In this document: one piece after another, positions 1 to 64,000 of the stretch
How positions within the stretch are numbered: the stretch's first letter is position 1
Layout: each line of letters starts with the position of its first letter
NCBI RefSeq assembly: GCF_024022995.1
Contig: NZ_CP099582.1
Coordinates: 1 to 64,000, forward strand
Length of the DNA stretch: 64,000 nt
Origin: Thermococcus aggregans
GTDB lineage: Archaea; Methanobacteriota_B; Thermococci; Thermococcales; Thermococcaceae
Direction of reading: 5' to 3'
Position numbers and translations under genes: made by a program
The notes under the pieces: generated by a model
What the model was told of the DNA's origin: nothing
The model's database searches: none
Seen by the model: the letters and a program-made list of their open reading frames with translations, nothing else

Positions 1-141
1 AAAGCAAGTTTCACGGCTTTTTCGGCTATGACATCCAAGGGGTCTACCAGGGGGACCCTTAAATCTTCTTGCCTTAGAGCTACGCTTATTTCCGTACAGC
101 CTGCTATTAATCCATCGCACCTTTTTTCAAGCTTTTTGGCA
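1..141. repeat. Direct repeat, copy A (racemase 3' part)
   Basis: Bases 1-141 reappear in the same orientation at 15883-16023 with no difference that I can see. The repeat is a segment of the racemase coding sequence, not an insertion sequence end, and it may extend to the left of the window. Together with the inverted repeat 660-800 / 16024-16164 it marks a rearrangement. Confidence 0.9.
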
Positions 142-660
142 ACTTCAAGGAGCAATTTTCTTCCAAGTTCCACGTCACCAGCTTTCACACCCTCATATAT
201 CCCTTTCATAACCTTTTCTTGATCCTCTTCTGAAGGAACAATTCCTTTAATCCCCCTCTTTTCGAGGGCTTTTTGGTAAATACCGCTTACTATTGTGCCC
301 GTCGTTGCAAGGATGCCGACCCTTTTCATGCCTAAGGAAGCCACGTAGGATGCAGTCTCTTCAATCATGTTTATCAGCGGTATTTTGATGGCTTTTTGAA
401 TCTCTTCAGCGAAGTAATGGGCGGTGTTGCATGGCATTATTATGAAATCTGCCCCCCATTTCTCAAGTTTTTTTGCGCTATCTATGAGTTCTGGAAGGGG
501 GTTTTCGCCTTTTCCGAGGATGTAAGCAGTTCTGTCAGGGATTTTCGGGTTGTTGTAGATGATTATCCTTGGATGGTCTTGGTCCCTTTTTGCTGGGGTC
601 TTGAGGACTATCCTCTTGAATAAATCTACTGTTGCAAGCGGACCCATTCCACCCAAAATG
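1..660 (-). pseudogene. Aspartate/glutamate racemase family gene, damaged 5' end, runs off the left edge
   Basis: An open minus-strand frame without stops covers the whole interval and reads as an Asp/Glu racemase: [12 protein letters not shown] near the N-terminus, the first catalytic Cys in MPCNTAHYF and the second in [10 protein letters not shown]. The C-terminus lies outside the window, but the copy at 15873-16023 shows how it ends. The usual start (a Met a few residues before ILGGMG) is missing, because upstream of about base 660 the sequence switches to that of the neighbouring regulator fragment. An internal ATG at 645-647 ([10 protein letters not shown]) could still be used, giving a protein lacking the first strand. 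Both catalytic cysteines survive, so some function is possible, but a rearrangement breakpoint falls exactly at the 5' end. An intact paralogue lies at 40045-40722. Confidence 0.7.
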
Positions 661-800
661 GACTTCTTCTCTTGCGGGCAGCAAATGTTGCATATGCAGA
701 TGTTTTAGTCAAACTAAATCGTCAAGCAAAAAGGGATGACATCAATAGCTTCATTTACGAAGCAATTGCAAATCCGAGAATATACGAAATAACAGAATAC
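660..800. repeat. Inverted repeat, copy A (inside the Lrp-like fragment)
   Basis: This 141-bp segment is present as its reverse complement at 16024-16164. At 16023/16024 the inverted copy is fused directly to the racemase direct repeat, so two pieces that lie about 0.5 kb apart here are adjacent there. Confidence 0.9.
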
Positions 801-971
801 ATTGGAGGAGATTATGACTTCTTGCTAAGATTTTTTGAGTCAAACCTAGAAAGCCTCAAATACCACATAAACAAATTTCTCAGTAATAGCCCGATTGTGG
901 AGGATTATAAAATCTACCCAGCAGTAGGAAGTCCAAAAGCATGGTACCGCTCCTTCAAACTGAAATTTTAA
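660..971 (+). pseudogene. Lrp/AsnC-type regulator C-terminal (RAM-like) domain fragment
   Basis: The open frame reads [20 protein letters not shown], then [20 protein letters not shown] and SPIVEDYKIYPAVGSPKAW. The alternation of VLVKL, EYIGGDYDF and a short C-terminal strand is typical of the RAM/ligand-binding domain of Lrp/AsnC family regulators. No helix-turn-helix is encoded upstream, because the frame is cut at the breakpoint near base 660. A TTG at 672 could start a 99-residue stand-alone domain; such HTH-less proteins exist, but the breakpoint makes a truncated gene more likely. The stop codon overlaps the first bases of the 144-bp repeat at 964. Family assignment is by eye and moderately sure. 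Confidence 0.5.
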
Positions 972-1107
972 ATCATGGAATTCTTTTGGTATTATTTTGA
1001 TCGCTCCTTTTCAGTTTAAGTTTTAACTACTAATTACGACATTCATGGGATTAAAGCCAATTTCTAAATCAATACTTTACGAAACATATAGACAAAAATT
1101 AACATGA
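964..1107. repeat. 144-bp perfect direct repeat, left copy flanking oppDF
   Basis: Bases 964-1107 are identical to 3094-3237, an offset of 2130. The repeat starts within the stop codon of the regulator fragment here, and just after the oppF stop triplet begins in the other copy. It ends in the oppD leader, so this copy supplies all of the oppD upstream region. No coding capacity, terminal inverted repeat or transposase is visible inside it. The two copies enclose exactly the oppD-oppF pair, making it a cassette that homologous recombination could delete or amplify. Confidence 0.95.
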
Positions 1108-1117
1108 GGTGAATGGA

Positions 1118-2077
1118 ATGGCTGGGAATGTGCTTGAGGTTCGCAATCTTAAGATGTATTACTTCACCAATAGGGGTGTTGTGAGGGCTGTTGATGACAT
1201 AAGCTTCGATTTAAAAAAGGGAGAAGTCCTAGGACTTGCCGGTGAAAGTGGTTGCGGCAAGTCCTCCCTCGGTTTTACTCTCTTAGGCATGCCAAGCCCC
1301 CCTGGAAAAATCGTTGGAGGTAGCATCAAAATCGACGGAAGAGAAATCGTAGGCCTCCCAGAGAGCGTGCTTAGAAAAGAAATCCGCTGGCAGAAGATAT
1401 CCATGATATTCCAAGGAGCCATGAACGCCCTAAACCCAGTCTACACCATCGGCTACCAAATGATAGAACCCCTAATCTACCACAAAGGAATGAGCAAAGA
1501 AGAAGCACTAGACAAAGCCCAAAAATACCTAGAACTCGTCGGCCTCGACCCCGAAATCGTAAACCGCTACCCCCACGAGCTTAGCGGAGGAATGAAACAA
1601 AGAGTAGTCATCGCCACAGCACTCCTCCTAGAACCAGACGTCGTCATTGCAGATGAACCAACCACAGCCCTCGACGTAGTCGTCCAAGCCCAAATCATAA
1701 ACACAATGAAAAAACTCAAAAAAGAACTCGGCCTCTCAATGATATTCATCACTCACGATTTGAGCATTCTCGCGGAAATAAGTGATAGAGTAGCAATAAT
1801 GTACGCGGGCAAAATAGTAGAGATCGGCGACAGTGAGAAGATTTACTATGAACCCGCCCACCCGTATACTCAAAAGCTCCTTGCAGCAATCCCAAGACTC
1901 CACGAGGATGTAGAAAAGCTCGAATTCATCCCAGGACAACCACCAAACCTAATCAACCCGCCAAGTGGATGCCGCTTCCACCCAAGATGCCCCTACGCAA
2001 CACAACAATGTAAAGAACAAATTCCAGAGCTGAAAGAAGTTGAAAAAGACCACTACGCCGCATGCTGGTTATTGTGA
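1118..2077 (+). CDS. oppD: Oligopeptide/dipeptide ABC transporter ATPase OppD/DppD-like
   Basis: ATP-hydrolysing subunit of a peptide (in Thermococcales possibly also oligosaccharide) ABC importer, acting at the inner face of the membrane. Walker A GESGCGKSS at about residues 42-50, Q-loop in MIFQGAMNALNP, signature LSGGMKQR, Walker B VVIADEPTTALD and switch His in FITHDLS. The C-terminal oligopeptide-transporter extension with CRFHPRCPYATQQC supports the Opp/Dpp class; length (319 aa) is normal. I chose ATG 1118 over GTG 1109 because GAGGTGA lies at the right distance. No binding protein or permease gene is near, so the ATPase pair is orphaned here. Synonymous codon choice changes along the gene: C-ending codons dominate about 1330-1740. 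Confidence 0.92.
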   Translation: MAGNVLEVRNLKMYYFTNRGVVRAVDDISFDLKKGEVLGLAGESGCGKSSLGFTLLGMPSPPGKIVGGSIKIDGREIVGLPESVLRKEIRWQKISMIFQGAMNALNPVYTIGYQMIEPLIYHKGMSKEEALDKAQKYLELVGLDPEIVNRYPHELSGGMKQRVVIATALLLEPDVVIADEPTTALDVVVQAQIINTMKKLKKELGLSMIFITHDLSILAEISDRVAIMYAGKIVEIGDSEKIYYEPAHPYTQKLLAAIPRLHEDVEKLEFIPGQPPNLINPPSGCRFHPRCPYATQQCKEQIPELKEVEKDHYAACWLL

Positions 2078-2087
2078 GGTGTGAAAC

Positions 2088-3095
2088 ATGGCGGAACCAA
2101 TATTAAAAGTTGAAAACCTCAAAAAATACTTCCCAATTAAGAGAGGATTTATAGACACATTAAGAGGCGCACCCCAAAAAGTCGTCCACGCAGTTGATGG
2201 CGTAAGCTTCGAAATACAAAAACAACAAGTCTTTGCCCTAGTTGGCGAGAGCGGCTGTGGAAAGTCCACCACCGGAAAACTCATAGTCAAACTCCTCGAG
2301 CCCACAGAGGGCAAGATATACCTCGAAGGCCAGGACGTTACAGAGATTAAAACCAAAGAAGAACTCCTCGCGTATAGAAGAAAAGTCCAAATGATATTCC
2401 AAGACCCATTCTCCTCAATGAACCCAAGATTCAGAATATACGACGTGCTAGAAGAACCACTGTTAATTCATGGAATCGGCGAGACTAGGGCGGAAAGAGA
2501 AGAACTCATTTACAAAGCCCTCGAAATGGTCAAAATCGTCCCGCCCGAAGACTACGTAGGCAGAAACCCACACATGCTCTCCGGCGGTCAAAGACAAAGA
2601 GTAGCGATAGCAAGAGCCCTAATCCTCAACCCGACCTTCATAGTTGCTGACGAGCCCGTTTCAATGCTCGACGTTTCAATCAGAGCAGAAATCCTTGAAT
2701 TAATGAAGGAGCTCAAGGAGAAGATGGGCGTCACGTACCTTTACATTACTCACGACATGTCCACGGCAAGGTACTTCGCCGACTGGATGGCGGTCATGTA
2801 TTTGGGAAGGATTGTTGAGATGGGGCCTGCGAAGGTCGTCATTGATAATCCGCTACACCCGTATACGAGGGCTTTGCTTGCAGCTGTTCCAGAGCCAATT
2901 CCGGAGAGGAGGAATATTATCAAGGAGATTCCAATTAAGGGTGAGGTTCCGAGTGCTGTGAATATACCTCCTGGATGTAGGTTCCATCCAAGGTGTCTCT
3001 ACATGGAAAAGGGGCTTTGTGACGCCAAACACCCGCAATTGGTAGAGTACGAACACAACCACTGGGCAGAATGCCACCTAATAGGAAAATACTAA
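2088..3095 (+). CDS. oppF: Oligopeptide/dipeptide ABC transporter ATPase OppF/DppF-like
   Basis: Second ATPase of the Opp/Dpp transporter, expected to form a heterodimer with the product of oppD, which ends 10 bases upstream. Walker A GESGCGKSTTGK, MIFQDPFSSMNPRF Q-loop region (the SSMNPR stretch is typical of the F subunit), signature LSGGQRQR, Walker B FIVADEPVSMLD and switch His in YITHDMS. The C-terminal Cys cluster CRFHPRCLYMEKGLC matches the oligopeptide-transporter C-terminal extension. GAGGTG precedes the ATG. The stop lies at the edge of the right-hand 144-bp repeat. Which permeases and binding protein it serves cannot be told from this window. Confidence 0.92.
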   Translation: MAEPILKVENLKKYFPIKRGFIDTLRGAPQKVVHAVDGVSFEIQKQQVFALVGESGCGKSTTGKLIVKLLEPTEGKIYLEGQDVTEIKTKEELLAYRRKVQMIFQDPFSSMNPRFRIYDVLEEPLLIHGIGETRAEREELIYKALEMVKIVPPEDYVGRNPHMLSGGQRQRVAIARALILNPTFIVADEPVSMLDVSIRAEILELMKELKEKMGVTYLYITHDMSTARYFADWMAVMYLGRIVEMGPAKVVIDNPLHPYTRALLAAVPEPIPERRNIIKEIPIKGEVPSAVNIPPGCRFHPRCLYMEKGLCDAKHPQLVEYEHNHWAECHLIGKY

Positions 3096-3237
3096 TTTTA
3101 AATCATGGAATTCTTTTGGTATTATTTTGATCGCTCCTTTTCAGTTTAAGTTTTAACTACTAATTACGACATTCATGGGATTAAAGCCAATTTCTAAATC
3201 AATACTTTACGAAACATATAGACAAAAATTAACATGA
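3094..3237. repeat. 144-bp perfect direct repeat, right copy flanking oppDF
   Basis: Identical to 964-1107. Here it follows the oppF stop and is in turn followed by an AT-rich stretch with TATA-like sequence that leads into the dehydratase operon. Confidence 0.95.
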
Positions 3238-3388
3238 TTAAATTTTTAAATATTGAAAAATTTAACATTAGTATATGCAGATTTGACTAAATTGTCTAAA
3301 AGTGGATTGGAAAATCATGAAGCTAGTGAATGAGGGGAACGGTTGGTCCTGACACTAGCTGAAGAAAAAGAAAAAAGAGGGAGGTAGA
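3238..3388 (+). promoter_or_regulatory. Leader of the dehydratase/GntP operon with promoter and a hairpin
   Basis: AATTTTTAAATATTG around 3241-3255 is a plausible TATA box. Within the presumed leader, AGCTAGTG (3321-3328) and CACTAGCT (3353-3360) form a perfect 8-bp inverted repeat around 24 bases, with AGG/CCT able to extend an inner stem. A purine-rich run and GGGAGGT follow, then the ATG at 3389. The hairpin could be a translational or transcriptional control element or a leftover of a donor bacterium's leader; I recognise no riboswitch class. Confidence 0.45.
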
Positions 3389-4663
3389 ATGGGATCCGGT
3401 TATAACATGCATGCCCTGGAAAAGATTTTGGCTACCCATGCTGGAAAGAAAGAAGTTAGCCCTGGAGAAATCATTAATTGTAAAGTAGATCTGGCTGCAG
3501 TAAATGACCTTTATCTGCAGGTGATTAAATCTTTTCAAGAAATGGGAGGACAAAAGGTAAAGGATCCCGAAAAAGTTGCATTTATTTTTGACCACTATGC
3601 CCCAGCCCCGACAATAAAGGCAGCATTAAATCAAAAAATTATGAGAGAATTTGTTAGAGAACAGAAAATCAAATACTTATTCGATGTAGACGCTGGGATT
3701 TGCCATCAGATTCTGCCAGAATCTGGGTTAGTATGGCCAGGAATGTTGCTAATAATGACTGACTCTCACACCACTACTCACGGTGCTTTTGGAGCTTTTG
3801 GAACAGGAGTTGGAGCAACTGATCTAGCTGTTGCATTATTGACAGGTGAGTTATGGTTCCGTGTGCCTGAAATTATTCGTATAAACGTTGATGGTTATCT
3901 TCAACCAGGAGTAATGGCTAAAGACGTCATTCTTCATATCATTGGAACTCTAAAGCAAGATGCGGCTATTTATAAGGCTATTGAATTTACCGGAAGTACG
4001 GTGAAAGAATTAAGCATTGATGGAAGGATGGTTCTAACAAATATGAGTGTAGAAATGGGAGCCAAGACGAGTTACATACAACCGGATAATAAAACACTTG
4101 CATATTTAAAGTCACGTGTTAAGAAACCATTTAAAGTGTATACTACAGATCCAGGGTACAAATATGCTGAGGAATTCTTATTTGAGGTTGAAAAATTAGA
4201 GCCCCAAGTTGCAGTACCTCACACAGTAGATAATGTGGTTTCTGTAAGTGAAGTCGAAGGAGTTGAAGTAGATCAAGTATTTATTGGCTCATGTACTGGA
4301 GGACGTCTTGAAGATATAGAAATTGCAGCTCGTATCCTTAAGAATAAAAAAATAAACAAAAACACTAGACTAATAGTAGGTCCTGCATCTAAAAATGTTC
4401 TTTTAGAAGCCATAAATGCTGGGTACATTGATATTCTTCTAAAAGCAGGAGCTACAATAATACCACCCGGTTGTGGGCCTTGTTTAGGAGCTCATCAAGG
4501 GGTTTTAGCTCCGGGAGAAGTAGGGGTAACAACAAGTAGTCGTAACTTCCCTGGACGTATGGGGAGTAGAGAAGCAAAAATATACATAACTTCACCAGCA
4601 ACTGCAGCGGCAACAGCTTTGGAAGGAAAAATAGCTGACCCGAGAAAATATATTAAGGAATAG
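3389..4663 (+). CDS. Aconitase-superfamily dehydratase, large subunit (LeuC/DmdA-like)
   Basis: Large subunit of a [4Fe-4S] hydro-lyase of the isopropylmalate / homoaconitate / 2,3-dimethylmalate dehydratase group. Visible signatures are TDSHTTTHGAFGAFGTGVGA, the cluster ligand Cys at about residue 302 (IGSCTGGRLED) and the CxxC pair at about 361 and 364 (GCGPCLGAHQG). The 424-residue length fits archaeal-type LeuC. The small subunit gene follows 11 bases later and a GntP permease after that, with no leuA or leuB, so leucine synthesis is unlikely; catabolism of an imported hydroxy- or dicarboxylic acid is a better guess. CGT arginine codons (CGTGTG, ATTCGT, GGACGT) are common here and rare in neighbouring genes, suggesting bacterial ancestry. 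Substrate unproven. Confidence 0.85.
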   Translation: MGSGYNMHALEKILATHAGKKEVSPGEIINCKVDLAAVNDLYLQVIKSFQEMGGQKVKDPEKVAFIFDHYAPAPTIKAALNQKIMREFVREQKIKYLFDVDAGICHQILPESGLVWPGMLLIMTDSHTTTHGAFGAFGTGVGATDLAVALLTGELWFRVPEIIRINVDGYLQPGVMAKDVILHIIGTLKQDAAIYKAIEFTGSTVKELSIDGRMVLTNMSVEMGAKTSYIQPDNKTLAYLKSRVKKPFKVYTTDPGYKYAEEFLFEVEKLEPQVAVPHTVDNVVSVSEVEGVEVDQVFIGSCTGGRLEDIEIAARILKNKKINKNTRLIVGPASKNVLLEAINAGYIDILLKAGATIIPPGCGPCLGAHQGVLAPGEVGVTTSSRNFPGRMGSREAKIYITSPATAAATALEGKIADPRKYIKE

Positions 4664-4674
4664 GGGGGAAGTTC

Positions 4675-5184
4675 ATGGAAAAGATAATCAGAGGAAGGGC
4701 ATATAAATTTGGGGATAATATAGACACTGATCAGATATACCCTGGTCGATATCTGGAATTAACAGAACCAGAAGAAATAGCGAAACATGCTATGGAGGAT
4801 GCTGACCCCACATTTCGTGAGCGGTTTGTTAAAGGGGGAATCATAGTCGCGGGTAAGAACTTTGGATGCGGTTCTAGCAGGGAACATGCAGCCATTGCTC
4901 TAAAAGCAATTGGAGTAAGTCTTATTATAGCAGAATCTTTTGCGAGAATTTTTTACAGAAATTGTATTAATATTGGCTTACCGCTGTTAATATGCCCAGG
5001 AATTACCAGATATGTCCAAGAAGGAGATATATTGGAAGTAAACTTGGAAACAGGGGTAGTAAAGAATATTACAAGAAATACAGAGTGTAAATGTCAACCC
5101 CTTTCGGAGTATGCTTTTCGTATTCTAGAAGCTGGGGGTATTAAGCCCCTTATAAAAAAGAAACTCGAAGAAGGAGGTGATTAG
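4675..5184 (+). CDS. Aconitase-superfamily dehydratase, small subunit (LeuD/DmdB-like)
   Basis: Small swivelling subunit that pairs with the preceding large subunit and contributes substrate recognition. Family hallmarks are GDNIDTDQIYPGRYL near the start and GKNFGCGSSREHAA in the middle; 169 residues is the usual size. The specificity loop reads GRYLELT rather than the forms usual in isopropylmalate isomerase or homoaconitase, which points to another substrate such as a dimethylmalate-type acid, though this is inference. GGGGGAAG precedes the ATG. The stop is embedded in the ribosome binding site of the next gene, so the three genes are very likely one operon. Confidence 0.85.
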   Translation: MEKIIRGRAYKFGDNIDTDQIYPGRYLELTEPEEIAKHAMEDADPTFRERFVKGGIIVAGKNFGCGSSREHAAIALKAIGVSLIIAESFARIFYRNCINIGLPLLICPGITRYVQEGDILEVNLETGVVKNITRNTECKCQPLSEYAFRILEAGGIKPLIKKKLEEGGD

Positions 5185-5185
5185 T

Positions 5186-6511
5186 TTGGATCCCCTATTA
5201 GCTTTTGTAATAGGAATGGTCGTCTTAGTGTTAATAGCGATTAAGCCTTTCAAAATGCCAGCATTTATTGCACTGACAATAACAGCATTAGTAATAGGTA
5301 TCTTAGCAGGAATGTCTCCTTTAGAAGCTATTAGCACATTTACACAAGGTTTTGGGAGTTTAGTCACTAAAATTGGTCTAGTAATAATATTTGGTATTAT
5401 ACTCGGTAGATATTTGGAAGTCTCTGGAGCAGCAAAGTCAATGGCTTTGGCCTTTTTAAACATCTTTAAAGAGAAGAATGCGCCCCTTGGAATGGCTTTA
5501 AGTGGATATGTATCATCAATACCAGTATATAGTGACGTGACATTTGTTATATTCACTCCACTTATGAAAGCAATATCTGCAACAGCAAGAATATCCTTAC
5601 CTGTTCTTGCAGTAAGCTTATCTGCTGGAGCCTTAGCAACTCACGTATTTGTTCCACCAACTCCCGGACCCCTAGCTGTAGCAGGTTTACTCAATATCGA
5701 ACTCGGAAAAATGATAATATATGGATCTTTAGCTGCACTTGGTATGACCTTAGGGGGATGGGCGTTTGCAGTGCTTTATCTCCAGAGAAAATATCCGGAT
5801 GTTTATCCTACTTTGGAAGAGATTTCAGAGAATGTATCAACTGAAGAAAGGCTACCAAGCGCTAGTAGGTCATTTATTGCACTGTTAACTCCTATGGTAT
5901 TAATACTACTAAACACAGCAGGTTCAATATTGCTACCTGAAAATTCTTCACTCTTAGCATTCCTCAAAATCATTGGAGACAAGAATATAGCATTAATGAT
6001 AGGTGCAGGACTTGCAGCATTGTTGTTGAAGGATTATATAGGCATAGAAGGCCTAAAGAAAAATGTAGACGAGTCATTGAGGATTGCAGGCCCAATTGTA
6101 TTTATAACTGCAGCAGGTGGAGGCCTAAGCTCAATCCTTAAAGCTTCGGGGGCGGGAAAAGCTGTCGCAGAGGGAATAGCTTATGCAGGAATTCCCCCGA
6201 TACTCGCAGTGTTTATAGTAGCAGGTATCCTGAAAACAGCTACGGGATCTGGAACAACGGCAGTCATAACATCAGCAACATTAGCAACACCTTTCGTTGA
6301 AATGGGGGTTCCACCGATTTTAATAGCTCTTGCAGCAGGTTCCGGAGCTAGGTTAGTATGTCATGTTAACGATAGTTTCTTCTGGGTCTACACCAAGATG
6401 ACAGGATTTGATACCGAAATGGGACTGAAGACTTTAACTATAGGAAATATCTTTATGGCATTAGGAGGGTTTATAGTTACTTTGATTTTGGCTGCCATAG
6501 GTGTTCGCTAG
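5186..6511 (+). CDS. GntP-family (gluconate/organic acid:H+ symporter) permease
   Basis: Polytopic membrane carrier; about 12 hydrophobic segments span the protein and the GntP family stretches ALATHVFVPPTPGPLAVAG and LKTATGSGTTAVIT are present. GntP members import gluconate or related sugar acids and hydroxy acids, so together with the two dehydratase subunits it makes a self-contained uptake-and-dehydration module. I place the start at TTG 5186 because a complete bacterial-looking AAGGAGGTGAT lies just before it; a GTG at 5177 would fall inside that site. About 441 residues, normal for the family. Base composition is AT-rich like the two upstream genes. Transcript probably ends in the T-rich run at 6525-6542. 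Confidence 0.88.
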   Translation: MDPLLAFVIGMVVLVLIAIKPFKMPAFIALTITALVIGILAGMSPLEAISTFTQGFGSLVTKIGLVIIFGIILGRYLEVSGAAKSMALAFLNIFKEKNAPLGMALSGYVSSIPVYSDVTFVIFTPLMKAISATARISLPVLAVSLSAGALATHVFVPPTPGPLAVAGLLNIELGKMIIYGSLAALGMTLGGWAFAVLYLQRKYPDVYPTLEEISENVSTEERLPSASRSFIALLTPMVLILLNTAGSILLPENSSLLAFLKIIGDKNIALMIGAGLAALLLKDYIGIEGLKKNVDESLRIAGPIVFITAAGGGLSSILKASGAGKAVAEGIAYAGIPPILAVFIVAGILKTATGSGTTAVITSATLATPFVEMGVPPILIALAAGSGARLVCHVNDSFFWVYTKMTGFDTEMGLKTLTIGNIFMALGGFIVTLILAAIGVR

Positions 6512-6633
6512 AGGAAATCTTGTCTCTTTCATTTTTTCTTTTACCTACGAGGGATACTTGTAGAAATGTTTTCAGTTTTAGAAGGTTTAATTTTTAATTG
6601 TGCTTCTTGGAGGGTTTCTTTTTGCGAGAATTC

Positions 6634-6677
6634 TCGGATCTTCAGTCCGGCGCTCTCCCAGGCTGAACTACCGCCCC
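6634..6677 (-). pseudogene. 5' fragment of tRNA-Phe(GAA)
   Basis: Read on the minus strand this is GGGGCGGTAG followed by the D arm and a complete anticodon stem-loop with GAA. It matches bases 1-44 of the intact tRNA-Phe at 17460-17536 with a single C-to-T change in the D arm. Downstream of the anticodon stem the match stops and a perfect 12-bp palindrome CGAGAATTCTCG follows, sharing its first bases with the stem. No T arm or acceptor 3' strand is present, so it cannot be a functional tRNA. It is a relic of a recombination or integration event. Confidence 0.85.
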
Positions 6678-6737
6678 GCACTCAAATTCGATTTATAAAT
6701 CTTGCGGTGAGGTTAATCTTACCCTTTTATACTAAAA

Positions 6738-6787
6738 TCGAAAAGCTTATAAAGGATGATCATTTTAATAACTATTGGTAACCAAAA
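6738..6787 (+). promoter_or_regulatory. hsp20 promoter with Phr-like operator
   Basis: GCTTATAAAGG at 6745-6755 is a good archaeal TATA box with a purine-rich BRE before it. At the expected transcription start a palindrome spans 6763-6787: left arm TTTTAATAAC, right arm GTAACCAAAA, with matching TTTT/AAAA ends and AC/GT cores. The Pyrococcus heat shock repressor Phr is known to bind a spaced palindrome ending in GTnAnnAAA at the start site of hsp20 and of the neighbouring AAA+ ATPase gene. Assignment of Phr here is by resemblance and context. Confidence 0.55.
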
Positions 6788-6806
6788 ACAATTGGGGGTG
6801 AGAGAG

Positions 6807-7316
6807 ATGGTCAGAAGATGGTGGAGGAGAGATATTTGGGATCCGTTTGACATAATGAGAGAGATTCAGGAAGAAATCGACGAGATATTTAACGAATTCT
6901 TCAGAGGTCCAAGACTCTGGAGCTACAGAAGATTTGGCGAACCAGGAGAGGAATTTGAACTGAGAAGTGAGGGAGTATGGAGAGAACCATTCGTTGACAT
7001 CTTTGACACTGGTGAGGAGTTCGTTATCACAGCAGAGCTCCCAGGAGTCAGAAAGGAGGACATAAAGGTCAGGATTACAAATGACACTGTTTACATTGAA
7101 GCTCAAGTGAGAAGAGAGCAGGAGCTTGAGAAGGAAGGAGCAGTGAGAATTGAAAGATACTACAGCGGCTACAGGAGAGTCATCAGACTACCAGAAGAGG
7201 TTATTCCAGAAAAGGCAAAGGCCAAGTACAACAACGGTGTTCTTGAGATAAGGATTCCCAAGAAGCACCCAACCAAGAAGGAAGAGAGAGAAGGCTTCGA
7301 AGTTAAGATCGAGTGA
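6807..7316 (+). CDS. hsp20: Small heat shock protein Hsp20 (alpha-crystallin family)
   Basis: ATP-independent holdase chaperone that forms large oligomers and keeps heat-denatured proteins soluble. The alpha-crystallin domain runs from about VDIFDTGEEFVITAELPGV to the strand YNNGVLEIRIPKK, with the C-terminal strand before the I-x-I-type tail. The N-terminal arm is Arg/Trp-rich (MVRRWWRRDIWDPFD) as in the Pyrococcus/Thermococcus protein. ATG 6807 was chosen because GGGGGTGAGAG lies just upstream; the upstream in-frame ATG would place the start inside the operator. It is followed by the VAT ATPase gene, the same order as the heat-shock pair known in Pyrococcus. Confidence 0.95.
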   Translation: MVRRWWRRDIWDPFDIMREIQEEIDEIFNEFFRGPRLWSYRRFGEPGEEFELRSEGVWREPFVDIFDTGEEFVITAELPGVRKEDIKVRITNDTVYIEAQVRREQELEKEGAVRIERYYSGYRRVIRLPEEVIPEKAKAKYNNGVLEIRIPKKHPTKKEEREGFEVKIE

Positions 7317-7405
7317 TCTTTTCTATTCATTCTTTGAATTTAATTTATTTTTGGCTTAAATAAGCGATATCACGATCATCTGCTAAAAATATGGAGGTGG
7401 TATAG

Positions 7406-9838
7406 ATGGCAGACAGGAGAGAAATTAAACTTAAAGTTGCTTCCGCTTACCAGAGGGATGTTGGTAGGGGAATTGTTAGGATTGATAGGAATGCAATGAG
7501 GAAAATCGGAGTCCAGCCAGGAGATATTGTGGAAATTATTGGTACTAAAAACACTGCTGCAATAGTTTGGCCCGCTTACCCAGAGGATGAAGGGCTTGAC
7601 ATAATAAGAATGGATGGTACAATAAGAAAAAACGCTGGCGTTGGTCTTGGAGATGAAGTAACCGTAAGGAAAGCTGACGTTAAAGAAGCTCAGAGAGTCG
7701 TTTTGGCTCCCACAGAGCCTATTAGATTTGGCCAAGACTTTGTTGATTGGCTCCATTCAAGGTTAGTTGGAAGACCTGTGGTTAGAGGAGACTACATTAG
7801 AATCGGTGTCCTTGGACAGGAGCTAACATTTGTTGTCACGGCAACAACGCCTTCGGGAGTAGTTCAAATAACGGAATTCACTGAATTCACGATCTCAGAG
7901 AAGCCAGTAAAAGAAGTCGCAAAGACACCAGCTCTGGGAGTCACCTATGAGGACATTGGTGGTCTCAAAGATGTTATCCAAAAGATCAGAGAGATGATAG
8001 AGCTTCCGCTCAAACACCCAGAGATCTTCGAGAAGCTCGGTATTGAGCCACCCAAGGGTGTTCTGCTTTATGGACCACCGGGAACTGGTAAGACACTCCT
8101 CGCTAAAGCTGTTGCCAATGAGGCAAACGCTCACTTCATAGCAATAAACGGTCCAGAGATAATGAGCAAGTACTACGGTGAGAGCGAAGAGAGACTCAGA
8201 GAAGTCTTCAAAGAAGCAGAAGAAAACGCTCCGAGCATAATCTTTATTGATGAAATTGATGCAATAGCACCAAAAAGAGAGGAAGTTTCTGGAGAAGTCG
8301 AGAAGAGAGTTGTTGCCCAGCTGCTTACATTGATGGACGGTTTGAAGAGCAGAGGAAAAGTTATAGTTATTGGGGCAACTAACAGGCCTGATGCAATTGA
8401 TCCAGCTTTGAGAAGACCCGGCAGATTCGACAGAGAAATTGAAGTCGGCGTTCCAGACAAGCAGGGAAGGAAGGAAATACTCCAAATCCACACAAGAGGA
8501 ATGCCAATTGAACCTGACTTCAGGAAGGGAGAAGTTAAGAAAGTGCTTGAAGAGCTTAAGCAGGACGATAGGTTCAAAGAAGTTGCCGAAAAAGCCCTTA
8601 AGAGAATAGACGCAGTAGCCGACAGAGACGAGGAGATTAAGAGACTCCTTAGGGAGATCGATGAGAGACTCTACGAAGAAGTAAGACACCGTTTGATTGA
8701 CCTTCTCCTTGAGGAGCTTGCGGAAAAGACTCACGGATTCGTTGGAGCTGATTTGGCAGCATTGGCAAGAGAAGCCGCTATGGCAGCATTGAGAAGGCTT
8801 ATCGAGGAGGGCAAGATAGACTTTGAGGCAGAGACTATTCCAAAGGAAGTCCTCGAAGAGCTCAAAGTAACCAGAAGGGACTTCTATGAGGCTTTGAAGA
8901 TGGTGGAACCTTCGGCTCTTAGGGAGGTCCTCATAGAGGTTCCGAACGTTAGGTGGGAGGACATTGGAGGTCTTGAGGAAGTCAAGCAAGAACTAAGAGA
9001 AGCCGTAGAATGGCCACTGAAGTACCCAGAAGCATTCATGGCCATGGGAATCACACCGCCCAAGGGTATCCTCCTCTATGGACCACCTGGAACCGGTAAG
9101 ACTCTCTTAGCAAAGGCAGTAGCAACGGAGAGCGAGGCTAACTTCATTGGCATCCGCGGACCGGAAGTCCTTAGCAAGTGGGTCGGAGAGAGCGAGAAGA
9201 ACATTCGTGAGATATTCAGAAAGGCAAGACAAGCTGCTCCTACGGTTATCTTCATTGACGAAATAGACGCAATAGCTCCAAGAAGGGGTACAGATGTTAA
9301 CAGAGTTACAGATAGGCTCATTAACCAGTTACTGACTGAGATGGATGGTATTGAGGAGAACAGCGGTGTGGTAGTTATTGCCGCCACGAACAGGCCTGAC
9401 ATACTCGACCCAGCATTGCTTAGACCCGGCAGGTTCGACAGGCTTATCTTGGTTCCAGCGCCAGACGAAAAGGCAAGATTAGAAATCTTCAAAGTCCACA
9501 CAAGGAATGTTCCGCTGGCTGAAGACGTCAGCCTAGAAGAACTCGCAAAGAGAACCGAGGGCTACACTGGAGCTGACATTGAGGCAGTAGTAAGAGAAGC
9601 TGCACTCAATGCAATGAGAAGGGCAATAGCCGAGGGAATAATTAAGCCGGGAATGAGGGCAAGTGAGATCAGGCAGGAAGTCAAGGTTACAATGAAGGAC
9701 TTTGAAGAAGCACTCAAGAAGGTCGGTCCAAGCGTTAGCAAGGAAACAATGGAGTACTACAAGAGAATAGAAGAGATGTTCAAGAAGGGCAGAGCTGAGC
9801 TAACCAAAGAACAGAACAAAGACAGAAGTGTCTTCTGA
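7406..9838 (+). CDS. vat: CDC48/VAT-type AAA+ ATPase
   Basis: Hexameric unfoldase of the p97/VAT family that extracts and unfolds proteins, probably handing them to the proteasome. Double-psi-barrel N domain occupies about residues 1-185. D1 has Walker A GPPGTGKT at about 223 and Walker [14 protein letters not shown]2 has Walker A at about 559 and Walker [13 protein letters not shown], each with arginine-finger motifs (RRPGRFDR / LRPGRFDR). After the D1 core there is an extra charged helical insertion of several dozen residues (about 375-440), a feature of Thermococcales versions. GGAGGTGG precedes the ATG. Probably heat-inducible with hsp20; GCTTAAATAAG near 7352-7361 may be its TATA box. 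Confidence 0.95.
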
Positions 9839-9926
9839 TTTCCCTTTTCTATCTTTTTAAGCTTTTGAGCCACCTCTTTAATTTTCTTGACTCTTCTGAT
9901 TTCTCAAGAAGGAAAGATAAAGGCAG

Positions 9927-10427
9927 TCACTTCAAAAGCTTCACGAATTCTCTCATCCATGCGTACAAATCTCCGGGATGTCTTGAGCTTACCCAGTTGC
10001 CATCAACAACAACTTCTTTGTCGATGTACTCTGCTCCCGCGTTTATGAGATCGTCTTTTATCGTTACGACACATGTTCCCTTTCTTCCCTTTAGGACTCC
10101 AGCGGAGATAAGTATTTGTGGGCCGTGGCATATGCTGGCAACAGGCTTTCCGTATTCAAACATCTTTTTGGCAATTTCAACTGCCTTTGGGTTTATCCTA
10201 ACTCTCTCTGGTGCCTTTCCTCCCGGCAAGACAAGGGCGTCAAACTCTTCTGGATCAACCTCATCGAACAGCAAATCAACCTTTGCAGAATACCCATGCT
10301 TTCCAACTATTGTATCTTTCTTGTCGCTTGCCACGTATACTTCATGTCCTTCCTCCTTTAATCGGTGGAGGGGGTATATCAATTCCAAATCCTCAAATCC
10401 ATCTGCACTTAAAAACAGCACTTTCAT
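9927..10427 (-). CDS. pfpI: Intracellular protease/deglycase PfpI (DJ-1 superfamily)
   Basis: Oligomeric DJ-1/PfpI superfamily hydrolase first described as a Pyrococcus protease; related proteins also act as deglycases. The nucleophile elbow SICHGPQ holds the catalytic Cys-His pair at about residues 100-101, preceded by the ALVLPGGKAPE turn, and the end NWVSSRHPGDLYAWMREF is characteristic. 166 residues, full length. It is convergent with the VAT gene and divergent from yhbY, with a palindrome in the shared upstream region at 10482-10500. Confidence 0.95.
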   Translation of the reverse strand: MKVLFLSADGFEDLELIYPLHRLKEEGHEVYVASDKKDTIVGKHGYSAKVDLLFDEVDPEEFDALVLPGGKAPERVRINPKAVEIAKKMFEYGKPVASICHGPQILISAGVLKGRKGTCVVTIKDDLINAGAEYIDKEVVVDGNWVSSRHPGDLYAWMREFVKLLK

Positions 10428-10481
10428 TGCTATTCACCGATGACAATGTTAAAGCCAAAACTTAATAAAGATTTTTGACCA

Positions 10482-10500
10482 TAAGGTGTATAATACCTTA
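10482..10500. promoter_or_regulatory. Palindromic candidate operator between pfpI and yhbY
   Basis: TAAGGT (10482-10487) and ACCTTA (10495-10500) are perfect inverted 6-mers around GTATAAT. The TATA-like core GTATAAT may serve the pfpI promoter, so a dimeric repressor bound here would cover it. GGTTTAAAAAGGG at 10506-10518 is the likely yhbY promoter. Confidence 0.4.
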
Positions 10501-10577
10501 AGCAAGGTTTAAAAAGGGACTTCTCCTAAAAAATTTCGCGTCCGTGAGTATGGGCGAGATTACTTGAGGTGAGAGAG

Positions 10578-10994
10578 ATGAAAAAGCGCTTGCCTGGGAA
10601 GGTGAGAAGGGCTATAAGGGCCAAATATTATGATATTGAGCCAAAGGCATGGGTAGGTAAGAGAGGTTTAGATAAGAGTGTCCTCAACGAGATCAACACT
10701 CAGCTTAAAAAAGATGGCATATTAAAAGTTGAAATCAAAAAAGGTGCTTTAATCTCAACTCAGATGGACAGAAAGGCGATAGCAGAAAAAGTTGCAGAGC
10801 TTACAGATAGTGAACTCATTGAGGTTAGGGGCAAAAGGTTTATATTGTTCCGTCCCAGAGAGGGATGGGAAAAATATTTAAAGAAGCTCAGGCTTAAGGA
10901 ACTCTCGAAAGAGAGACGGGAAGAAAAACCCGTTAAGAAAGTCAAACTCGATATCGCTCAATTTAGGAAAAAGTTTAAGAAAGGGAGGGAGTGA
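10578..10994 (+). CDS. YhbY/CRM-domain RNA-binding protein
   Basis: Small basic RNA-binding protein; the CRM (CRS1-YhbY) domain covers about residues 5-85 with the hallmark AWVGKRGLDKSVLNEI (a GxxG-type loop) and GKRFILFRP near its end, followed by a Lys/Glu-rich tail. Bacterial YhbY binds pre-50S ribosomes, so a role in ribosome assembly is likely, in line with the ribosomal protein gene 3 bases downstream. ATG 10578 has GAGGTGA at proper distance; the GTG at 10569 lies within that site. Confidence 0.85.
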   Translation: MKKRLPGKVRRAIRAKYYDIEPKAWVGKRGLDKSVLNEINTQLKKDGILKVEIKKGALISTQMDRKAIAEKVAELTDSELIEVRGKRFILFRPREGWEKYLKKLRLKELSKERREEKPVKKVKLDIAQFRKKFKKGRE

Positions 10995-10997
10995 AGA

Positions 10998-11450
10998 ATG
11001 GCAACAGTTTATGATGTTCCCGGTGATTTACTCGTTGAGAGGGTAGCTCAAAAACTGAAGGAAATCCCCGAGATAAAGCCACCTGAGTGGGCACCCTTCG
11101 TTAAGACCGGCAGGCACAAGGAGAGACTCCCAGAGCAAGATGACTGGTGGTACTACAGAGTTGCTTCAGTACTTAGAAAAGTCTATATCGACGGACCAGT
11201 TGGTATTGAAAGGTTAAGGACATGGTACGGTGGAAGAAAGAACAGAGGACACGCCCCAGAGCACTTCTACAAGGGAAGCGGAAGTATAATCAGAAAGGCC
11301 CTTCAACAGCTCGAAGCAGCAGGATTCGTTACAAAAGTACCTGGAGAAGGAAGAGTGGTAACTCCAAAAGGAAGAAGCTTCCTTGACAAAGCTGCAACAG
11401 AGCTCAAGAAGGAGCTTGAAGAAGTAATCCCTGAGCTTAAGAAGTACTGA
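10998..11450 (+). CDS. rps19e: 30S ribosomal protein S19e
   Basis: Archaeal/eukaryotic-type small subunit protein with no bacterial counterpart. The family signature is clear: [35 protein letters not shown] and [19 protein letters not shown], ending in a winged-helix-like segment with a [10 protein letters not shown] loop. Full length at 150 residues. GGAGTGAAG lies before the ATG; it follows yhbY directly and is probably cotranscribed with it and with the PDCD5-like gene downstream. Confidence 0.97.
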
Positions 11451-11530
11451 TACCTTCTTACTTTTTGACTTTGGCTTTAATTTAATCAGTTTTTTGATAC
11501 TTTTTGAATACCATATTTAGGGGTGATAAG

Positions 11531-11869
11531 ATGGCTGAGGACATAGAGGAGATTAGAAAGAGGAAACTTTTGGAGCTTCAGAAGAGACTTGCAGAGCAAC
11601 AGAAAGAAGAAGAGGAAAGAGCGAGACAGGAAATGGAGTTGGAAGCTCAGCTGGATGCTATAATGAAGCAGATTCTTACACCGGAAGCTAGGGAGAGGCT
11701 TGCAAGGGTCAAACTTGTAAGGCCCGAACTTGCGAGACAGGTAGAATTGATTCTGGTTCAATTATACCAGGCTGGCCAAATAACCGAGAGAATCACGGAT
11801 GAAAAACTTAAAAGGATTTTAGCTCAGATAGATGCTAGAACAAGGAGAGAATTTAGAATTAAATGGTGA
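11531..11869 (+). CDS. PDCD5-family DNA-binding protein
   Basis: Archaeal homologue of eukaryotic PDCD5/TFAR19, a small three-helix protein that binds DNA. The basic/acidic N-terminal helix (AEDIEEIRKRKLLELQKRL) and the core ILTPEARERLARVKLVRPE and ITDEKLKRILAQ are typical. GGGGTGAT precedes the ATG at 11531. The association with S19e is widely conserved in archaea. Its cellular role is not well established. Confidence 0.9.
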   Translation: MAEDIEEIRKRKLLELQKRLAEQQKEEEERARQEMELEAQLDAIMKQILTPEARERLARVKLVRPELARQVELILVQLYQAGQITERITDEKLKRILAQIDARTRREFRIKW

Positions 11870-11876
11870 TAAAAAC

Positions 11877-12146
11877 GTGAGAATTAAAGACGTTATCAAG
11901 ATACTCAACGAAAAAGACGAAGTTAGTTTGGATATTTGGAAGCCAGTATCAGCAAGAAAAAGTAGTGATGGGACTCTAGACATTCTCTACATCAACCTCG
12001 TTGTTGGAAGTAAGAAGGATCCGGTTTTCCTTTGGGTGTATGTTAACGTCCTTAAAGACGACGTCAGGGTGCTTGAAAAGATTACTTTTAAGAAAGAGCA
12101 TGTAAATTGGATAACGAATTCGATATCAAAATTTGGAAAAACTTAA
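11877..12146 (+). CDS. Conserved hypothetical protein downstream of PDCD5
   Basis: Small protein of 89 residues, starting at GTG 11877 with GGTGAT overlapping the PDCD5 stop. It is rich in beta-strand-forming segments (DILYINLVVGSK, VFLWVYVNVLK) and has no Cys or obvious catalytic motif. I recognise no family. Tight coupling to the S19e-PDCD5 genes suggests a role in translation or nucleic-acid binding, but nothing in the sequence shows it. An upstream ATG at 11832 would overlap PDCD5 and lacks a binding site. Confidence 0.65.
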   Translation: MRIKDVIKILNEKDEVSLDIWKPVSARKSSDGTLDILYINLVVGSKKDPVFLWVYVNVLKDDVRVLEKITFKKEHVNWITNSISKFGKT

Positions 12147-12194
12147 GATTTATATATGAGGATTGACAAGTTCACTGACCGTGGGGGTGTAATT

Positions 12195-13094
12195 GTGACT
12201 AAGCATAGGGTTTGCCCAGTTTGCGGTTCCGATAAGTTTATTCATGATCCCGAAAGGGGAGAGGAAATCTGTGCAAATTGCGGATTTGTAATTCAAGAGG
12301 ACATGATTGATATGGGTCCCGAATGGAGGGCATTTGACGCTTCTCAAAGAGAAAAGCGCTCCAGAACCGGTGCGCCTGAAAGCATTTTGCTCCACGATAA
12401 GGGTCTCTCGACGGATATAGGCTACGACAGGAATGTAAAGGGTTTGATGAGAGAGAAAATCTATAGGCTTAGGAAGTGGCAGAGCAGGCTTAGAGTTAGC
12501 GATGCCGCCGAGAGAAACCTTGCCTTTGCGTTAAGTGAGCTTGATAGGCTTGGTGCAAGATTAAACTTACCGAAGCACGTTGAAGAAGAGGCGGCAAGGC
12601 TTTATAGGGAAGCCGTTAGAAAGGGGCTTATTAGGGGAAGGTCTATTGAGAGCGTTATTGCCGCATGTGTTTATGCGGCTTGTAGGCTATTAAAAATCCC
12701 GAGAACTCTTGACGAGATTGCCGAGATCGCTAAAGTTGACAAGAAGGAAATCGGGAGGAGCTTTAGGTTCATAGCAAGGAACCTTAACCTAACTCCCAAA
12801 AAGCTCTTTGTGAAGCCAACAGATTACGTCAACAAGTTTGCCGACGAGCTTGGATTGAGTGAGAGAACTAGAAGAAGGGCTATAGAGCTTCTGGAGAAGG
12901 CATATGAAATGGGGCTTACGAGCGGTAAAAGTCCGGCTGGACTCGTTGCCGCTGCGTTATACATTGCCGGTCTGCTGGAAGGAGAAAAGAGAACTCAAAG
13001 GGAAGTGGCTGAAGTCGCTAGGGTAACCGAAGTTACTGTAAGAAACAGGTACAAAGAAATGGTAGAAAAGCTGGGGCTAAAGCTTCCGCTTTGA
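12195..13094 (+). CDS. tfb: Transcription initiation factor B (TFB1-type)
   Basis: Archaeal TFIIB homologue that joins TBP on the BRE/TATA and recruits RNA polymerase. N-terminal zinc ribbon CPVCGSDK...CANCG, intact B-reader region (DMGPEWRAFDASQREKRSR) and two cyclin-fold repeats; helix-turn-helix for BRE contact in TQREVAEVARVTEVTVRNRYK. The complete B-reader suggests the main TFB rather than the divergent second factor found in Pyrococcus and Thermococcus. I use GTG 12195 (GGGGGTG upstream), which gives the standard length of about 299 residues; the upstream ATG at 12156 adds an unrelated 13-residue extension. Confidence 0.95.
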   Translation: MTKHRVCPVCGSDKFIHDPERGEEICANCGFVIQEDMIDMGPEWRAFDASQREKRSRTGAPESILLHDKGLSTDIGYDRNVKGLMREKIYRLRKWQSRLRVSDAAERNLAFALSELDRLGARLNLPKHVEEEAARLYREAVRKGLIRGRSIESVIAACVYAACRLLKIPRTLDEIAEIAKVDKKEIGRSFRFIARNLNLTPKKLFVKPTDYVNKFADELGLSERTRRRAIELLEKAYEMGLTSGKSPAGLVAAALYIAGLLEGEKRTQREVAEVARVTEVTVRNRYKEMVEKLGLKLPL

Positions 13095-13110
13095 GTATAA
13101 TTTTTGTTTT

Positions 13111-14133
13111 TCACTTTTTGAACCAGCTGTCCAGTGTGAACTGTCTTCCTGCTTTAACTGCCTTTTTAAGTCTCTCTAAGCCGTTTTTGACTCTCTCTTC
13201 GCTAAAGTCGTGCTCATCACAGAGGAACTTGAGTATTCCTTCCTCGTCTGGCATTTTCCATTCGAGCTTATAGTCATCCGTTACAGGCGGATTCAAAAAG
13301 AACTCCTTTATTGCATAAAGGTCAACATCGCTCATTTTCTGGTACTTTGCTAGGGGATCTTTAGAATACTTAACTATTTCGAGGGCTTTTTTTGGCCCGA
13401 TTCCCTTTATTCCTCCGGGGTTGTAGTCTGTCCCCACGAGAATTGCAAGCTCTATTAGCTTTTCTCTTGTTATTTTGAGCTCCTTTAGAACTTCTTCGAG
13501 AACTATAAGCTCTGGTTTAACTTCCACATAGACGTCCTTTCCGGGGAGCTTTCTCCTTCCCGTTATCGTGAGGTTCCTCACAAGCCTCGGGGCACCGAAG
13601 AGTAGTGAGTCATAGTCTTGGCTTGCTGAAGCCCAGACATGTCCCTTAGATGCCATATAAGCTGCTTGAGCTTCACCCTCACTTGGAGCCTGCACCCATG
13701 GAATTCCCATTAGCTCCAAGAGCTTCTTTGCATCCTCGATGAGCATCTCATTAACCTTGCTCGCCCTTTGTGCGTACTTCTTTGCTTCTTCAAGGTCTCC
13801 CCTTGCTAAGGCCTCTTCCCATTTCTCCTGTGCTTCTTCTCTAGCTTCAGCCCTTTTTTCAAGTTCTTTTTTCTTGAATTCTGGAGGCTTTCCATCGAAT
13901 ACGTATGCCGGTTTTATTCCGACTTCCATTAGGTTTATGGTTCTGTAAAAAAGTCCGGAAAGATGTGAGGTAATCCTTCCTTTGGAATCCATTAAGGGTG
14001 TTCCATCCCTCTGTCTTATTGTTGAGAGGAACTGGTAAATAGCGTTAAATGCATCTATCGCTACTTTCCTTCCGTTTAAGCTTTCGAGCTCGATTTCCTT
14101 TCTAGGCAAAAGCTCACCAATCTGAACTCCCAT
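13111..14133 (-). CDS. fen: Flap endonuclease FEN-1
   Basis: Structure-specific 5' nuclease that removes RNA primers/flaps during Okazaki fragment maturation and repair. The N-nuclease domain starts at the invariant MGV with acidic metal ligands in [22 protein letters not shown] and [10 protein letters not shown]; the I-domain carries [10 protein letters not shown] and the H3TH segment [14 protein letters not shown]. The C-terminal PIP box QFTLDSWF binds PCNA. 340 residues, full length. It overlaps the stop of the upstream PsiE-like gene by one base (TGATG) and is convergent with tfb. Confidence 0.97.
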
Positions 14134-14552
14134 CACTCACCACCTATTTTAGTGTATAGGTAACCAAGTACAAAAAGCAATCCCCCAATAGCAAAGAGCT
14201 TTAACGCATCAAGCTCCTTAAAATCTGAGGCAACGATGAGCTTTTGGACAAGTGCCACTATCCCAACCTCAAGAATGTGAGACATGCTAACACGGTGTTG
14301 CCTTAAATAGATTATCAAAATCCTGTAGGTTTCTATCAGGATAATCGTCACGAGTATGTTTGCAATCAGAAGCTTTGGATCGGTGACCTTGTAAGTAAGC
14401 CTGAAGTTGAGGTAGATGGAGTAGACTGTGAGATAGAGTATGAAGAACAGGAAAAGCATGACGACTATGTCAAAGGAGATTTCTAAGCTTTTCCTGAAGA
14501 GTTTGTGGATATGGGTGTATCGAGCTATTCTTTCATCTTCCATCTTTGTCAT
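14133..14552 (-). CDS. PsiE-like membrane protein
   Basis: Four hydrophobic segments (about residues 28-48, 62-80, 93-110 and 118-136) in a 139-residue protein, with [22 protein letters not shown] resembling the phosphate-starvation-inducible PsiE family. Function of the family is unknown. Start is ATG 14552 or the in-frame ATG at 14543; neither has a strong binding site, and the leader just upstream contains a C/D-box sRNA on the same strand. It is translationally coupled to fen by a TGATG overlap. Confidence 0.65.
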
Positions 14553-14555
14553 CTT

Positions 14556-14608
14556 TATCAGCCTACCGGTATGCTCATCACCCCTCAGGGAGGGGAAGGG
14601 TCATCATC
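14556..14608 (-). ncRNA. C/D-box sRNA (2'-O-methylation guide)
   Basis: On the minus strand all four boxes occur in order: box C TGATGA (14606-14601), a 12-base guide (14600-14589), box D' CTGA (14588-14585), a 4-base spacer, box C' TGATGA (14580-14575), a 13-base guide (14574-14562) and box D CTGA (14561-14558). Spacer and guide lengths are exactly those of archaeal C/D sRNAs of Thermococcales, which direct fibrillarin-Nop5-L7Ae complexes to methylate rRNA or tRNA. The predicted methylated bases pair five nucleotides upstream of boxes D and D'. Targets were not determined. It lies immediately before the PsiE-like start codon, so it may be processed from that gene's leader. Confidence 0.85.
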
Positions 14609-14609
14609 A

Positions 14610-14888
14610 GTTTTTATTTTGTGTTCTCTTTATTAAAATATTGTTCCTTTAAGTGGTGCATGACTTTAAAGCAATTTTGGGAAACTTCTCGATTTTAGTG
14701 GTATTTTGGAATTGAAGCCTTCATTATTGCTCAGGACAACCAAAACAAATGGTGTTAAAATACTTTGCTCTGATGACGCCTTTCAGTAGCCTCTGTGAGC
14801 ATTCCTCAAACAAATTCCGTACATAACAGAAAACTATAATTACCATTAGCTACAATCTAAACTAGCGGCTTTCGTTGTGGTGTTCGGG
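14610..14888. other. Gene-poor interval between the sRNA and corA
   Basis: No convincing gene. T-rich tracts at 14610-14655 lie upstream of the sRNA on its own strand and probably contain its promoter. The corA promoter should lie close to 14840-14870. I see no repeats or RNA motifs. Confidence 0.4.
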
Positions 14889-15878
14889 ATGAATGAAACG
14901 CCTGAAATAACAATTTTTGCATACTCAGAAGACAAGTTTGAGGAAAAACGAATCAAAAAACTCGAAGAGGCCCTAGACTACAAAGATTACAGAGTAGTCT
15001 GGGTAAACATTGATGGTATTGGATATCTCGAAGAGCTAAAGGACACCTTTAAAGTCCATGATGTCGCAGTCAAAGCAATAAAGAGGACAAAAAGCCGCGC
15101 AAGACTGGCTATATTGAAAGACCACCTCTTCATACTTCTTCACCAGGTGTACGAGCTGAAAGGTGGTCTGAAAAAAGAGCGAACTGCAATCTTTCTTAAG
15201 GACAACTTCGTTATCACCATGCAAGAGAGATCAGGGGATGTATTCAATTCAATAAGGGAAAGCATAAGACACAACGAAGGCCTTTTTAGAGGGAAGGATG
15301 CCGATTATCTACTCTATGCTCTCCTTGATGCAATAATCGGGAACTATGTGCCAATATTGGAAAATATTAGTTCCCAGATGGAAATATTAGAAAACAAAGT
15401 GCTAAAGGACAGGGATAAGGAAACACTTCGCGAGATACATGGAATACGGAGAAGAATCCTGTTTGTTAGACGCACAATTTTTCCGCTCTTGGAGGTCTTC
15501 AGAAGGCTAAGGCTCGAAGGAAAGGAGTTCTTCAAAGAAGAGACACAAGAATACCTGGAGGAACTCTACAATCATGTCATGGAAATCTTGGACATAATTG
15601 AAAGCCAGAGAGATATGGCCAACGGGCTCGTGGAAATATACTACTCTACCATCTCAATGAGAACAAACGAGATCATAAGGATTCTCACGGTGGTATCTAC
15701 GATCTTCATTCCTCTAACATTCATAACCGGTATATACGGAATGAACTTCAACACAACGGCTTCACCGTATAATATGCCTGAACTCAACTGGTACTATGGC
15801 TACCCAGTCACATTGCTGGCTATGCTTGCAATAGCTCTCGGAATGTTGTATTATTTTAAAAAGAAAGAATGGTTATAA
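14889..15878 (+). CDS. corA: CorA-like Mg2+/Co2+ transporter
   Basis: Pentameric divalent cation channel. Long charged cytoplasmic N-terminal domain, then helices rich in Glu/Arg ([28 protein letters not shown]), then two C-terminal transmembrane helices. The selectivity motif YGMNF follows TM1 ([15 protein letters not shown]), and the protein ends with the basic KKKEWL typical of CorA. I use ATG 14889, with GGTG seven bases upstream, rather than GTG 14877. Its stop overlaps the stop of the racemase fragment on the other strand, so the scar region begins directly at its 3' end. Confidence 0.92.
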
Positions 15879-16023
15879 GCCCAAAGCAAGTTTCACGGCT
15901 TTTTCGGCTATGACATCCAAGGGGTCTACCAGGGGGACCCTTAAATCTTCTTGCCTTAGAGCTACGCTTATTTCCGTACAGCCTGCTATTAATCCATCGC
16001 ACCTTTTTTCAAGCTTTTTGGCA
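15873..16023 (-). pseudogene. C-terminal fragment of an aspartate racemase gene (copy B of the direct repeat)
   Basis: Identical to 1-141 over 15883-16023 and continuing to a TAA stop at 15873-15875. It encodes only the last 50 or so residues including the second catalytic Cys region ([10 protein letters not shown]). At 16024 it is fused to an inverted piece of the Lrp-like fragment, so it cannot be expressed as an enzyme. Confidence 0.85.
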
Positions 16024-16164
16024 GTATTCTGTTATTTCGTATATTCTCGGATTTGCAATTGCTTCGTAAATGAAGCTATTGATGTCATCCCTTTTTGCTT
16101 GACGATTTAGTTTGACTAAAACATCTGCATATGCAACATTTGCTGCCCGCAAGAGAAGAAGTCC
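16024..16164 (-). pseudogene. Inverted copy of the Lrp-like fragment
   Basis: Reverse complement of 660-800, joined without extra bases to the racemase fragment. On the minus strand the frame upstream of the shared part reads [14 protein letters not shown] and meets a stop shortly before, so no HTH domain is attached here either. Confidence 0.8.
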
Positions 16165-16271
16165 CTCCAAAAACCACAACTAAAAATTAAGCCTCCTAAA
16201 ACCAAAAACACTTTTGAAAGCTTTAAACCATCAAAAAACCAAAACACCACTTCTTAACTCCTACTAAGATA

Positions 16272-16301
16272 CTTTCAATTCTTCTAAAGTCTTATCAGAG
16301 C
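16272..16301 (-). repeat. Degenerate CRISPR-type repeat (relic)
   Basis: CTTTCAATTCTTCTAAAGTC plus CTTAT closely resembles one end of the 30-base CRISPR repeats of Thermococcales (CTTTCAATTCT...GTCTTAT), while the last six bases diverge. It is a single unit without a partner in the same orientation, so not a working array. Confidence 0.5.
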
Positions 16302-16323
16302 CGGAGCGAATTTCCCTTTAAAT

Positions 16324-16353
16324 TCCCTACTAAGACTAAAATAGGATTAAAAT
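16324..16353 (+). repeat. Second degenerate CRISPR-type repeat, opposite orientation
   Basis: TAAGACTAAAATAGGATTAA at 16331-16350 resembles the Pyrococcus-type repeat core AAGACTAAAATAGAATTGAA with two changes in that core and a diverged 5' end. It faces the unit at 16272-16301; the two are separated by 22 bases, and together they could also form an imperfect stem. Confidence 0.45.
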
Positions 16354-16429
16354 TTGGTTAATCATAGTAGCTATGATTCTCGCGTTTCTGATGGGTTCCG
16401 ATAAAGATACGGATATATAAGCAATTTGA

Positions 16430-16937
16430 AGCATCATCCCGGAGCGGATCTTATTCTAGGGGAATATAAAAGAGAAGAGGATCTCATGAGAAAAATAGTG
16501 AAAGAATTCTCTGAGAAGGAGGTAAAAGAAGTGGAGGAAGAAGAAATTTTCTGAGAGTATGCTATTGTATGCTATTGAAAGACTAAGCGAGGGATATTAT
16601 GTAAAGTTATATCCAAGGAGAGAGTGGGGATTAAAGATTGATTTTGGACACTTATCCTCGAAAGTAATCAACACAAAATTATAATATACAGATCAGAAGT
16701 TGAAGAACAATTAAAAACATACTAAAATCATTTAGAGGAGTAGAATTTAGAGGAGTAAACAATTTCAACAAGTATGATTACGTACTATTAAAGTTTGAGG
16801 AAAATCCGAATATACATGAGGATATCAAAACTGCAATATTAAAATTAAACGAAATGATAAACGAAGAAAGGGAAAAATTAGAAAAGATTAAAAAAGCCTT
16901 AAGTGGAATTGCAATACCCAAAGAAGAGGAGAAATAA
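16430..16937 (+). pseudogene. Frameshifted remnant of an unidentified gene
   Basis: Three overlapping-frame pieces read on from each other. The first encodes HHPGADLILGEYKREEDLMR and ends at a TGA at 16552. The second (from about 16559) encodes YVKLYPRREWGLKIDFGHLS and stops near 16684. The third (about 16705-16937) encodes GVNNFNKYDYVLLKFEENPN and a Lys/Glu-rich helical C-terminus ending at 16935-16937. At least two frame changes are needed to join them. A 10-bp tandem duplication (TATGCTATTG twice, 16558-16577) sits at the first junction and may be the lesion. I do not recognise the family; a DNA- or nucleotide-interacting protein of a mobile element is possible but not shown. Confidence 0.6.
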
Positions 16938-17074
16938 GATTTTCCAATTTTTTACAATGATTGTTAATTTGTATTGTTTTTGGTGTTGTCCTTTAGGATA
17001 ATTCAGATTTTTGTTCATTTTTGACCGTTAGTGGCTTGTATGTTAACCACCCTATTATTAATTGGTGATGTGTA

Positions 17075-17179
17075 ATGTTTGAGAGTTTGAGGGAGTTTTG
17101 GGTTGGAGAGAGAAAGCCTGAAGTCATGAAGGAATACGCAAAATGCCAGGCAGCAAACTTCCAGAGAATAATAATCTGA
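17075..17179 (+). CDS. Short open frame, possibly a truncated gene
   Basis: 34-residue frame starting MFESLREFWVGERKPEV and ending FQRIII, preceded by GGTGATGTG at a usable distance and by CCCTATTATTAATTGG as a possible promoter. The start looks like a normal Thermococcales N-terminus, but the frame stops early in a region full of rearranged debris. Either a small protein or, more likely, the 5' stump of a gene cut off by the events next to the tRNA gene. Confidence 0.3.
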   Translation: MFESLREFWVGERKPEVMKEYAKCQAANFQRIII

Positions 17180-17459
17180 AAATAACATTCACTTTAGCAG
17201 TAGCCGAGGTTTAGCTTTTAGCGTTCTTTTCTTTTTGAAATTTTGAATTTACTTCCTATTCACCACAATGCCAGCATCCCAACCGTAAAATTTAAAAACC
17301 CAGATTTGGCATACGTATTTGGACTCACATGTACGTATACAGCGACTACACAGAAACACCAAAAAGAGAGTATTAACATCCTCAACAGACAAAAGTCCAG
17401 CAGCCTGCTTGTAATCAGTCTAAAGACAGTTTGAATGGTTGTGATTCCGAATTGGGAGT
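17180..17459. other. Spacer before tRNA-Phe
   Basis: No supported gene. GTAAAATTTAAAAACCC around 17286-17302 could be a TATA region, but it is far from the tRNA; I cannot place the tRNA promoter with confidence. Confidence 0.3.
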
Positions 17460-17536
17460 GGGGCGGTAGCTCAGCCTGGGAGAGCGCCGGACTGAAGATC
17501 CGGGTGTCGGGGGTTCAAATCCCCCTCGCCCCACCA
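17460..17536 (+). tRNA. tRNA-Phe (GAA anticodon)
   Basis: Complete cloverleaf of 77 bases with encoded CCA. Acceptor GGGGCGG pairs with TCGCCCC, D arm in GCTCAGCCTGGGAGAGC, anticodon stem-loop CCGGACTGAAGATCCGG with GAA, T stem GGGGG/CCCCC around TTCAAAT, discriminator A. A 44-base 5' copy lies at 6634-6677 on the other strand. Confidence 0.97.
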
Positions 17537-17605
17537 CGTTTTTCCTGTTCTGCGCGAACATAAAAGTTTAAAAGTATCATTCCATAGTGATTCCCGGTGA
17601 TGAGA

Positions 17606-17863
17606 ATGAAGGGCATTGTATTGAGCTACATGAGGAGTAAGGAGAACCAGCACAACAACCACATGATCATCAAACCAATTGGAATCGACAGCAGGGAGCA
17701 AGCATCAAGCCTAATAGGGAAGAAGGTAATCTGGAAGAGCCCAAGTGGGAAGCTTCTCGTTGGCAAGATCACTAGAACCCACGGAACAAGAGGGGAGGTA
17801 AAAGTAAGGTTTGAAAGGCCCCTACCTGGCCAAGCCTTAGGAGACTACGTTGAAATAAAGTGA
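17606..17863 (+). CDS. gar1: H/ACA RNP protein Gar1
   Basis: Small component of the archaeal H/ACA pseudouridylation complex; Gar1 binds Cbf5 and speeds product release. The six-stranded barrel signature is visible: [20 protein letters not shown] and [22 protein letters not shown]. 85 residues from ATG 17606, with CCGGTGA just upstream; ATG 17600 is also possible. In many archaea gar1 sits beside tfb; here tfb is about 5 kb away, with the scar region between. Confidence 0.92.
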
Positions 17864-17894
17864 ACCCCATTTCTTCTTTTTTGGAGGCAATTTG

Positions 17895-19031
17895 ATGGAG
17901 CTAACCAAAATTAAAGAAGGAAAAGCTGAAATTCTTGTACCCAAAGCAGAGCGTATTTATGACGCCCCCGTCTTTTACAATCCTGCTATGGCATTGAATA
18001 GAGATTTAAGCGTTCTCTTATTGAAGGTCACAAAAGCGAAAAGAGTTCTAGACGCTTTATCTGCCACAGGAATTAGGGGGATAAGGTACGCCTTAGAAAC
18101 AGAAGCTGAAGAAATCTGGCTCAACGATATAAGTCCCGAAGCTTTCAAGCTGATAATCGAGAACTTAAAGCTTAATTTTAACGAAAATCCTGAAGTTGAT
18201 GGGAAATCTGCAGTACTAAAGGGCGAAAAACTGTTGGTAGCCACTAACAAAGATGCAAATCTTCTGATGAACGAAAAGTTCAGGTATTTTGATTTTGTAG
18301 ACCTTGATCCCTTCGGCTCTCCAATGGAGTTCCTTGATTCTTCGCTAAGAAGCGTAAAGAGAAACGGGATTTTGGCATTAACAGCAACAGATACCGCTCC
18401 TCTTTGCGGAACCTACCCCAAGGCATGTATGCGAAAATACATTGCAATGCCTATAAGAGGAGAGCTATGCCACGAAAGCGGTCTGAGGGTTTTAATTGGA
18501 ACTGCCGTTAGGTACGCTGCTAAATACGACCTCGGCATAGAAGTGCTCTTTGCGTATTATAAGGATCACTACTTCAGGGCGTTCTTGAGACTAAAAGACG
18601 GTGCAAAAGAAGGAGATAGAGCTCTCAGAAATCTTGGATACCTTTATTTCGATTCAAAAACAGGGAAGTTTGAAGTTGAGAAGGAGTTCCTTCCGAGCAG
18701 AGCAAATGCATTCGGTCCAATGTGGCTTGGCCCCCTTAAGAATCAAGAGATTGTAGAAAAAATGAACAAAGAAGATAAAGCTGAGCTAGCAGAAAAGAAA
18801 AAAGTCGCTAAATTCCTAGATGTTGTTGTTAATGAACTCGATGTGCCGTTCTTCTACGATATCCACGCACTGGCAAGAAGGAATTCGCTTGAGGTAAGAA
18901 GGCTTTCAGACATAGCGGCATTACTTCAGGAAAATGGATACCATGTCAGCAGAACGCATTTCTCTCCCACGGCAATAAAAACCGATGCTCCTTTTGAAGA
19001 AGTATTAAAAGCCCTAAAGGCTCTCCAGTAG
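17895..19031 (+). CDS. trm1: tRNA (guanine26-N2)-dimethyltransferase Trm1
   Basis: SAM-dependent enzyme that forms N2,N2-dimethylguanosine at tRNA position 26. N-terminal [17 protein letters not shown] and [13 protein letters not shown] give the SAM site; the catalytic stretch is [14 protein letters not shown], and the C-terminal domain carries GPMWLGPL and TGxKTDAPF-like ([14 protein letters not shown]). 378 residues is the normal archaeal length. GGAGG lies before ATG 17895. Downstream MATE gene is convergent with no gap. Confidence 0.95.
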
Positions 19032-20396
19032 CTACACCTTTATGTATTTCCATTTTCCTCTCTTGAATATCCACCAGAAGAAAATTGCCGTTGTGAAAGT
19101 TTCTAGGGTCATTGCAAGCCATGCCGCAATAACTCCCATTCCCTTGATGTGTATTGGGCCAAGAGAGATTCCAAAGCCGAGGATATACGAGGGTATTATT
19201 CTGAAGAGTAGCTTGCTTACAGCAGTTACGTACATGGGGCTCTTTGTATCTCCCGCACCTCTAAGGGCACCGCTGAGAACAAAGGTCCACCCAAGAGGAA
19301 CTTCGCTTATACCAACGATTATGAGGTATATGCTCGCAAGTCTTAGAACCTCGGCATAGTTGGGATCACTTTTTGTGACAAATGGCATGACAAGGTATTT
19401 GGGAAAAACCACCAAAATTATTGCCATCATTCCCATAAATATGGAGACCATTTTTAGTGCCTCATAAACAACTTTTTCAGCTTTTTCGGGATTTCCTTCT
19501 CCAAGGCTCTGTCCAACCAGAGCTGATGCGGCAACGTTAAATCCAAAAGCAGGCATATAAGCGATGCTTTCCACCCTAAGGCCAACCTGATGAGCGGCTA
19601 ATGCTATAGTGCCGAATCTTGTGACAATGCTTATGTAAAGAAAGTTGTAAAAGCTGAATATGGCCCTTTCAATGGTTGCAGGAATTCCTATCCTTAGGAT
19701 TCTCTTTATGGTTTCGAAGTCGGGTTTAAACGATAGTCTAAGCTTCAAAACAAGGGAGCCCCTTAAAAAGAGAACCAACCCCACGATAAAAGCAATTAGA
19801 ATTGATAAGCCAGAAGCCAATGCTGCTCCAACTACCTCAAGCCTTGGAAGACCAAAGTTCCCGAAGATTAAACCATAGTTCAAGAAAACGTTTGCACCGT
19901 TTGTAAGGAAAGTCAGCTTCATTGGTGTTTTTGTGTCTCCTGCTCCTCTAAGGGCACTGAAAGCGGCAAATGACACAAAATTTACTGGATAAAACAGGAA
20001 GAAGACGCGGATATAAGAGTATCCGAGCCTAACAACCTCTTCACTGGCACCCATTATTCTTAGCGCGTCGTCTCCAAAAAAGAGTCCCAGCAGCATCACC
20101 GGAATGCTCATTATAAAGGCCAAGTATATGCTCTGTTCAAGCACTTTCTCAGCCATATCAATGTCCTTAGCTCCCACAAACCTAGCAACCAACGCGAGAG
20201 TTCCAGTGGAGATTGCAAACATGAGGGGCATCATAAACCAGGAGAACTGCCCCCCAAGACCAACACTTGCTATGGCAAGGGATCCAAGCTGGCCTACCAT
20301 TATCATGTCCACTAAGTTAACCAGCGTTTGCCCTATATTGGCTAATATAGCCGGCCATGCTAGCGACCAAAGCTTTTTTCTTAATTCGCCGTCCAT
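19032..20396 (-). CDS. MATE-family multidrug/cation exporter
   Basis: Twelve-helix membrane antiporter (Na+ or H+ driven) that exports organic cations and drugs. Internal duplication is visible: WPAILANIGQTLVNLVDMIMVGQLG opens the first half and RIGIPATIERAIFSFYNFLYISIV the second; ALRGAGDTKTPM and ALRGAGDTKSPM occur at equivalent positions in each half. About 454 residues from ATG 20396; a GTG nine bases upstream is an alternative. Substrate unknown. Confidence 0.92.
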   Translation of the reverse strand: MDGELRKKLWSLAWPAILANIGQTLVNLVDMIMVGQLGSLAIASVGLGGQFSWFMMPLMFAISTGTLALVARFVGAKDIDMAEKVLEQSIYLAFIMSIPVMLLGLFFGDDALRIMGASEEVVRLGYSYIRVFFLFYPVNFVSFAAFSALRGAGDTKTPMKLTFLTNGANVFLNYGLIFGNFGLPRLEVVGAALASGLSILIAFIVGLVLFLRGSLVLKLRLSFKPDFETIKRILRIGIPATIERAIFSFYNFLYISIVTRFGTIALAAHQVGLRVESIAYMPAFGFNVAASALVGQSLGEGNPEKAEKVVYEALKMVSIFMGMMAIILVVFPKYLVMPFVTKSDPNYAEVLRLASIYLIIVGISEVPLGWTFVLSGALRGAGDTKSPMYVTAVSKLLFRIIPSYILGFGISLGPIHIKGMGVIAAWLAMTLETFTTAIFFWWIFKRGKWKYIKV

Positions 20397-20540
20397 GGTG
20401 CTCACTCAGATTGTTGTTTTAACGATTAGAACTGGGATAAAAAGGAACACAAGAGGTTAAAAATCTTTTGCCAAAGATGAGAAACCGACAAAACTAAGGG
20501 CATTGTCAACTCTTGAAGTTGCAGAGAGGTATCCACAACA

Positions 20541-21536
20541 TTATAACAGCAGGGAATCGAGATTAAAGACCTTTAGACCAAAACGCTCAAGAGCCGCTTC
20601 AACTTGCTCTTTGCTTAGTTTATAATCAAAAACAAACCCTCTCAACCCATCTCTTATCTGCTCTTTGCTAAATCCAAAGAGGCCAGCCATGATATCTAAA
20701 GCTTCCTCTTTTCTTTCTTTCAGCTTTCTGGTATTCTCCTTATAGAGCTCCAAAAACTCTTTAAATAACCTCTCGTTGATTTTTAAAAACTCTTGATTTA
20801 CTCCCAAAGTACAGCAGGGGTATAAACCAAAAATTTCCGTATACCTGTACGTCTTAAATCCTTTCTTTTCCAGCTTGGTTAAATAAGGCTCCCATATACT
20901 CAGGGCGTCGATTTCTCCTTCTAAAAACGATTTTATCATCTCCTCTGGCTTCTTAAAGTAAACTACCTTAACTTTGCTGATGAAGTTGTGCTTCTCTAAA
21001 AAGAGCTTTAACATTGTTTCCATCGTGGAAAGCTCCGATGAGCCTATGGTTATTCCTTCTTTGAGCTCCCCCCTAACCACAAGCCCGCTTCCCCCAAACC
21101 CACATCCAGCAGCAATTTTTAGACTCTTGGTTAAAAGTCCAAAGAGCACTTGGGTTACGAGAGGTGAACATGCCAAATCAACTTTGCCCAATGCCAGAGC
21201 GTTCGTAAGCTCCAAAGCGCTGTTATACACAATTACCCTAACATCATGCTTTTTTTCAAGGTCTTTAGCTGTCAAAAGAGCATGAGGATATTCAACAGCC
21301 TTTAATACTCCAAGCCTAAGAAGTCCTTTAATCGGGAACGGAGCCTCTTCAACGAGCCATATTCTGTAGGCCTTTCTCCCTACTTCTCTTCTCACAATTC
21401 TTTTTTCAGATTCCAAGCTTTCGATGGCTTCAGCTATTGTAGATCTAGAATAACCAAGCCCGTAAAGCTCACTCTGAAGTGCTCCTTCGTGGGATTTTTC
21501 CCTAAGATACTTCAAAATATCCTCTTTTGCACTCAT
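20541..21536 (-). CDS. Helix-turn-helix protein fused to an NMT1/SsuA-like ligand-binding domain
   Basis: Residues 1-65 form a winged-helix DNA-binding domain (ILKYLREKSHEGALQSELYG, then SRSTIAEAIESLESEKRIVRR). From about 70 onward the sequence looks like the NitT/TauT/ThiY (NMT1) class of periplasmic binding proteins: LGVLKAVEYPHALL, ALALGKVDLACSPLVTQVL, FLEGEIDALSIWEPYL and GLYPCCTLGVNQEFL. There is no signal peptide, so it is cytoplasmic and probably a one-component transcription factor sensing a small molecule. The ligand is unknown; binding proteins of this class take thiamine precursors, aliphatic sulfonates, nitrate and similar compounds. No transporter genes are adjacent; upstream gene is rpl37e. 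Confidence 0.75.
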   Translation of the reverse strand: MSAKEDILKYLREKSHEGALQSELYGLGYSRSTIAEAIESLESEKRIVRREVGRKAYRIWLVEEAPFPIKGLLRLGVLKAVEYPHALLTAKDLEKKHDVRVIVYNSALELTNALALGKVDLACSPLVTQVLFGLLTKSLKIAAGCGFGGSGLVVRGELKEGITIGSSELSTMETMLKLFLEKHNFISKVKVVYFKKPEEMIKSFLEGEIDALSIWEPYLTKLEKKGFKTYRYTEIFGLYPCCTLGVNQEFLKINERLFKEFLELYKENTRKLKERKEEALDIMAGLFGFSKEQIRDGLRGFVFDYKLSKEQVEAALERFGLKVFNLDSLLL

Positions 21537-21591
21537 GAGAAAGGGTAAGAACTTAATGCTTTTATAGGTTATCTCTGAAAAATAAAGAAAA

Positions 21592-21780
21592 TCAAAGAGC
21601 GTTCTTTGCTTTCTTCCACTTGTTGCTCCAGCTGTACTTCCTTAGTCTTCTGCTTCTTCCAAAGCCGCAGGCTGCACAGTAGCCTTTTCTAACGTTGAAT
21701 GCCTTTCTTCCGCACCTTCTACACTTTATGTGAGTGGGAGTCCTGTTTCTTTTTCCATGAGGGGCTGTTCCACTTCCCAC
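21592..21780 (-). CDS. rpl37e: 50S ribosomal protein L37e
   Basis: 62-residue zinc-ribbon ribosomal protein. Sequence [20 protein letters not shown] begins the conserved part, with CRRCG and CAACG as the two Cys pairs and the basic tail [23 protein letters not shown] precedes the ATG. The Lsm gene lies 17 bases upstream, a pairing conserved across archaea. Confidence 0.97.
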
Positions 21781-21797
21781 GAAGCCTCACCTCTCAC

Positions 21798-22028
21798 TCA
21801 TTCTATCTCAACAGGGGAGATCGCCAACACATTGTCTCCTCTAATAACAATTTTGCCATAATTCTTCTTTGGCTCGCCATCTTCAATGAGCTGGGCATCA
21901 GCCAAAACGACGTTCAAGTGGATATCGTAACCGATAAGTCTTCCCCTAAACTCAGCTCCTCTCTTGAGGATAACCAAAACTTCCTTATCGAGTGACTTGT
22001 GTATAACATCAAGTGGTCTTTCCGCCAT
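21798..22028 (-). CDS. Sm-like (LSm/SmAP1) RNA-binding protein
   Basis: 76-residue Lsm protein forming a heptameric ring that binds U-rich RNA. Sm1 motif LVILKRGAEFRGRLIGYDIHLNVVL and Sm2 motif IVIRGDNVLAISP are both present. GGAGGGAAG lies before the ATG. Cotranscription with rpl37e is likely; in archaea this pair is a standard module. Confidence 0.95.
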   Translation of the reverse strand: MAERPLDVIHKSLDKEVLVILKRGAEFRGRLIGYDIHLNVVLADAQLIEDGEPKKNYGKIVIRGDNVLAISPVEIE

Positions 22029-22155
22029 TTTTCTTCCCTCCTAAACAATCAAAGATAGGGTTCACAGTGATAACGGGAAGCTTGCTTTATAACTCTTTCC
22101 CTTCTTGAGCATAAGTCTAATTAAGGGATACGCAGAAAAGAGTGGGGGTGAAAAG

Positions 22156-23208
22156 ATGAAGTTAATCGATGTATCAAGAACAGTCATGGAACATGTCTTG
22201 GGAATTGAGGAAGGAGAAGAAGTCCTAATAGTAACGAATCCCGGTGAAGTCCTTGAGATTTCCTTGAGCCTCTTTGAAGCTGCTAAGGAGTTCAAGGCCA
22301 AGCCCACTGTAATAGTGCAAGATGCAAAGGGAGCCCTAGACTACGCAGAGAGAGCAGTTATAGAGGCTATAAAATCAGAGCCTGACATCGTAATATCAAT
22401 AAGCGAAAAAAAGCTTGGAAAAGACCCTTACGGCATCAACATCGGATACGTGGGGAGAGACAACAAAAAATACAGCCATATTTTTGAGAAGCTGTTAAGG
22501 GGAGACAAAAGAATAAGGGCTTTCTGGAGCCCCGGAATAACCAAAGAGATGTATCTGCGCAGCGTCCCCATAGACTACGAAAAGCTTAGAGAAGAAGCAA
22601 AAATACTTGCAGAGATTCTGGAAAAGGGGAAAGAAGTTCACATAACAAGCGAAAAAGGAACAGACTTGTGGATAAGCATTGAAGGTAGGAAACCTTTAAA
22701 AGATGATGGAGACTTCAGAAAACCGGGAAGGGGAGGGAATCTTCCTGCGGGAGAAGTGTTTATATCCCCAGCAATCGGGAAAAGTGAAGGTGTAATTGTT
22801 TTTGATGGGACTTTAGGTCTTGGAGGAGAGAGCATTATTCCAAACGACCCAGTTAAAGTTTACGTGGAAAATGGATTTGTCACGAAAATTATGGGAGGGG
22901 AAGAAGTCAGGAAACTCGAAGAAGCCATAAAGAAAGCCGAAAAGATGGCACTTGATATCGGAAAGGAAGAGTATGCAAAGAATTCCTGGCATCTTGGAGA
23001 ACTTGGCATAGGGCTTAATCCCAAAGCCCAGATGTCAGGAAAACTGCTAGAGGATGAGAAAATTAGAAAAACAATTCATATAGCTATAGGAGCAAATTAC
23101 GACAACGATGCTCCAGCCCTTAACCATTATGACTGTTTGATTTGGCATCCCACAGTGGAGATCGACGGGGAAGTTATCATGAAAAGAGGAGAATTTACGA
23201 TATTTTGA
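22156..23208 (+). CDS. Aminopeptidase, M29-like (AmpS/thermophilic aminopeptidase superfamily)
   Basis: Leucyl-aminopeptidase-type protein of 350 residues. The C-terminal half resembles M29 metallopeptidases: ITSEKGTDLWISIEGRKP, NLPAGEVFISPAIGKSEGVI with a conserved Pro-Ala-Gly-Glu-Val, ELGIGLNPKAQMSGKLLEDE, and a closing His/Asp-rich segment ALNHYDCLIWHPTVEIDG. These supply the metal-binding Glu/His/Asp residues. Acts in the cytoplasm on peptides taken up or released by proteasomes. ATG 22156 is preceded by GGGGGTGAA; further upstream starts lie beyond it. Confidence 0.8.
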   Translation: MKLIDVSRTVMEHVLGIEEGEEVLIVTNPGEVLEISLSLFEAAKEFKAKPTVIVQDAKGALDYAERAVIEAIKSEPDIVISISEKKLGKDPYGINIGYVGRDNKKYSHIFEKLLRGDKRIRAFWSPGITKEMYLRSVPIDYEKLREEAKILAEILEKGKEVHITSEKGTDLWISIEGRKPLKDDGDFRKPGRGGNLPAGEVFISPAIGKSEGVIVFDGTLGLGGESIIPNDPVKVYVENGFVTKIMGGEEVRKLEEAIKKAEKMALDIGKEEYAKNSWHLGELGIGLNPKAQMSGKLLEDEKIRKTIHIAIGANYDNDAPALNHYDCLIWHPTVEIDGEVIMKRGEFTIF

Positions 23209-23217
23209 GGTGATAGC

Positions 23218-24411
23218 ATGGAAATTGGAGTTGTAGGAAAGCCAAACGTAGGGAAATCCACGTTCTTCGCTGCTGCAACGCTTGTTGATGTGGAGATAGC
23301 GAATTATCCATTCACAACAATAGAAGCGAACATAGGCGTCACCTACGTAACTGCAGAACACCCTTGCAAGGAACTCGGTTGCAAGCCAAATCCACAGAAT
23401 TACCAGTACAAAGATGGAATCGCCCTAATTCCAATAAAGATGATAGATGTTGCAGGATTAGTCCCAGGAGCCCATGAGGGAAGAGGCTTAGGGAACAAAT
23501 TCTTAGACGATTTAAGGATGGCATCTGCTTTAATACATGTGGTCGATGCAACTGGAAAGACAGACGCTGAAGGACAGCCAACCGATTACCACGATCCAGT
23601 GGAGGATATAGAATTCCTAGAGAAGGAAATAGACTACTGGATTTACGGAATCTTAAGAAAAAACTGGGAAAAATTCGCCAAGAGAGTAAAAATGCAGGGT
23701 CTAAAGCTTTCCAAGGCAATAGCAGACCAGCTTGCCGGAATCGGTGTCAGTGAAGATGATGTTCTTGACGCCATGCATAAGGTAAATTTAGGGGACGATC
23801 CAACAAAATGGAGCGAGGAAGATCTTTTTAACTTCGTCCGAGAGCTTAGAAAAATAAACAAGCCCATAATAATAGCAGCAAACAAAGCCGATGCAGCGGA
23901 CGATGAACAGATAAAACGCTTAATTCGCGAAGGAGAGAAAAGAGGGTACATAGTAGTGCCAACATCGGCAGTAGCCGAATTAACACTTAGAAAAGCTGCA
24001 AAAGCAGGCTATATCGACTACATCCCAGGCTCAGGAGATTTTAAGATCTTAAAACCTTTGAACGAAAAGCAGAAACGTGGTTTAGAGCTCATTAGAGAAA
24101 AAGTACTCAAAAGATTTGGTTCCACTGGAGTTCAAGAAGTTATAAACAGGGCTGTTTTTGACCTTCTCCAGTTGATTCCAGTATATCCAGTAGAAGATGA
24201 GCACAAGCTAACAGATCAATTTGGAAACGTTCTGCCTCATGTATTCCTAATGAAGAAAGGCTCTACACCAAGGGATCTCGCATTTAAAGTGCACACCGAT
24301 TTGGGAAGAACTTTCCTATACGCCATTAATGCCAGAACTCACAGAAGGGTCGGGGAAGACTATGAGCTCCAGTTCAACGACATCATAAAGATAGTCGCCA
24401 CAGCTAGGTGA
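23218..24411 (+). CDS. ychF: Obg-like GTPase/ATPase YchF (OLA1 family)
   Basis: P-loop nucleotidase of the TRAFAC class; OLA1/YchF members hydrolyse ATP and interact with ribosomes. G1 GKPNVGKST at residues 7-15, G3 IDVAGLVPGAHEGRG, G4-like NKAD in IIAANKADAAD, and a C-terminal TGS domain (HVFLMKKGSTPRDLAFKVHT). 397 residues is the archaeal length. The start ATG follows the previous stop by nine bases with GAGGTGATAG between. Confidence 0.95.
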   Translation: MEIGVVGKPNVGKSTFFAAATLVDVEIANYPFTTIEANIGVTYVTAEHPCKELGCKPNPQNYQYKDGIALIPIKMIDVAGLVPGAHEGRGLGNKFLDDLRMASALIHVVDATGKTDAEGQPTDYHDPVEDIEFLEKEIDYWIYGILRKNWEKFAKRVKMQGLKLSKAIADQLAGIGVSEDDVLDAMHKVNLGDDPTKWSEEDLFNFVRELRKINKPIIIAANKADAADDEQIKRLIREGEKRGYIVVPTSAVAELTLRKAAKAGYIDYIPGSGDFKILKPLNEKQKRGLELIREKVLKRFGSTGVQEVINRAVFDLLQLIPVYPVEDEHKLTDQFGNVLPHVFLMKKGSTPRDLAFKVHTDLGRTFLYAINARTHRRVGEDYELQFNDIIKIVATAR

Positions 24412-24414
24412 GAT

Positions 24415-24936
24415 CTATATTTTATTTTTGCCATCTTTGGAACCTTTTATAAGCTCTTGATAAAGTCTGGGCTCCACATCTTCCTCTTTTAGGCCAAGTT
24501 TTTTTGCAACTTCCCATATTTCTCTTTTTGCTTTCTCCACGTCTTCGCTTATGACTTCGATATCGAGAAAATCCCCAAGCCCTTCAACCCGGCTTAGCTC
24601 AAAAGTAACGTTTCCAAGCCTATAAACGTACCGATGCTTCTTAACCCATATATCCTCTTTAAACCCTAAGCGCTTTAGGATCTCTCTGGTTTTCTCGAAG
24701 TCTTCCACCTTGACTTCTATTTCGTCAAATTCCTCATTCCTTTCGTCTTTAATCTCTTTGTATCCCAAAATAACTTCACCTGTATTTGCAATGCGTCTAA
24801 TGCGGAGAAGGTTGGGTAAAGGTACGGCAAAGTAGAGGTCTTCTTGAATTTCTTCTCTAACAAGCTCAGCTCCGAGTCCCTCTATTTTTTCTTTTATCTC
24901 GTCAAAGAGAACTTTGAACTTCACTTCAATCTCCAT
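24415..24936 (-). CDS. CYTH-domain protein (class IV adenylate cyclase / ThTPase-like, CyaB)
   Basis: The N-terminal ExExK signature MEIEVKFK is present, followed by alternating charged strands lining a tunnel (LRIRRI, EEFDEIEVKVEDFE, YVYRLGNVTFELSRVEGLGDFLDIEV). CYTH proteins bind triphosphates with divalent metal; activity may be adenylate cyclase, triphosphatase or another triphosphate reaction, and archaeal members are mostly uncharacterised. 173 residues. It ends convergently against ychF and follows the Lrp-like regulator gene by one base. Confidence 0.88.
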   Translation of the reverse strand: MEIEVKFKVLFDEIKEKIEGLGAELVREEIQEDLYFAVPLPNLLRIRRIANTGEVILGYKEIKDERNEEFDEIEVKVEDFEKTREILKRLGFKEDIWVKKHRYVYRLGNVTFELSRVEGLGDFLDIEVISEDVEKAKREIWEVAKKLGLKEEDVEPRLYQELIKGSKDGKNKI

Positions 24937-24937
24937 A

Positions 24938-25420
24938 TTAAACCTCCAGGAGCACTCCTTTGATATCCTCCCCTTTCTTGAACTCCGCTACTGGATAAAC
25001 TACAACTTCTCTTACGCTGGGTATGCTTTGTATATTTTCCTCGATGAACTCGCTTAACTCTTCTTTCGTTTCCGCACCAACGAGGGCAACTATTTTGTCG
25101 TCCTCTGTCTTTGCTACCAGAAGGACATTGGGAAGCATTGCAAGGTTTCTCGATACATATTCAAGGTATCTCCCCAAGAAGTCTTCTATTACAGGCTTTT
25201 CTAGTTCTAATACTACAAAAGCAACTTCTTTTGGTCTGGCAACTTCGCCTAAAACTATCGTGTACTTCTCTATAATCCCTCTTTCAATAAGCTTCTTTAT
25301 TCTGAAGTGTACAGTAGACTCAGGCTTGTTTATCTTCTCACTAATCTCAGAAATAGTCGCTCTAGCATCTTCTTTAAGCACCTTTAAAATTGCCCTATCC
25401 AAGTCGTCAAGATATGCCAC
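24938..25420 (-). CDS. Lrp/AsnC-family transcriptional regulator
   Basis: N-terminal helix-turn-helix ([20 protein letters not shown] then [21 protein letters not shown]) and a C-terminal RAM domain ([20 protein letters not shown] and [19 protein letters not shown]). Typical 160-residue length. GTG 25420 with GGGGTGAG upstream is the best start, giving the standard [12 protein letters not shown]-terminus; it overlaps the 3' end of ubiX by 14 bases. Effector and targets unknown; feast/famine amino-acid control is the family norm. Confidence 0.88.
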
Positions 25421-25955
25421 TTTGCTCACCCCATCGTTTGTACAAATTGTGGGGTATACCAAGGATATCCAAAATTTTTCCAATTATAAAGTTAACGATA
25501 TCGTCTAAATTTTTGGGTTTATGGTAATATCCTGGAGAAGCCGGCATAACAATGGCTCCAGCTTGTGTAGCTTTCAACATGTTCTGGATATGCACCAAGT
25601 TCAATGGGGTTTCCCTTATCAACAATATCACCTTTCGGCGTTCTTTTAGAGCAACATCAGCAGCTCTTGTAACAAGGTTATCGGCATACCCGTTGGCTAT
25701 AGCACTCAGTGTTTTCATTGAGCATGGGGCCACAACAAGAGCATCAAAAATGTGAGAGCCGGAAGCTATTGGTGCAAAGAGATCGTCCTCCCTAAAGTCG
25801 GGCTTGAAGTCAATCTCCAATTCATATTTTATAACCTTCAAAGCTGTATCCGAAGCAACACTAACTACTTCATGACCTAGTGCTCTTAAAACTTCAATTA
25901 ATCGAATTCCATAGACAACACCACTAGCCCCAGTGATTGCGACCACGATTTTCAT
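25407..25955 (-). CDS. ubiX: Flavin prenyltransferase UbiX/Pad1
   Basis: Makes prenylated FMN, the cofactor of UbiD-type decarboxylases, from FMN and a C5 prenyl phosphate. Signature [20 protein letters not shown] at the N-terminus, [20 protein letters not shown] in the middle and [18 protein letters not shown] near the end. 182 residues, full length. No ubiD is in the window. The 3' end overlaps the Lrp-like gene. Confidence 0.93.
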
Positions 25956-26087
25956 AACTCTTCACCGTCTTGAATACCCTAGCCTAGGATACTTAAAATA
26001 CTTTGTGTGAATTCTACGGCAGATACGTTGCTTTTCGAAATAATGTTTATAAGGTTAAATTGCCCATATCTACACTCAGGTGTAAAG

Positions 26088-26885
26088 ATGCGGGAAAATG
26101 GCTATGCCGAAGTGCTCCTCAAAAAAGCCTTGGAACTTACAAGGCGCCTAGATGCTAAAGCCCTAGTTATTATTGGCATAAAACTAAAAAAGCCTCTCAA
26201 AGTAAGTGTGCCTATTCTTTTGGTTGGTAAGGAGGTAGATAACCATAATTCTCTCAAAACCCTTCCTTTGCCCCTTTCCTTGGGTACCAAGAATCTCGTA
26301 AATCTAGCCTCTAGTTTTATGATTGCTGAAGGAATGATTGAAGAAGGAGAGATATTCATATATGTCACACCATCCACGTTAGGCATCAGAAAGGCTAAAA
26401 AGACTGTAGAAGTTAAAGATGAATTTTTCTCCCAAATTGAACATGTTTTTCAAGAAGTCCTTGAACTTGCCATAGAGTTAAGCCTCGAAGGCAGAGAAGG
26501 AAAGCCCGTGGGGACGATATTTGTAATAGGTGACACGAAGAACGTTATGAAGTATTCCCATCAGATGGCGCCAAATCCCTTCAAAGGGTACAAAATAAAC
26601 ATCCTCGACAAGGAAAGCAAAGAAATCATAAAGGAATTTGCCTTTTTAGATGGAGCGTTTGTTATAAGCAAGTCCGGTAGAGTATTATGTGCAGGAAGAT
26701 ACCTAGACATCGATTTTAAGAGGGTTAGCGTGAACATACCATCTGGGCTGGGAAGCAGACACCTAGCAGCGGCAGGAATTTCAAAAGTTACGAAAGCAAT
26801 CGCAATAACAGTCTCAGAGAGCGGGATAGTTAGGGTGTTCAAAGACGGAAAAATAATATTTGAATACAATCCAAGACTACATTAA
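26088..26885 (+). CDS. dacZ: Diadenylate cyclase DacZ (c-di-AMP synthase)
   Basis: Condenses two ATP into cyclic di-AMP, a second messenger in euryarchaea. The DisA_N/DAC domain occupies the C-terminal half: DGA at about residue 188 (FAFLDGAFVISKSGRVLCAG), then PSGLGSRHLAAAGISKVTKA with the Arg-His of the RHR-type motif, and IAITVSESGIVRVFKDGK. The N-terminal half is the archaeal DacZ-specific domain. 265 residues from ATG 26088, with CAGGTGTAA upstream; the earlier in-frame ATG at 26007 lies before a likely TATA region (ATGTTTATAAGG, 26042-26053). Confidence 0.88.
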   Translation: MRENGYAEVLLKKALELTRRLDAKALVIIGIKLKKPLKVSVPILLVGKEVDNHNSLKTLPLPLSLGTKNLVNLASSFMIAEGMIEEGEIFIYVTPSTLGIRKAKKTVEVKDEFFSQIEHVFQEVLELAIELSLEGREGKPVGTIFVIGDTKNVMKYSHQMAPNPFKGYKINILDKESKEIIKEFAFLDGAFVISKSGRVLCAGRYLDIDFKRVSVNIPSGLGSRHLAAAGISKVTKAIAITVSESGIVRVFKDGKIIFEYNPRLH

Positions 26886-26918
26886 AGAAAAGATTGATTA
26901 AAAATGGAGAAAAGAAGT

Positions 26919-28160
26919 TCAGAAGAGCCACTGGTTCTCTATACACTCATCACACGGGGGCTTCTCCGCTGCTATGGCTTTGAACTTTGAATATATGCAC
27001 TCCGGCAGTCCTAAGGGGCATCTTTCTGGGGTGAGTTCCGGCCTTACTTTGGTCGGGTCGAGCTTTATCTTTATATACGCCTCATACTCTTCAACTTTCT
27101 TCCATGGGAGCACCTTTGCACCGTATATCACAAGGTTGTCGTAAATCTTTGCATAGTCTCCAATTACTGCGTTCTCTTTTATGATGACGTTTTTACCGAC
27201 GATAACTCCCTCTCCAAGAATTGAATCCTTAAGCTCACTTCTCTCCCTTATTATGTCGTATCCTAGGAGTATTGACCTCTTTAGGTATACTTTGTCCTCT
27301 ATAACTGTGTTTGGTCCTATATAAGTATAGGCCTTAATCTTAACTCCATGCCCTATTTTGACGCCGCTATCGATATACACCGGCCCTTGTATCTCAACGT
27401 CTTCTGGCACTTCTGCACCTTCTTTTACTGTGTAATATCCATCATTTTTAGCTATCTCATCGAGGACAACTTGGTGAGCATAGAAGAAGTCCTCTGGAGT
27501 TCCGAGATCTACCCAGTAGTTTTCTCTCGGCATCATGTATCCGTAAACTTGGCCTTGGCTTACAAGCCTTGGAAGGATTTCTCTCTCAAAGTATATCTCC
27601 TTTCCTTTGGGTATCTCTTTCAGAACTTCTTTGTTAACCATATAAACTCCCGCGTCCACCACGTTGCTCTTGGGCTTTAGGGGCTTTTCTTCGAAGTCAA
27701 TTATCTTTCCTTCCTCGTCTGTAATGACCACACCGTATTTCTCCGGGTCGTAGACCTTTGTAAGAGCTACTGTAACAAGTCCAGCATTTTCTTTGTGGGC
27801 CTGTATAAGCTCCTCAAAGTTGAAGTTAGTGAAGACGTCTCCATAAATAACCAAGAACTCATCGCCTACAAACTCTTCAATGTTCTTAAGAGCACCTCCC
27901 GTCTCCAAGGGCATCGGGTCGTTGACGAATCTGATATCCTTTGGATAATCGCTCATTTTGTCTTCTATAAACTCCCTAATCTCCCCTCTCATGTAGTGCA
28001 CCGAAAGGATAACTTCGTCGATCTCCTTTATTTTCTCAAGGTTTTCAAGTATGTACTGGAGATTCGGTTTGCCAAGAACTGGGATCATGGGCTTTGGTCT
28101 CGTTGAAGAGAGTGGCCTTAACCTTGTTCCAAAACCACCTGCAAGAATGACAGCTTTCAT
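26919..28160 (-). CDS. Sugar-phosphate nucleotidyltransferase with left-handed beta-helix and Cys-rich tail
   Basis: Activates a sugar-1-phosphate to an NDP-sugar (mannose-1-P guanylyl- or glucose-1-P thymidylyl/uridylyl-type). The nucleotidyltransferase domain starts with AVILAGGFGTRLRPLSSTRP and KPMIPVLGKP, with the metal-binding YGDVFTN and the sugar-binding IIDFEEKP and NYWVDLGTPEDF. Hexapeptide repeats follow from about residue 250 (VEIQGPVYIDSGVKIGHGVK). The last 35 residues contain four Cys (ERCPLGLPECIY...PPCDECIE), which could bind a metal; this is not part of the usual enzyme. Start at ATG 28160 gives the canonical MKAVILAGG. Confidence 0.88.
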   Translation of the reverse strand: MKAVILAGGFGTRLRPLSSTRPKPMIPVLGKPNLQYILENLEKIKEIDEVILSVHYMRGEIREFIEDKMSDYPKDIRFVNDPMPLETGGALKNIEEFVGDEFLVIYGDVFTNFNFEELIQAHKENAGLVTVALTKVYDPEKYGVVITDEEGKIIDFEEKPLKPKSNVVDAGVYMVNKEVLKEIPKGKEIYFEREILPRLVSQGQVYGYMMPRENYWVDLGTPEDFFYAHQVVLDEIAKNDGYYTVKEGAEVPEDVEIQGPVYIDSGVKIGHGVKIKAYTYIGPNTVIEDKVYLKRSILLGYDIIRERSELKDSILGEGVIVGKNVIIKENAVIGDYAKIYDNLVIYGAKVLPWKKVEEYEAYIKIKLDPTKVRPELTPERCPLGLPECIYSKFKAIAAEKPPCDECIENQWLF

Positions 28161-28241
28161 AGTATCACCAATAATACATTGGACTCCCACCTTAAATATT
28201 TTACGTGCATTAAATATTCCTCTGATGAACAGTTTTTCAAG

Positions 28242-28499
28242 CTATGTACCCTTTTTATCTTTCTTCTTAAGCTCATACAAACTACCTTTAAAAACAACAC
28301 AGCTCCCAGGACAGATTTTCTTTAAGGGACAGCTCTGACATGAAGAGCTCATCTCAATTTTTTCCACATAACCCAAGCTCTCAAGGATTTTTATGATACC
28401 TTCTACTTCTTCCACGGGAAGATTTAGCCTATCAGCTATCTCTTTGGGTGTTCTTACTCCCCCCTCTATTAGCTCCAGTACATCGTCCAGTTTTCCCAT
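28242..28499 (-). CDS. FeoC-like winged-helix protein with Cys cluster
   Basis: 85-residue protein with an N-terminal winged helix (LDDVLELIEGGVRTPKEIAD, VEEVEGIIKILESLGYVEKI) followed by four closely spaced Cys in SCQSCPLKKICPGSC, a likely Fe-S or iron-sensing site as in FeoC-type proteins. It is the last gene of the feo operon, 12 bases after feoB, and probably tunes FeoB stability or transport. Start at ATG 28499; an alternative start is three codons upstream. Confidence 0.75.
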   Translation of the reverse strand: MGKLDDVLELIEGGVRTPKEIADRLNLPVEEVEGIIKILESLGYVEKIEMSSSCQSCPLKKICPGSCVVFKGSLYELKKKDKKGT

Positions 28500-28511
28500 C
28501 CTCCTCACCCA

Positions 28512-30557
28512 TCAGAACCCAAGCAAGAGGCCAATGTTGTAAACTAATATACCAACCACACTCGCAAGCAGAAGGTTATAAACGGAAGCCACCAAAGCCC
28601 ACTTAGTACCTCCTTCAGCACGTATTGCCCCTATGGTGGCTATACAGGGGATATAAAGGGTGGTTACCAAAGCCAAGACAAATGCCTGTAAACCAGTCAT
28701 TGCACTTTGCATCAGTGAGATGAGAGCTTCCTCGCTCTCCCCTACCCCATAGATTATCCCATATGTTGCAATAACGTTCTCTTTGGCTATTATTCCAAAG
28801 ATCAAACTTACAGCAGCCTTCCAGTCGAGGCCCATAAGCATTGTAAACGGTTCGAATATTTTTCCAAGTTTTTCCGCGTAGCTCATGCCGCTACCTATAG
28901 GTTCGGGATAAGTGCTTAGGTACCATATTGCCACAGAGCCGAGGAGAATTACCGTGCCGGCTTTTCTCAGGAATTCTTTGCTTCTTTCCCATGAATGCAC
29001 TATAGCGACTTTCCACGATGGGAGAGAGTACTCCGGAAGTTCTATTACGAATGGGCTCTCTTCCCCTTTTATAACAAACTTTCCAAGTATTAGAGCCGAA
29101 AGGAGGGCAAGGAATAGGGAGATTGTATATATGCTAACCGCCACGAGGGCCTTATGATCGCTAAAGAACGCCCCCGCTAAGAACGTTATGACCACCATTC
29201 TCGCACTGCATGGCACGAGCGGATTTATCAGCATGGTCAGTATTCTGTCTCTCTCGTCTTCTAAAGTACGTGTGGCCATTATAGCTGGAACATTGCATCC
29301 AAACGCCAACACCATCGGAATAAAGCTTTTTCCAGGAAGGCCGAACTTTCTCATTATTCTCTCCATAACAACAGCTGCTCTCGCCATATATCCACTGTCT
29401 TCGAGAATTGACATTGCAATGAAGAGCAAAAAGACCAGAGGGAAAAAGCTTAACACAGAGCCAACACCACCTATGATTCCATCGACAATGAGGCCCCTTA
29501 AGGTTTCGTTTCCTATAAATCCCGCCACAAATTCACCGAAGGATGCAAAAGCACTGTCCAGAAACTCCTGCATAGGGGTTCCTATGGTAAACACGAACTT
29601 GAAAAGAACGTAGAACACTCCCATGAGTCCCAAGATACCATAAACCGGATGAGTAAGAACCCTATCAATCTGATCACTGAGAGTTTCTTTGAATTCCCCG
29701 GAGTGAATGACAAATTGATGCATAAGCTTATCTATAAACTCGTACTTTTGGTTTGCTATCACGATATCAAGGGAACGCTTATAGTAAACTTCCAGCTCGC
29801 TTATATGCTTAAGTATTTCGTCCATTTTCCCTGGGCCGAGATGTTTCAAGACAAGCTTTATTACTTCCTGATCCCTTGTAAGAAGCTTTATAGCCAACCA
29901 TCTGATGTTGTACATCTCTTCTAAGGGAGTTCCCCTCAAAAGGCTGGAAATGTGCTCTATCTCCCTCTCTATAGGTTCATCATATACCGGAATTACAGGA
30001 TTGGTTGCTATCTTTCCTTCTGCCATGTTGGCTATAATCCTCTTAAGCTCCTCAAGTCCTTCGCCTTCCTTAGCATTTGTTGGAACTACTGGAACCCCAA
30101 GAACTTTTTCCATTTTCTTTAAATCAAGATGAAGTCCCTTCTTTCTTGCGATGTCAATTTTATTCAAGGCAATGACGACTTTTTTGACCCCCATCTCAAA
30201 AATTTCCATGGTCAAAAAGAGGTTCCTCATGAGACAAGAAGCATCAACTATATCCACAACAACATCAGCATTTCCACTAAGAATGAAATTCCTTGCAATG
30301 AGCTCGTCTATGGAATTTGCAGTAAGGGAATACGTTCCCGGAAGGTCTACAACTAAAAACTCCTTATCGCGGTACTTCATTATACCCTCTTTCTTTTCAA
30401 CCGTTACTCCGGGCCAGTTTCCCACATGTTGCCTAAGACCAGTTAAAGCATTGAATATCGTTGTTTTTCCAACATTTGGATTGCCAGCCAGTGCAATGAC
30501 CTTTAAACCGTCTTTCTTTTTATCTGAGAGGTTTTCAACGCTGCAGCAAGATGTCAT
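28512..30557 (-). CDS. feoB: Ferrous iron transporter FeoB
   Basis: Membrane Fe2+ importer with an N-terminal GTPase. G1 GNPNVGKTT at about residue 26, G3 DLPGTYSLT, G4 NKID, then the guanine dissociation-inhibitor-like helical region, then two Gate domains with Cys motifs (FGCNVPAIMATRTLEDERDR and LVPCSARMVVITFLAGAFF; later LYIPCIATIGAIRAEGG). 681 residues. The extreme N-terminus MTSCCSVENLSD has a Cys pair ahead of the G domain. The start codon overlaps the feoA stop by four bases. Confidence 0.97.
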   Translation of the reverse strand: MTSCCSVENLSDKKKDGLKVIALAGNPNVGKTTIFNALTGLRQHVGNWPGVTVEKKEGIMKYRDKEFLVVDLPGTYSLTANSIDELIARNFILSGNADVVVDIVDASCLMRNLFLTMEIFEMGVKKVVIALNKIDIARKKGLHLDLKKMEKVLGVPVVPTNAKEGEGLEELKRIIANMAEGKIATNPVIPVYDEPIEREIEHISSLLRGTPLEEMYNIRWLAIKLLTRDQEVIKLVLKHLGPGKMDEILKHISELEVYYKRSLDIVIANQKYEFIDKLMHQFVIHSGEFKETLSDQIDRVLTHPVYGILGLMGVFYVLFKFVFTIGTPMQEFLDSAFASFGEFVAGFIGNETLRGLIVDGIIGGVGSVLSFFPLVFLLFIAMSILEDSGYMARAAVVMERIMRKFGLPGKSFIPMVLAFGCNVPAIMATRTLEDERDRILTMLINPLVPCSARMVVITFLAGAFFSDHKALVAVSIYTISLFLALLSALILGKFVIKGEESPFVIELPEYSLPSWKVAIVHSWERSKEFLRKAGTVILLGSVAIWYLSTYPEPIGSGMSYAEKLGKIFEPFTMLMGLDWKAAVSLIFGIIAKENVIATYGIIYGVGESEEALISLMQSAMTGLQAFVLALVTTLYIPCIATIGAIRAEGGTKWALVASVYNLLLASVVGILVYNIGLLLGF

Positions 30558-30787
30558 TGGAGTTCCCTCCTAACTATAATCTTCTCCGCAACTCCTCGCC
30601 CCAGAGCTATGCGGGTATTCCCAACTGCAATTATATACGGTCCCGGATTTCCTGGTTTGATCACAACAATCTTAGTTCCTGGGGCTATTCCCATTCCAAG
30701 GAGTCTGCTTCTAACCCCATGTCCTCCTAGGATGTCAACGATGATTCCCCTCTCACCTTCACGCATCTGAGTTAAGAGCACATACAT
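30554..30787 (-). CDS. feoA: FeoA SH3-like iron transport protein
   Basis: Small cytoplasmic SH3-fold protein needed for FeoB activity. Core LTQMREGERGIIVDILGGHG, SRLLGMGIAPGTKIVVIKPG and NTRIALGRGVAEKIIV match FeoA. 77 residues from ATG 30787 with GGTGATGCTC ahead; two further starts within nine bases upstream are possible. First gene of feoABC, overlapping feoB by four bases, preceded by a DtxR-like palindrome. Confidence 0.93.
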   Translation of the reverse strand: MYVLLTQMREGERGIIVDILGGHGVRSRLLGMGIAPGTKIVVIKPGNPGPYIIAVGNTRIALGRGVAEKIIVRRELQ

Positions 30788-30796
30788 GAGCATCAC

Positions 30797-30830
30797 CGTT
30801 AGGTAAGCCTAATTCTATTTATAGAGGTAC
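30797..30830 (-). promoter_or_regulatory. feo promoter with DtxR/IdeR-like box
   Basis: TTAGGTAAGCCTAA at 30799-30812 is a palindrome (TTAGG/CCTAA) nearly identical to half of the classical DtxR consensus. On the minus strand the TATA-like CCTCTATAAATAG lies 12-20 bases upstream (30815-30827), so a bound metal-dependent repressor would cover the transcription start. Repression by Fe2+ through a DtxR-family protein is the natural inference; none is encoded in this window. Confidence 0.6.
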
Positions 30831-31017
30831 ATAGATTGTCTTAAAAAGATTTGGTGAGTCTAAAACTCTAAAGAAGTTTGAATATCAAAAAGGAATAGTT
30901 CGAAAGTCTGCTCTTACAGAGCCCATTGGTGCATATAAACAATTTCAAAGGAGGGCAAGGGAAAGCCGAAATACACTCAAATAGTAAAAGAAATTGCAAA
31001 AAGACGAGTAAAGGCCC

Positions 31018-32007
31018 TTAGCCCTTGCTCTTTTGCTCCTTCCACTCTTCCAACAGTGTTGAAAGCAACCCCAAGGCCACTGGCCCAATTATTAATCCCT
31101 TTATCCCAAAGCCCATTATTCCGCCGAATATTCCTACCAGTGCCAGCGCCGGATTTATTCTTGCGCCTTCTGCAACAAGCTTTGGCCTAATTGTAATATC
31201 TGGCCCCGGAGAGATTAAAATTGCGCCATATAATGAGAGCATAATTCCAGCAAAAATGCTACCCTGAGTAAATAGATATATCGCCCCTGCTATCCATACT
31301 ATCCACCCTCCAATGATGGGCAAAAGCTCCAGAACAACGCAGAGTATTCCTGCCGCAATTGCTCCGCTAAGGTTCGCTACTCCAAAGATGTAAAAGCCTA
31401 CTGCTAGCAAAAAGCCCTTAAATACGCTCAGCATCAGCCAGGTTCTTAGGATGGCATTTAGAGTATACTTTGCTTTCTCTATTAACTCTATGCCCAGATC
31501 TTTCCTCTCTTCGGGAAGCAACGCATAGAGCTCTTTGGACAAATCTCTAGAGTGCACTAGTATTCCATAAAAAACCGCTATGAAGACAATGGCTTGGAGA
31601 AGGAGCTTGGGTATGGATAAAGTATAGTTGAGGATCTCCTCGCTTGTCTTTTCTGAAATTCTTTCAATTAAAATCGCGGCCGACTCACCTATATCGGGAG
31701 GAAGGTTTAAAGACAAAAACCAGCTAAGAGCTTCGTTTATATAAATTACCAACGACCTGGTCACATCTCTAAACCACAACACTATACTGAATATAAAGGC
31801 TATTAAAAGCAGGGTCATCAAAGCCGAGAGCAACATGGCAGACTTGTTGGTACTAAGCCTCTTTGCTAGCCGTTCATGGAGAGGATGAAATATGTATGCG
31901 ACTGTTAGGGCAAAAATTATCGGTGTAATAAGGGGCTCCACAGTTTTCCACACGATGAAAAGAATTATAAGAGAAACAGCAATCCAGACAGCATGTTCCG
32001 TCTCCAT
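31018..32007 (-). CDS. AI-2E/PerM-family membrane protein
   Basis: Eight or so hydrophobic segments in about 329 residues with the family pattern: a paired N-terminal helix, VEPLITPIIFALTVAYIFHP, a long soluble middle region, then SGAIAAGILCVVLELLPIIGG, GPDITIRPKLVAEGARINPA and GIMGFGIKGLIIGPVALGLL. Members include Na+/H+ antiporters and putative autoinducer exporters; the archaeal role is unknown. Start chosen at ATG 32007 within the 3' end region of the upstream gene. Lies in a leftward group with the gene at 32012-32491 and sppA. Confidence 0.85.
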   Translation of the reverse strand: METEHAVWIAVSLIILFIVWKTVEPLITPIIFALTVAYIFHPLHERLAKRLSTNKSAMLLSALMTLLLIAFIFSIVLWFRDVTRSLVIYINEALSWFLSLNLPPDIGESAAILIERISEKTSEEILNYTLSIPKLLLQAIVFIAVFYGILVHSRDLSKELYALLPEERKDLGIELIEKAKYTLNAILRTWLMLSVFKGFLLAVGFYIFGVANLSGAIAAGILCVVLELLPIIGGWIVWIAGAIYLFTQGSIFAGIMLSLYGAILISPGPDITIRPKLVAEGARINPALALVGIFGGIMGFGIKGLIIGPVALGLLSTLLEEWKEQKSKG

Positions 32008-32011
32008 AAAA

Positions 32012-32491
32012 TCATCTCCCAATATACTTGATATACTTGAGGATTAACTCTCTGGCTTGGGGTTTGTTAAATACGAACAGTGTTTTTCTGGCTTCGTCGA
32101 GTAAGAAGTTCTTCCCAACGATTAAAAGCCCATCTTTCAGCTTGTATATTTCTGAGCTGGTGATGTCGATGAGATCTTTTATGTCTTCTGGAGCCTCTAT
32201 CTCCTCTAATAAGCTCTTTGCCCTATTAATCAACGCCTGATTGACGAACTTGGGCTTACTTAGCCGAATTTCTTCTGGGGCAATCTCGCCGGGTTCCATG
32301 AAAATTCCCCAAAATTCCTTGGCACATTCAAAGGGGTATACGTATTCACTGCCGTATATAGGTTGATAAAGTTCGTAAATAATTGAGAGCAGGACTTTTC
32401 TCGCATCTCCTCCATAGTACTCAATTCTCAGGTTAAATTTTCCATCCTCAAAGCCGTTCTCAAACACCTCAAGGTGCTCCTCACACTGCAT
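32012..32491 (-). CDS. Conserved hypothetical protein
   Basis: 159-residue soluble protein from ATG 32491 (MQCEEHLEVFENGFEDGKFN), preceded by GGGGGTGAGG. Mostly helical, rich in Glu and Tyr, with YYGGDARKVLLSIIYELYQP and a C-terminal LFVFNKPQARELILKYIKYI. No catalytic motif or membrane segment seen and no family recognised. It sits four bases after sppA and just before the AI-2E-like gene, so the three are probably cotranscribed. Confidence 0.7.
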   Translation of the reverse strand: MQCEEHLEVFENGFEDGKFNLRIEYYGGDARKVLLSIIYELYQPIYGSEYVYPFECAKEFWGIFMEPGEIAPEEIRLSKPKFVNQALINRAKSLLEEIEAPEDIKDLIDITSSEIYKLKDGLLIVGKNFLLDEARKTLFVFNKPQARELILKYIKYIGR

Positions 32492-32495
32492 CGCC

Positions 32496-33500
32496 TCACC
32501 CCCGTATGTATGAGGAAACATAATTAGCAGGCATATAGAGTGAGGAGCTCTCATAAATTCCAAAATCTGTCCTTTCGGAGCTGTAAAGCACAACGTTTGC
32601 ACTCTTAACGCCAATAAGGTCCTCAAGAACTTTTATGGCATAGTCGAGGTCACCGGTATCATCAACCAGAGTGCCCTTAACATCGCTTGCAAACCAGATC
32701 CTTCCATCTCCGTATTTCCTAGTTGTGTTTATATCGAGCTTTCTTCCCTCGCTGACCACCTGAAGGAAGTATTCAAAGTATGTATTTATCGTTCTCTTTA
32801 TCATCTCCCTTTCTTCATCGGTAAGGTCTCTCCATTCTGCCCCCATGTCTTTGTATTTACCTGTTTTGAACACGTTTACCTTGACACCGTTCTGAGCATA
32901 GTTTTGCTCTAAGTCGTAGTGGACGTAAAGGACACCAATACTCCCAACCTGAGCAAGAGGGTCGGCAATTATCTTATCGGCGGCACATGCAAGGAAGTAA
33001 CCACCTGAAGCGGCCATGCCTCCAGTATATGCAACTATCGGCTTTTCATACGATAGTTTTTTCAACTCTTTATAGATGGTTATAACCGGCCCCACATATC
33101 CGCCAGGGCTTTCAACCCACAAAACAACACCCTTAATGCTCTCGTTTTCCCTTATCTCTCTAATTTTAGAAATCACGTCTAGAGAAGTTGTTTCATCGAT
33201 TGGACCCACAACAGGGAGTATCGCCAGAGTTACATTAGTTTCCTCACCTATGTTTGCCCGCATCTGGCTTTTGAGGTACTCAATTTCTTTCTGGAGTTCC
33301 TCTATTTTCGCTTGGAGTGCCAATGTAGCATTGCTCTCTACTTCCCTTACTGTTTCGTTGTAAACCACTGTAAAATTCTTCTCTTGGAGGACTCTTTGCA
33401 ATTCACTATTTTGGGTATATAAGAGAACCCCAGCAACCGTTGCTAAGGCTAAGAGGAGCGTGAGAATAAAGCTGAGATACTTCCATATTTCTCTCTCCAT
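32496..33500 (-). CDS. sppA: Signal peptide peptidase SppA (S49 family)
   Basis: Membrane-anchored serine protease that degrades cleaved signal peptides. One N-terminal transmembrane helix (about residues 8-28), a coiled-coil linker with Glu/Lys repeats, then the S49 domain: GVVLWVESPGGYVGP, the nucleophile in GGMAASGGYFLACAADKI and the catalytic Lys region in VFKTGKYKDMGAEWRDL. About 334 residues, the single-domain archaeal form. Start ATG 33500 follows GGTGATTC. Confidence 0.92.
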   Translation of the reverse strand: MEREIWKYLSFILTLLLALATVAGVLLYTQNSELQRVLQEKNFTVVYNETVREVESNATLALQAKIEELQKEIEYLKSQMRANIGEETNVTLAILPVVGPIDETTSLDVISKIREIRENESIKGVVLWVESPGGYVGPVITIYKELKKLSYEKPIVAYTGGMAASGGYFLACAADKIIADPLAQVGSIGVLYVHYDLEQNYAQNGVKVNVFKTGKYKDMGAEWRDLTDEEREMIKRTINTYFEYFLQVVSEGRKLDINTTRKYGDGRIWFASDVKGTLVDDTGDLDYAIKVLEDLIGVKSANVVLYSSERTDFGIYESSSLYMPANYVSSYIRG

Positions 33501-33585
33501 CAGAATCACCTAACTGAAATAGCTTTGGAAACTTTTAAATTTGGTGTTTCCATAATCTCCAACAAAAGTAGAAAAGGTGTAAGGC

Positions 33586-34392
33586 ATGGAGATAGGAGTA
33601 AGTATTTATCCACATTTTGTGAACAAAGGAAAAGGTTTGCCTTCCGTTTTAGCGGAACTGAAGATCAAGGATTATGATTTCGTCCAAATATTTCCCCATA
33701 CCCTTGGGTTAATAAAAAACGGACAGGTAATAGAAAAGAACCTGCGCTCAATAGAAAACGCTCTTAAAGGCGTTGGGATAAAATACACAATCAGAATGCC
33801 TCGTTCGGTAAACTTGAGAGACAGCGTTTACTACAGCAGGCACTTTAAAGTTGCCAAAGCTGTAATAGATGTCGCAATAAAGCTCGGCTCAAAAATAGTG
33901 GTCATGCAAAGTGGCCGCACTGGAAGGCTCGATCTTGAGATAGAAGCCCTTCAACAGCTTGCAGACATGGCAGAGAACTTTGGTATTAAAATTGCCCTTG
34001 AAAACACCTACAGCGTTAAGGATACCCTCTACGTTGTTGAAAGCGTTAACAGAGAAAACGTGGGCTTTGCCCTCGATTTAGGACATGCATTTCTAAGCGC
34101 TCAAGGAGATGAAAACAAGTTTTTAGAAGACGTAAAGCTAGGAACAGAGAAGACAATAATCCTTATGATTCACGACAATTTTGGAAAGCTTTCTCCTCAA
34201 GTAGAACCGGAAGATGCATTGGCATACGGCGTCGGAGACCTTCACTTGATGCCAGGAGATGGAAAAATCCCCTTCGGAAAAGTCCTAAAGCTTTTCGACG
34301 ATGTGCCGCTGTTGCTCAAAATCAAAGATCCAGACACTTTTGCAAAGATTCCATCAAAGAAGGGACTTATAGAAGTTCTTACCAGCATTTAA
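33586..34392 (+). CDS. Xylose isomerase-like TIM-barrel protein (AP endonuclease family 2)
   Basis: 268-residue (beta/alpha)8 protein of the sugar phosphate isomerase/epimerase or endonuclease IV superfamily. Metal-binding residues are visible in KIALENTYS (Glu), GFALDLGHAF (Asp, His), MIHDNFG (His, Asp) and GVGDLHLMPGDGKIPFGKVL. The last motif is shared with both endonuclease IV and sugar isomerases; the protein lacks the full set of DNA-binding loops of classical Nfo, so an isomerase role is as likely. GGTGTAAGGC precedes the ATG. It overlaps the convergent RNase III-like gene by four bases. Confidence 0.8.
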   Translation: MEIGVSIYPHFVNKGKGLPSVLAELKIKDYDFVQIFPHTLGLIKNGQVIEKNLRSIENALKGVGIKYTIRMPRSVNLRDSVYYSRHFKVAKAVIDVAIKLGSKIVVMQSGRTGRLDLEIEALQQLADMAENFGIKIALENTYSVKDTLYVVESVNRENVGFALDLGHAFLSAQGDENKFLEDVKLGTEKTIILMIHDNFGKLSPQVEPEDALAYGVGDLHLMPGDGKIPFGKVLKLFDDVPLLLKIKDPDTFAKIPSKKGLIEVLTSI

Positions 34393-34775
34393 AGCCCCAA
34401 TCTTTCTTTTACAACCTTTAAAAGTTCCCCAAAAGCATTGCCAATTATTTCTTTCTTTCGTGAAGGGTGAACTACATCAGGAGTAAAGTTCTTCTTTAGG
34501 ACCTCAACAGCTTCCTCTATTGTTATCTTCTTCTCAAGCCAAGCATAGGCCAAAATAGCCTCGGCGATGTCACCTCTCCCATGTTTGTCAGTTCTTGGGG
34601 GAACGTAACTTAAAAGTCCTGCCTTCTCAAGTGCAATGCTTAGCGACGCATTGGGAACTCTCCCAGCACTGGGATGTCCGAGATATTCGCTTAGAGCAAG
34701 AGAAAATATAAAATTAACAAGCGAATCCCCAAACTTTGAAAGGTTCTTATCATTAAAGTTCATGGAATATCTCAT
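34389..34775 (-). CDS. Ribonuclease III-family protein (archaeal mini form)
   Basis: 128-residue all-helical protein. SKFGDSLVNFIFSLALSEYL near the N-terminus followed by the DKHGRGDIAEAILAYAWLE segment resembles the RNase III catalytic fold, where the acidic GD and AEAILAYA positions carry metal ligands. There is no dsRNA-binding domain. Archaeal members of this group are scarcely characterised and activity is not proven. ATG 34775 has GAGAGGG just before; a GTG 42 bases upstream is an alternative. Downstream of rpoL in a transcription/RNA processing cluster. Confidence 0.65.
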   Translation of the reverse strand: MRYSMNFNDKNLSKFGDSLVNFIFSLALSEYLGHPSAGRVPNASLSIALEKAGLLSYVPPRTDKHGRGDIAEAILAYAWLEKKITIEEAVEVLKKNFTPDVVHPSRKKEIIGNAFGELLKVVKERLGL

Positions 34776-34813
34776 TTTTTGCCCTCTCAAAGCTTCAAAA
34801 TTTAAAAAGAAGT

Positions 34814-35101
34814 TCACTCCCCTATAGCCTTCTCCCAAGCTTCGAGAACTTCTTTTGCTCTATCAAAGATCTTCTGGGCGGCTTCTTCCAAAGCCTGCTC
34901 CGGTGTTATTTTTCCATCTGTAACAACTCTGAACCTTGGTTTTCTCGCCATGAGGATTGGGTGCTCTATGGTGTACGCAGCAAACTTAACGTGTTTGTTT
35001 TCATGGAGCACCTCATCGAGCAAGTTGGCAAATGTATGATCTTCCCCCACAAGATAAAATTCAAGCAAGTTTTCTTCACGCTTTATTACCTCAATCTTCA
35101 T
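34814..35101 (-). CDS. rpoL: DNA-directed RNA polymerase subunit L (Rpo11)
   Basis: Small RNA polymerase assembly subunit that pairs with RpoD (Rpo3), equivalent to eukaryotic Rpb11. Signature [20 protein letters not shown] and [20 protein letters not shown] are diagnostic. 95 residues from ATG 35101; it overlaps the end of the DUF2067 gene by 11 bases. Order csl4-DUF2067-rpoL is conserved in Thermococcales. Confidence 0.96.
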
Positions 35102-35723
35102 TTCCCTCACCCGTTAGCTTTTTCAACATTATCTCTAGGGCTTGCTCCTTATTCTTGATTAGTTCATATTTAAATTTATCTTCCTTATACTCGGCAACCT
35201 CAAGTTCGAGAGCGAGGTCCAAAACTTCTTCCGGATCAAGTTCAAAGACTACCGCTATTGGCAACACAACTTCTCTTATCTGCCTCGTGGTCTGCAAAGC
35301 TATCTCGCTTAAGGCTTTTCCAAGCTTTTTGGTTAGTTCCACAATCTCCTTCCATGGAAGAGAGGTTATGAGCCTATTACTATCTTTAAGTTCAACTTTT
35401 TCCCCAAGAAGCTCAAGAGTCCTTATGAGGATAGGGATTGAAACGCTTGTCCCTGCTTCTCTGAAAATATCGTCGATGTTATACTGATAGAACCCCCTCT
35501 TGTCGGGATATAACCGTGAACGTACTCTCTGGTGAATCTCCCTAACTTTCTGCATTGCTTCCCTTATCTCGTCCTTGGTTCCCTGGATGTTTATTTTAAG
35601 GGAATTCAACTTGCCGTGGACGTAAATGAAGGCAGGAAGTTCAAGCTTCTGCAACTCTTTCATGAGTTCTTCCTTTTCAATATCATCTCTAACATGAATA
35701 ACCATAACTTTCTTGGCTTTCAT
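35091..35723 (-). CDS. DUF2067-family archaeal protein
   Basis: 210 residues, soluble, matching the archaeal DUF2067 pattern: [20 protein letters not shown] at the start, then [20 protein letters not shown] and [20 protein letters not shown]. The first half looks KH-like (beta-alpha-alpha-beta strands), which together with its place between csl4 and rpoL suggests an RNA-related role. No catalytic residues can be pointed out. ATG is preceded by AAGGTGTAAAAG. Confidence 0.75.
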
Positions 35724-35733
35724 CTTTTACACC

Positions 35734-36333
35734 TTACTCCAGCTTCAGCTTCCTATAGTATGTCGAAAGCTTTCTTTTTTCTGTCCTTCCACATTTTGGA
35801 CATATAAGGACGTTTCCTCTCCTTACCAACGGAGTTCTGCATGAAGAACATAGGGCGTAGATCACTCCCAGATCGGCGCCTTTTGTGGTAAGCTGTACTG
35901 GGCTCTTTTCATTTGTCAATACCCTTGCTCTTACAATGTCTCCAATTTTAAATTCATCGCTCATTGACTCCACGTACCCCTCTTTAACTTGGGAGATATG
36001 GATCCCAGCGAGCTTTGAAGTCGCTATTTCTCTATATCCTTTCCTACCCTCGATTTTGAGCAACTGAACGATAGCTGCCTGGGGCTTTACCTCTATAACC
36101 CTCGCTATCACAACGTCCCCCACCTGAGGAAGGGGTGGGGTGTCTGTTAGCGGTTCTACAGATATCTCAATTTTTTCTGGGTTTATCCTAACTCTCCCGG
36201 CTCTTGCCGCATAGAGCTCTCCATTCTCTTCTATTATACCCTCCCCAGGTAGAAACTCCTCAATAACACCGAGATAATCCCCAGGAAGAACTATATCGCC
36301 ATCTTTTACCCGTTTCTTATCTCTTTTATCCAT
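35734..36333 (-). CDS. csl4: Exosome RNA-binding subunit Csl4
   Basis: Cap protein of the archaeal RNA exosome that recruits substrate and DnaG. N-terminal domain (GDIVLPGDYLGVIEEFLPGE), S1 RNA-binding domain in the middle (VGDVVIARVIEVKPQAAIVQ, then FKIGDIVRARVL), and a C-terminal zinc ribbon CSSCRTP...CPKCGR. 199 residues. It starts the leftward cluster csl4-DUF2067-rpoL-RNase III-like, divergent from thrS. Confidence 0.95.
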   Translation of the reverse strand: MDKRDKKRVKDGDIVLPGDYLGVIEEFLPGEGIIEENGELYAARAGRVRINPEKIEISVEPLTDTPPLPQVGDVVIARVIEVKPQAAIVQLLKIEGRKGYREIATSKLAGIHISQVKEGYVESMSDEFKIGDIVRARVLTNEKSPVQLTTKGADLGVIYALCSSCRTPLVRRGNVLICPKCGRTEKRKLSTYYRKLKLE

Positions 36334-36387
36334 CTACCCACCACCACTAGACTTAGCTATTCTGGACTTTTAAGTTTATGGATGCGG

Positions 36388-36456
36388 AAAGCCTATAAAA
36401 AGGTTAATGACAACGTTTATGTAGTTTTATTAAATAGGATTGGGGTGGTGATATAA
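36388..36456 (+). promoter_or_regulatory. thrS promoter and leader
   Basis: GCCTATAAAAAGG at 36391-36403 is a good TATA box, with GGAAA as a BRE-like purine run before it. The transcript would start near 36428. GGGGTGGTGAT precedes ATG 36457. No tRNA-like or riboswitch structure was noticed. Confidence 0.6.
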
Positions 36457-38337
36457 ATGAGAATGCTCCTAATACACAGTGACTACCTTGAGTATGAGGT
36501 GAAGGATAAAGCCTTGAAAAAACCAGAAGAGATAAGCGAAGAACAAAAGAGAGACAGACTCGATGAGGTTCTTGCCGCGTTTATAAGTGTGGAGAAGGTA
36601 GATGAGCAGAATCCAAAGGAAGTTGTAGAAAAAGCCGTGAAGGAGATAGAGGATATTGCGTCTCAAGTGAAAACAAAAAACATTTTTGTTTATCCATTCG
36701 CTCACCTAAGCAGCGAGCTTGCTTCCCCAGATGTGGCCTTAAAAATACTCAAAGAAATTGAAGAAAAGCTTAAAGAAAAAGGTTACAACGTTAAGAGAGC
36801 GCCCTTTGGCTACTACAAGGCGTTCAAGCTCAGCTGTAAGGGACATCCACTGGCAGAGCTTTCAAGAACAATTATACCCGGCGAAGCCAAGAAAGAAGAG
36901 GAAGAAGTCCCAGAAGCCCTCAAAAAAGAGGAAGAAGAACTTGTTAGCTACTGGTATATCCTTACACCGGAAGGAGAGCTAATTGAGGTCGACAAGTTTG
37001 ACTTCTCCGGTTATGAAAACCTCAAAAAGTTTGCAAACTATGAAATAAGCAAGAGCCGTGTAGCAGATAAAGAGCCGCCACACGTTAAGATCATGCTTGA
37101 ACAGGAACTTGTTGATTACGAAGAGGGAAGCGACCCCGGAAACCTCCGCTACTATCCAAAGGGAAGGCTCATAAAGTCCTTGCTTGAGAACTATGTAACT
37201 GAGAAAGTTATTGAATACGGTGCAATGGAAGTGGAAACGCCGATTATGTATGATTTCGAGCACCCTGCCCTTGAGAAATACCTAAACAGATTCCCCGCTA
37301 GACAGTACATAGTAAAAAGCGGAGACAAGAAGTACTTCCTCAGGTTTGCTGCCTGCTTTGGTCAGTTCCTCATAAAGAAAGATGCAACAATAAGCTACCG
37401 CCACCTGCCGCTTAGAATGTACGAGCTCACGAGATACTCATTTAGAAGAGAAAAGCGCGGAGAACTTTCTGGTCTAAGAAGGCTTAGAGCATTTACAATG
37501 CCCGATATGCACACGGTCGCAAAGGATCTGCAGCAAGCAATGGAAGAATTCAAAAAGCAGTACAAGCTAAGTATGGAAGTGCTCAAGGGAGTAGGCTTAA
37601 CGCCAGAGGATTACGAAGTTGCAATAAGATTCACAGAGGACTTCTGGAACGAACACAAGGATTTCATAGTAGAACTCGCAAGGATAATAGGAAAGCCAGT
37701 CCTCATAGAGATGTGGAAGCAGAGGTTCTTCTACTTCATACTCAAGTTTGAGTTCAACTTCGTTGATAACCTCGATAAGGCAGCTGCCCTAAGCACTGTG
37801 CAGATAGACGTAGAAAACGCCCAAAGATTCGGCATAACCTACTACGACGAGAATGGAGAAGAGAAGTACCCGCTAATACTCCACTGCTCACCAAGCGGTG
37901 CAATTGAGAGGGTTATGTACGCTATACTCGAAAAGCAGGCAAAGCTCATAAGCCAAGGCAAGAAGCCAATGTATCCTCTCTGGCTCAGCCCAATACAGGT
38001 TAGAGTAATACCCGTAAGCGAGAAGTACCTCGACTATGCCCTCTACGTTGCAGGAAAGCTTGAAGGAGCAAAGATAAGAGTAGATGTAGACGACAGAAAC
38101 GAGAGACTTAACAAGAAGATAAGAGAAGCAGAGAAAGAGTGGGTTCCATACATAGTAGTCGTTGGCGAAAACGAAAAGAGAATGGGAGTAATAACTGTCA
38201 GAAAGAGAGAAGGCGGACAGTACGAAATGCAGATTGAGGATCTCATAAAGGAAATAAAGCAGAAAACAGAAGGGTTCCCATACAAACCAAGGCCACTGCC
38301 ACTGCTCCTAAGCATGAGACCAAAGTTCAGGGGATGA
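36457..38337 (+). CDS. thrS: Threonyl-tRNA synthetase, archaeal type
   Basis: Charges tRNA-Thr. The archaeal N-terminal editing domain (D-aminoacyl-tRNA deacylase fold, about residues 1-145) opens with [16 protein letters not shown] and removes mischarged serine. Class II catalytic motifs follow: motif 2 region [29 protein letters not shown] and motif 3 in [15 protein letters not shown]. The anticodon-binding domain closes the protein ([19 protein letters not shown]). 626 residues, full length. Confidence 0.97.
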
Positions 38338-38400
38338 AGTTTTTTAATTTTTCAACATTTTCTATTTCTATTGTTTTTTGCTAAATTTATTAAAAGGAAA
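38338..38400 (+). terminator. T-rich terminator region after thrS
   Basis: Runs of five to six T (TTTTTT at 38340-38345 and 38372-38377) directly after the thrS stop fit intrinsic archaeal termination, which needs only a T-tract. The convergent gene ends at 38410. Confidence 0.5.
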
Positions 38401-38409
38401 AGAAGGCGT

Positions 38410-39093
38410 TCATTTCTCTTGAACTTTTGGCTCACCAAGCATCTCCTTTAGAAAAGCCTGTGATTCTGGTGCAAACTTGTCTTGAGCAACTTCTTCTCCA
38501 AATTTGTCAAAGACTTTTCCTTCAAGGAAGTTCAGCTCAAAAATTTCATACTTTTCACTGTCTTTCTCTGCAACGCTGATGTTGTGTTTGGCGAGGTGCT
38601 CGGGAACGCTCTCTATATCGACGTATTTTCCGCATTTCTCGCATTTATAAAACTGCCAGAGGACGTAATCTTGACCATTCATCATGTTGTTTTTGAGGTG
38701 CCTGACTAAAAGTCCTCCTAAGTATTCGTAAAAGTCTTCTTGAACGAGTTTTCCATTGTTCTCAACGACTTTGAACCCGCTCCACACTATGTGGTCGTTG
38801 ATATCCATCAATGTGGCCTTTAAGAACCTCTCTGAGAGTATGAACGTGCCGTTCTTTATGTAGAAAGTTCCGTTGTCAGGGAGAACAGCAATGTCTATTC
38901 CCTGCTCCCCTTTTTCTTCACTTAATTTCTCTGCTTCTTCCCTGCTCTCTGCAAGCTTTATCCTAACCGGAAGTCTGCTCTTTCTGTGATATCCAATTAT
39001 CTTGTCTTCATAAATATCCCAGTGGTAATCATCAAGCATTCTTATCCTTGAGTAAACCCTCTTTACCCTATCACCTAGCTCGCTGTATTTCAT
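38410..39093 (-). CDS. TBP-interacting protein TIP26-like, with C-terminal zinc finger
   Basis: About 227 residues. The N-terminal part ([20 protein letters not shown], then [20 protein letters not shown]) and a later zinc-finger-like [20 protein letters not shown] resemble the TBP-interacting protein TIP26 described from Thermococcus, which has a nuclease-like fold plus a zinc finger and blocks TBP-TATA binding in vitro. The name is recalled from general resemblance and is not certain. ATG 39093 is chosen over GTG 39102. Confidence 0.55.
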
Positions 39094-39215
39094 CCACACC
39101 ACCGTTGGAACCTCTACCTTAGGATTAATAAGTCTTCCCGGAAAAATTTAAAAAGGGTTGCAAAGGCGAAAAAATCTTTTAAAGCCTAAAGAAAAGAGAA
39201 GAGTGGAGTGATACA

Positions 39216-40043
39216 ATGTTCCCCAAAGAAGTAGAAGAGCTCCTAAAAGAAATGAGTGAAGAGCGAATTCATGGGGCGTCCTATCTAGCAAAAATTGGAG
39301 CTAAGGCCTATATACTGCTCGCAGAAAGATTTGAAGGAGAAGAACTCATTGAAAAGCTCAGAGAGCTGGGAATTAGAATTCTCGACGTGAACCCAACAAT
39401 GGCTTCCCTATACAATCTAGTGAGGTTCATCCCAATAACTCCAGAACCGGAGTTCGTCAAGGCAAAGGCTGAAGAATTCATGAGGCTGAGTGAGGAGGCA
39501 AAACGAGAAATCGGAAACATTGGAAGCGAGCTGATTGACCAGAATGAGGTCATAATAACTCACTCATATTCATCAACCGTTTTTGAAATATTAAGGAAAG
39601 CAAAAGAAAAGGGAAAAGCTTTCAGAGTGATTTTAACCGAAAGCGAACCAGATTACGAGGGGCTGTTTTTGGCAAAAAAGCTTGAAGAACTTGAAATACC
39701 ATTTGAGGTCATAACAGATGCCCAGCTTGGACTTTTTGCAAAGAAAGCAACTTTAGCTTTGGTAGGCGCTGACAACATAACCAAAGACGGCTACGTTTTC
39801 AATAAGGCTGGAACTTATCTGCTCGCACTTGCTTGCCATGACAATGGAGTCCCCTTCTATGTCGCTGCCGAGAGCTTTAAGATTCATCCGGAAGCAAGAG
39901 TAGAAGAGATTAAGATTACCGAGCGGAGGTTCAAAAGGAATCACACAATAATACGGAATTACCTCTTTGATGCGACACCTTGGAGATACATAAGGGGAAT
40001 AATCACAGAGCTTGGCATTTTGGTACCGCCAAAAGAAATTTAA
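39216..40043 (+). CDS. eIF2B alpha-like protein (aIF2B / ribose-1,5-bisphosphate isomerase family)
   Basis: 275-residue member of the eIF2B/MTNA/R15P isomerase superfamily. IITHSYSSTVFEILRKAKEK, VILTESEPDYEGLFLAKKLE, ALVGADNITKDGYVFNKAGT and the C-terminal DATPWRYIRGIITELGI are the family blocks. Thermococcales carry both a true ribose-1,5-bisphosphate isomerase of about 320 residues and shorter eIF2B-alpha-like proteins; the length here fits the latter, so it may be a regulatory partner of aIF2 or an isomerase of unknown substrate. Confidence 0.75.
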   Translation: MFPKEVEELLKEMSEERIHGASYLAKIGAKAYILLAERFEGEELIEKLRELGIRILDVNPTMASLYNLVRFIPITPEPEFVKAKAEEFMRLSEEAKREIGNIGSELIDQNEVIITHSYSSTVFEILRKAKEKGKAFRVILTESEPDYEGLFLAKKLEELEIPFEVITDAQLGLFAKKATLALVGADNITKDGYVFNKAGTYLLALACHDNGVPFYVAAESFKIHPEARVEEIKITERRFKRNHTIIRNYLFDATPWRYIRGIITELGILVPPKEI

Positions 40044-40044
40044 A

Positions 40045-40722
40045 TTAAAGGGCAGCCTCTATTAGGGCCCTCATGTGGATTTCAGCGCTGTCTAAAACCT
40101 CAATACTTACATCGCCTTGCCTTATTGCCAGCGGCAGCTCGGTACAGCCGAGTATAACCCCTTCAACGTTTTCGTTCTTTGCGTATTTCTCAATGAGATC
40201 AAGGAGCCACTTTTTGCTTTTGAAATTTTCAAACATAAGCTCCTCAAAGATTATTCTGTTTATCTTACCGATTTCTTCTTCCTCTGGAACAATTACCTCA
40301 AACCCCTTCTCTTCCAAGGCGTTTTTGTAGAAGGGCATGCTCATGGTAGTTTTCGTTCCAAGAAGAAGAAGCCGCTTAAGGTTTTTCTTCTTTGCCTCTT
40401 CTGCAACCGCATCAATTATGCTTACCATCTTGACATTAACGGCCTTTTGAACCTCGGGAAACACCATGTGTGGCGTATTTGCGGAGATTCCAATAACTTC
40501 CGCGCTTGCTCTCTCAAGAGCCCTTGCAGCGTTTATTAGAATCCTTTTCCTCCCTTCCCAGCCTTCGGGGTTGTCTTTAAATTCTTTGAAGTTTATGGAA
40601 TATATTACCAGTTCTGGAAAGAAATAGGGCTCGAACTTCTCCCTTGATATTTCGATGTATTTTTTGTAGTAGTAAAGAGTAGACTCAGGGCTTATACCTC
40701 CTATAATCCCGATCTTCTCCAT
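40045..40722 (-). CDS. Aspartate/glutamate racemase-family protein
   Basis: Intact 225-residue racemase-like protein. Start EKIGIIGGISPESTLYYYKK is the family N-terminus; the first active-site position reads ISANTPHMVF with Ala-Asn-Thr where a catalytic Cys is usual in NTCNT-type sites, whereas the second Cys is present in ILGCTELPLAI. Missing one Cys means it may be a hydantoin/maleate-type or other non-racemase member. ATG 40722 follows a GGTGG-like site. It is a distant paralogue of the damaged gene at 1-660. Confidence 0.8.
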   Translation of the reverse strand: MEKIGIIGGISPESTLYYYKKYIEISREKFEPYFFPELVIYSINFKEFKDNPEGWEGRKRILINAARALERASAEVIGISANTPHMVFPEVQKAVNVKMVSIIDAVAEEAKKKNLKRLLLLGTKTTMSMPFYKNALEEKGFEVIVPEEEEIGKINRIIFEELMFENFKSKKWLLDLIEKYAKNENVEGVILGCTELPLAIRQGDVSIEVLDSAEIHMRALIEAAL

Positions 40723-40794
40723 AGTACCACCGATAAACATTAGGAGAGGAGCTTATGAAAGTTTTTGTGAAAAAGAATTCTTCCATTTCTGCCT

Positions 40795-41551
40795 TTAAGG
40801 TTTGCTGTTTCCTATTTTTCTTACTTTTAATCTTCCTGGACTCTTTTCTCCAGTAGCCCACAGACGATAAACTGTAGACGTGAATCCCTCCTCTGGAGAC
40901 TTCACAACATACATCCTTTCCTCGACCTTCTCATTAAGCTTCGTGGATGTTACTATTACGTAATCACTCACTCCTGCAACTCAACCAATAAACTTCTGGG
41001 AGACAACGTCCTTGTTTATCGGTAATATGAGTACCGAGTCTGGCATGTCCTTTGCTCCCCGAGCAATTGTTTGATTCAGCAATTTAAGAGTTTCAAGCTC
41101 ACCAAACATTAAAGCGATACCGTCGAGTGTGTTAATGAGTCTTATAGTTCTCCTACCTTTTGTTAGGGGTTGAATCTTCTTTGCATAGAGTAAATCTATC
41201 TTTGGGTTTATAAGCTCGGGCGACACGGAGTCGAGATAGAACACATTTTTCTTGTTACACTTGACGTTATACTTTGAGCCAAAAACATCAATTACTACAA
41301 GGTTATCATTTGAAAGTTCCTTTTCAATATCTAATCCCAATTCTTTTGCAGCCCTACATAGATTTTGAAGGGGAAAATTATAGTTAAATATTATCCCAAA
41401 GCTCCCTTGAAGAAGTTCTTTTTTGAGTATCGCAAAGCTCAGCATCCATGCGGACGAGTAAGCATCATATACTATGGTTTAAGACAGACCCTCCAGGTAT
41501 GTTCTTCTGAAAAATACTCCGTACTGCTTCTTGTTCATTTTCTTGAGTCAC
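40795..41551 (-). pseudogene. Broken KaiC-relative/DUF257-like gene (one frameshift, one in-frame TGA)
   Basis: On the minus strand, a GTG at 41551 opens a frame (TQENEQEAVRSIFQKNIPGG) that must shift by one base near 41470 to continue as IVYDAYSSAWMLSFAILKKE. This runs in one frame to a TGA at 40981-40983, after which the same frame continues for 61 codons (VAGVSDYVIVTSTKLNEKVE, then EEGFTSTVYRLWATGEKSPG) to TAA at 40795. The fold pattern (YDAYSSAW, VVIDVFGSKY, LINTLDGIALMF) recalls Thermococcales P-loop-less KaiC relatives. Two lesions make it a recent pseudogene. It is divergent from the KaiC-like operon starting at 41727, suggesting a former common function. Confidence 0.7.
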
Positions 41552-41664
41552 TTTGGTTACCCTCGGACTAGCTGTAGCTTTTAGTTGTTAAAGGTTTTAG
41601 TTTTTAAATGTTAAGGTTCAAGAATCTTTATGATTGAGAATACATATTAAACATTTTGAGAGAT

Positions 41665-41726
41665 GTGTTTTAAAGAACAATGTTTAAATATTTTTCACTG
41701 CAAAAAATGTTGTGAGGTGGTGAGCA
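41665..41726 (+). promoter_or_regulatory. Promoter of the KaiC-like operon
   Basis: GTTTAAATATTTTTC at 41681-41695 is a TATA box and GAGGTGGTGAG sits just before ATG 41727. The transcript leader would be very short. Confidence 0.55.
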
Positions 41727-43088
41727 ATGAGCAGAACGGGGATTGATTACTTTGATGAATATATTCTCAAAGATGGCTTTCCAGATGGTTCATTAATTCT
41801 GATAGCTGGAGAACCTGGAGCAGGAAAAACTATATTTTCGGCAACGTTCCTATATAATGGAGCCACGAAATTTGGGGAGAAAGGCATTTACATTTCACTC
41901 GCAGAAACCAAAAGCGAGTTCTACGAGTCAATGAGGCAACTAGGGATGGACTTCGAAGAGCTCGAAAACAAGGGGCTCTTCAAGTTCATGGACTTCGTCA
42001 CAGTCGGTAAAGAAACTATAGATAAAGAAATAAGCCTTCTAATTGAAGAAATCGCAAAGTTCCAGCCAAAAAGGATTGTCATTGACTCCATAAGCGTCTT
42101 TGCCCAAATTTTAGGTGCCGAGAAGACAAGAGTATTTCTCCACACAATGCTTGGCAGGTTCATAAAAGCTCACAACTCTACTGCCCTCTTAGTCGCCGAA
42201 AAGCCAGTAGGAACAGAAAAAATAGGTTACGGTATTGAGGAGTTCGTAGTTGATGGAGTTGTCATTCTTAGGTACGAGTCTTTCGGAGAAGTCACAAGAA
42301 GGGTAATGGAAATCCCAAAAATGAGAAGGAGAAGCGTTGAAAAGTCTCAGTACGAGTACGTGATAACCCAGAAGGGAATTGAATTTCTGGCGATTCCTGA
42401 ACTCAAGAGGGAGGAAATGGAATACACATTAGAGAAAATTACGACAGGTGTAGACAAGCTCGACAAAATGCTTGGAGGGGGAATCTACAAAGGGTCAAGC
42501 GTTTTACTTGTCGGAATGACTGGGACTGGAAAAACTACCTTTGCTCTGCACTTTGCCGTGGCCAACGCCATGCAGGGAAGAAAAGCCGTCTACATATCAT
42601 TTGAAGAACCCATGGACCAGCTCATGAGGGCTGCCAAGAACTATGGCATGCCAATAGAGGAGGCCATGAAAGAGAACCTCAGAATTTTCACTTGGGTTCC
42701 AGAGAGCAAGACTCCAGTATGCACCTTTCTGAAAATTAGAGAGATAATCGAGGAGTTCAAACCGGAAGTCCTTGTGATAGATAGTTTAACAGCTCTAAGA
42801 CAACACATGGACGAGAAAGAGCTTGCAAAAATGCTTAGATACATCGGCTTATTGACAAAGGCAAACAGGATAACCACGTACTTTACACTAAACGAGGAAA
42901 CCAACTTCGAAGTCGTGCCATTTACTGGAGCAAGCACTATGGTAGACGTTATAATAGGGCTTAGATACCAAGTGAGAAATGAATCTATGGAGAGAAAAAT
43001 TGCAATTGTAAAATCTAGAGGATCAAATCACTCGAGAAAGATACACAAATACGAAATCTCTGACAAGGGGGTGGAAATTTATGAGTAG
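41727..43088 (+). CDS. Two-domain KaiC/RadA-superfamily ATPase
   Basis: 453 residues with two RecA-like KaiC domains in tandem. Domain 1: Walker A GEPGAGKT at about residues 29-36 and Walker B-like RIVIDSISVFAQ. Domain 2: Walker A GMTGTGKTT near residue 270 and Walker B VLVIDSLTALRQ. The catalytic Glu after each Walker A strand is in ISLAETKSEF and ISFEEPMDQL. No kinase-type Ser/Thr C-terminal tail of cyanobacterial KaiC is obvious. Archaeal KaiC-like proteins act in signalling, motility control or stress; this one overlaps a small gene that overlaps a third, suggesting a three-part module. Confidence 0.88.
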   Translation: MSRTGIDYFDEYILKDGFPDGSLILIAGEPGAGKTIFSATFLYNGATKFGEKGIYISLAETKSEFYESMRQLGMDFEELENKGLFKFMDFVTVGKETIDKEISLLIEEIAKFQPKRIVIDSISVFAQILGAEKTRVFLHTMLGRFIKAHNSTALLVAEKPVGTEKIGYGIEEFVVDGVVILRYESFGEVTRRVMEIPKMRRRSVEKSQYEYVITQKGIEFLAIPELKREEMEYTLEKITTGVDKLDKMLGGGIYKGSSVLLVGMTGTGKTTFALHFAVANAMQGRKAVYISFEEPMDQLMRAAKNYGMPIEEAMKENLRIFTWVPESKTPVCTFLKIREIIEEFKPEVLVIDSLTALRQHMDEKELAKMLRYIGLLTKANRITTYFTLNEETNFEVVPFTGASTMVDVIIGLRYQVRNESMERKIAIVKSRGSNHSRKIHKYEISDKGVEIYE

Positions 43089-43383
43089 TAAAGGGGAAGA
43101 GATTCTGGTTAAAGCAATCTCTGCGGCCCTTAGAGAAGTTGCTCCGGGACTGGAATCAGTTTTGGAGGCACATCTCAAGGCCACAATGAACAAGGGGCTC
43201 GAGGTCGCATATGAAAACCCAAAGGAGTTCAAAGACGCCGTTTCAAAGCTTTTTGGAGAATACAGCGCTAGATTGCTGGAAATGGTAATTATAAACAAGC
43301 TTAAGGGTCGTCTTGGAGAGGGAGAAGAAATCAGTTCTTTGGAGGAGCTGGTGGAGCAGATAAGGAAGATTTACGGTGAATGA
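43081..43383 (+). CDS. Small helical protein, partner of the KaiC-like ATPase
   Basis: 100 residues, predicted all-helical and acidic (GEEILVKAISAALREVAPGL, ARLLEMVIINKLKGRLGEGE). No Cys, membrane segment or recognised family. The start overlaps the end of the KaiC-like gene by eight bases, with GGGGGTGG as its binding site, so translation is coupled. It may be an adaptor or oligomerisation partner, by inference from gene order only. Confidence 0.75.
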   Translation: MSSKGEEILVKAISAALREVAPGLESVLEAHLKATMNKGLEVAYENPKEFKDAVSKLFGEYSARLLEMVIINKLKGRLGEGEEISSLEELVEQIRKIYGE

Positions 43384-44066
43384 AAATGAATCCTCTTGAG
43401 TTAATAACCACAGCATCAAAAAGGATAACCCCAACGGTTCTCAACTATCAAATAGGGAGCGATATCGAAAGCGTGCTTTATCATCTAACAAAAAGGCTAA
43501 GAGGAGAGTACGAAGAGTTTGTAATAATCTCTTTTCAGGACGCATACACTTCCATCTCAAAGTATCTGAAGTCGATATACAAAGATGCCCCAGAGGTCTT
43601 TAAAGACACATATCTGGTCTCCGTAAACCCCTTTCTTGAAGAAGAACTAAACCCAGATCTTCCTGTCAAGACAAAAGATGCGGAGATTATCACTGGCAGG
43701 ATTAGAGCAGCGTTGGGCGCAAAAACTAATACTCTATTCCTTGTTTTAGGCCTCGACCTCTATGGGGTCAAATACCCAGAAGAACTTCCCATAATGATCC
43801 CCGCAATTATTAGGCTTCTCTCAAAGGGCGAAAATAACAACCTCCTCATACCCTTCAACATCAAAATATTCCCAGAAAACATTGTGGAAGTAGTAAACAG
43901 CTTCGCTCTCAATCTCTTCAAGTTCGGGGTGGAAGTTAAGAGAGGAGAAATCAAAAGGAAGCTCACGATAATTAGAAGTCCTTTTGTCGAGTACAACCTG
44001 AGGTCATGGTATTACATGATTGTCCCCAACAAAATTGTTTTCTTATCTGCCTCCATGGAGGTTTAA
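43380..44066 (+). CDS. Conserved hypothetical protein, possible P-loop-less KaiC-like partner
   Basis: 228 residues, overlapping the previous gene by four bases (GAATGA). Alternating beta/alpha pattern with EFVIISFQDAYTSISKYLKS, TLFLVLGLDLYGVKYPEELP and KLTIIRSPFVEYNLRSWYYM looks like a RecA/KaiC core, but no Walker A is present. It could be a regulatory pseudo-ATPase of the KaiC-like protein. Not recognised as a named family. The broken divergent gene at 40795-41551 has a similar layout. Confidence 0.7.
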   Translation: MKMNPLELITTASKRITPTVLNYQIGSDIESVLYHLTKRLRGEYEEFVIISFQDAYTSISKYLKSIYKDAPEVFKDTYLVSVNPFLEEELNPDLPVKTKDAEIITGRIRAALGAKTNTLFLVLGLDLYGVKYPEELPIMIPAIIRLLSKGENNNLLIPFNIKIFPENIVEVVNSFALNLFKFGVEVKRGEIKRKLTIIRSPFVEYNLRSWYYMIVPNKIVFLSASMEV

Positions 44067-44069
44067 TTT

Positions 44070-45287
44070 TTACCTCAAATTCTCTACGATTTTGTCCCAT
44101 ATCTTCTCCGCAAGCTCTCTCTTGCTCATGAGCGGGAGCTTTTCATAGCCTTCCTTGGTGACCCAGTAAACTTCGTTTACTTCACTCTCAAATGCCACTT
44201 CTCCTCTGTTTGCTATGACCACATCGCTCTTTGCTTTCTCTATTTGCTTCCTTGCTTGTTCAATTAACTCTTCTTCGCTAACTCCATACTCTGCTTTGAA
44301 TCCTACTAAGAAGACATCGGGCTGAATCTCTTTGACCCGTTGAATTATTTTCGGTGTCGGAACAAGCTCAAGGATTAAGGTTTGACCGCTCTTTATCTTT
44401 TTCTCAGCTTTCTCTTTTGGTGTAAAGTCACTCACAGCTGCAGCCAAAACTACGATATCGTATTTTTTGCTCTTCAATTCATTTTCTATCGCCTGAAGCA
44501 TCTCTTCGACGGTCTCGACTTCGATCTGGTTCTCCACGAAGCTCGGCACACTTCCCTTGGTTCTTATTAAAGTAACCTCTGCTCCCCTAAAGTCTGCCTC
44601 CTCTGCTAATGCCACGCCCATCTTGCCGCTGCTCCTGTTTGTTATGAACCTTATCGGGTCAATATACTCCCTCGTTGCCCCAGCAGTTACGAGAACTCTC
44701 TTTCCAGCCAAATCTTTCTTGTGAAGTTTTTTAATCACGCGATAGACAATCTCTTCAACGCTTGCTACCTTTGCCTTTCCTTCCTCGAATCTGGGGCCAA
44801 TAAACTCAACTCCAAGCTTTTTGAGCTTCTCTATGTTCTCCTTAACTATCGGGTGCTCATACATTGTCGAGTGCATCGCTGGAGCAATCATTATGGGTGT
44901 GTGAGCAAAAGCAGTTGTTACAACCGTTGTTACAGGCGTATCGTCAATTCCACAGGCTATCTTTGAAATGGTATTTGCCGTTGCTGGGCAGACTAAAACC
45001 AAATCCGCTTTGTTTTCGTGCTCTCCAACAAGTTCAACATGCTCAACAAAGCCCGTAATCTCCGTGACCACTTTGTTCCCGGTGGCAAATTCCATAGCGT
45101 AGGGATGAATTATCTTCTGCGCACTTGGGCTCATAACAGCATGAACTTCAGCCCCATGTCTTATTAGCTCCCTTGCAAGCTTTACGCATTCAACAGCCGC
45201 TATGCTTCCAGGTATGGCAAGAACTATTTTCTTTCCAACGAGTTTTCTACTCTTTGTCGCATATATAAGCTTGACATGATGGAGCAT
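44070..45287 (-). CDS. coaBC: Bifunctional phosphopantothenoylcysteine decarboxylase/synthetase CoaBC
   Basis: Two consecutive steps of coenzyme A synthesis. N-terminal flavoprotein CoaC domain: LAIPGSIAAVECVKLARELI, the FMN-site VCPATANTISKIACG and PAMHSTMYEHP with the catalytic-site His/Asn neighbours. C-terminal CoaB: VLVTAGATREYIDPIRFITN, RSSGKMGVALAEEA and VGFKAE. 405 residues. GGTGAGTG precedes the ATG. It is convergent with the third gene of the KaiC-like operon. Confidence 0.95.
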   Translation of the reverse strand: MLHHVKLIYATKSRKLVGKKIVLAIPGSIAAVECVKLARELIRHGAEVHAVMSPSAQKIIHPYAMEFATGNKVVTEITGFVEHVELVGEHENKADLVLVCPATANTISKIACGIDDTPVTTVVTTAFAHTPIMIAPAMHSTMYEHPIVKENIEKLKKLGVEFIGPRFEEGKAKVASVEEIVYRVIKKLHKKDLAGKRVLVTAGATREYIDPIRFITNRSSGKMGVALAEEADFRGAEVTLIRTKGSVPSFVENQIEVETVEEMLQAIENELKSKKYDIVVLAAAVSDFTPKEKAEKKIKSGQTLILELVPTPKIIQRVKEIQPDVFLVGFKAEYGVSEEELIEQARKQIEKAKSDVVIANRGEVAFESEVNEVYWVTKEGYEKLPLMSKRELAEKIWDKIVENLR

Positions 45288-45323
45288 TTTTCACTCACCG
45301 AGAAACTTTGGGGACGACAATAT

Positions 45324-45470
45324 TTAAGGTTGCTGTTTTGAGAGAATTTTAACTTCCCTCCGCAGGGTAGAAGCATGCTTTTCTTCAAGGACTCTTTCGT
45401 CAACTACAGAAACAAGAGTTAAATTGCCCAATAAAGCGTAGTTTTTCAAACTTAAAAGAAACCTAAACAC
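45324..45470 (-). CDS. Possible 48-residue protein at the end of the fluoride operon
   Basis: A GTG at 45470, 11 bases after the DUF190 stop, opens a frame ending in TAA at 45324-45326. It encodes a hydrophobic start (VFRFLLSLKNYALLGNLTLV) and a charged end (DERVLEEKHASTLRREVK). No family recognised and no clear binding site; it could be a decayed gene. Reported as tentative. Confidence 0.25.
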   Translation of the reverse strand: MFRFLLSLKNYALLGNLTLVSVVDERVLEEKHASTLRREVKILSKQQP

Positions 45471-45480
45471 TGACTTAAAC

Positions 45481-46226
<746 letters not shown>

Positions 46227-46237
<11 letters not shown>

Positions 46238-46574
46238 TTTTCCTGCCTCCTATTCCCAAGTATTTGTTCACAAGTCGCTTTATCTCTTTTTCAATAGTTT
46301 TTCCTCCTTTTAACTTCCTATCTGCATTGTAACCCATTATCTGCATTGAAATCGCCCGATTAATGTTCCATGCTTCATGTATTTTGTAAATAAGCGAAGC
46401 ATAAAGCGCTCTCAACTTCAACTCATTATTTTCATCAATATGCAAGGGGACTGAGGGAGCTTCAAAACTCTTTCCAGTTAGCTCACTTAGTGCATTTAAA
46501 AGCTTTTTCTGGTCAGTTATTATCTCTTTATATTTCTCATAAAGTATGTGCACATCGCGTTTGAGCTCTTCCAT
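46227..46574 (-). CDS. Hypothetical helical protein in the fluoride operon
   Basis: 115 residues, predicted helical: EELKRDVHILYEKYKEIITD, then ELKLRALYASLIYKIHEAWN and KTIEKEIKRLVNKYLGIGG. No Cys pair, no membrane segment, no recognised family. Overlaps crcB by 11 bases and starts four bases after the end of the interrupted gene upstream. Translational coupling to crcB suggests coordinated expression with fluoride export. Confidence 0.7.
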
Positions 46575-46578
46575 TATC

Positions 46579-46980
46579 TCACAGCCCCAAATAGTAGCGG
46601 ATGAGCTTTTCTATCGAAGTGTAGTCCCTCTCTTCTTTTCCTAGAATTTTTCTAAGTCTTCTATTCTCAGCTATCAGTCCAGAAAGCTGTATCGCCAGAT
46701 TTTTGTTGTCCGCAGCAACTCCACAAGAGATAAACTTCAAGGTTGCCCATTTTCCCTCAATCTCATAAAGTTTCTACTGGAGCTGGCTAACCTCTTCTTT
46801 AAGATTCTCAATATCCCCCTCAGGCTCTTCTAAAAAGCCTCCTCTTAAAATTATCTTGATGCTTTCTTCCACTCTGAATCCATATTTCTCGCTGTAATGC
46901 CGAATTTTCTTAAACACCTCATCTGGAATATCAAGAACCATCCTTCTCCACCTATTTCCCCCGGTTAAAATGAGTCTCAT
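46579..46980 (-). pseudogene. Coiled-coil/ribbon-helix-helix-like gene interrupted by an in-frame TAG
   Basis: The first part (ATG 46980 or, better, 46941) encodes VLDIPDEVFKKIRHYSEKYG, resembling a ribbon-helix-helix strand and helix, then an acidic segment to SQLQ and a TAG at 46774-46776. The same frame continues for 64 further codons (KLYEIEGKWATLKFISCGVA, LIAENRRLRKILGKEERDYT) to a TGA at 46579-46581, four bases before the next gene starts. The continued frame with normal composition shows a once-intact protein of roughly 120-130 residues. Either a recent nonsense mutation or a sequence error. Confidence 0.65.
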
Positions 46981-47234
46981 ACTTCTCCCTCCAGTTCTTT
47001 TCTGAGCTTTTTATTTTCCTTACTCAACATTTCCCTTAGTAACTGCTCATAATGCTCCTCAATTTCTTTCAGTCTTTTTGCAAGACGCTCCTTCTTTTCA
47101 CTTAGGAACTTAAACTGGAGAGCTTTCAAAGTTGCTTCGAGTTTGTCTAGTTGAGAAAATCTTTTTTGTATCTCTTCTTTTTGTCCTTTTATCTTTTCAA
47201 ATTCTTCCTTGGGAAGTCTAATTTCTACGGCCAA
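46977..47234 (-). CDS. Coiled-coil protein in the fluoride operon
   Basis: 85 residues, almost entirely a Lys/Glu-rich coiled coil after a short strand (MAVEIRLPKEEFEKIKGQKE; FKFLSEKKERLAKRLKEIEE). The N-terminal EIRLPKEEFEKI could be a ribbon-helix-helix strand. No family recognised. It overlaps the genes on both sides by several bases, marking it as part of the same transcript. Confidence 0.65.
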   Translation of the reverse strand: MAVEIRLPKEEFEKIKGQKEEIQKRFSQLDKLEATLKALQFKFLSEKKERLAKRLKEIEEHYEQLLREMLSKENKKLRKELEGEV

Positions 47235-47455
47235 CTAGAATCCCTCCAAAAATGCCCCGTTTCTTCTCTCTTTTTACAAAAGTTTACTCCTAACGGCAGA
47301 CCTTTTAAGCTCTCAATGGCCAGCAGGACTGCTAAGGCTTCCTTTTGAGTTGGTGCTTCTCTGGAACGGTAATCAAACTTCTCAGTGAATTTTCTCATTC
47401 TTTCCCTGATGCTCCCAAGTTTTCCAACCTGAATTTCTCTTAAAGACTCAGTCAA
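47225..47455 (-). CDS. Hypothetical protein in the fluoride operon
   Basis: 76 residues with a basic N-terminal helix (LREIQVGKLGSIRERMRKFT) and a hydrophobic helix (TQKEALAVLLAIESLKGLPL), ending with a Trp-containing tail. Overlaps the next gene by 10 bases and the upstream one by four. No known family recognised; composition matches the other genes here. Confidence rests on tight packing rather than on homology. Confidence 0.6.
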   Translation of the reverse strand: MTESLREIQVGKLGSIRERMRKFTEKFDYRSREAPTQKEALAVLLAIESLKGLPLGVNFCKKREETGHFWRDSSWP

Positions 47456-47919
47456 AGGAGTATTTTTCCAAGCAAAGACTGAATCAGTTCGTAATGTCTT
47501 TTACACAACACTGCCTCCGAATTTTTATAATCCTCAAGAAGTTCATTCAAACGCTCCGCAAATGTTTCCACGATGTCGCGCTCCTTCTCCTTTACGGCCT
47601 TACACAGGTAGCATTCTTTCTCTTCAATCTTCTCCCCATTTCGCAAGCCTTTAAGATATAATGAGAGCATATGTTCATATATCACAGCTACTCCGAGTCC
47701 TCCATAAAGCGGATTTGAGTATGCAATCTCTTTCAGCCTCCATGCGTGATATGGGCAAAGACCAAGGCTCTCTGCAAATTTTTCTCTAACGAAGGGATCG
47801 TTTACATGCTCATAGAGAATAGTTTCTATAGAGCTCTTTTCATACTTATCCAATAAGTAGCATACAGGACAACCGGCTCTATCAAGGGCTTCTTTGAGGT
47901 ATACCCCTATAATGTCCAT
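47452..47919 (-). CDS. DUF6062-like Cys-rich protein in the fluoride operon
   Basis: 155-residue soluble protein with two CxxC-type pairs and more Cys: AGCPVCYLLDKYEKSS, LGLCPYHAWRLKEI, KECYLCKAVKEKER and AVLCKRHYEL. The spacing of two CxxC halves each followed by a Cys-x-x-His (CPYHAW and CKRHYE) looks like a duplicated metal-binding unit, as in the DUF6062 family. A zinc or Fe-S site is likely. Function unknown. It starts 21 bases after the prenyltransferase-like gene. Confidence 0.7.
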   Translation of the reverse strand: MDIIGVYLKEALDRAGCPVCYLLDKYEKSSIETILYEHVNDPFVREKFAESLGLCPYHAWRLKEIAYSNPLYGGLGVAVIYEHMLSLYLKGLRNGEKIEEKECYLCKAVKEKERDIVETFAERLNELLEDYKNSEAVLCKRHYELIQSLLGKILL

Positions 47920-47940
47920 TAGCTCCGCCTCTAAAAATAA

Positions 47941-48786
47941 TTAAAAGCTTAGAAGGTCGTCAAGTGCCCTCAAGCCTCTGTAGGTGTTCTGGAAGTTTGA
48001 TATTCCCATTTCAAGACTCCTTCTAAAGCCCCCATTGGGGTTTTGAAGAGCTCTTATAAAGTTTATATGCTCCTTCACATACCGCGGCTTCTCACCGAGT
48101 AGTTTTAACCCCCTCAATGCATAAAACGTTGGCTCTAGGTAGGGCGGGAGGGAATAAGGCACCTCTGTGAAGCCACCGTAAGCCTCACATCTATGAAAGT
48201 GGCTTGTTTTGGGTGTTTTGTAATCTAGAGAATTAAGTGCAAATATTGCCTGATAAGTCATAGTGGTTATAGCTTGCTTTACTCCATAACCATCACCCTT
48301 TCTAAAGCTTTCAATGAACTCTCTTATTTTCTCTTTTTCTTCTGGAGAGATTTTGTGATCTACTGCCTTGAACGCTCTAAGCACCCAGTAAGTTGCCTCA
48401 AGTGGAGTTGCAGTTCCAAATTCTTCGCTTCCTCCAAGACCCACAGCGAACTTGCCCTCAAGGGGCCTATATTTTTCAAAGACCAATGAAAGGCCTTCTT
48501 CTGCGAGGTCTTTTGCCCCTAGAATCGCTAACCCTTCAATTGCCATAGATATTGCAACAACTGCTTGTTGGGGCTTTAATGAGGTATAGAGAAATTCTAT
48601 TGTTTTTTCTCGCTCTGGAACTTCCATGCCTAGGAGGTCGTAGATTTTAACCGCATAGTATGTGTCATTTATGTTTGTCTCATTTAAGAGGGAAACAAAG
48701 CAGTAACCTCCATCTTCATGTCTCCTCTCCTCAACATATCTCAAAACTGCTCTAAGGTTTATATAATTCTCTAGCTTCGAGCCCAT
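47941..48786 (-). CDS. Prenyltransferase/squalene-cyclase-fold protein, first gene after the fluoride riboswitch
   Basis: 281 residues of alpha/alpha-barrel repeats like those of protein prenyltransferase beta subunits and terpene cyclases. Gly-Gly-Phe/Tyr turns are seen in RRHEDGGYCFVSLLNETNIN, GKFAVGLGGSEEFGT, CEAYGGFTEVPYSLPP and ALQNPNGGFRRSLEMG. I see neither the DxDD motif of squalene cyclases nor a clear Asp/Cys/His zinc set, so enzymatic activity is open. ATG 48786 has GGGAGGCGG upstream; the upstream GTG at 48801 would start inside that site. First gene behind the riboswitch, hence expected to be fluoride-induced. Confidence 0.7.
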   Translation of the reverse strand: MGSKLENYINLRAVLRYVEERRHEDGGYCFVSLLNETNINDTYYAVKIYDLLGMEVPEREKTIEFLYTSLKPQQAVVAISMAIEGLAILGAKDLAEEGLSLVFEKYRPLEGKFAVGLGGSEEFGTATPLEATYWVLRAFKAVDHKISPEEKEKIREFIESFRKGDGYGVKQAITTMTYQAIFALNSLDYKTPKTSHFHRCEAYGGFTEVPYSLPPYLEPTFYALRGLKLLGEKPRYVKEHINFIRALQNPNGGFRRSLEMGISNFQNTYRGLRALDDLLSF

Positions 48787-48816
48787 TCTACCGCCTCCCA
48801 AGCTTTTAGCGGAGAA
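48787..48816 (-). promoter_or_regulatory. Expression platform of the fluoride riboswitch
   Basis: Directly 3' of the aptamer, CTCC (within TTCTCCGC) can pair with GGAG in the ribosome binding site GGGAGGCGG. Aptamer folding could keep the CTCC strand away and free the site, giving fluoride-induced translation of the first gene. This mechanism is inference from complementarity. Confidence 0.45.
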
Positions 48817-48878
48817 CAGGCGTCATCAGCCCTTAACGGGCGGTTTGGGCTCGAAGCCCCGGGCGGACGCCATCGCCC
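48817..48878 (-). ncRNA. Fluoride riboswitch (crcB RNA) aptamer
   Basis: Minus-strand sequence begins GGGCGATGGCGTCCGCCC, has a GGGCTTCGAGCCC insertion hairpin, then AAACCGCCCGTTAAGGGC and ends TGATGACGCCTG. These are the conserved blocks of the crcB motif: the 5' GGCGAUG strand, the long-range stem GCGTC/GACGC, the second stem GCCC/GGGC with its AAAC entry and the GCUGAUG...CCU 3' strand, as in the structurally known Thermotoga aptamer. It is strikingly GC-rich against its AT-rich surroundings. The leftward operon it precedes contains crcB and DUF190. Confidence 0.93.
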
Positions 48879-48894
48879 AGAGGTGAATTCTTAG

Positions 48895-48912
48895 GTAATT
48901 TTATAAGCTTTT
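48895..48912 (-). promoter_or_regulatory. Promoter of the fluoride operon
   Basis: On the minus strand AAAGCTTATAAAATTACC contains a strong TATA box (CTTATAAAAT, 48898-48907). A start about 25 bases downstream would fall at roughly 48877, so the aptamer begins at the very 5' end of the transcript. Confidence 0.65.
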
Positions 48913-48953
48913 CTTTTGGAAAGATAAAATAATAACCAAGCGAGTGGTGAGAC

Positions 48954-49604
48954 ATGGAGCTTGTTGGATTCGTTCACGTTGGCAACACATTCAATGAAAA
49001 GCTAATTGCCAGAACATATAGAAGGGTTAATAGGTATTTTAAATCAAAAGACCTCCCAATAAGGCTTGTTTATCTTGGAGAGCTTGAGTTAGGCCCGGGA
49101 TATCTCATCAACATCCAAACAGACGGTGGAAGTGTTAAAGGGTATCCTCTTGAAGCCATCACTGAACTTTTACATGCGAAACTTATACATGCTCAAGAAG
49201 AGCTTTTTCAGAAGAAGAAAGCAAGAGAAGAGAAAAACGAGAGAACCGAAGAAAGAGTTATCATGAACAAGATATTCGGGATAGTTAACTTCCCCATCGT
49301 TTCGAGAAATCCCTACCTAGATTTCTACGAGAAATTTTTAGGAGTTCATCAAGAGTTTCACGAATTAAAGGTCATGGTTCTTTCAATAAAACCTTTTGAA
49401 TCTGAAAACGAAAAGACTTTTGAAAATCGGCTTTTTAAAGGAATTTTACACGAAATTGGCCATGCTTTTGAGCTGAATCACTGCCAAGAGGACTGCGTTA
49501 TGAACCCCCCAAAGGTTATTGAGGAGTGGGACTTAAGGAGAGAAGATTTCTGTGAAAAGTGCTTTTTGGAGCTGAAAAGAAATGTTAAGGGGAAAGCGGA
49601 TTAG
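48954..49604 (+). CDS. amzA: Archaemetzincin (AmzA), zinc metalloprotease
   Basis: 216-residue metzincin-like protease. The zinc site is HEIGHAFELNHC at about residues 166-177, followed by CQEDCVMNPP with the metzincin Met and a later CEKC, matching the archaemetzincin arrangement with a second structural zinc. At the position where the family motif HExxHxxGxxHC has Gly, this protein has Glu. Substrate unknown. GTGGTGAGAC precedes the ATG. It is divergent from the fluoride operon and overlaps the glycosyltransferase gene by 23 bases. Confidence 0.92.
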   Translation: MELVGFVHVGNTFNEKLIARTYRRVNRYFKSKDLPIRLVYLGELELGPGYLINIQTDGGSVKGYPLEAITELLHAKLIHAQEELFQKKKAREEKNERTEERVIMNKIFGIVNFPIVSRNPYLDFYEKFLGVHQEFHELKVMVLSIKPFESENEKTFENRLFKGILHEIGHAFELNHCQEDCVMNPPKVIEEWDLRREDFCEKCFLELKRNVKGKAD

Positions 49605-50232
49605 CGTTGTTATTCCAGCCTACAACGAGGCGAAGAGGATAGGGAAAGTCCTTTCAAAAATACCCGAGTTTGTTGACGAAGTTATTGTTGTTGATGATGG
49701 GAGCGAAGACAACACTTCCGAGGTCGCAAAAAACCACGGAGCAGAAGTCATAAGGCTTAAAGAAAACCAAGGGAAAGGTACGGCAATGAGAGAAGGAATT
49801 AAAAAGGCAAGCGGAGACATCGTGGTCTTTATAGACGCAGACGGCCAGCATAATCCGGAGGAAATTGAAAAGCTTGTCTTCCCTATTCTAAAAGGTGAGG
49901 CAGACTTTGTCATAGGCTCCCGATTGATAAAAACACAGGGAAAAAGGCCGCTTATACGGAAGGTAAGCAATTTTCTAAGCACGAGCTTAATAAAGATCAA
50001 GCTGGGTATTGATGTCAAAGACACCCAAAGCGGGTTTAGAGCAATTAGGAGAGAATTCCTGCCAGAGATAGAGAGCAAGAGGTATGAGGTCGAAACAGAG
50101 GTTTTAATAAAAGCCGTGAAAAAGGGAGCAAGGGTCAAAGAAGTTCCTGTAGAGAGAATATATGGGATTGAAACTGGTCACTTCAGGTTTGAAGACGTTT
50201 TGAGGTTTCTCAACTCTCTCATTAAGTACTGA
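49582..50232 (+). CDS. Family 2 glycosyltransferase (dolichol-phosphate sugar synthase-like)
   Basis: 216-residue GT-A enzyme: ISVVIPAYNEAKRIGKVLSK, VIVVDDGSEDNTSEVAK, GKGTAMREGIKKASGDIVVF and the DxD-type FIDADGQHNPEE, then DTQSGFRAIRREFL. No C-terminal membrane helices, so it is the soluble type. Probably transfers glucose or mannose from an NDP-sugar to dolichyl phosphate for N-glycosylation or lipid glycans. Start ATG 49582 overlaps the archaemetzincin end; AGCTGAAAAG is a weak binding site. Confidence 0.88.
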   Translation: MLRGKRISVVIPAYNEAKRIGKVLSKIPEFVDEVIVVDDGSEDNTSEVAKNHGAEVIRLKENQGKGTAMREGIKKASGDIVVFIDADGQHNPEEIEKLVFPILKGEADFVIGSRLIKTQGKRPLIRKVSNFLSTSLIKIKLGIDVKDTQSGFRAIRREFLPEIESKRYEVETEVLIKAVKKGARVKEVPVERIYGIETGHFRFEDVLRFLNSLIKY

Positions 50233-50242
50233 GGTGGTAAAC

Positions 50243-51079
50243 ATGGAAGATGCTATAATTGAAGCTATAAGGCTTGCCGTCACAAAGATTCCAGATGACG
50301 TTGTTAAATCTCTCCAAAAAGCCTACGAGAAAGAGAACAGTCCAACTGCAAGATTCAACCTTGAAAACATTTTAAACGCCATTGAAATCGGAGAAAAGGA
50401 ACAAATTCCGGTGTGTCAAGATACTGGAACTGTAACTTTCTTTGTAGAGGCTGGAGTTAGAAGCCCCTACCTTGGAGTGATCAAAGAGCTCATAACATCT
50501 GCCTTAGAGAAAGCAACAAGGGAAATCCCTCTAAGACCGAACACAGTTGATGTTCTCACGAACAAGAATATTGGAAACTTCCCGATTATCCACTGGGAGC
50601 TTGTAGGTGGAGATAAGATAAAAATAGCCGTTCTACCAAAGGGAGGAGGGAGCGAGAATTGCTCCGCTTTAGCGATGCTAACTCCAGCGGAGGGATTTGA
50701 AGGTGTGAAGCAGTTCGTCATTGAGAGGGTTAAGGAATGTGGCGGAAAACCCTGTCCCCCAATAATCCTTGGAATAGGCATTGGGGGAAGCTCAGATTTG
50801 GCTCTAAAGCTTGCCAAAAAAGCCTTGTTAAGACCCATAGGAAAGAGGCATCAAGACGAGAAAATAGCGAGATTTGAAGAGGAGCTCTTAGAGGAGATCA
50901 ATTCCCTCAAAATTGGCCCTATGGGAATGGGAGGAAAAACGACCGCACTGGATGTAAAAGTTGAAGTTGCTCCAAGGCATCCGGCGTCGTTTCCAGTTGG
51001 GATTGTGTTCCAGTGCTGGGCTCACAGAAAGGCATTTCTTGAGATTAATAAGGATGGAGAGGTGAGAATATGGCAGTAA
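50243..51079 (+). CDS. fumA: Fumarate hydratase class I, alpha subunit
   Basis: N-terminal [4Fe-4S] subunit of two-chain class I fumarase, which interconverts fumarate and malate. Cluster ligands are in IPVCQDTGTVTFFV, GGSENCSALAMLTPAE and GGKPCPPIILGIGIGGSSDL. 278 residues from ATG 50243 with GAGGTGGT upstream. The beta subunit gene overlaps its end by ten bases. Confidence 0.95.
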   Translation: MEDAIIEAIRLAVTKIPDDVVKSLQKAYEKENSPTARFNLENILNAIEIGEKEQIPVCQDTGTVTFFVEAGVRSPYLGVIKELITSALEKATREIPLRPNTVDVLTNKNIGNFPIIHWELVGGDKIKIAVLPKGGGSENCSALAMLTPAEGFEGVKQFVIERVKECGGKPCPPIILGIGIGGSSDLALKLAKKALLRPIGKRHQDEKIARFEEELLEEINSLKIGPMGMGGKTTALDVKVEVAPRHPASFPVGIVFQCWAHRKAFLEINKDGEVRIWQ

Positions 51080-51588
51080 AGCTTACAACCCCGCTAAGCG
51101 AGAAAGAAGTATTAAAGCTTAGGGCGGGGGACATCGTATATCTTTCTGGAGTAATCTATACGGCAAGAGACCTTGCACATAGGAAAATAATCGAAGAAGG
51201 AGCACCTTTCGATCCAAGAGGAGCGGTAATATATCATTGTGGGCCCGTAGTTAGAAAGAGGGAAAATTTTGAGATAGTCTCGGCAGGCCCAACAACGAGC
51301 GCGAGGATGAACAAATACCTGGACAAAATTCTAAGCATAGGAATCAAGGGCATCATAGGAAAAGGGGGCATGAACCCAGAGCCTTTTAGAAAACACAAAG
51401 CTGTTTACTTTGCTTTTACCGGAGGCGCTGGTTCCCTTGCGGCAAAAAGTATAAGAAGAGTTGTAGATGTCCATTGGCTAGAGGAGCTTGGAATTCCTGA
51501 GGCTGTGTGGGTTTTTGAGGTTAAAGATTTCCCACTCATAGTGGGGATAGACGCTTTTGGAGATTCTCTTTACTCTAACCGCCACTGA
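51070..51588 (+). CDS. fumB: Fumarate hydratase class I, beta subunit
   Basis: C-terminal swivelling subunit of class I fumarase. Signature blocks: LRAGDIVYLSGVIYTARDLA, GPVVRKRENFEIVSAGPTTS and IGKGGMNPEPFRKHKAVYFA, plus GAGSLAAKSIRRV. 172 residues. The start lies in the end of the alpha gene with GGAGAGGTGAG upstream. The 3' end overlaps the convergent moaD gene by 14 bases. Confidence 0.95.
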   Translation: MAVKLTTPLSEKEVLKLRAGDIVYLSGVIYTARDLAHRKIIEEGAPFDPRGAVIYHCGPVVRKRENFEIVSAGPTTSARMNKYLDKILSIGIKGIIGKGGMNPEPFRKHKAVYFAFTGGAGSLAAKSIRRVVDVHWLEELGIPEAVWVFEVKDFPLIVGIDAFGDSLYSNRH

Positions 51589-51805
51589 GGACGGGCATGA
51601 CCTTTATTTCATCGCCTTCCTCAACTAGGGCATTTCCTTTTGCGGGCTTGCCGTTAATGAGGATTATCTTGTCGTGAAATTCATCGTACCTTGGGATTAT
51701 CTCTCTGAGTATTTCATCCACTTGTTTGGGCTTATCGAGCTTTATTTCAAGCTCCCTAGCTTTAGCAAGGTGGGCAAAAGCACCCATAAGCTTGATCTTT
51801 ACCAT
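51575..51805 (-). CDS. MoaD/ThiS-family sulfur carrier protein
   Basis: 76-residue ubiquitin-fold protein ending in the functional Gly-Gly tail (VMPVLSGG). MVKIKLMGAFAHLAKARELE and EEGDEIKVMPV are typical of MoaD. It delivers sulfur for the dithiolene of tungstopterin. ATG 51805 has GGTGGTGTC upstream; longer open sequence ahead belongs to the AOR gene region in another frame. Directly downstream of the AOR gene, an arrangement known in Pyrococcus. Confidence 0.9.
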   Translation of the reverse strand: MVKIKLMGAFAHLAKARELEIKLDKPKQVDEILREIIPRYDEFHDKIILINGKPAKGNALVEEGDEIKVMPVLSGG

Positions 51806-51866
51806 TGACACCACCAGAAAACTTTTCCTTAAAAGGGCTAAAAAATTTATTGAAAAAGGAAAAAGC

Positions 51867-53732
51867 TCACTCGAGCTTTGTAACCTTCTCAAGCTCTGGA
51901 ATGACGAATTCAAGGTTGAGCTCTTTGAGGGTCTCCTTCTTTGGAATACCTCTCTCGTCCCATCCTCTAAGCTTGTAGTACTCGCTGAGCAATGCATCGT
52001 ATTTCTCTTTATCAAGGTGCTGTCCCTTGTAGGGTCCGCTCTTGAGACCTTCCTTGAACCATCTCTCTGGTGGGTAGTCCATCCCTCTGCTCCAGTTGCC
52101 GTTGTATTCTCTTACCCAGTATGCTCTTATGAGGGCATAAACTCTGTCCGCAGCTTTGTATAGGTCGTCCCATGTGTACTTGACACCGGTAATAGCTTCA
52201 AGAAGCTTTGGATAGTAGTCCAGGCTGAGTCCTATTTCAACCCATGGGAGTCTACAGGCGGTAAGCATCTCGAAGAGGCCACCTCTAAGTCTCTGCAATT
52301 CAATGACTTTTGCGGCTTTCTCTGGGTCGTAGGTGATCTTGTACTCAACCTTTTGAGCCTTTTCGCCCTCAATTGGGGCCGTTCCAATTTCCCATGCGAT
52401 GACCCATGCTTCCTTGTGGTGGGCACCGATGGCACTTGTTCCATACGCAAGAGCCATTCCCGGGTAGATGTAACAGTTGTAACCGCTAACTTCCAAGCCT
52501 TTTACGTGCATTGCAAAGTCTTTAGCACCGAGTTTTTCACTCATAACTTTGACACCTTCGGCAGCAAGGTTTCCAAGTTCTCCCCTTCTGTAAGCTATGT
52601 CCAAGGCTAGCTGCTTAGCTTTCTTGAAGTCGCCAAATTCGGGAGCATCGTCGTCTTTTATGATACCTTTCTCTTTGGCTTCCATTACGTAAGATATCGA
52701 AACTCCCAGTGAGATTGTATCGAGACCCATTTCATCGGCAATTCTGTTAAGGACGGAGACCTCATTGAGCTTCCCAATTCCAAGGTTTGAGCCGAGTAAG
52801 GCGACGTTCTCATAGTCAAGTTCGCTCTCTTGGCCGTCTGCATCAAGGACAACGTTTCCACACGGCATGTTACAGTATGGACAGCCCCTTTGCTTGACTT
52901 TCATACCCTCCATTGTGTAACCGTCTATTGAGCGTGCAAACTCAAAGCTTCCATCGCTAAAGTTCCTCGTTGGCAGTGCAGAGTTTTCATTTGTCCATTC
53001 TACAGCGGCCATTGTTCCTTGTCTGTGCCAGAACGGATAGCCGGGTGAATTGAGAATTGCATCGTAGGCCTCTTGTGAAAGCTCCCTAAGTTTCTCCTTA
53101 TCCGCAACTGGAATTTCCTTGGTACCCTTAATAACCACTGCCTTGAGCTTCTTGCTACCCATTACTGCACCCATACCGGGTCTTCCTGCCGCTCTTCCTT
53201 CTTGGGAGATAACAACAGCATATTTAACGAGGTTCTCTCCACCAGGGCCTATGCTCAGAACTCCAACGTTCTTTCCGTGTATTTCCTTAAGCTCTTTCTC
53301 AGTTTCAAAAGTAGTCTTACCCCAGAGACCTTCGGCACTCAAAATACTTACGTTATCATCCTCAATGTAGAGGTAGACGGGTTTTTTGGCCTTACCTTCA
53401 ACAACAATAGCATCATAACCCGCTTTTCTTAAATGGACTGTGGCCATTGTTCCAAGGTTACCATCACCATAACCACCGGTTATTGGGCTCTTAGCAGCGA
53501 TAACCATTTTTCCACCGCTTGGTGTTGGGAGACCGTTAAATGGACCGCTTGCAAAAACTAGTTTGTTTTCTGGGCCAAGAGGATCAACGTTTTTGGCTTC
53601 ATTCCAAAGAATCCATGCAGCTAAACCTCTCCCACCAATAAAGTTCTTTGCAACTTCTTCAGGATATTCTTGTACCCAAACTTTGTTGTTCGTTAAATCA
53701 ACTCTAAGTATCCGTCCCCACCAACCTTTCAT
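51867..53732 (-). CDS. aor: Tungsten-containing aldehyde:ferredoxin oxidoreductase
   Basis: Oxidises aldehydes from peptide fermentation to acids, reducing ferredoxin; contains a bis-tungstopterin and one [4Fe-4S] cluster. N-terminal [40 protein letters not shown] and [20 protein letters not shown] form the pterin domain. Cluster Cys are in CPYCNMPCG and the distant Cys in LTACRLPW. 621 residues, the size of AOR proper. The moaD-like gene downstream supports cofactor supply. Confidence 0.95.
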
Positions 53733-53999
53733 AGAAGACCACCAAAGTTCATTAATGTCTGAATTTTAATAAAGATTTTGGGTTCATAAAATAATTTAAT
53801 TGGCATAATATAAGAAAACATCTTTGTTTAACAACTATCACCGAAATAAACTTTTTTATTTAGCAAAATTCTTCGAGGAATCTTTGAAAAGAGCCCAGCA
53901 GTATTGAAAATTTATCGTTCAAAATGCGTACAATATTGCCAGAAGTGTCAACCCTAAAGAGGTTTAAACTTTTAATATCTCCTGTGCTATTCTTACTTG
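53733..53999. promoter_or_regulatory. Divergent promoter region between aor and the radical SAM gene
   Basis: AT-rich, no gene. For the rightward gene GGTTTAAACTTTTAATATC at 53960-53978 is the likely TATA region; with a start about 25 bases downstream the transcript would begin at or next to ATG 54000, and no ribosome binding site is seen, so a leaderless message is likely. The aor promoter probably lies in the AT-rich run at 53770-53800. Confidence 0.45.
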
Positions 54000-55052
54000 A
54001 TGGCTATGTGGTTTAGAAGATTCGAAATTGAAGAGATTAGAAGGGCAAAAAAAGCTCTGCCACATTATTTCTCAATTCTGAGCGGGAAAGAAAAACCAAA
54101 CTTCTTCTATGCAAAGCAGGCAGAGGTGGATTTTGAAGAGGATGCAAGTCTTGAGAATTTGTGGGAAATACACGAAGAGGGCATGGAAAAGTTGAGAGAG
54201 AATGACCTAAAGGAGAGTCCCAAAAAGAGCCTCCTTGATCTAAAATCACTAATAGCTCACAAAATCCTTGAAAGCTGCGAGTTATGTGAGTTTAAATGCC
54301 ATGCAAACCGGTTTAAGGAAGCGGGATACTGCAGGGTTAAAGAAACTCTGGTTGCAAGCGACTTCCTTCACATAGGAGAAGAGCCAGAGCTTGTACCTTC
54401 TTACACAGTCTTCTTTTCAGGGTGCAACTTTCGCTGTGTTTTCTGCCAGAATTGGGACATAAGTCAATATCGGGTAGGTGTGAGGCACTCCCCTGAAGAA
54501 ATGGCAACCAAAATAGCGGTAGCGTATGCTGAAGGCGCCAAAAACGTCAATTTCGTTGGAGGTGAGCCCACTCCAAACCTTCCTTTTATTCTTGAAACTC
54601 TAAAATATGTCAAAGTCCCGATTCCAGTAGTGTGGAACTCGAACATGTATATGAGCGAGAAAAGCATGAAGCTTTTAGATGGAATTGTCGATATTTACCT
54701 CGGAGACTTCAAATGGGGCAACAATGAGGATGCGCTTAAGTACTCAAAATCTCCCAACTACTGGGAAACAGTTACCAGAAACTTCTTATTGGCTAAAAAG
54801 CACTATAAAGCCGAGTTTTTGATAAGACACCTTGTAATGCCTGGCCATTTAGACTGCTGCACGAGGCCGATTTTGAAATGGATAAGCGAAAACCTCGGCA
54901 AGGACGTGAGAGTTAACGTGATGTTTCAGTACCGGCCGGAGTATAGGGCTCATGAGTACCCCGAAATTGATAGAAGGCTTACGAACGATGAAATGCTCAA
55001 GGCAGCCCAGCTTGTGAAGGAGTTTGGATTAAAAAACGCGCTGGTGGGGTGA
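54000..55052 (+). CDS. PflX-like radical SAM protein
   Basis: About 350 residues. The radical SAM cluster motif CxxxCxxC is CNFRCVFC at residues 142-149. An N-terminal Cys cluster (CELCEFKCHANRFKEAGYCR) matches the PflX/COG1313-type radical SAM group related to pyruvate formate-lyase activases. NFVGGEPTPNLPFILETLKY and VVWNSNMYMSEKSMKLLDG continue the barrel. Target unknown; neighbouring aor makes a role with anaerobic oxidoreductases possible. ATG 54000 fits a leaderless transcript; ATG 54006 is an alternative. Confidence 0.85.
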   Translation: MAMWFRRFEIEEIRRAKKALPHYFSILSGKEKPNFFYAKQAEVDFEEDASLENLWEIHEEGMEKLRENDLKESPKKSLLDLKSLIAHKILESCELCEFKCHANRFKEAGYCRVKETLVASDFLHIGEEPELVPSYTVFFSGCNFRCVFCQNWDISQYRVGVRHSPEEMATKIAVAYAEGAKNVNFVGGEPTPNLPFILETLKYVKVPIPVVWNSNMYMSEKSMKLLDGIVDIYLGDFKWGNNEDALKYSKSPNYWETVTRNFLLAKKHYKAEFLIRHLVMPGHLDCCTRPILKWISENLGKDVRVNVMFQYRPEYRAHEYPEIDRRLTNDEMLKAAQLVKEFGLKNALVG

Positions 55053-55202
55053 ATGCAGGTAACTTCAGGAGTCTCTACAAAATTGGTCTTGATCCTGTTT
55101 TTGTTATTTTTCATACTATTCGGCTTAAAAACGCTCGTAGAAGAATATTTGGAAAGAAAAAGAGGCAATAAAAATGCCTATTCCCACAAGAGAAATTACT
55201 GA
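55053..55202 (+). CDS. Small single-span membrane protein
   Basis: 49 residues: short polar start, one transmembrane helix (LVLILFLLFFILFGLKTLVE) and a basic tail (EEYLERKRGNKNAYSHKRNY). The ATG directly follows the radical SAM stop (TGAATG) with GGTGGGGTGA as binding site, so it is translationally coupled. No family recognised. Confidence 0.55.
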   Translation: MQVTSGVSTKLVLILFLLFFILFGLKTLVEEYLERKRGNKNAYSHKRNY

Positions 55203-55225
55203 CAAAGCACTCATTGGTGGCATAA

Positions 55226-55342
55226 TTGAGCATAATATTCGCCTACATATTTATTCGCATTTTTACAACGTGGTACTCAAGGCATCTCGAGAAAAAAGAA
55301 GAGGAACTTAAAGAGAAAGAAAATATCGGAGAGCTTTACTAA
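55226..55342 (+). CDS. Second small single-span membrane protein
   Basis: 38 residues from TTG 55226 (GGTGGCATAA upstream): one hydrophobic helix (SIIFAYIFIRIFTTWYSRHL) and a charged tail (EKKEEELKEKENIGELY). It resembles the preceding small protein in layout, though not obviously in sequence. Its end overlaps the convergent gene by four bases. Real expression is uncertain. Confidence 0.4.
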   Translation: MSIIFAYIFIRIFTTWYSRHLEKKEEELKEKENIGELY

Positions 55343-55539
55343 CCACCTCCTCTGGATCTCATTAAAACGTTCATGAATTTCTCAACTTCCTCTTCAGTCC
55401 CTTCAATAACGACCTCCCATCTTGGTACCCCAAAATAGGCCTCCACTTCCCGGATTTTTATCTTTACCTGCGCCTTGGAAGTGTCCTTGATTCTAAGAAT
55501 CTCCTCCGGAGGAAGTGCTGTTATCAACTTTTTTCTCAT
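55339..55539 (-). CDS. Small conserved-looking hypothetical protein
   Basis: 66 residues: MRKKLITALPPEEILRIKDT, then strands and a helix (AQVKIKIREVEAYFGVPRWE, EGTEEEVEKFMNVLMRS). The beta-alpha layout suggests a small RNA- or protein-binding domain. No motif or family recognised. Convergent with the small membrane proteins and divergent from pyruvate kinase. No strong binding site seen. Confidence 0.55.
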   Translation of the reverse strand: MRKKLITALPPEEILRIKDTSKAQVKIKIREVEAYFGVPRWEVVIEGTEEEVEKFMNVLMRSRGGG

Positions 55540-55629
55540 GAAAGAGGTAAAGAAAGCTATTTTAAAATATCTTTCGGATTCCAGAAAACTTAATTAATAA
55601 TCGGGATAAAGATAGAAGAGGTGAGAGAA

Positions 55630-57057
55630 ATGGAACTTCCCGCTCACAAAACAAAAATAATCGCCACAATTGGACCCGCTTCAAGGGATAAGGATACCAT
55701 AGAAAAAATGATAAAAGCCGGAATGAGCGTTGCGAGGATAAACTTTTCCCACGGAACCCTTGAAGAGCATGCAAAGACTATTGAATTGGTGAGAAAAACT
55801 GCCGAGAAGTTGGAAAAGAGGGTTGCGATTCTGGGTGATCTGCCGGGAGTAAAGATGAGAGTTGGAAAGATAAAAGGAGATTCTGTAAAACTACAAAAGG
55901 GGAGTAAAGTCGTACTTACTACGAGAGACGTTGAAGGAGATGAAACAACTCTTCCCGTCGAGTTTGAAGACTTCCCCAAGCTGGTGTCAAAAGGAGATGT
56001 GATATACCTAAGCGATGGTTACATAATGTTAAGGGTTGAAGAAGTTAGAGGAAAGGATGTCGAATGTGTTGTAGTGCATGGTGGTACGCTGTTCTCGCAC
56101 AAAGGAATAAACATTCCAAAGGCTAATCTTCCAATTGAAGCGATAACTCCAAGGGACTTTGAGATAATAGAATTTGCAATTGAAAATGGAATAGACGCAA
56201 TAGGATTGTCGTTTGTGGGTTCGGTATATGATGTGCTTAAAGTAAAGAGTTTCATTGAAAAGAAAAACGGAGACCTCTTTGTGATCGCAAAAATAGAGCG
56301 CCCAGATGCAGTGAGAAACTTTGATGAAATTCTAAACGTCGCTGATGGAATAATGATAGCGAGGGGAGACTTGGGAGTGGAGATGCCAATTGAGAAGCTC
56401 CCAATAATGCAGAAACAACTTATAAAAAAGGCTAACTTGGCTGCGAAGCCAGTTATTACTGCAACTCAAATGCTCGTCTCGATGACTACCGAAAGAATAC
56501 CAAAGAGAGCAGAAGTAACGGATGTAGCAAACGCAATATTGGACGGCACGGATGCCGTGATGCTGTCCGAAGAGACTGCCATAGGAAAATATCCCGTGGA
56601 AACGGTGGAAATGATGGCAAGGATAGCCAGGACAACTGAGGAATATAGGGAATCAATGGGATACTCCAGATTGCGCGCTTGGCTCGACTCATTGCCAAAA
56701 AGAAGCACGATAAAAGAGGCAATAACCCGGAGCGTTATAGATTCTCTCTGTGCTATAGACATAAAATACATCCTAACCCCGACAAGAACCGGGTTAACCC
56801 CGAGGCTCATATCACGTTTCAAACCAAAACAATGGATCTTGGCTTTCTCAAGTAACGAGAAGGTCTGCAACAACTTAGCATTTTCCTACGGAGTTTATTC
56901 GTTCTGCATGGAAGAGAACTTTGATGAGAAAGACATAATAATGCTGATAAAAGGATTGGGACTAGCCAAAGAAGATGACACAGTCCTCTTAACAGAAGGA
57001 AAGCCAATAGGAAAGACAACAGGAACAAATACACTGCGTATTTTCCAGATTCCTTAG
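55630..57057 (+). CDS. pyk: Pyruvate kinase
   Basis: Converts phosphoenolpyruvate and ADP to pyruvate and ATP in the modified Embden-Meyerhof pathway. HKTKIIATIGPASRDKDTIE and AGMSVARINFSHGT at the N-terminus, the active-site lysine/glutamate block IAKIERPDAVRNFDEIL, IARGDLGVEMPIEKLP, TATQMLVSM and DGTDAVMLSEETAIGKYP. 475 residues from ATG 55630, with GAGGTGAGAG before it. The C-terminal regulatory domain is complete. It overlaps the convergent cinA-like gene by four bases. Confidence 0.97.
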   Translation: MELPAHKTKIIATIGPASRDKDTIEKMIKAGMSVARINFSHGTLEEHAKTIELVRKTAEKLEKRVAILGDLPGVKMRVGKIKGDSVKLQKGSKVVLTTRDVEGDETTLPVEFEDFPKLVSKGDVIYLSDGYIMLRVEEVRGKDVECVVVHGGTLFSHKGINIPKANLPIEAITPRDFEIIEFAIENGIDAIGLSFVGSVYDVLKVKSFIEKKNGDLFVIAKIERPDAVRNFDEILNVADGIMIARGDLGVEMPIEKLPIMQKQLIKKANLAAKPVITATQMLVSMTTERIPKRAEVTDVANAILDGTDAVMLSEETAIGKYPVETVEMMARIARTTEEYRESMGYSRLRAWLDSLPKRSTIKEAITRSVIDSLCAIDIKYILTPTRTGLTPRLISRFKPKQWILAFSSNEKVCNNLAFSYGVYSFCMEENFDEKDIIMLIKGLGLAKEDDTVLLTEGKPIGKTTGTNTLRIFQIP

Positions 57058-57809
57058 ACTTCTTCGAATTTTATCCCTTTTTCTTCCATAAATTTCCTAG
57101 CCCTTTCAATTTCCTCCTCAGATTCTCCAAAGAGAATTATCCCAATATATTTTCCAAATCCTTTCGGTGAGGAATGAATCTTTATGTTGAACTTCTTCAA
57201 CGCCTCATTTAAGATAGGAGCAAGCTTTGACTCGTCTGTTATCTCTGCGAGAAGCTTTTTCTGGAGGAAAGTTCTTTTTCCAAGTCTAGGAAGAACTTCG
57301 TTTTCAAGCATTGCCTTCATTTCCCTTGGCATCCCAGGGAGAACAAAGATTTTTGTATGCTCATGGATCAAAAAGGCGCCCGGAGCTGCTCCAACGGAGT
57401 TGTTTAGCATCTCAGCCCCCGTTGGGAGGTATGCCATCTTCTTTCGCGCCTCATTAAGTTTTGGATCATCTATAAGGCCTTTCTTGTAAAGTTCTATGTA
57501 AAATTCCTCAATTCTCTTGAGGGCATCTTCCCTTAATTCCAACTCAAGGTTGAGAGCCTTGGCAACTCCGAGCATTGTAACGTCGTCGTGAGTTGGCCCA
57601 AGTCCACCGGCTATTATCAAAACCTCTGGCTTTCTGGAAAGGGATTCCCTAATTACGCTTTTTATATCCTCAACGTCATCTCCAACGGTAGTTATTCGCT
57701 TCACCCAATAGCCTCTTTCCGTGAGTTTTTGGGCTATAAAAGCAGAGTTGCTGTCAACTGTATTACCCGTTAAGAGTTCGTCACCTACTGTAATGATTTC
57801 CGCGAACAT
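57054..57809 (-). CDS. CinA-family protein (molybdopterin-binding domain)
   Basis: 251-residue protein with the CinA N-terminal MoCF-like domain: FAEIITVGDELLTGNTVDSN, VGDDVEDIKSVIRESLSRKP and EVLIIAGGLGPTHDDVTMLG. The C-terminal extension is the COG1058-type domain (KLLAEITDESKLAPILNEAL), not the NMN deamidase domain. Archaeal members have been linked to nucleotide pyrophosphatase activity; the exact role is open. ATG 57809 with GGTGGTGG upstream gives the canonical start. Confidence 0.85.
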   Translation of the reverse strand: MFAEIITVGDELLTGNTVDSNSAFIAQKLTERGYWVKRITTVGDDVEDIKSVIRESLSRKPEVLIIAGGLGPTHDDVTMLGVAKALNLELELREDALKRIEEFYIELYKKGLIDDPKLNEARKKMAYLPTGAEMLNNSVGAAPGAFLIHEHTKIFVLPGMPREMKAMLENEVLPRLGKRTFLQKKLLAEITDESKLAPILNEALKKFNIKIHSSPKGFGKYIGIILFGESEEEIERARKFMEEKGIKFEEV

Positions 57810-57917
57810 ATCCACCACCATTAACAATTGAGCTCTTTGAAATTTAATCTTTCCCTTGTCTAAGCCACCAAGCGTCATAGAAACCCTTTAAAAGCCTACT
57901 CTCGAATCCCATCCACG

Positions 57918-58658
57918 ATGATAGAGGTAGTAAAAAACGACTTCGTTAAGTCCTACCGTCTACAGCAGAGCCTCGAAGCCCTTGAGCGAGTTAGAGGAGA
58001 GATTAGCGAAAAAGCCTACGAAAGGTTAAAAGCTCTGCTTCATTACAGACTCTACGGAAAGGAATTTGATAGAAGCAGGATCAAAGAAAAAATAGCTTTA
58101 GCCTTTTCAATGGGGAGCGACAGTACTGCAACACTTTTAATCCTACGCTGGGCCGGTTTTGATGTTGTCCCGGTTATGGTAAAGCTCCCACAAATGGAGG
58201 ACGTAGTATTGCTAAGAGCTCAGAGCTACGGGGCGGTTTTTGTTGAAGTTCCCAAATATATGGAAGTCATAAACTCCCAAATACAAAAGAGAGCTCCCAT
58301 ATGCGGTAAGTGCCACTCAATGATAATGGAAGCCGTCAAAAACTACGCAAGAAAAAATGGAATAAAAATAGTGGCCTCGGGGGATCTGCTTAGCTTTGGG
58401 AGTATTTCAATCTACAAGGAAGAGGACTTGATAAAGCTAAACTTTCCTGCGTTTTTAGCTCTGGACAAGAGGGAAGCAATAAAAATACTTGACAGGAAAT
58501 ACACACTAGGGTTTGGTTGCTCCTTGTGGAAAAGCGCCACTAAAACAGCACCAATCTTAAAGCGCTTTGGCATCCAGAGGGTGTTGAGAGAGCTCAGGGC
58601 GGGAGCAATAGACAAGGAAATAGCAAAAGCCCTCATCAAAGATATCCTAAAAAGTTAA
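57918..58658 (+). CDS. PP-loop superfamily ATP pyrophosphatase
   Basis: 246 residues. The PP-loop SMGSDST occurs at about residues 63-69 after a helical N-terminus, within KEKIALAFSMGSDSTATLLI. A CxxC pair (CGKCHSMIMEAVKNYARKNG) and a third Cys in GFGCSLW could hold a metal or take part in sulfur transfer, as in tRNA-thiolating PP-loop enzymes. SGDLLSFGSISIY is the second ATP-contact block. Substrate unknown. Transcribed with the MFS gene 28 bases downstream. Confidence 0.75.
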   Translation: MIEVVKNDFVKSYRLQQSLEALERVRGEISEKAYERLKALLHYRLYGKEFDRSRIKEKIALAFSMGSDSTATLLILRWAGFDVVPVMVKLPQMEDVVLLRAQSYGAVFVEVPKYMEVINSQIQKRAPICGKCHSMIMEAVKNYARKNGIKIVASGDLLSFGSISIYKEEDLIKLNFPAFLALDKREAIKILDRKYTLGFGCSLWKSATKTAPILKRFGIQRVLRELRAGAIDKEIAKALIKDILKS

Positions 58659-58686
58659 GATTCTATAGGGGGAAGGAGGTGAGGAC

Positions 58687-59940
58687 GTGAAGCGAGAGCG
58701 CTCTCTACTTCAAGTCATTAGAGAGCGAACTGCAAAAACATCCATGAGGAAAAAAAGAAGGAAGAACATTATCCTCTTAGCAATTTCAATGTTTTTGGCT
58801 AACATAAGCTGGGGAATAGCTTTTCCATACCTTGGAGTGTACATGAAGCTTCTTGGAGGGTCGCTTTTTCTTGTGGGCCTTCTCAATGTTGCTTTCAATT
58901 TAACATCAAGCATAGCTCAATATCCCTTTGGGTATCTCTCAGATAAAACCGGAAGGAGAAAGCCGTTTATCGCTTTCGGAATATTTTCTTCAGGTTTTAT
59001 GTACTTCCTTGTGATATTTGCCACAACCCCCTCCATGCTCCTTGGAATAAGAATTCTTCAAGGAATTCTAAGTTCCTCATTTTCTCCTGCTCATACCGCA
59101 TTTATTGCAGAGCTTTCAGTTATGGAGAGAATCGGGTCAAGTTACGGGTTCTTCAACTTCGTTGAAAACACCGGCTATATGCTGGGCAACTTCTTGGGAA
59201 GTGGAATAGTCAAAACTCTCGGCATCAAAAGTGCTTTTGTGATATCTTCCTTAATTTCTATAGTTTCAGCTGGAATTGCATTGCTTATTGAGGAAACTCC
59301 CCACCCAGCTCCACGCGCCGAAAAACCGATAATCACTCAAGAAGGCAGAGAGAGTGAAAGAACAATTCTTGAGAGAAGCGCATTCAAGAGCCTTTTAAGA
59401 GGGAAGCTCGGAATCTTCTACTTATCTGTTTTGCTTGCGATGATAGCCTCGGGCCAAGTTTACTCAGTGCTTTCGGTATACTTTGAAGAGAAATTTGGAA
59501 ACCAGTGGGTTGGAATACTATTCGGTGTCGATTCTATGGCGGCTGCTCTAAGCGCACCATTTATAGGCAAAGCCATTGATAAAAAAGGCGCAAAAACAAT
59601 CTTTCTTTTGTCTCTCATAGGCTACATGATAGTGTTCTACGGTTACGGAGCAATTACAAGCATTTACCTAATGATTGCCATATCCATTCTTTCGGGAATA
59701 AAATGGTCGGCATTTATTAGTGCGTCATCTTCTTATGTGGCACTTAATGTAGAGGACAGAATGAAAGCGCAGGCTATGGGGATATTAAACACAATGATGA
59801 GCATTGGATGGGTTGTTGGACCTTTAATAGGAGGTTATCTTAGCGAAATGAGTTTTAAAATTAACTTCCTTTCCTCACTAATACCACTTGGTCTGGCAGT
59901 TGCTTTAACTCTCCATTCCAAAATCTTAAAAGATGTGTAG
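58687..59940 (+). CDS. MFS transporter
   Basis: Twelve-helix major facilitator with the MFS motif A between TM2 and TM3 ([20 protein letters not shown]) and a repeat in the second half ([20 protein letters not shown]). A basic N-terminal tail of about 27 residues precedes TM1 when the GTG at 58687 (GGAGGTGAGGAC upstream) is used; ATG 58744 would remove it. About 417 residues. Drug or metabolite export is likely but the substrate is unknown. Overlaps the next open frame near its end. Confidence 0.88.
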
Positions 59941-59953
59941 AGAAAGCATTCAC

Positions 59954-60955
59954 ATGCTCTACGTTGAAATACTCGGAAACCTCCCGGAAATGGCCCAAGG
60001 AGAAGTCAGGGCACTATTGGAGATGGCTAGTCCAGAGTTTAAAATCATTGAGCGAGACTACCTCTTCCTTGCAGTCAAAGGCGACGAACGTGCTTTTCCA
60101 TTTCTTAATAGGCTCGGCTTAGCACATGAATACGGCAGGCTTTTGTTTTCCGCTGAAAGCTTGGAGGAGCTTTACTCAAAAGCAGAAAATACTGAATGGG
60201 AGAAGTACATTCAAGGAACATTCAAAGTCGACAGGGAAACCATGGCAAACTGCTCTCATAGGGTAGAGGATGTTGAAAGAAAGCTGGGAGCGTTAATATC
60301 AAAAAGAGGGTTCAAAGTAAACTTAAGCTCTCCCGATACACTGATTAGAGTTTACTGTGGAAAAAAGCTCTGGGTCGGGGTTAGGGAAAGATTTTTCAAG
60401 GCAAAGCCTTTCAACGAGCGAAAAGCGGATCAAAGACCATTTTACAAGCCCATAGCATTGCCTCCTAGAGTTGCGAGGGCGATGGTAAATTTATCTAGGG
60501 CAAGAAGAGAGATACTCGACCCCTTTATGGGCACCGGTGGGATACTCATTGAAGCGGGCCTCATGGGATTAAGGGCCTATGGGGTGGATTTAAGGAAAGA
60601 CATGGTCGAAGGGGCTAAACGGAATTTAGAGTACTATGGAGTTAAGGACTACGTTTTAAAGCAAGGAGACGCGACAAAACTTAAAGAACTCTTTCCAAAT
60701 AAGACCTTTGAAGCAGTTGCGACGGATCCACCCTATGGAAGTTCTGCAACCTTAGGCGGGAGGAAAAGAGAAGAGCTGTATGAAAAAGCCCTATCAAGCA
60801 TTTATGAAGTGCTTGATGGTTATTTAAGCATAGCCTTTCCAGCTCAGTTCAATGCAGAGAAGGTAGCAGAGAGGATTGGCTTCGAAGTCCTAGAAAAATA
60901 CTATCAGAGAGTTCACTCCTCGCTGGACAGGTACTTCTATGTTATGCGCACCTGA
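59954..60955 (+). CDS. tRNA (guanine10-N2)-methyltransferase TrmG10
   Basis: THUMP-domain methyltransferase of about 333 residues that forms m2G/m2,2G at position 10 of archaeal tRNA. N-terminal ferredoxin-like plus THUMP region (about 1-150), then the Rossmann fold with SAM motif [20 protein letters not shown] and catalytic [23 protein letters not shown] 59954 starts at the usual MLYVEILGN; an upstream ATG overlaps the MFS gene. Independent of the thiamine genes that follow. Confidence 0.92.
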
Positions 60956-61057
60956 AAGCTTTCTCACGCTTTTTATTTTTTCTTGTATAACCAAGTTTTA
61001 AATTTTGACAAAAAAGTTATAAAATTCTATGGGAATGCAGAATACAGAGGTGAGAAG
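60956..61057 (+). promoter_or_regulatory. Promoter of the thiamine salvage operon
   Basis: AAAGTTATAAAATTC at 61013-61027 is a TATA box; GAGGTGAGAAG precedes ATG 61058. A second AT-rich element AAGTTTTAAATTTTG lies at 60993-61007. No TPP riboswitch motif (CUGAGA and ACYUGA blocks) is visible, so control is probably by a protein. Confidence 0.5.
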
Positions 61058-62335
61058 ATGGAGGGATACGAGATAACGCCTGTGGAAAAGAGCAAAAGAA
61101 CTTTTACATTCCTAACACTCTTTGCAATATGGTTTGGAGCTGGAATAAGCATCGCAGAGTTCTGGGCTGGAGCACTGCTAACTCCAGCTCTCTCATTGGG
61201 CATGGCCATTTTTATAATAATCATCGGGCATATCTTGGGAAACGCGGTAATGGGCTTAATAGCCCTCGAAGGTGAGGAAACTGGACTGCCAACCATGGTG
61301 CTCTCAAGAGCCCCACTAGGAATTAAGGGTTCAATCTTGCCTTCAATCCTAAACTACCTCCAGCTCATAGGCTGGACAGCCATTATGCTCATAGTAGGTG
61401 CGAACGCAATGAACGGAGTATCAAAAGCCTTTGGATTTGAAAGCTATGCTCTTTGGGTAATCCTCTTGGGCTTTATCGTTACAGGGTGGACGTATATAGG
61501 GCCAAAGAACTGGGAAAAAGTTGAGAAAACAGCGGCTCTGCTCTTACTTGCACTAAGCCTGTGGCTTACTTATGTTACGCTTAAAAGATTCCCCTTGAGT
61601 GAGCTACTCTCCAAGCCCGGAACAGGAGAAATAGGCGTTATGCTAGCGTTGGATTTAGTAATAGCAATGCCCCTCTCATGGGCACCTCTGATAGCAGATT
61701 ATTCAAGGTTTGCCAAGGACAAAAGTTCAGCATTATGGGGGACTTATCTGGGCTATTTCATATCCTCAAGTCTGTTCTACTTCGTTGGAGCACTAACAAA
61801 TATGGCGATTGGAAAAGGAGACCCCATTGAAATCATAGCTGCTTACGGCGTAGGAATTCCTGCAATGCTGATAATAATCTTCTCCACAGTAACCACAACC
61901 TTCCTTGACGTATACTCAGCGGCAATAACTTACAAGAACATCTCGCCAGGAGCAGACGCAAAGAAGCAAGTGCTTTTAGTTGGCTTCCTTGGGACTCTAT
62001 TAGCTTTAGTATTCCCAATGGAGCAGTATGAAAGCTTTCTGCTGCTCATAGGAGGAGCCTTCGTGTCCTTAGCAGCAATAATGATAACCGACTACTTCCT
62101 TGTAAGAAAAACCTACGTCCCAGAGGAGCTGCTTGATGAAAACGGCCCATTTGCCGGATATAATCTAAAAGCAATAGCGATCTGGGGAATAGGCTTTGCA
62201 TTCTATATGGGCCTAGCCATAGAGGGGCTTTTTGGAATCCATATTCCAATGTTAAGCGAGCTTGGCTTTAAACTTGGCTCTAGTATTCCAACGTTCATAC
62301 TTGTAAGCCTTCTCTACTACCTTTTCGGGAGGTAA
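61058..62335 (+). CDS. cytX: NCS1-family permease, probable hydroxymethylpyrimidine transporter CytX
   Basis: Twelve-helix nucleobase:cation symporter-1 protein (425 residues): FLTLFAIWFGAGISIAEFWA, GLPTMVLSRAPLGIKGSILP, NYLQLIGWTAIMLIVGANAM and MPLSWAPLIADYSRFAKDKS. It starts an operon with tenA, thiM and thiE, so import of a thiamine precursor such as HMP or its amino form is the best assignment (CytX). ATG 61058 is used; an ATG at 60983 would include the promoter. Confidence 0.85.
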   Translation: MEGYEITPVEKSKRTFTFLTLFAIWFGAGISIAEFWAGALLTPALSLGMAIFIIIIGHILGNAVMGLIALEGEETGLPTMVLSRAPLGIKGSILPSILNYLQLIGWTAIMLIVGANAMNGVSKAFGFESYALWVILLGFIVTGWTYIGPKNWEKVEKTAALLLLALSLWLTYVTLKRFPLSELLSKPGTGEIGVMLALDLVIAMPLSWAPLIADYSRFAKDKSSALWGTYLGYFISSSLFYFVGALTNMAIGKGDPIEIIAAYGVGIPAMLIIIFSTVTTTFLDVYSAAITYKNISPGADAKKQVLLVGFLGTLLALVFPMEQYESFLLLIGGAFVSLAAIMITDYFLVRKTYVPEELLDENGPFAGYNLKAIAIWGIGFAFYMGLAIEGLFGIHIPMLSELGFKLGSSIPTFILVSLLYYLFGR

Positions 62336-62340
62336 AGAAA

Positions 62341-62994
62341 ATGAAGGTTAGCGATGCTCTAAGACAAAGGGCAGATTACATCTGGCAGAAAATACTAAAT
62401 CATCCTTTTGTAGTCGAATTATACCAAGGCACGCTGCCAATTGAAAAGTTCAAATTTTATGTGCTTCAAGACTACAACTATCTTGTGGGACTAACGAGAA
62501 CTTTAACAATAATTGCCTCTAAAAGCGACTTTGATCTCATGAGAAAAGTCCTAAAGCTGGCTCAGGAGGAAGCCAGCACTGAACTTGCCAACTATGAAAG
62601 GCTCTTAGAAGAATTAGGACTCACAATCGAAGATGCAGTTAGAGAGGAACCCAGCCCAACCAATTATGCATACATGAACTTCATGAATCTCATGGCATTT
62701 TTAGGAACTCCTTACGAAGGCCTAGCTGCCATCATGCCTTGCTTCTGGAGTTATATGGAGATAGCCAGGTATCATGAAAGGTTATTGGAAACCAACGAAA
62801 ATTCTCTCTACGTAAACTGGGCTAAGGTGTATCTCTCCAAGGAATATGTCGAACTTGTGGAGGATCTGAAAGGGTTGCTGGATAAAGCCAGTGAAATCGA
62901 ATTTCATAAGCTAGAGAGCGTTTTCGAAAGAGCAAGTAAATATGAATACATGTTTTGGGACATGGCCTATAAGATGGAGAGGTGGCCCGTATGA
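62341..62994 (+). CDS. tenA: Thiaminase II/TenA-family protein
   Basis: 217-residue helical TenA protein that hydrolyses base-degraded thiamine or aminopyrimidines to HMP. NHPFVVELYQGTLPIEKFKF, YNYLVGLTRTLTIIASKSDF and the C-terminal FERASKYEYMFWDMAYKME with the conserved Glu and Trp. The active-site Cys region is PCFWSYMEIARYH. GGGAGGTAAAGAA lies upstream. The stop overlaps the thiM start by four bases (ATGA). Confidence 0.93.
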   Translation: MKVSDALRQRADYIWQKILNHPFVVELYQGTLPIEKFKFYVLQDYNYLVGLTRTLTIIASKSDFDLMRKVLKLAQEEASTELANYERLLEELGLTIEDAVREEPSPTNYAYMNFMNLMAFLGTPYEGLAAIMPCFWSYMEIARYHERLLETNENSLYVNWAKVYLSKEYVELVEDLKGLLDKASEIEFHKLESVFERASKYEYMFWDMAYKMERWPV

Positions 62995-63797
62995 AGGTGG
63001 AATGGATTGGTAGAGCTTTAGAAAAGCTTAGAGAAAAGAAGCCCTTAGTGCACAATATAACCAACTACGTTGTCATGAACACCACGGCAAACGCTCTTCT
63101 GGCTATAGGAGCTTCCCCTGTTATAGCTCACGCAATAGAGGAGCTTGAGGATATGATAGCTCTGGCAGATGCCCTTGTAATAAACATCGGGACCCTCGAT
63201 GAGCATAAGATATATTCCATGCTCAAGGCAGTTGAAATTGCTAAGAACCTCAAAAAGCCCGTAATTTTAGATCCAGTTGGTGCTGGAGCAACAAAGCTAA
63301 GAACAAAGACCTCCCTAATGCTACTGGAAGTTGGAGATATAAGCGTAGTTAGGGGCAACTTTGGGGAGATGGCAGCCCTTCTTGGCGAGCAGGGGAAAAC
63401 CAGAGGGGTAGATTCTCTGACGTATGATAAGGAAGCCGCAAAAGACCTTGCAAAAGCAGTAGCTAAAGAGTTTGGAGTTATAGCGGCAGTTACCGGAGCT
63501 ATTGATTACGTAAGTGATGGGAGGAGAACTTATGCCATAGAAAATGGAACCCCAATGCTTGGGAGGGTAACGGGGACGGGATGCATGACCACCGCAATAA
63601 TAGGGGCGTTTTTAGCAGTTGAAGAACCCCTAAAGGCTTCTGTAGCCGGGTTAACAACTTTTGAGATTGCCGCAGAAAAGGCCTTTGAAGAGTCCCCTTA
63701 TCCGGGAAGCTTTCATGTGAAACTCTACGACTGGCTTTACAGAATTGATGGAGAGGTCATAAAAGAGAGAGCCAAGGTGAGGGAAGTTGAACCTTAG
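62991..63797 (+). CDS. thiM: Hydroxyethylthiazole kinase ThiM
   Basis: Phosphorylates 4-methyl-5-(2-hydroxyethyl)thiazole in thiamine salvage. KPLVHNITNYVVMNTTANAL, LVINIGTLDEHKIYSMLKAV, KKPVILDPVGAGATKLRTKT and the catalytic loop GRVTGTGCMTTAIIGAFLAV with the conserved Cys. 268 residues from ATG 62991. Overlaps tenA and thiE. Confidence 0.95.
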   Translation: MKVEWIGRALEKLREKKPLVHNITNYVVMNTTANALLAIGASPVIAHAIEELEDMIALADALVINIGTLDEHKIYSMLKAVEIAKNLKKPVILDPVGAGATKLRTKTSLMLLEVGDISVVRGNFGEMAALLGEQGKTRGVDSLTYDKEAAKDLAKAVAKEFGVIAAVTGAIDYVSDGRRTYAIENGTPMLGRVTGTGCMTTAIIGAFLAVEEPLKASVAGLTTFEIAAEKAFEESPYPGSFHVKLYDWLYRIDGEVIKERAKVREVEP

Positions 63798-64000
63798 GAA
63801 AAAGCTGAAGCTGTATGTTATCACTGATAGAAGGCTAAAACCAGAAGTAGAAAGTGTCAGGGAAGCCTTAGAAGGCGGTGCAACTTCAATTCAGCTGAGA
63901 ATAAAAAATGCCCCAACAAGAGAAATGATAGAAATTGGCAAGGAAATTAGGAAGCTGACAAGAGAATACGATGCCCTATACTTTGTAGATGACCGGTTAG
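63787..64000 (+). CDS. thiE: Thiamine phosphate synthase ThiE (partial, runs off the right edge)
   Basis: Joins HMP-PP and thiazole phosphate to thiamine phosphate. The first 71 codons are visible: KLKLYVITDRRLKPEVESVR, ALEGGATSIQLRIKNAPTRE and DALYFVDDRL, the standard ThiE N-terminal half. It begins at TTG 63787 with GGTGAGGGA upstream; the frame is closed further 5' by a stop. Overlaps the end of thiM by 11 bases. Confidence 0.93.
   Translation, partial: MNLRKKLKLYVITDRRLKPEVESVREALEGGATSIQLRIKNAPTREMIEIGKEIRKLTREYDALYFVDDRL

Follow-up and report, generated by a model that had tools for sequence, protein, structure and literature searches.

A probable mobile KaiC-type signalling module of three overlapping genes in Thermococcus aggregans and its relatives

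The window analysed here, a 64,000-nucleotide stretch of Thermococcus aggregans DNA, contains three overlapping genes on one strand, encoding a KaiC-family protein, the small protein NitrOD5 and a third protein, here called P3 (Table 1). An earlier sequence-only reading had described such an overlapping trio, and its outline stood: the open reading frames span 453, 100 and 228 aa, all on the plus strand, with overlaps of 8 and 4 nt. The KaiC gene ends in ..ATGAGTAG, whose ATG is the start codon of NitrOD5, and the NitrOD5 and P3 genes have an ATGA in common. The module is flanked in the window by genes for an aspartate racemase and CoaBC. No pilus genes were recognised among the module neighbours inspected.

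Table 1. Coordinates of the three genes and of their main features in the window.
Feature	Position	Strand	Evidence
KaiC-family ATPase/autokinase gene, two-domain, 453 aa	41727..43088	+	PF06745 twice; top PDB hits by sequence are KaiC proteins, E 2.5e-70
Walker A of KaiC domain 1, GEPGAGKT, residues 28-35	41808..41831	+	G28, P30, G31, G33, K34 and T35 invariant in 19/19 rows
Walker A of KaiC domain 2, GMTGTGKT, residues 263-270	42513..42536	+	G263, T265, G266, G268, K269 and T270 invariant in 19/19 rows
Ser403-Thr404 of KaiC, opposite residues 431-432 (ST) of Synechococcus KaiC	42933..42938	+	phmmer alignment to u16684/1u9i; invariant in 19/19 rows
Overlap of KaiC stop and NitrOD5 start, 8 nt	43081..43088	+	same overlapping start in 42/46 NitrOD5 loci
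NitrOD5 gene, 100 aa	43081..43383	+	PF11537, E 2.7e-36; solved relative PH0832 (2p9x), E 5.8e-43
P3 gene, 228 aa, predicted inactivated KaiC/RecA fold, without Walker A	43380..44066	+	AlphaFold2 model, VIA-align, Foldseek
Vestigial P-loop of P3, YQIGSDIE, residues 23-30, instead of GxxxxGK[ST]	43446..43469	+	strand 19-23 / loop / helix 29-41 in model; G26, S27 and E30 invariant in 18/18 rows

The first protein was described from its letters as a double-domain KaiC ATPase, and this was borne out by a PF06745 score of 370.5 bits (cut-off 26.6) spread over two KaiC domains, each with its own Walker A motif. Members of the KaiC family have paired catalytic glutamates in both domains. In the Thermococcus protein the Glu-Glu of domain 2 (E293, E294) was invariant in 19/19 aligned relatives, and in domain 1 the Glu-Glu of Synechococcus KaiC is matched by Ala-Glu, so that one Glu of the pair is kept. 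KaiA binds the C-terminal tail of KaiC; the alignment to Synechococcus KaiC stopped at residue 451 of 453 in the query and at 479 of 519 in KaiC. Across 115 genomes from the window's phylum, no KaiB rose above its family cut-off in a search whose Synechococcus control was positive, and weak matches (E<=1e-3) occurred in three of these genomes, none of them in the window's family. The Synechococcus residues opposite Ser403-Thr404, S431 and T432, are potential phosphosites (PMC2778140). Pyrococcus horikoshii PH0833 and T. litoralis KaiC3 autophosphorylated in vitro at 30 and 75 C, independently of KaiA (PMC5520375).

The second protein is NitrOD5 (PF11537), with 124 bits against a curated Pfam cut-off of 27, a protein that has been placed in an archaeal Death-domain-like family (PMC5847659). 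The NitrOD5 of genome G029 was identical to PDB entry 2p9x (PH0832) over 98/98 aligned residues, and a KaiC gene lies directly upstream of it. Because of this upstream gene and the adjacent gene numbers, PH0833 should be the KaiC of the same module in P. horikoshii.

P3 matched no family in Pfam or NCBIfam. Its AlphaFold2 model, built on 18 sequences (pLDDT 88.3, pTM 0.88), retrieved KaiC-like ATPases as the top Foldseek matches (best 2dr3, E 9.3e-10). VIA-align superposed it on 2ekd (PH0250) with Z 19.4 and rmsd 2.9 over 197 residues, on KaiC 8zn5_B with Z 17.0 and rmsd 3.1 over 204 residues (about 16-17 against KaiC domain 2) and on 2dr3_E with Z 16.6. Sequence kinship to KaiC was weak by hhalign, with a probability of 14.8% (E 0.0018) for whole KaiC and 30.7% (E 5.3e-4) for domain 2. 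No GxxxxGK[ST] motif was present at the P3 loop in any of the 18 aligned rows, as judged by eye, in keeping with the earlier description of a RecA-like protein without Walker A. On the strength of the model, P3 is predicted to be an inactivated protein of the KaiC/RecA fold. Its invariant residues were concentrated in three vestigial nucleotide-site segments, hand-chosen by the analyst (12/25 residues, against 27/203 elsewhere; Fisher p 1.3e-4). This clustering suggests that the former nucleotide pocket has been kept for something besides ATP hydrolysis.

We surveyed the distribution of the two small genes in the window's phylum, where NitrOD5 occurred in 42 of 115 genomes (41 over the cut-off) and P3 in 31. 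Gene neighbourhoods were compared on 53 stretches (28 + 25), which gave 46 NitrOD5 loci with matches >60 bits, the window counted in. KaiC or a KaiC fragment lay directly upstream of NitrOD5 in all 46 loci, with the exact 8-nt overlap in 42. The dN/dS ratios, each based on five close-relative pairs, were 0.03-0.10 for KaiC, 0.02-0.04 for NitrOD5 and 0.09-0.35 for P3; together, these low ratios and the recurring overlap argue that the trio is more than a chance arrangement. Downstream of NitrOD5, P3 was present in 26 of the 46 loci and absent in 20, and the latter include L168 and L171, whose KaiC and NitrOD5 are of the window type. At a 47th locus (L174, genome G106) a 5'-truncated NitrOD5, starting from residue 15, is followed by P3, with no KaiC within 1.2 kb upstream. 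At every locus where P3 matched over a long stretch and the sequence upstream was available, P3 was preceded by NitrOD5 (27/27 loci). The 31 genomes with P3 comprise the 26 (among them G027, whose P3 is split into two ORFs), G106, G117 (at a contig edge) and relics in G030, G032 and G061. The sequence-only reading had named independent occurrence of the small genes in relatives as evidence against its proposal. Such independence was mostly not found in the neighbourhood survey: 46 of 47 NitrOD5 loci were preceded by KaiC, and P3 consistently stood behind NitrOD5.

Genus g3 carries a second, more divergent version of the KaiC-NitrOD5 pair that has no P3; in most cases a small protein, c9 (mostly 83-89 aa), comes next. 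Profile comparison of c9 with NitrOD5 gave a probability of 90.8% (E 1.2e-6 over 52 columns), and the NitrOD5 Pfam model alone scored it at 13.6 bits (cut-off 27); a structure model of c9 (pLDDT 78, pTM 0.60) had no confident PDB match. By the profile comparison, c9 may be NitrOD5-like. The KaiC ORF is broken in the modules of G008 and G069 and has one in-frame stop in G002. From these disrupted genes and from the relics in three further genomes, it follows that the gene set is dispensable. Weak P3 matches in G018, G022 and G026 (E 0.003-0.009) fell inside an unrelated conserved gene, c69, and were taken as chance.

The module occurred in at least eight distinct gene contexts, and one copy lies on the T. 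peptonophilus plasmid NZ_CP014751 (49,106 bp), the sole match among 72,556 plasmid records. We compared protein distances across 24 module sets, that is, the 27 module genomes minus G008 (split KaiC), G027 (split P3) and G106; genomes with partial or disturbed KaiC (G002, G011, G069, G076) or partial rpoA1 (G006, G102) were retained. The distances correlated at 0.83 for KaiC-NitrOD5, 0.79 for KaiC-P3 and 0.89 for NitrOD5-P3, against about 0.50 with rpoA1. With rpoA1 removed, the correlations were still 0.77, 0.71 and 0.85, respectively, and were reached in 0/2000 permutations each. Mean distances were 0.80 for P3, the fastest of the three, and 0.42 and 0.54 for the other two. The concatenated three-gene tree required four changes for g3 and two for g2, and a single clade was rejected on it for both (p-AU 3.7e-55 and 1.2e-9, respectively). 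Since the three trees agree with one another and not with rpoA1, and since the contexts are many and one copy is plasmid-borne, repeated joint transfer of KaiC, NitrOD5 and P3 is the simplest reading.

Beyond this phylum, NitrOD5 matches were found in 30/349 genomes of the phylum to which G060 belongs (4 over the cut-off). None turned up in 151 genomes of G059's phylum, in which the control search was silent too. A clear KaiC match (>70 bits) lay within about 1.5 kb of 7 of the 30 NitrOD5 loci in the G060 phylum. Of these, six had enough length for a judgement, and in each the P-loop was confined to domain 1. The single ORF at L180 carries NitrOD5 (21.7 bits, cut-off 27) together with a live KaiC domain and a second one lacking a P-loop. 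A search started from KaiC in the same phylum returned 30 loci, 16 of which hold a KaiC ORF of >= 400 aa; again the P-loop was in domain 1 only (16/16), and nine of the 16 loci contained a NitrOD5-like stretch (16.6-24.5 bits), one of them being the same fusion. The same NitrOD5 model had no match in 228 kb of control loci, nor in 20 shuffles. At L257 the P-loop pattern was loosely matched once more, but inspection by eye did not support a P-loop there. The combination of live KaiC, dead KaiC and NitrOD5 is thus predicted from sequence to recur in another archaeal phylum, in one case as a fused protein.

A dead second domain could not be shown to set NitrOD5-linked KaiC apart, as all 16 unselected two-domain KaiC proteins have it, with NitrOD5 nearby or not. 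We also considered P3 as a member of the same family as these dead domains. The two share motifs by eye, but hhalign spoke against it (score 17.8, compared with 32.4 to the KaiC domain 2 of P3's own operon). As P3 shows no special similarity to the dead domains found in that phylum, only the composition recurs and not the P3 family, and the likeness between them may be convergent. Two other NitrOD5 fusions occur there, to rubrerythrin at L177 and to a receiver domain at L182; the latter architecture has already been published (PMC5847659).

In our judgement, KaiC, NitrOD5 and P3 probably constitute a single KaiC-type signalling module that is translationally coupled and moves horizontally. KaiC would form the usual hexameric double ring and would change state by hydrolysing ATP and through phosphorylation at Ser403/Thr404. 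As a helical adaptor, NitrOD5 would bind one of the KaiC states, occupying the position held by KaiB in cyanobacteria, and P3 would bind the KaiC ring or NitrOD5 as a regulator or receiver through its conserved non-catalytic pocket; P3 could be lost or exchanged while the KaiC-NitrOD5 pair persists. The kinase step has been reported in vitro for orthologues, and we infer the remaining mechanism from co-inheritance and fold. The sequence-only reading had likewise envisaged a switch made of an active ATPase, a small adaptor and a pseudo-ATPase. Co-location, co-inheritance, the NitrOD5 family and the KaiC fold of P3 favour that picture, although P3 is evidently dispensable to the pair, being missing from 20 of 46 NitrOD5 loci.

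That frequent absence, which extends to loci whose KaiC and NitrOD5 are near the window type (L168, L171), is what would be expected if KaiC and NitrOD5 were the working pair and P3 an accessory or passenger with its own role, carried at the end of the operon. The rapid evolution of P3 (mean distance 0.80, against 0.42 and 0.54) and its dN/dS, the highest of the three, point the same way. However, P3 sat behind NitrOD5 in 27/27 loci and in at least eight contexts, it is under purifying selection, its distances fit those of NitrOD5 best (partial r 0.85) and it too has the KaiC fold, and we regard a passenger role as rather unlikely. A timer, whether clock or hourglass, with NitrOD5 and P3 replacing KaiB and KaiA, would account for the Ser-Thr pair kept in 19/19 rows and for the lack of any KaiB over the cut-off among the 115 genomes. 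The C-terminal tail is nevertheless absent, the alignment to Synechococcus KaiC ending at 479/519, and we know of no light or day cycle relevant to vent Thermococcales, which we count against a timer. Orthologues do autophosphorylate, but archaeal KaiC3 was unaffected by KaiA (PMC5520375); a DEATH-like partner has been suggested as a possible KaiB substitute in an archaeal oscillator (Makarova et al. 2016, PMC4858521). On balance, timekeeping seems improbable to us.

Several neighbourhoods suggest a switch that responds to energy or redox state and governs O2/ROS enzymes. In the context of L086/L090/L096, the module is bordered by a desulfoferrodoxin (PF01880) and a pyridine nucleotide oxidoreductase at one end and by an ODP/flavodoxin flavodiiron-type protein at the other; a peroxiredoxin adjoins P3 in G088; an FMN reductase and a peroxiredoxin stand beside the module on the T. 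peptonophilus plasmid; and the NitrOD5-rubrerythrin fusion of L177 fits as well. Yet redox flanks were seen, by raw count, in only 3 of about 8-10 contexts, the neighbours of an insertion site may mean nothing, and those in the window itself (aspartate racemase, CoaBC) are non-redox enzymes; we consider a redox switch unlikely. Antivirus defence, as an abortive switch with a DEATH-like adaptor, would suit a module that is patchy, plasmid-borne and frequently broken. PADLOC, though, had no model for NitrOD5 or P3 and gave KaiC only general ATPase matches (<= 40.6 bits), relatives of P3 and NitrOD5 were not found in viral contigs, and the module's neighbours in the window are housekeeping genes, making a defence role very improbable in our view. 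KaiC-like matches in nine phage records were of the general RecA/RadA type, with <= 51% coverage, and were set aside.

Returning to the mobile signalling module, a broader version is that live KaiC, dead KaiC and NitrOD5 make up an old archaeal switch, mobile and free of KaiA and KaiB, in which the dead KaiC would receive the state that ATP or phosphorylation gives the live one, perhaps under tuning by redox stress. We offer this only tentatively, as a rather unlikely possibility; the old unit would be built of three genes in Thermococcales and of two genes or one fused gene in the second archaeal phylum.

Modules of this kind have already been predicted in the literature, and the kinase has been assayed, so the view from sequence alone that no function had been described for the set went too far. 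In 2016, a regulatory pairing of a KaiC-like ATPase with a helical DEATH-like protein was put forward, in which the helical partner possibly takes over from KaiB (Makarova et al. 2016, PMC4858521), and P. horikoshii KaiC autophosphorylates (PMC5520375). Live KaiC, inactivated KaiC and Death-like domains have been joined in one archaeal network, with inactivated KaiC homologues predicted in 2017-2018 (PMC5847659, citing Makarova et al. 2017). A literature search for the gene set by name returned no paper on P3, and no print source was found for P3 as a fixed third gene, for transfer as a unit or for recurrence in a second phylum, Makarova et al. 2017 being outside the scope of both searches. 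As far as this search reaches, P3 as a fixed pseudo-KaiC partner, the unit transfer and the recurrence of the composition elsewhere are new. Archaeal KaiC homologues are numerous and most have no assigned partner; in this compact set the partners are fixed by genome evidence. One partner has been crystallised, the kinase is active at 75 C and the order has genetic tools. Through the trio, the target of archaeal KaiC signalling without KaiA and KaiB becomes directly testable.

Like cyanobacterial KaiC, the Thermococcus protein has a two-domain architecture, both P-loops and the Ser-Thr phosphosites. In contrast, Synechococcus KaiC runs 40 residues further, in a C-terminal tail that the Thermococcus protein lacks, and the Thermococcus genome has no KaiB over the cut-off, the partners here being NitrOD5 and P3. 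P. horikoshii PH0833 (KaiC3) and PH0832 (2p9x) represent the same module as that of the window, but the earlier work, in the passages considered, took KaiC and NitrOD5 singly and covered neither P3 nor any interaction. In fold, P. horikoshii PH0250 (2ekd) and PH0321 (3bs4) match P3 best or nearly so (Z 19.4 and 16.2), although each is only 12% identical to it and, going by their titles, both are uncharacterised. The pair arCOG01174 and arCOG03758 likewise joins a KaiC-family ATPase to an adjoining small helical protein that is distantly DEATH-like (PMC4858521). It differs in consisting of two genes beside type IV pilus genes, whereas the window set adds P3. Finally, KaiC-like ATPases with inactivated homologues reportedly serve as archaeal signal hubs (Makarova et al. 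2017, mBio). The elements of that network, live KaiC, dead KaiC and the Death-like NitrOD5, all come together in the window trio.

Synonymous divergence between the window and L079, a locus of genome G001, fell along the module, from 1.14 in KaiC through 0.59 in NitrOD5 to 0.08 in P3, the third module gene. Because divergence declines in this direction, the comparison of the two sequences suggests recent recombination within the module.

The module is preceded in the window by the remnant of a KaiC-like gene without a P-loop (c41), which is broken into two ORFs of 154 and 58 aa; longer versions, encoding proteins of 246–255 aa, occur in L079, L083, L084 and L085. Behind CoaBC, relatives of the window carry a gene for a DUF835 protein (c25), whereas none was seen at that position in the window itself.

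Coordinates of the module and of related features
Feature	Location	Strand
KaiC-NitrOD5-P3 module	window 41727-44066	+
c41 remnant	window 40795-41445	-
c25 (DUF835), example	L081:12010-12576	-
NitrOD5-rubrerythrin fusion	L177:877-1806	-

The NitrOD5-rubrerythrin fusion comes from a genome of the second archaeal phylum, that of G060. Genus g3 has a second version of the KaiC-NitrOD5 locus (L099-L101, L152-L154, L157, L159, L160, L162-L165, L170, L173, L175 and L176), with HEAT-repeat proteins and an RsmB/F-type methyltransferase encoded nearby; in most of these loci the next gene encodes the small protein c9, which carries the motif FLGEFPT. The module is also found on the T. peptonophilus plasmid NZ_CP014751 (L207), where genes for an NAD(P)H-dependent oxidoreductase, a peroxiredoxin and FTR1 lie next to it, as do heavy-metal genes.
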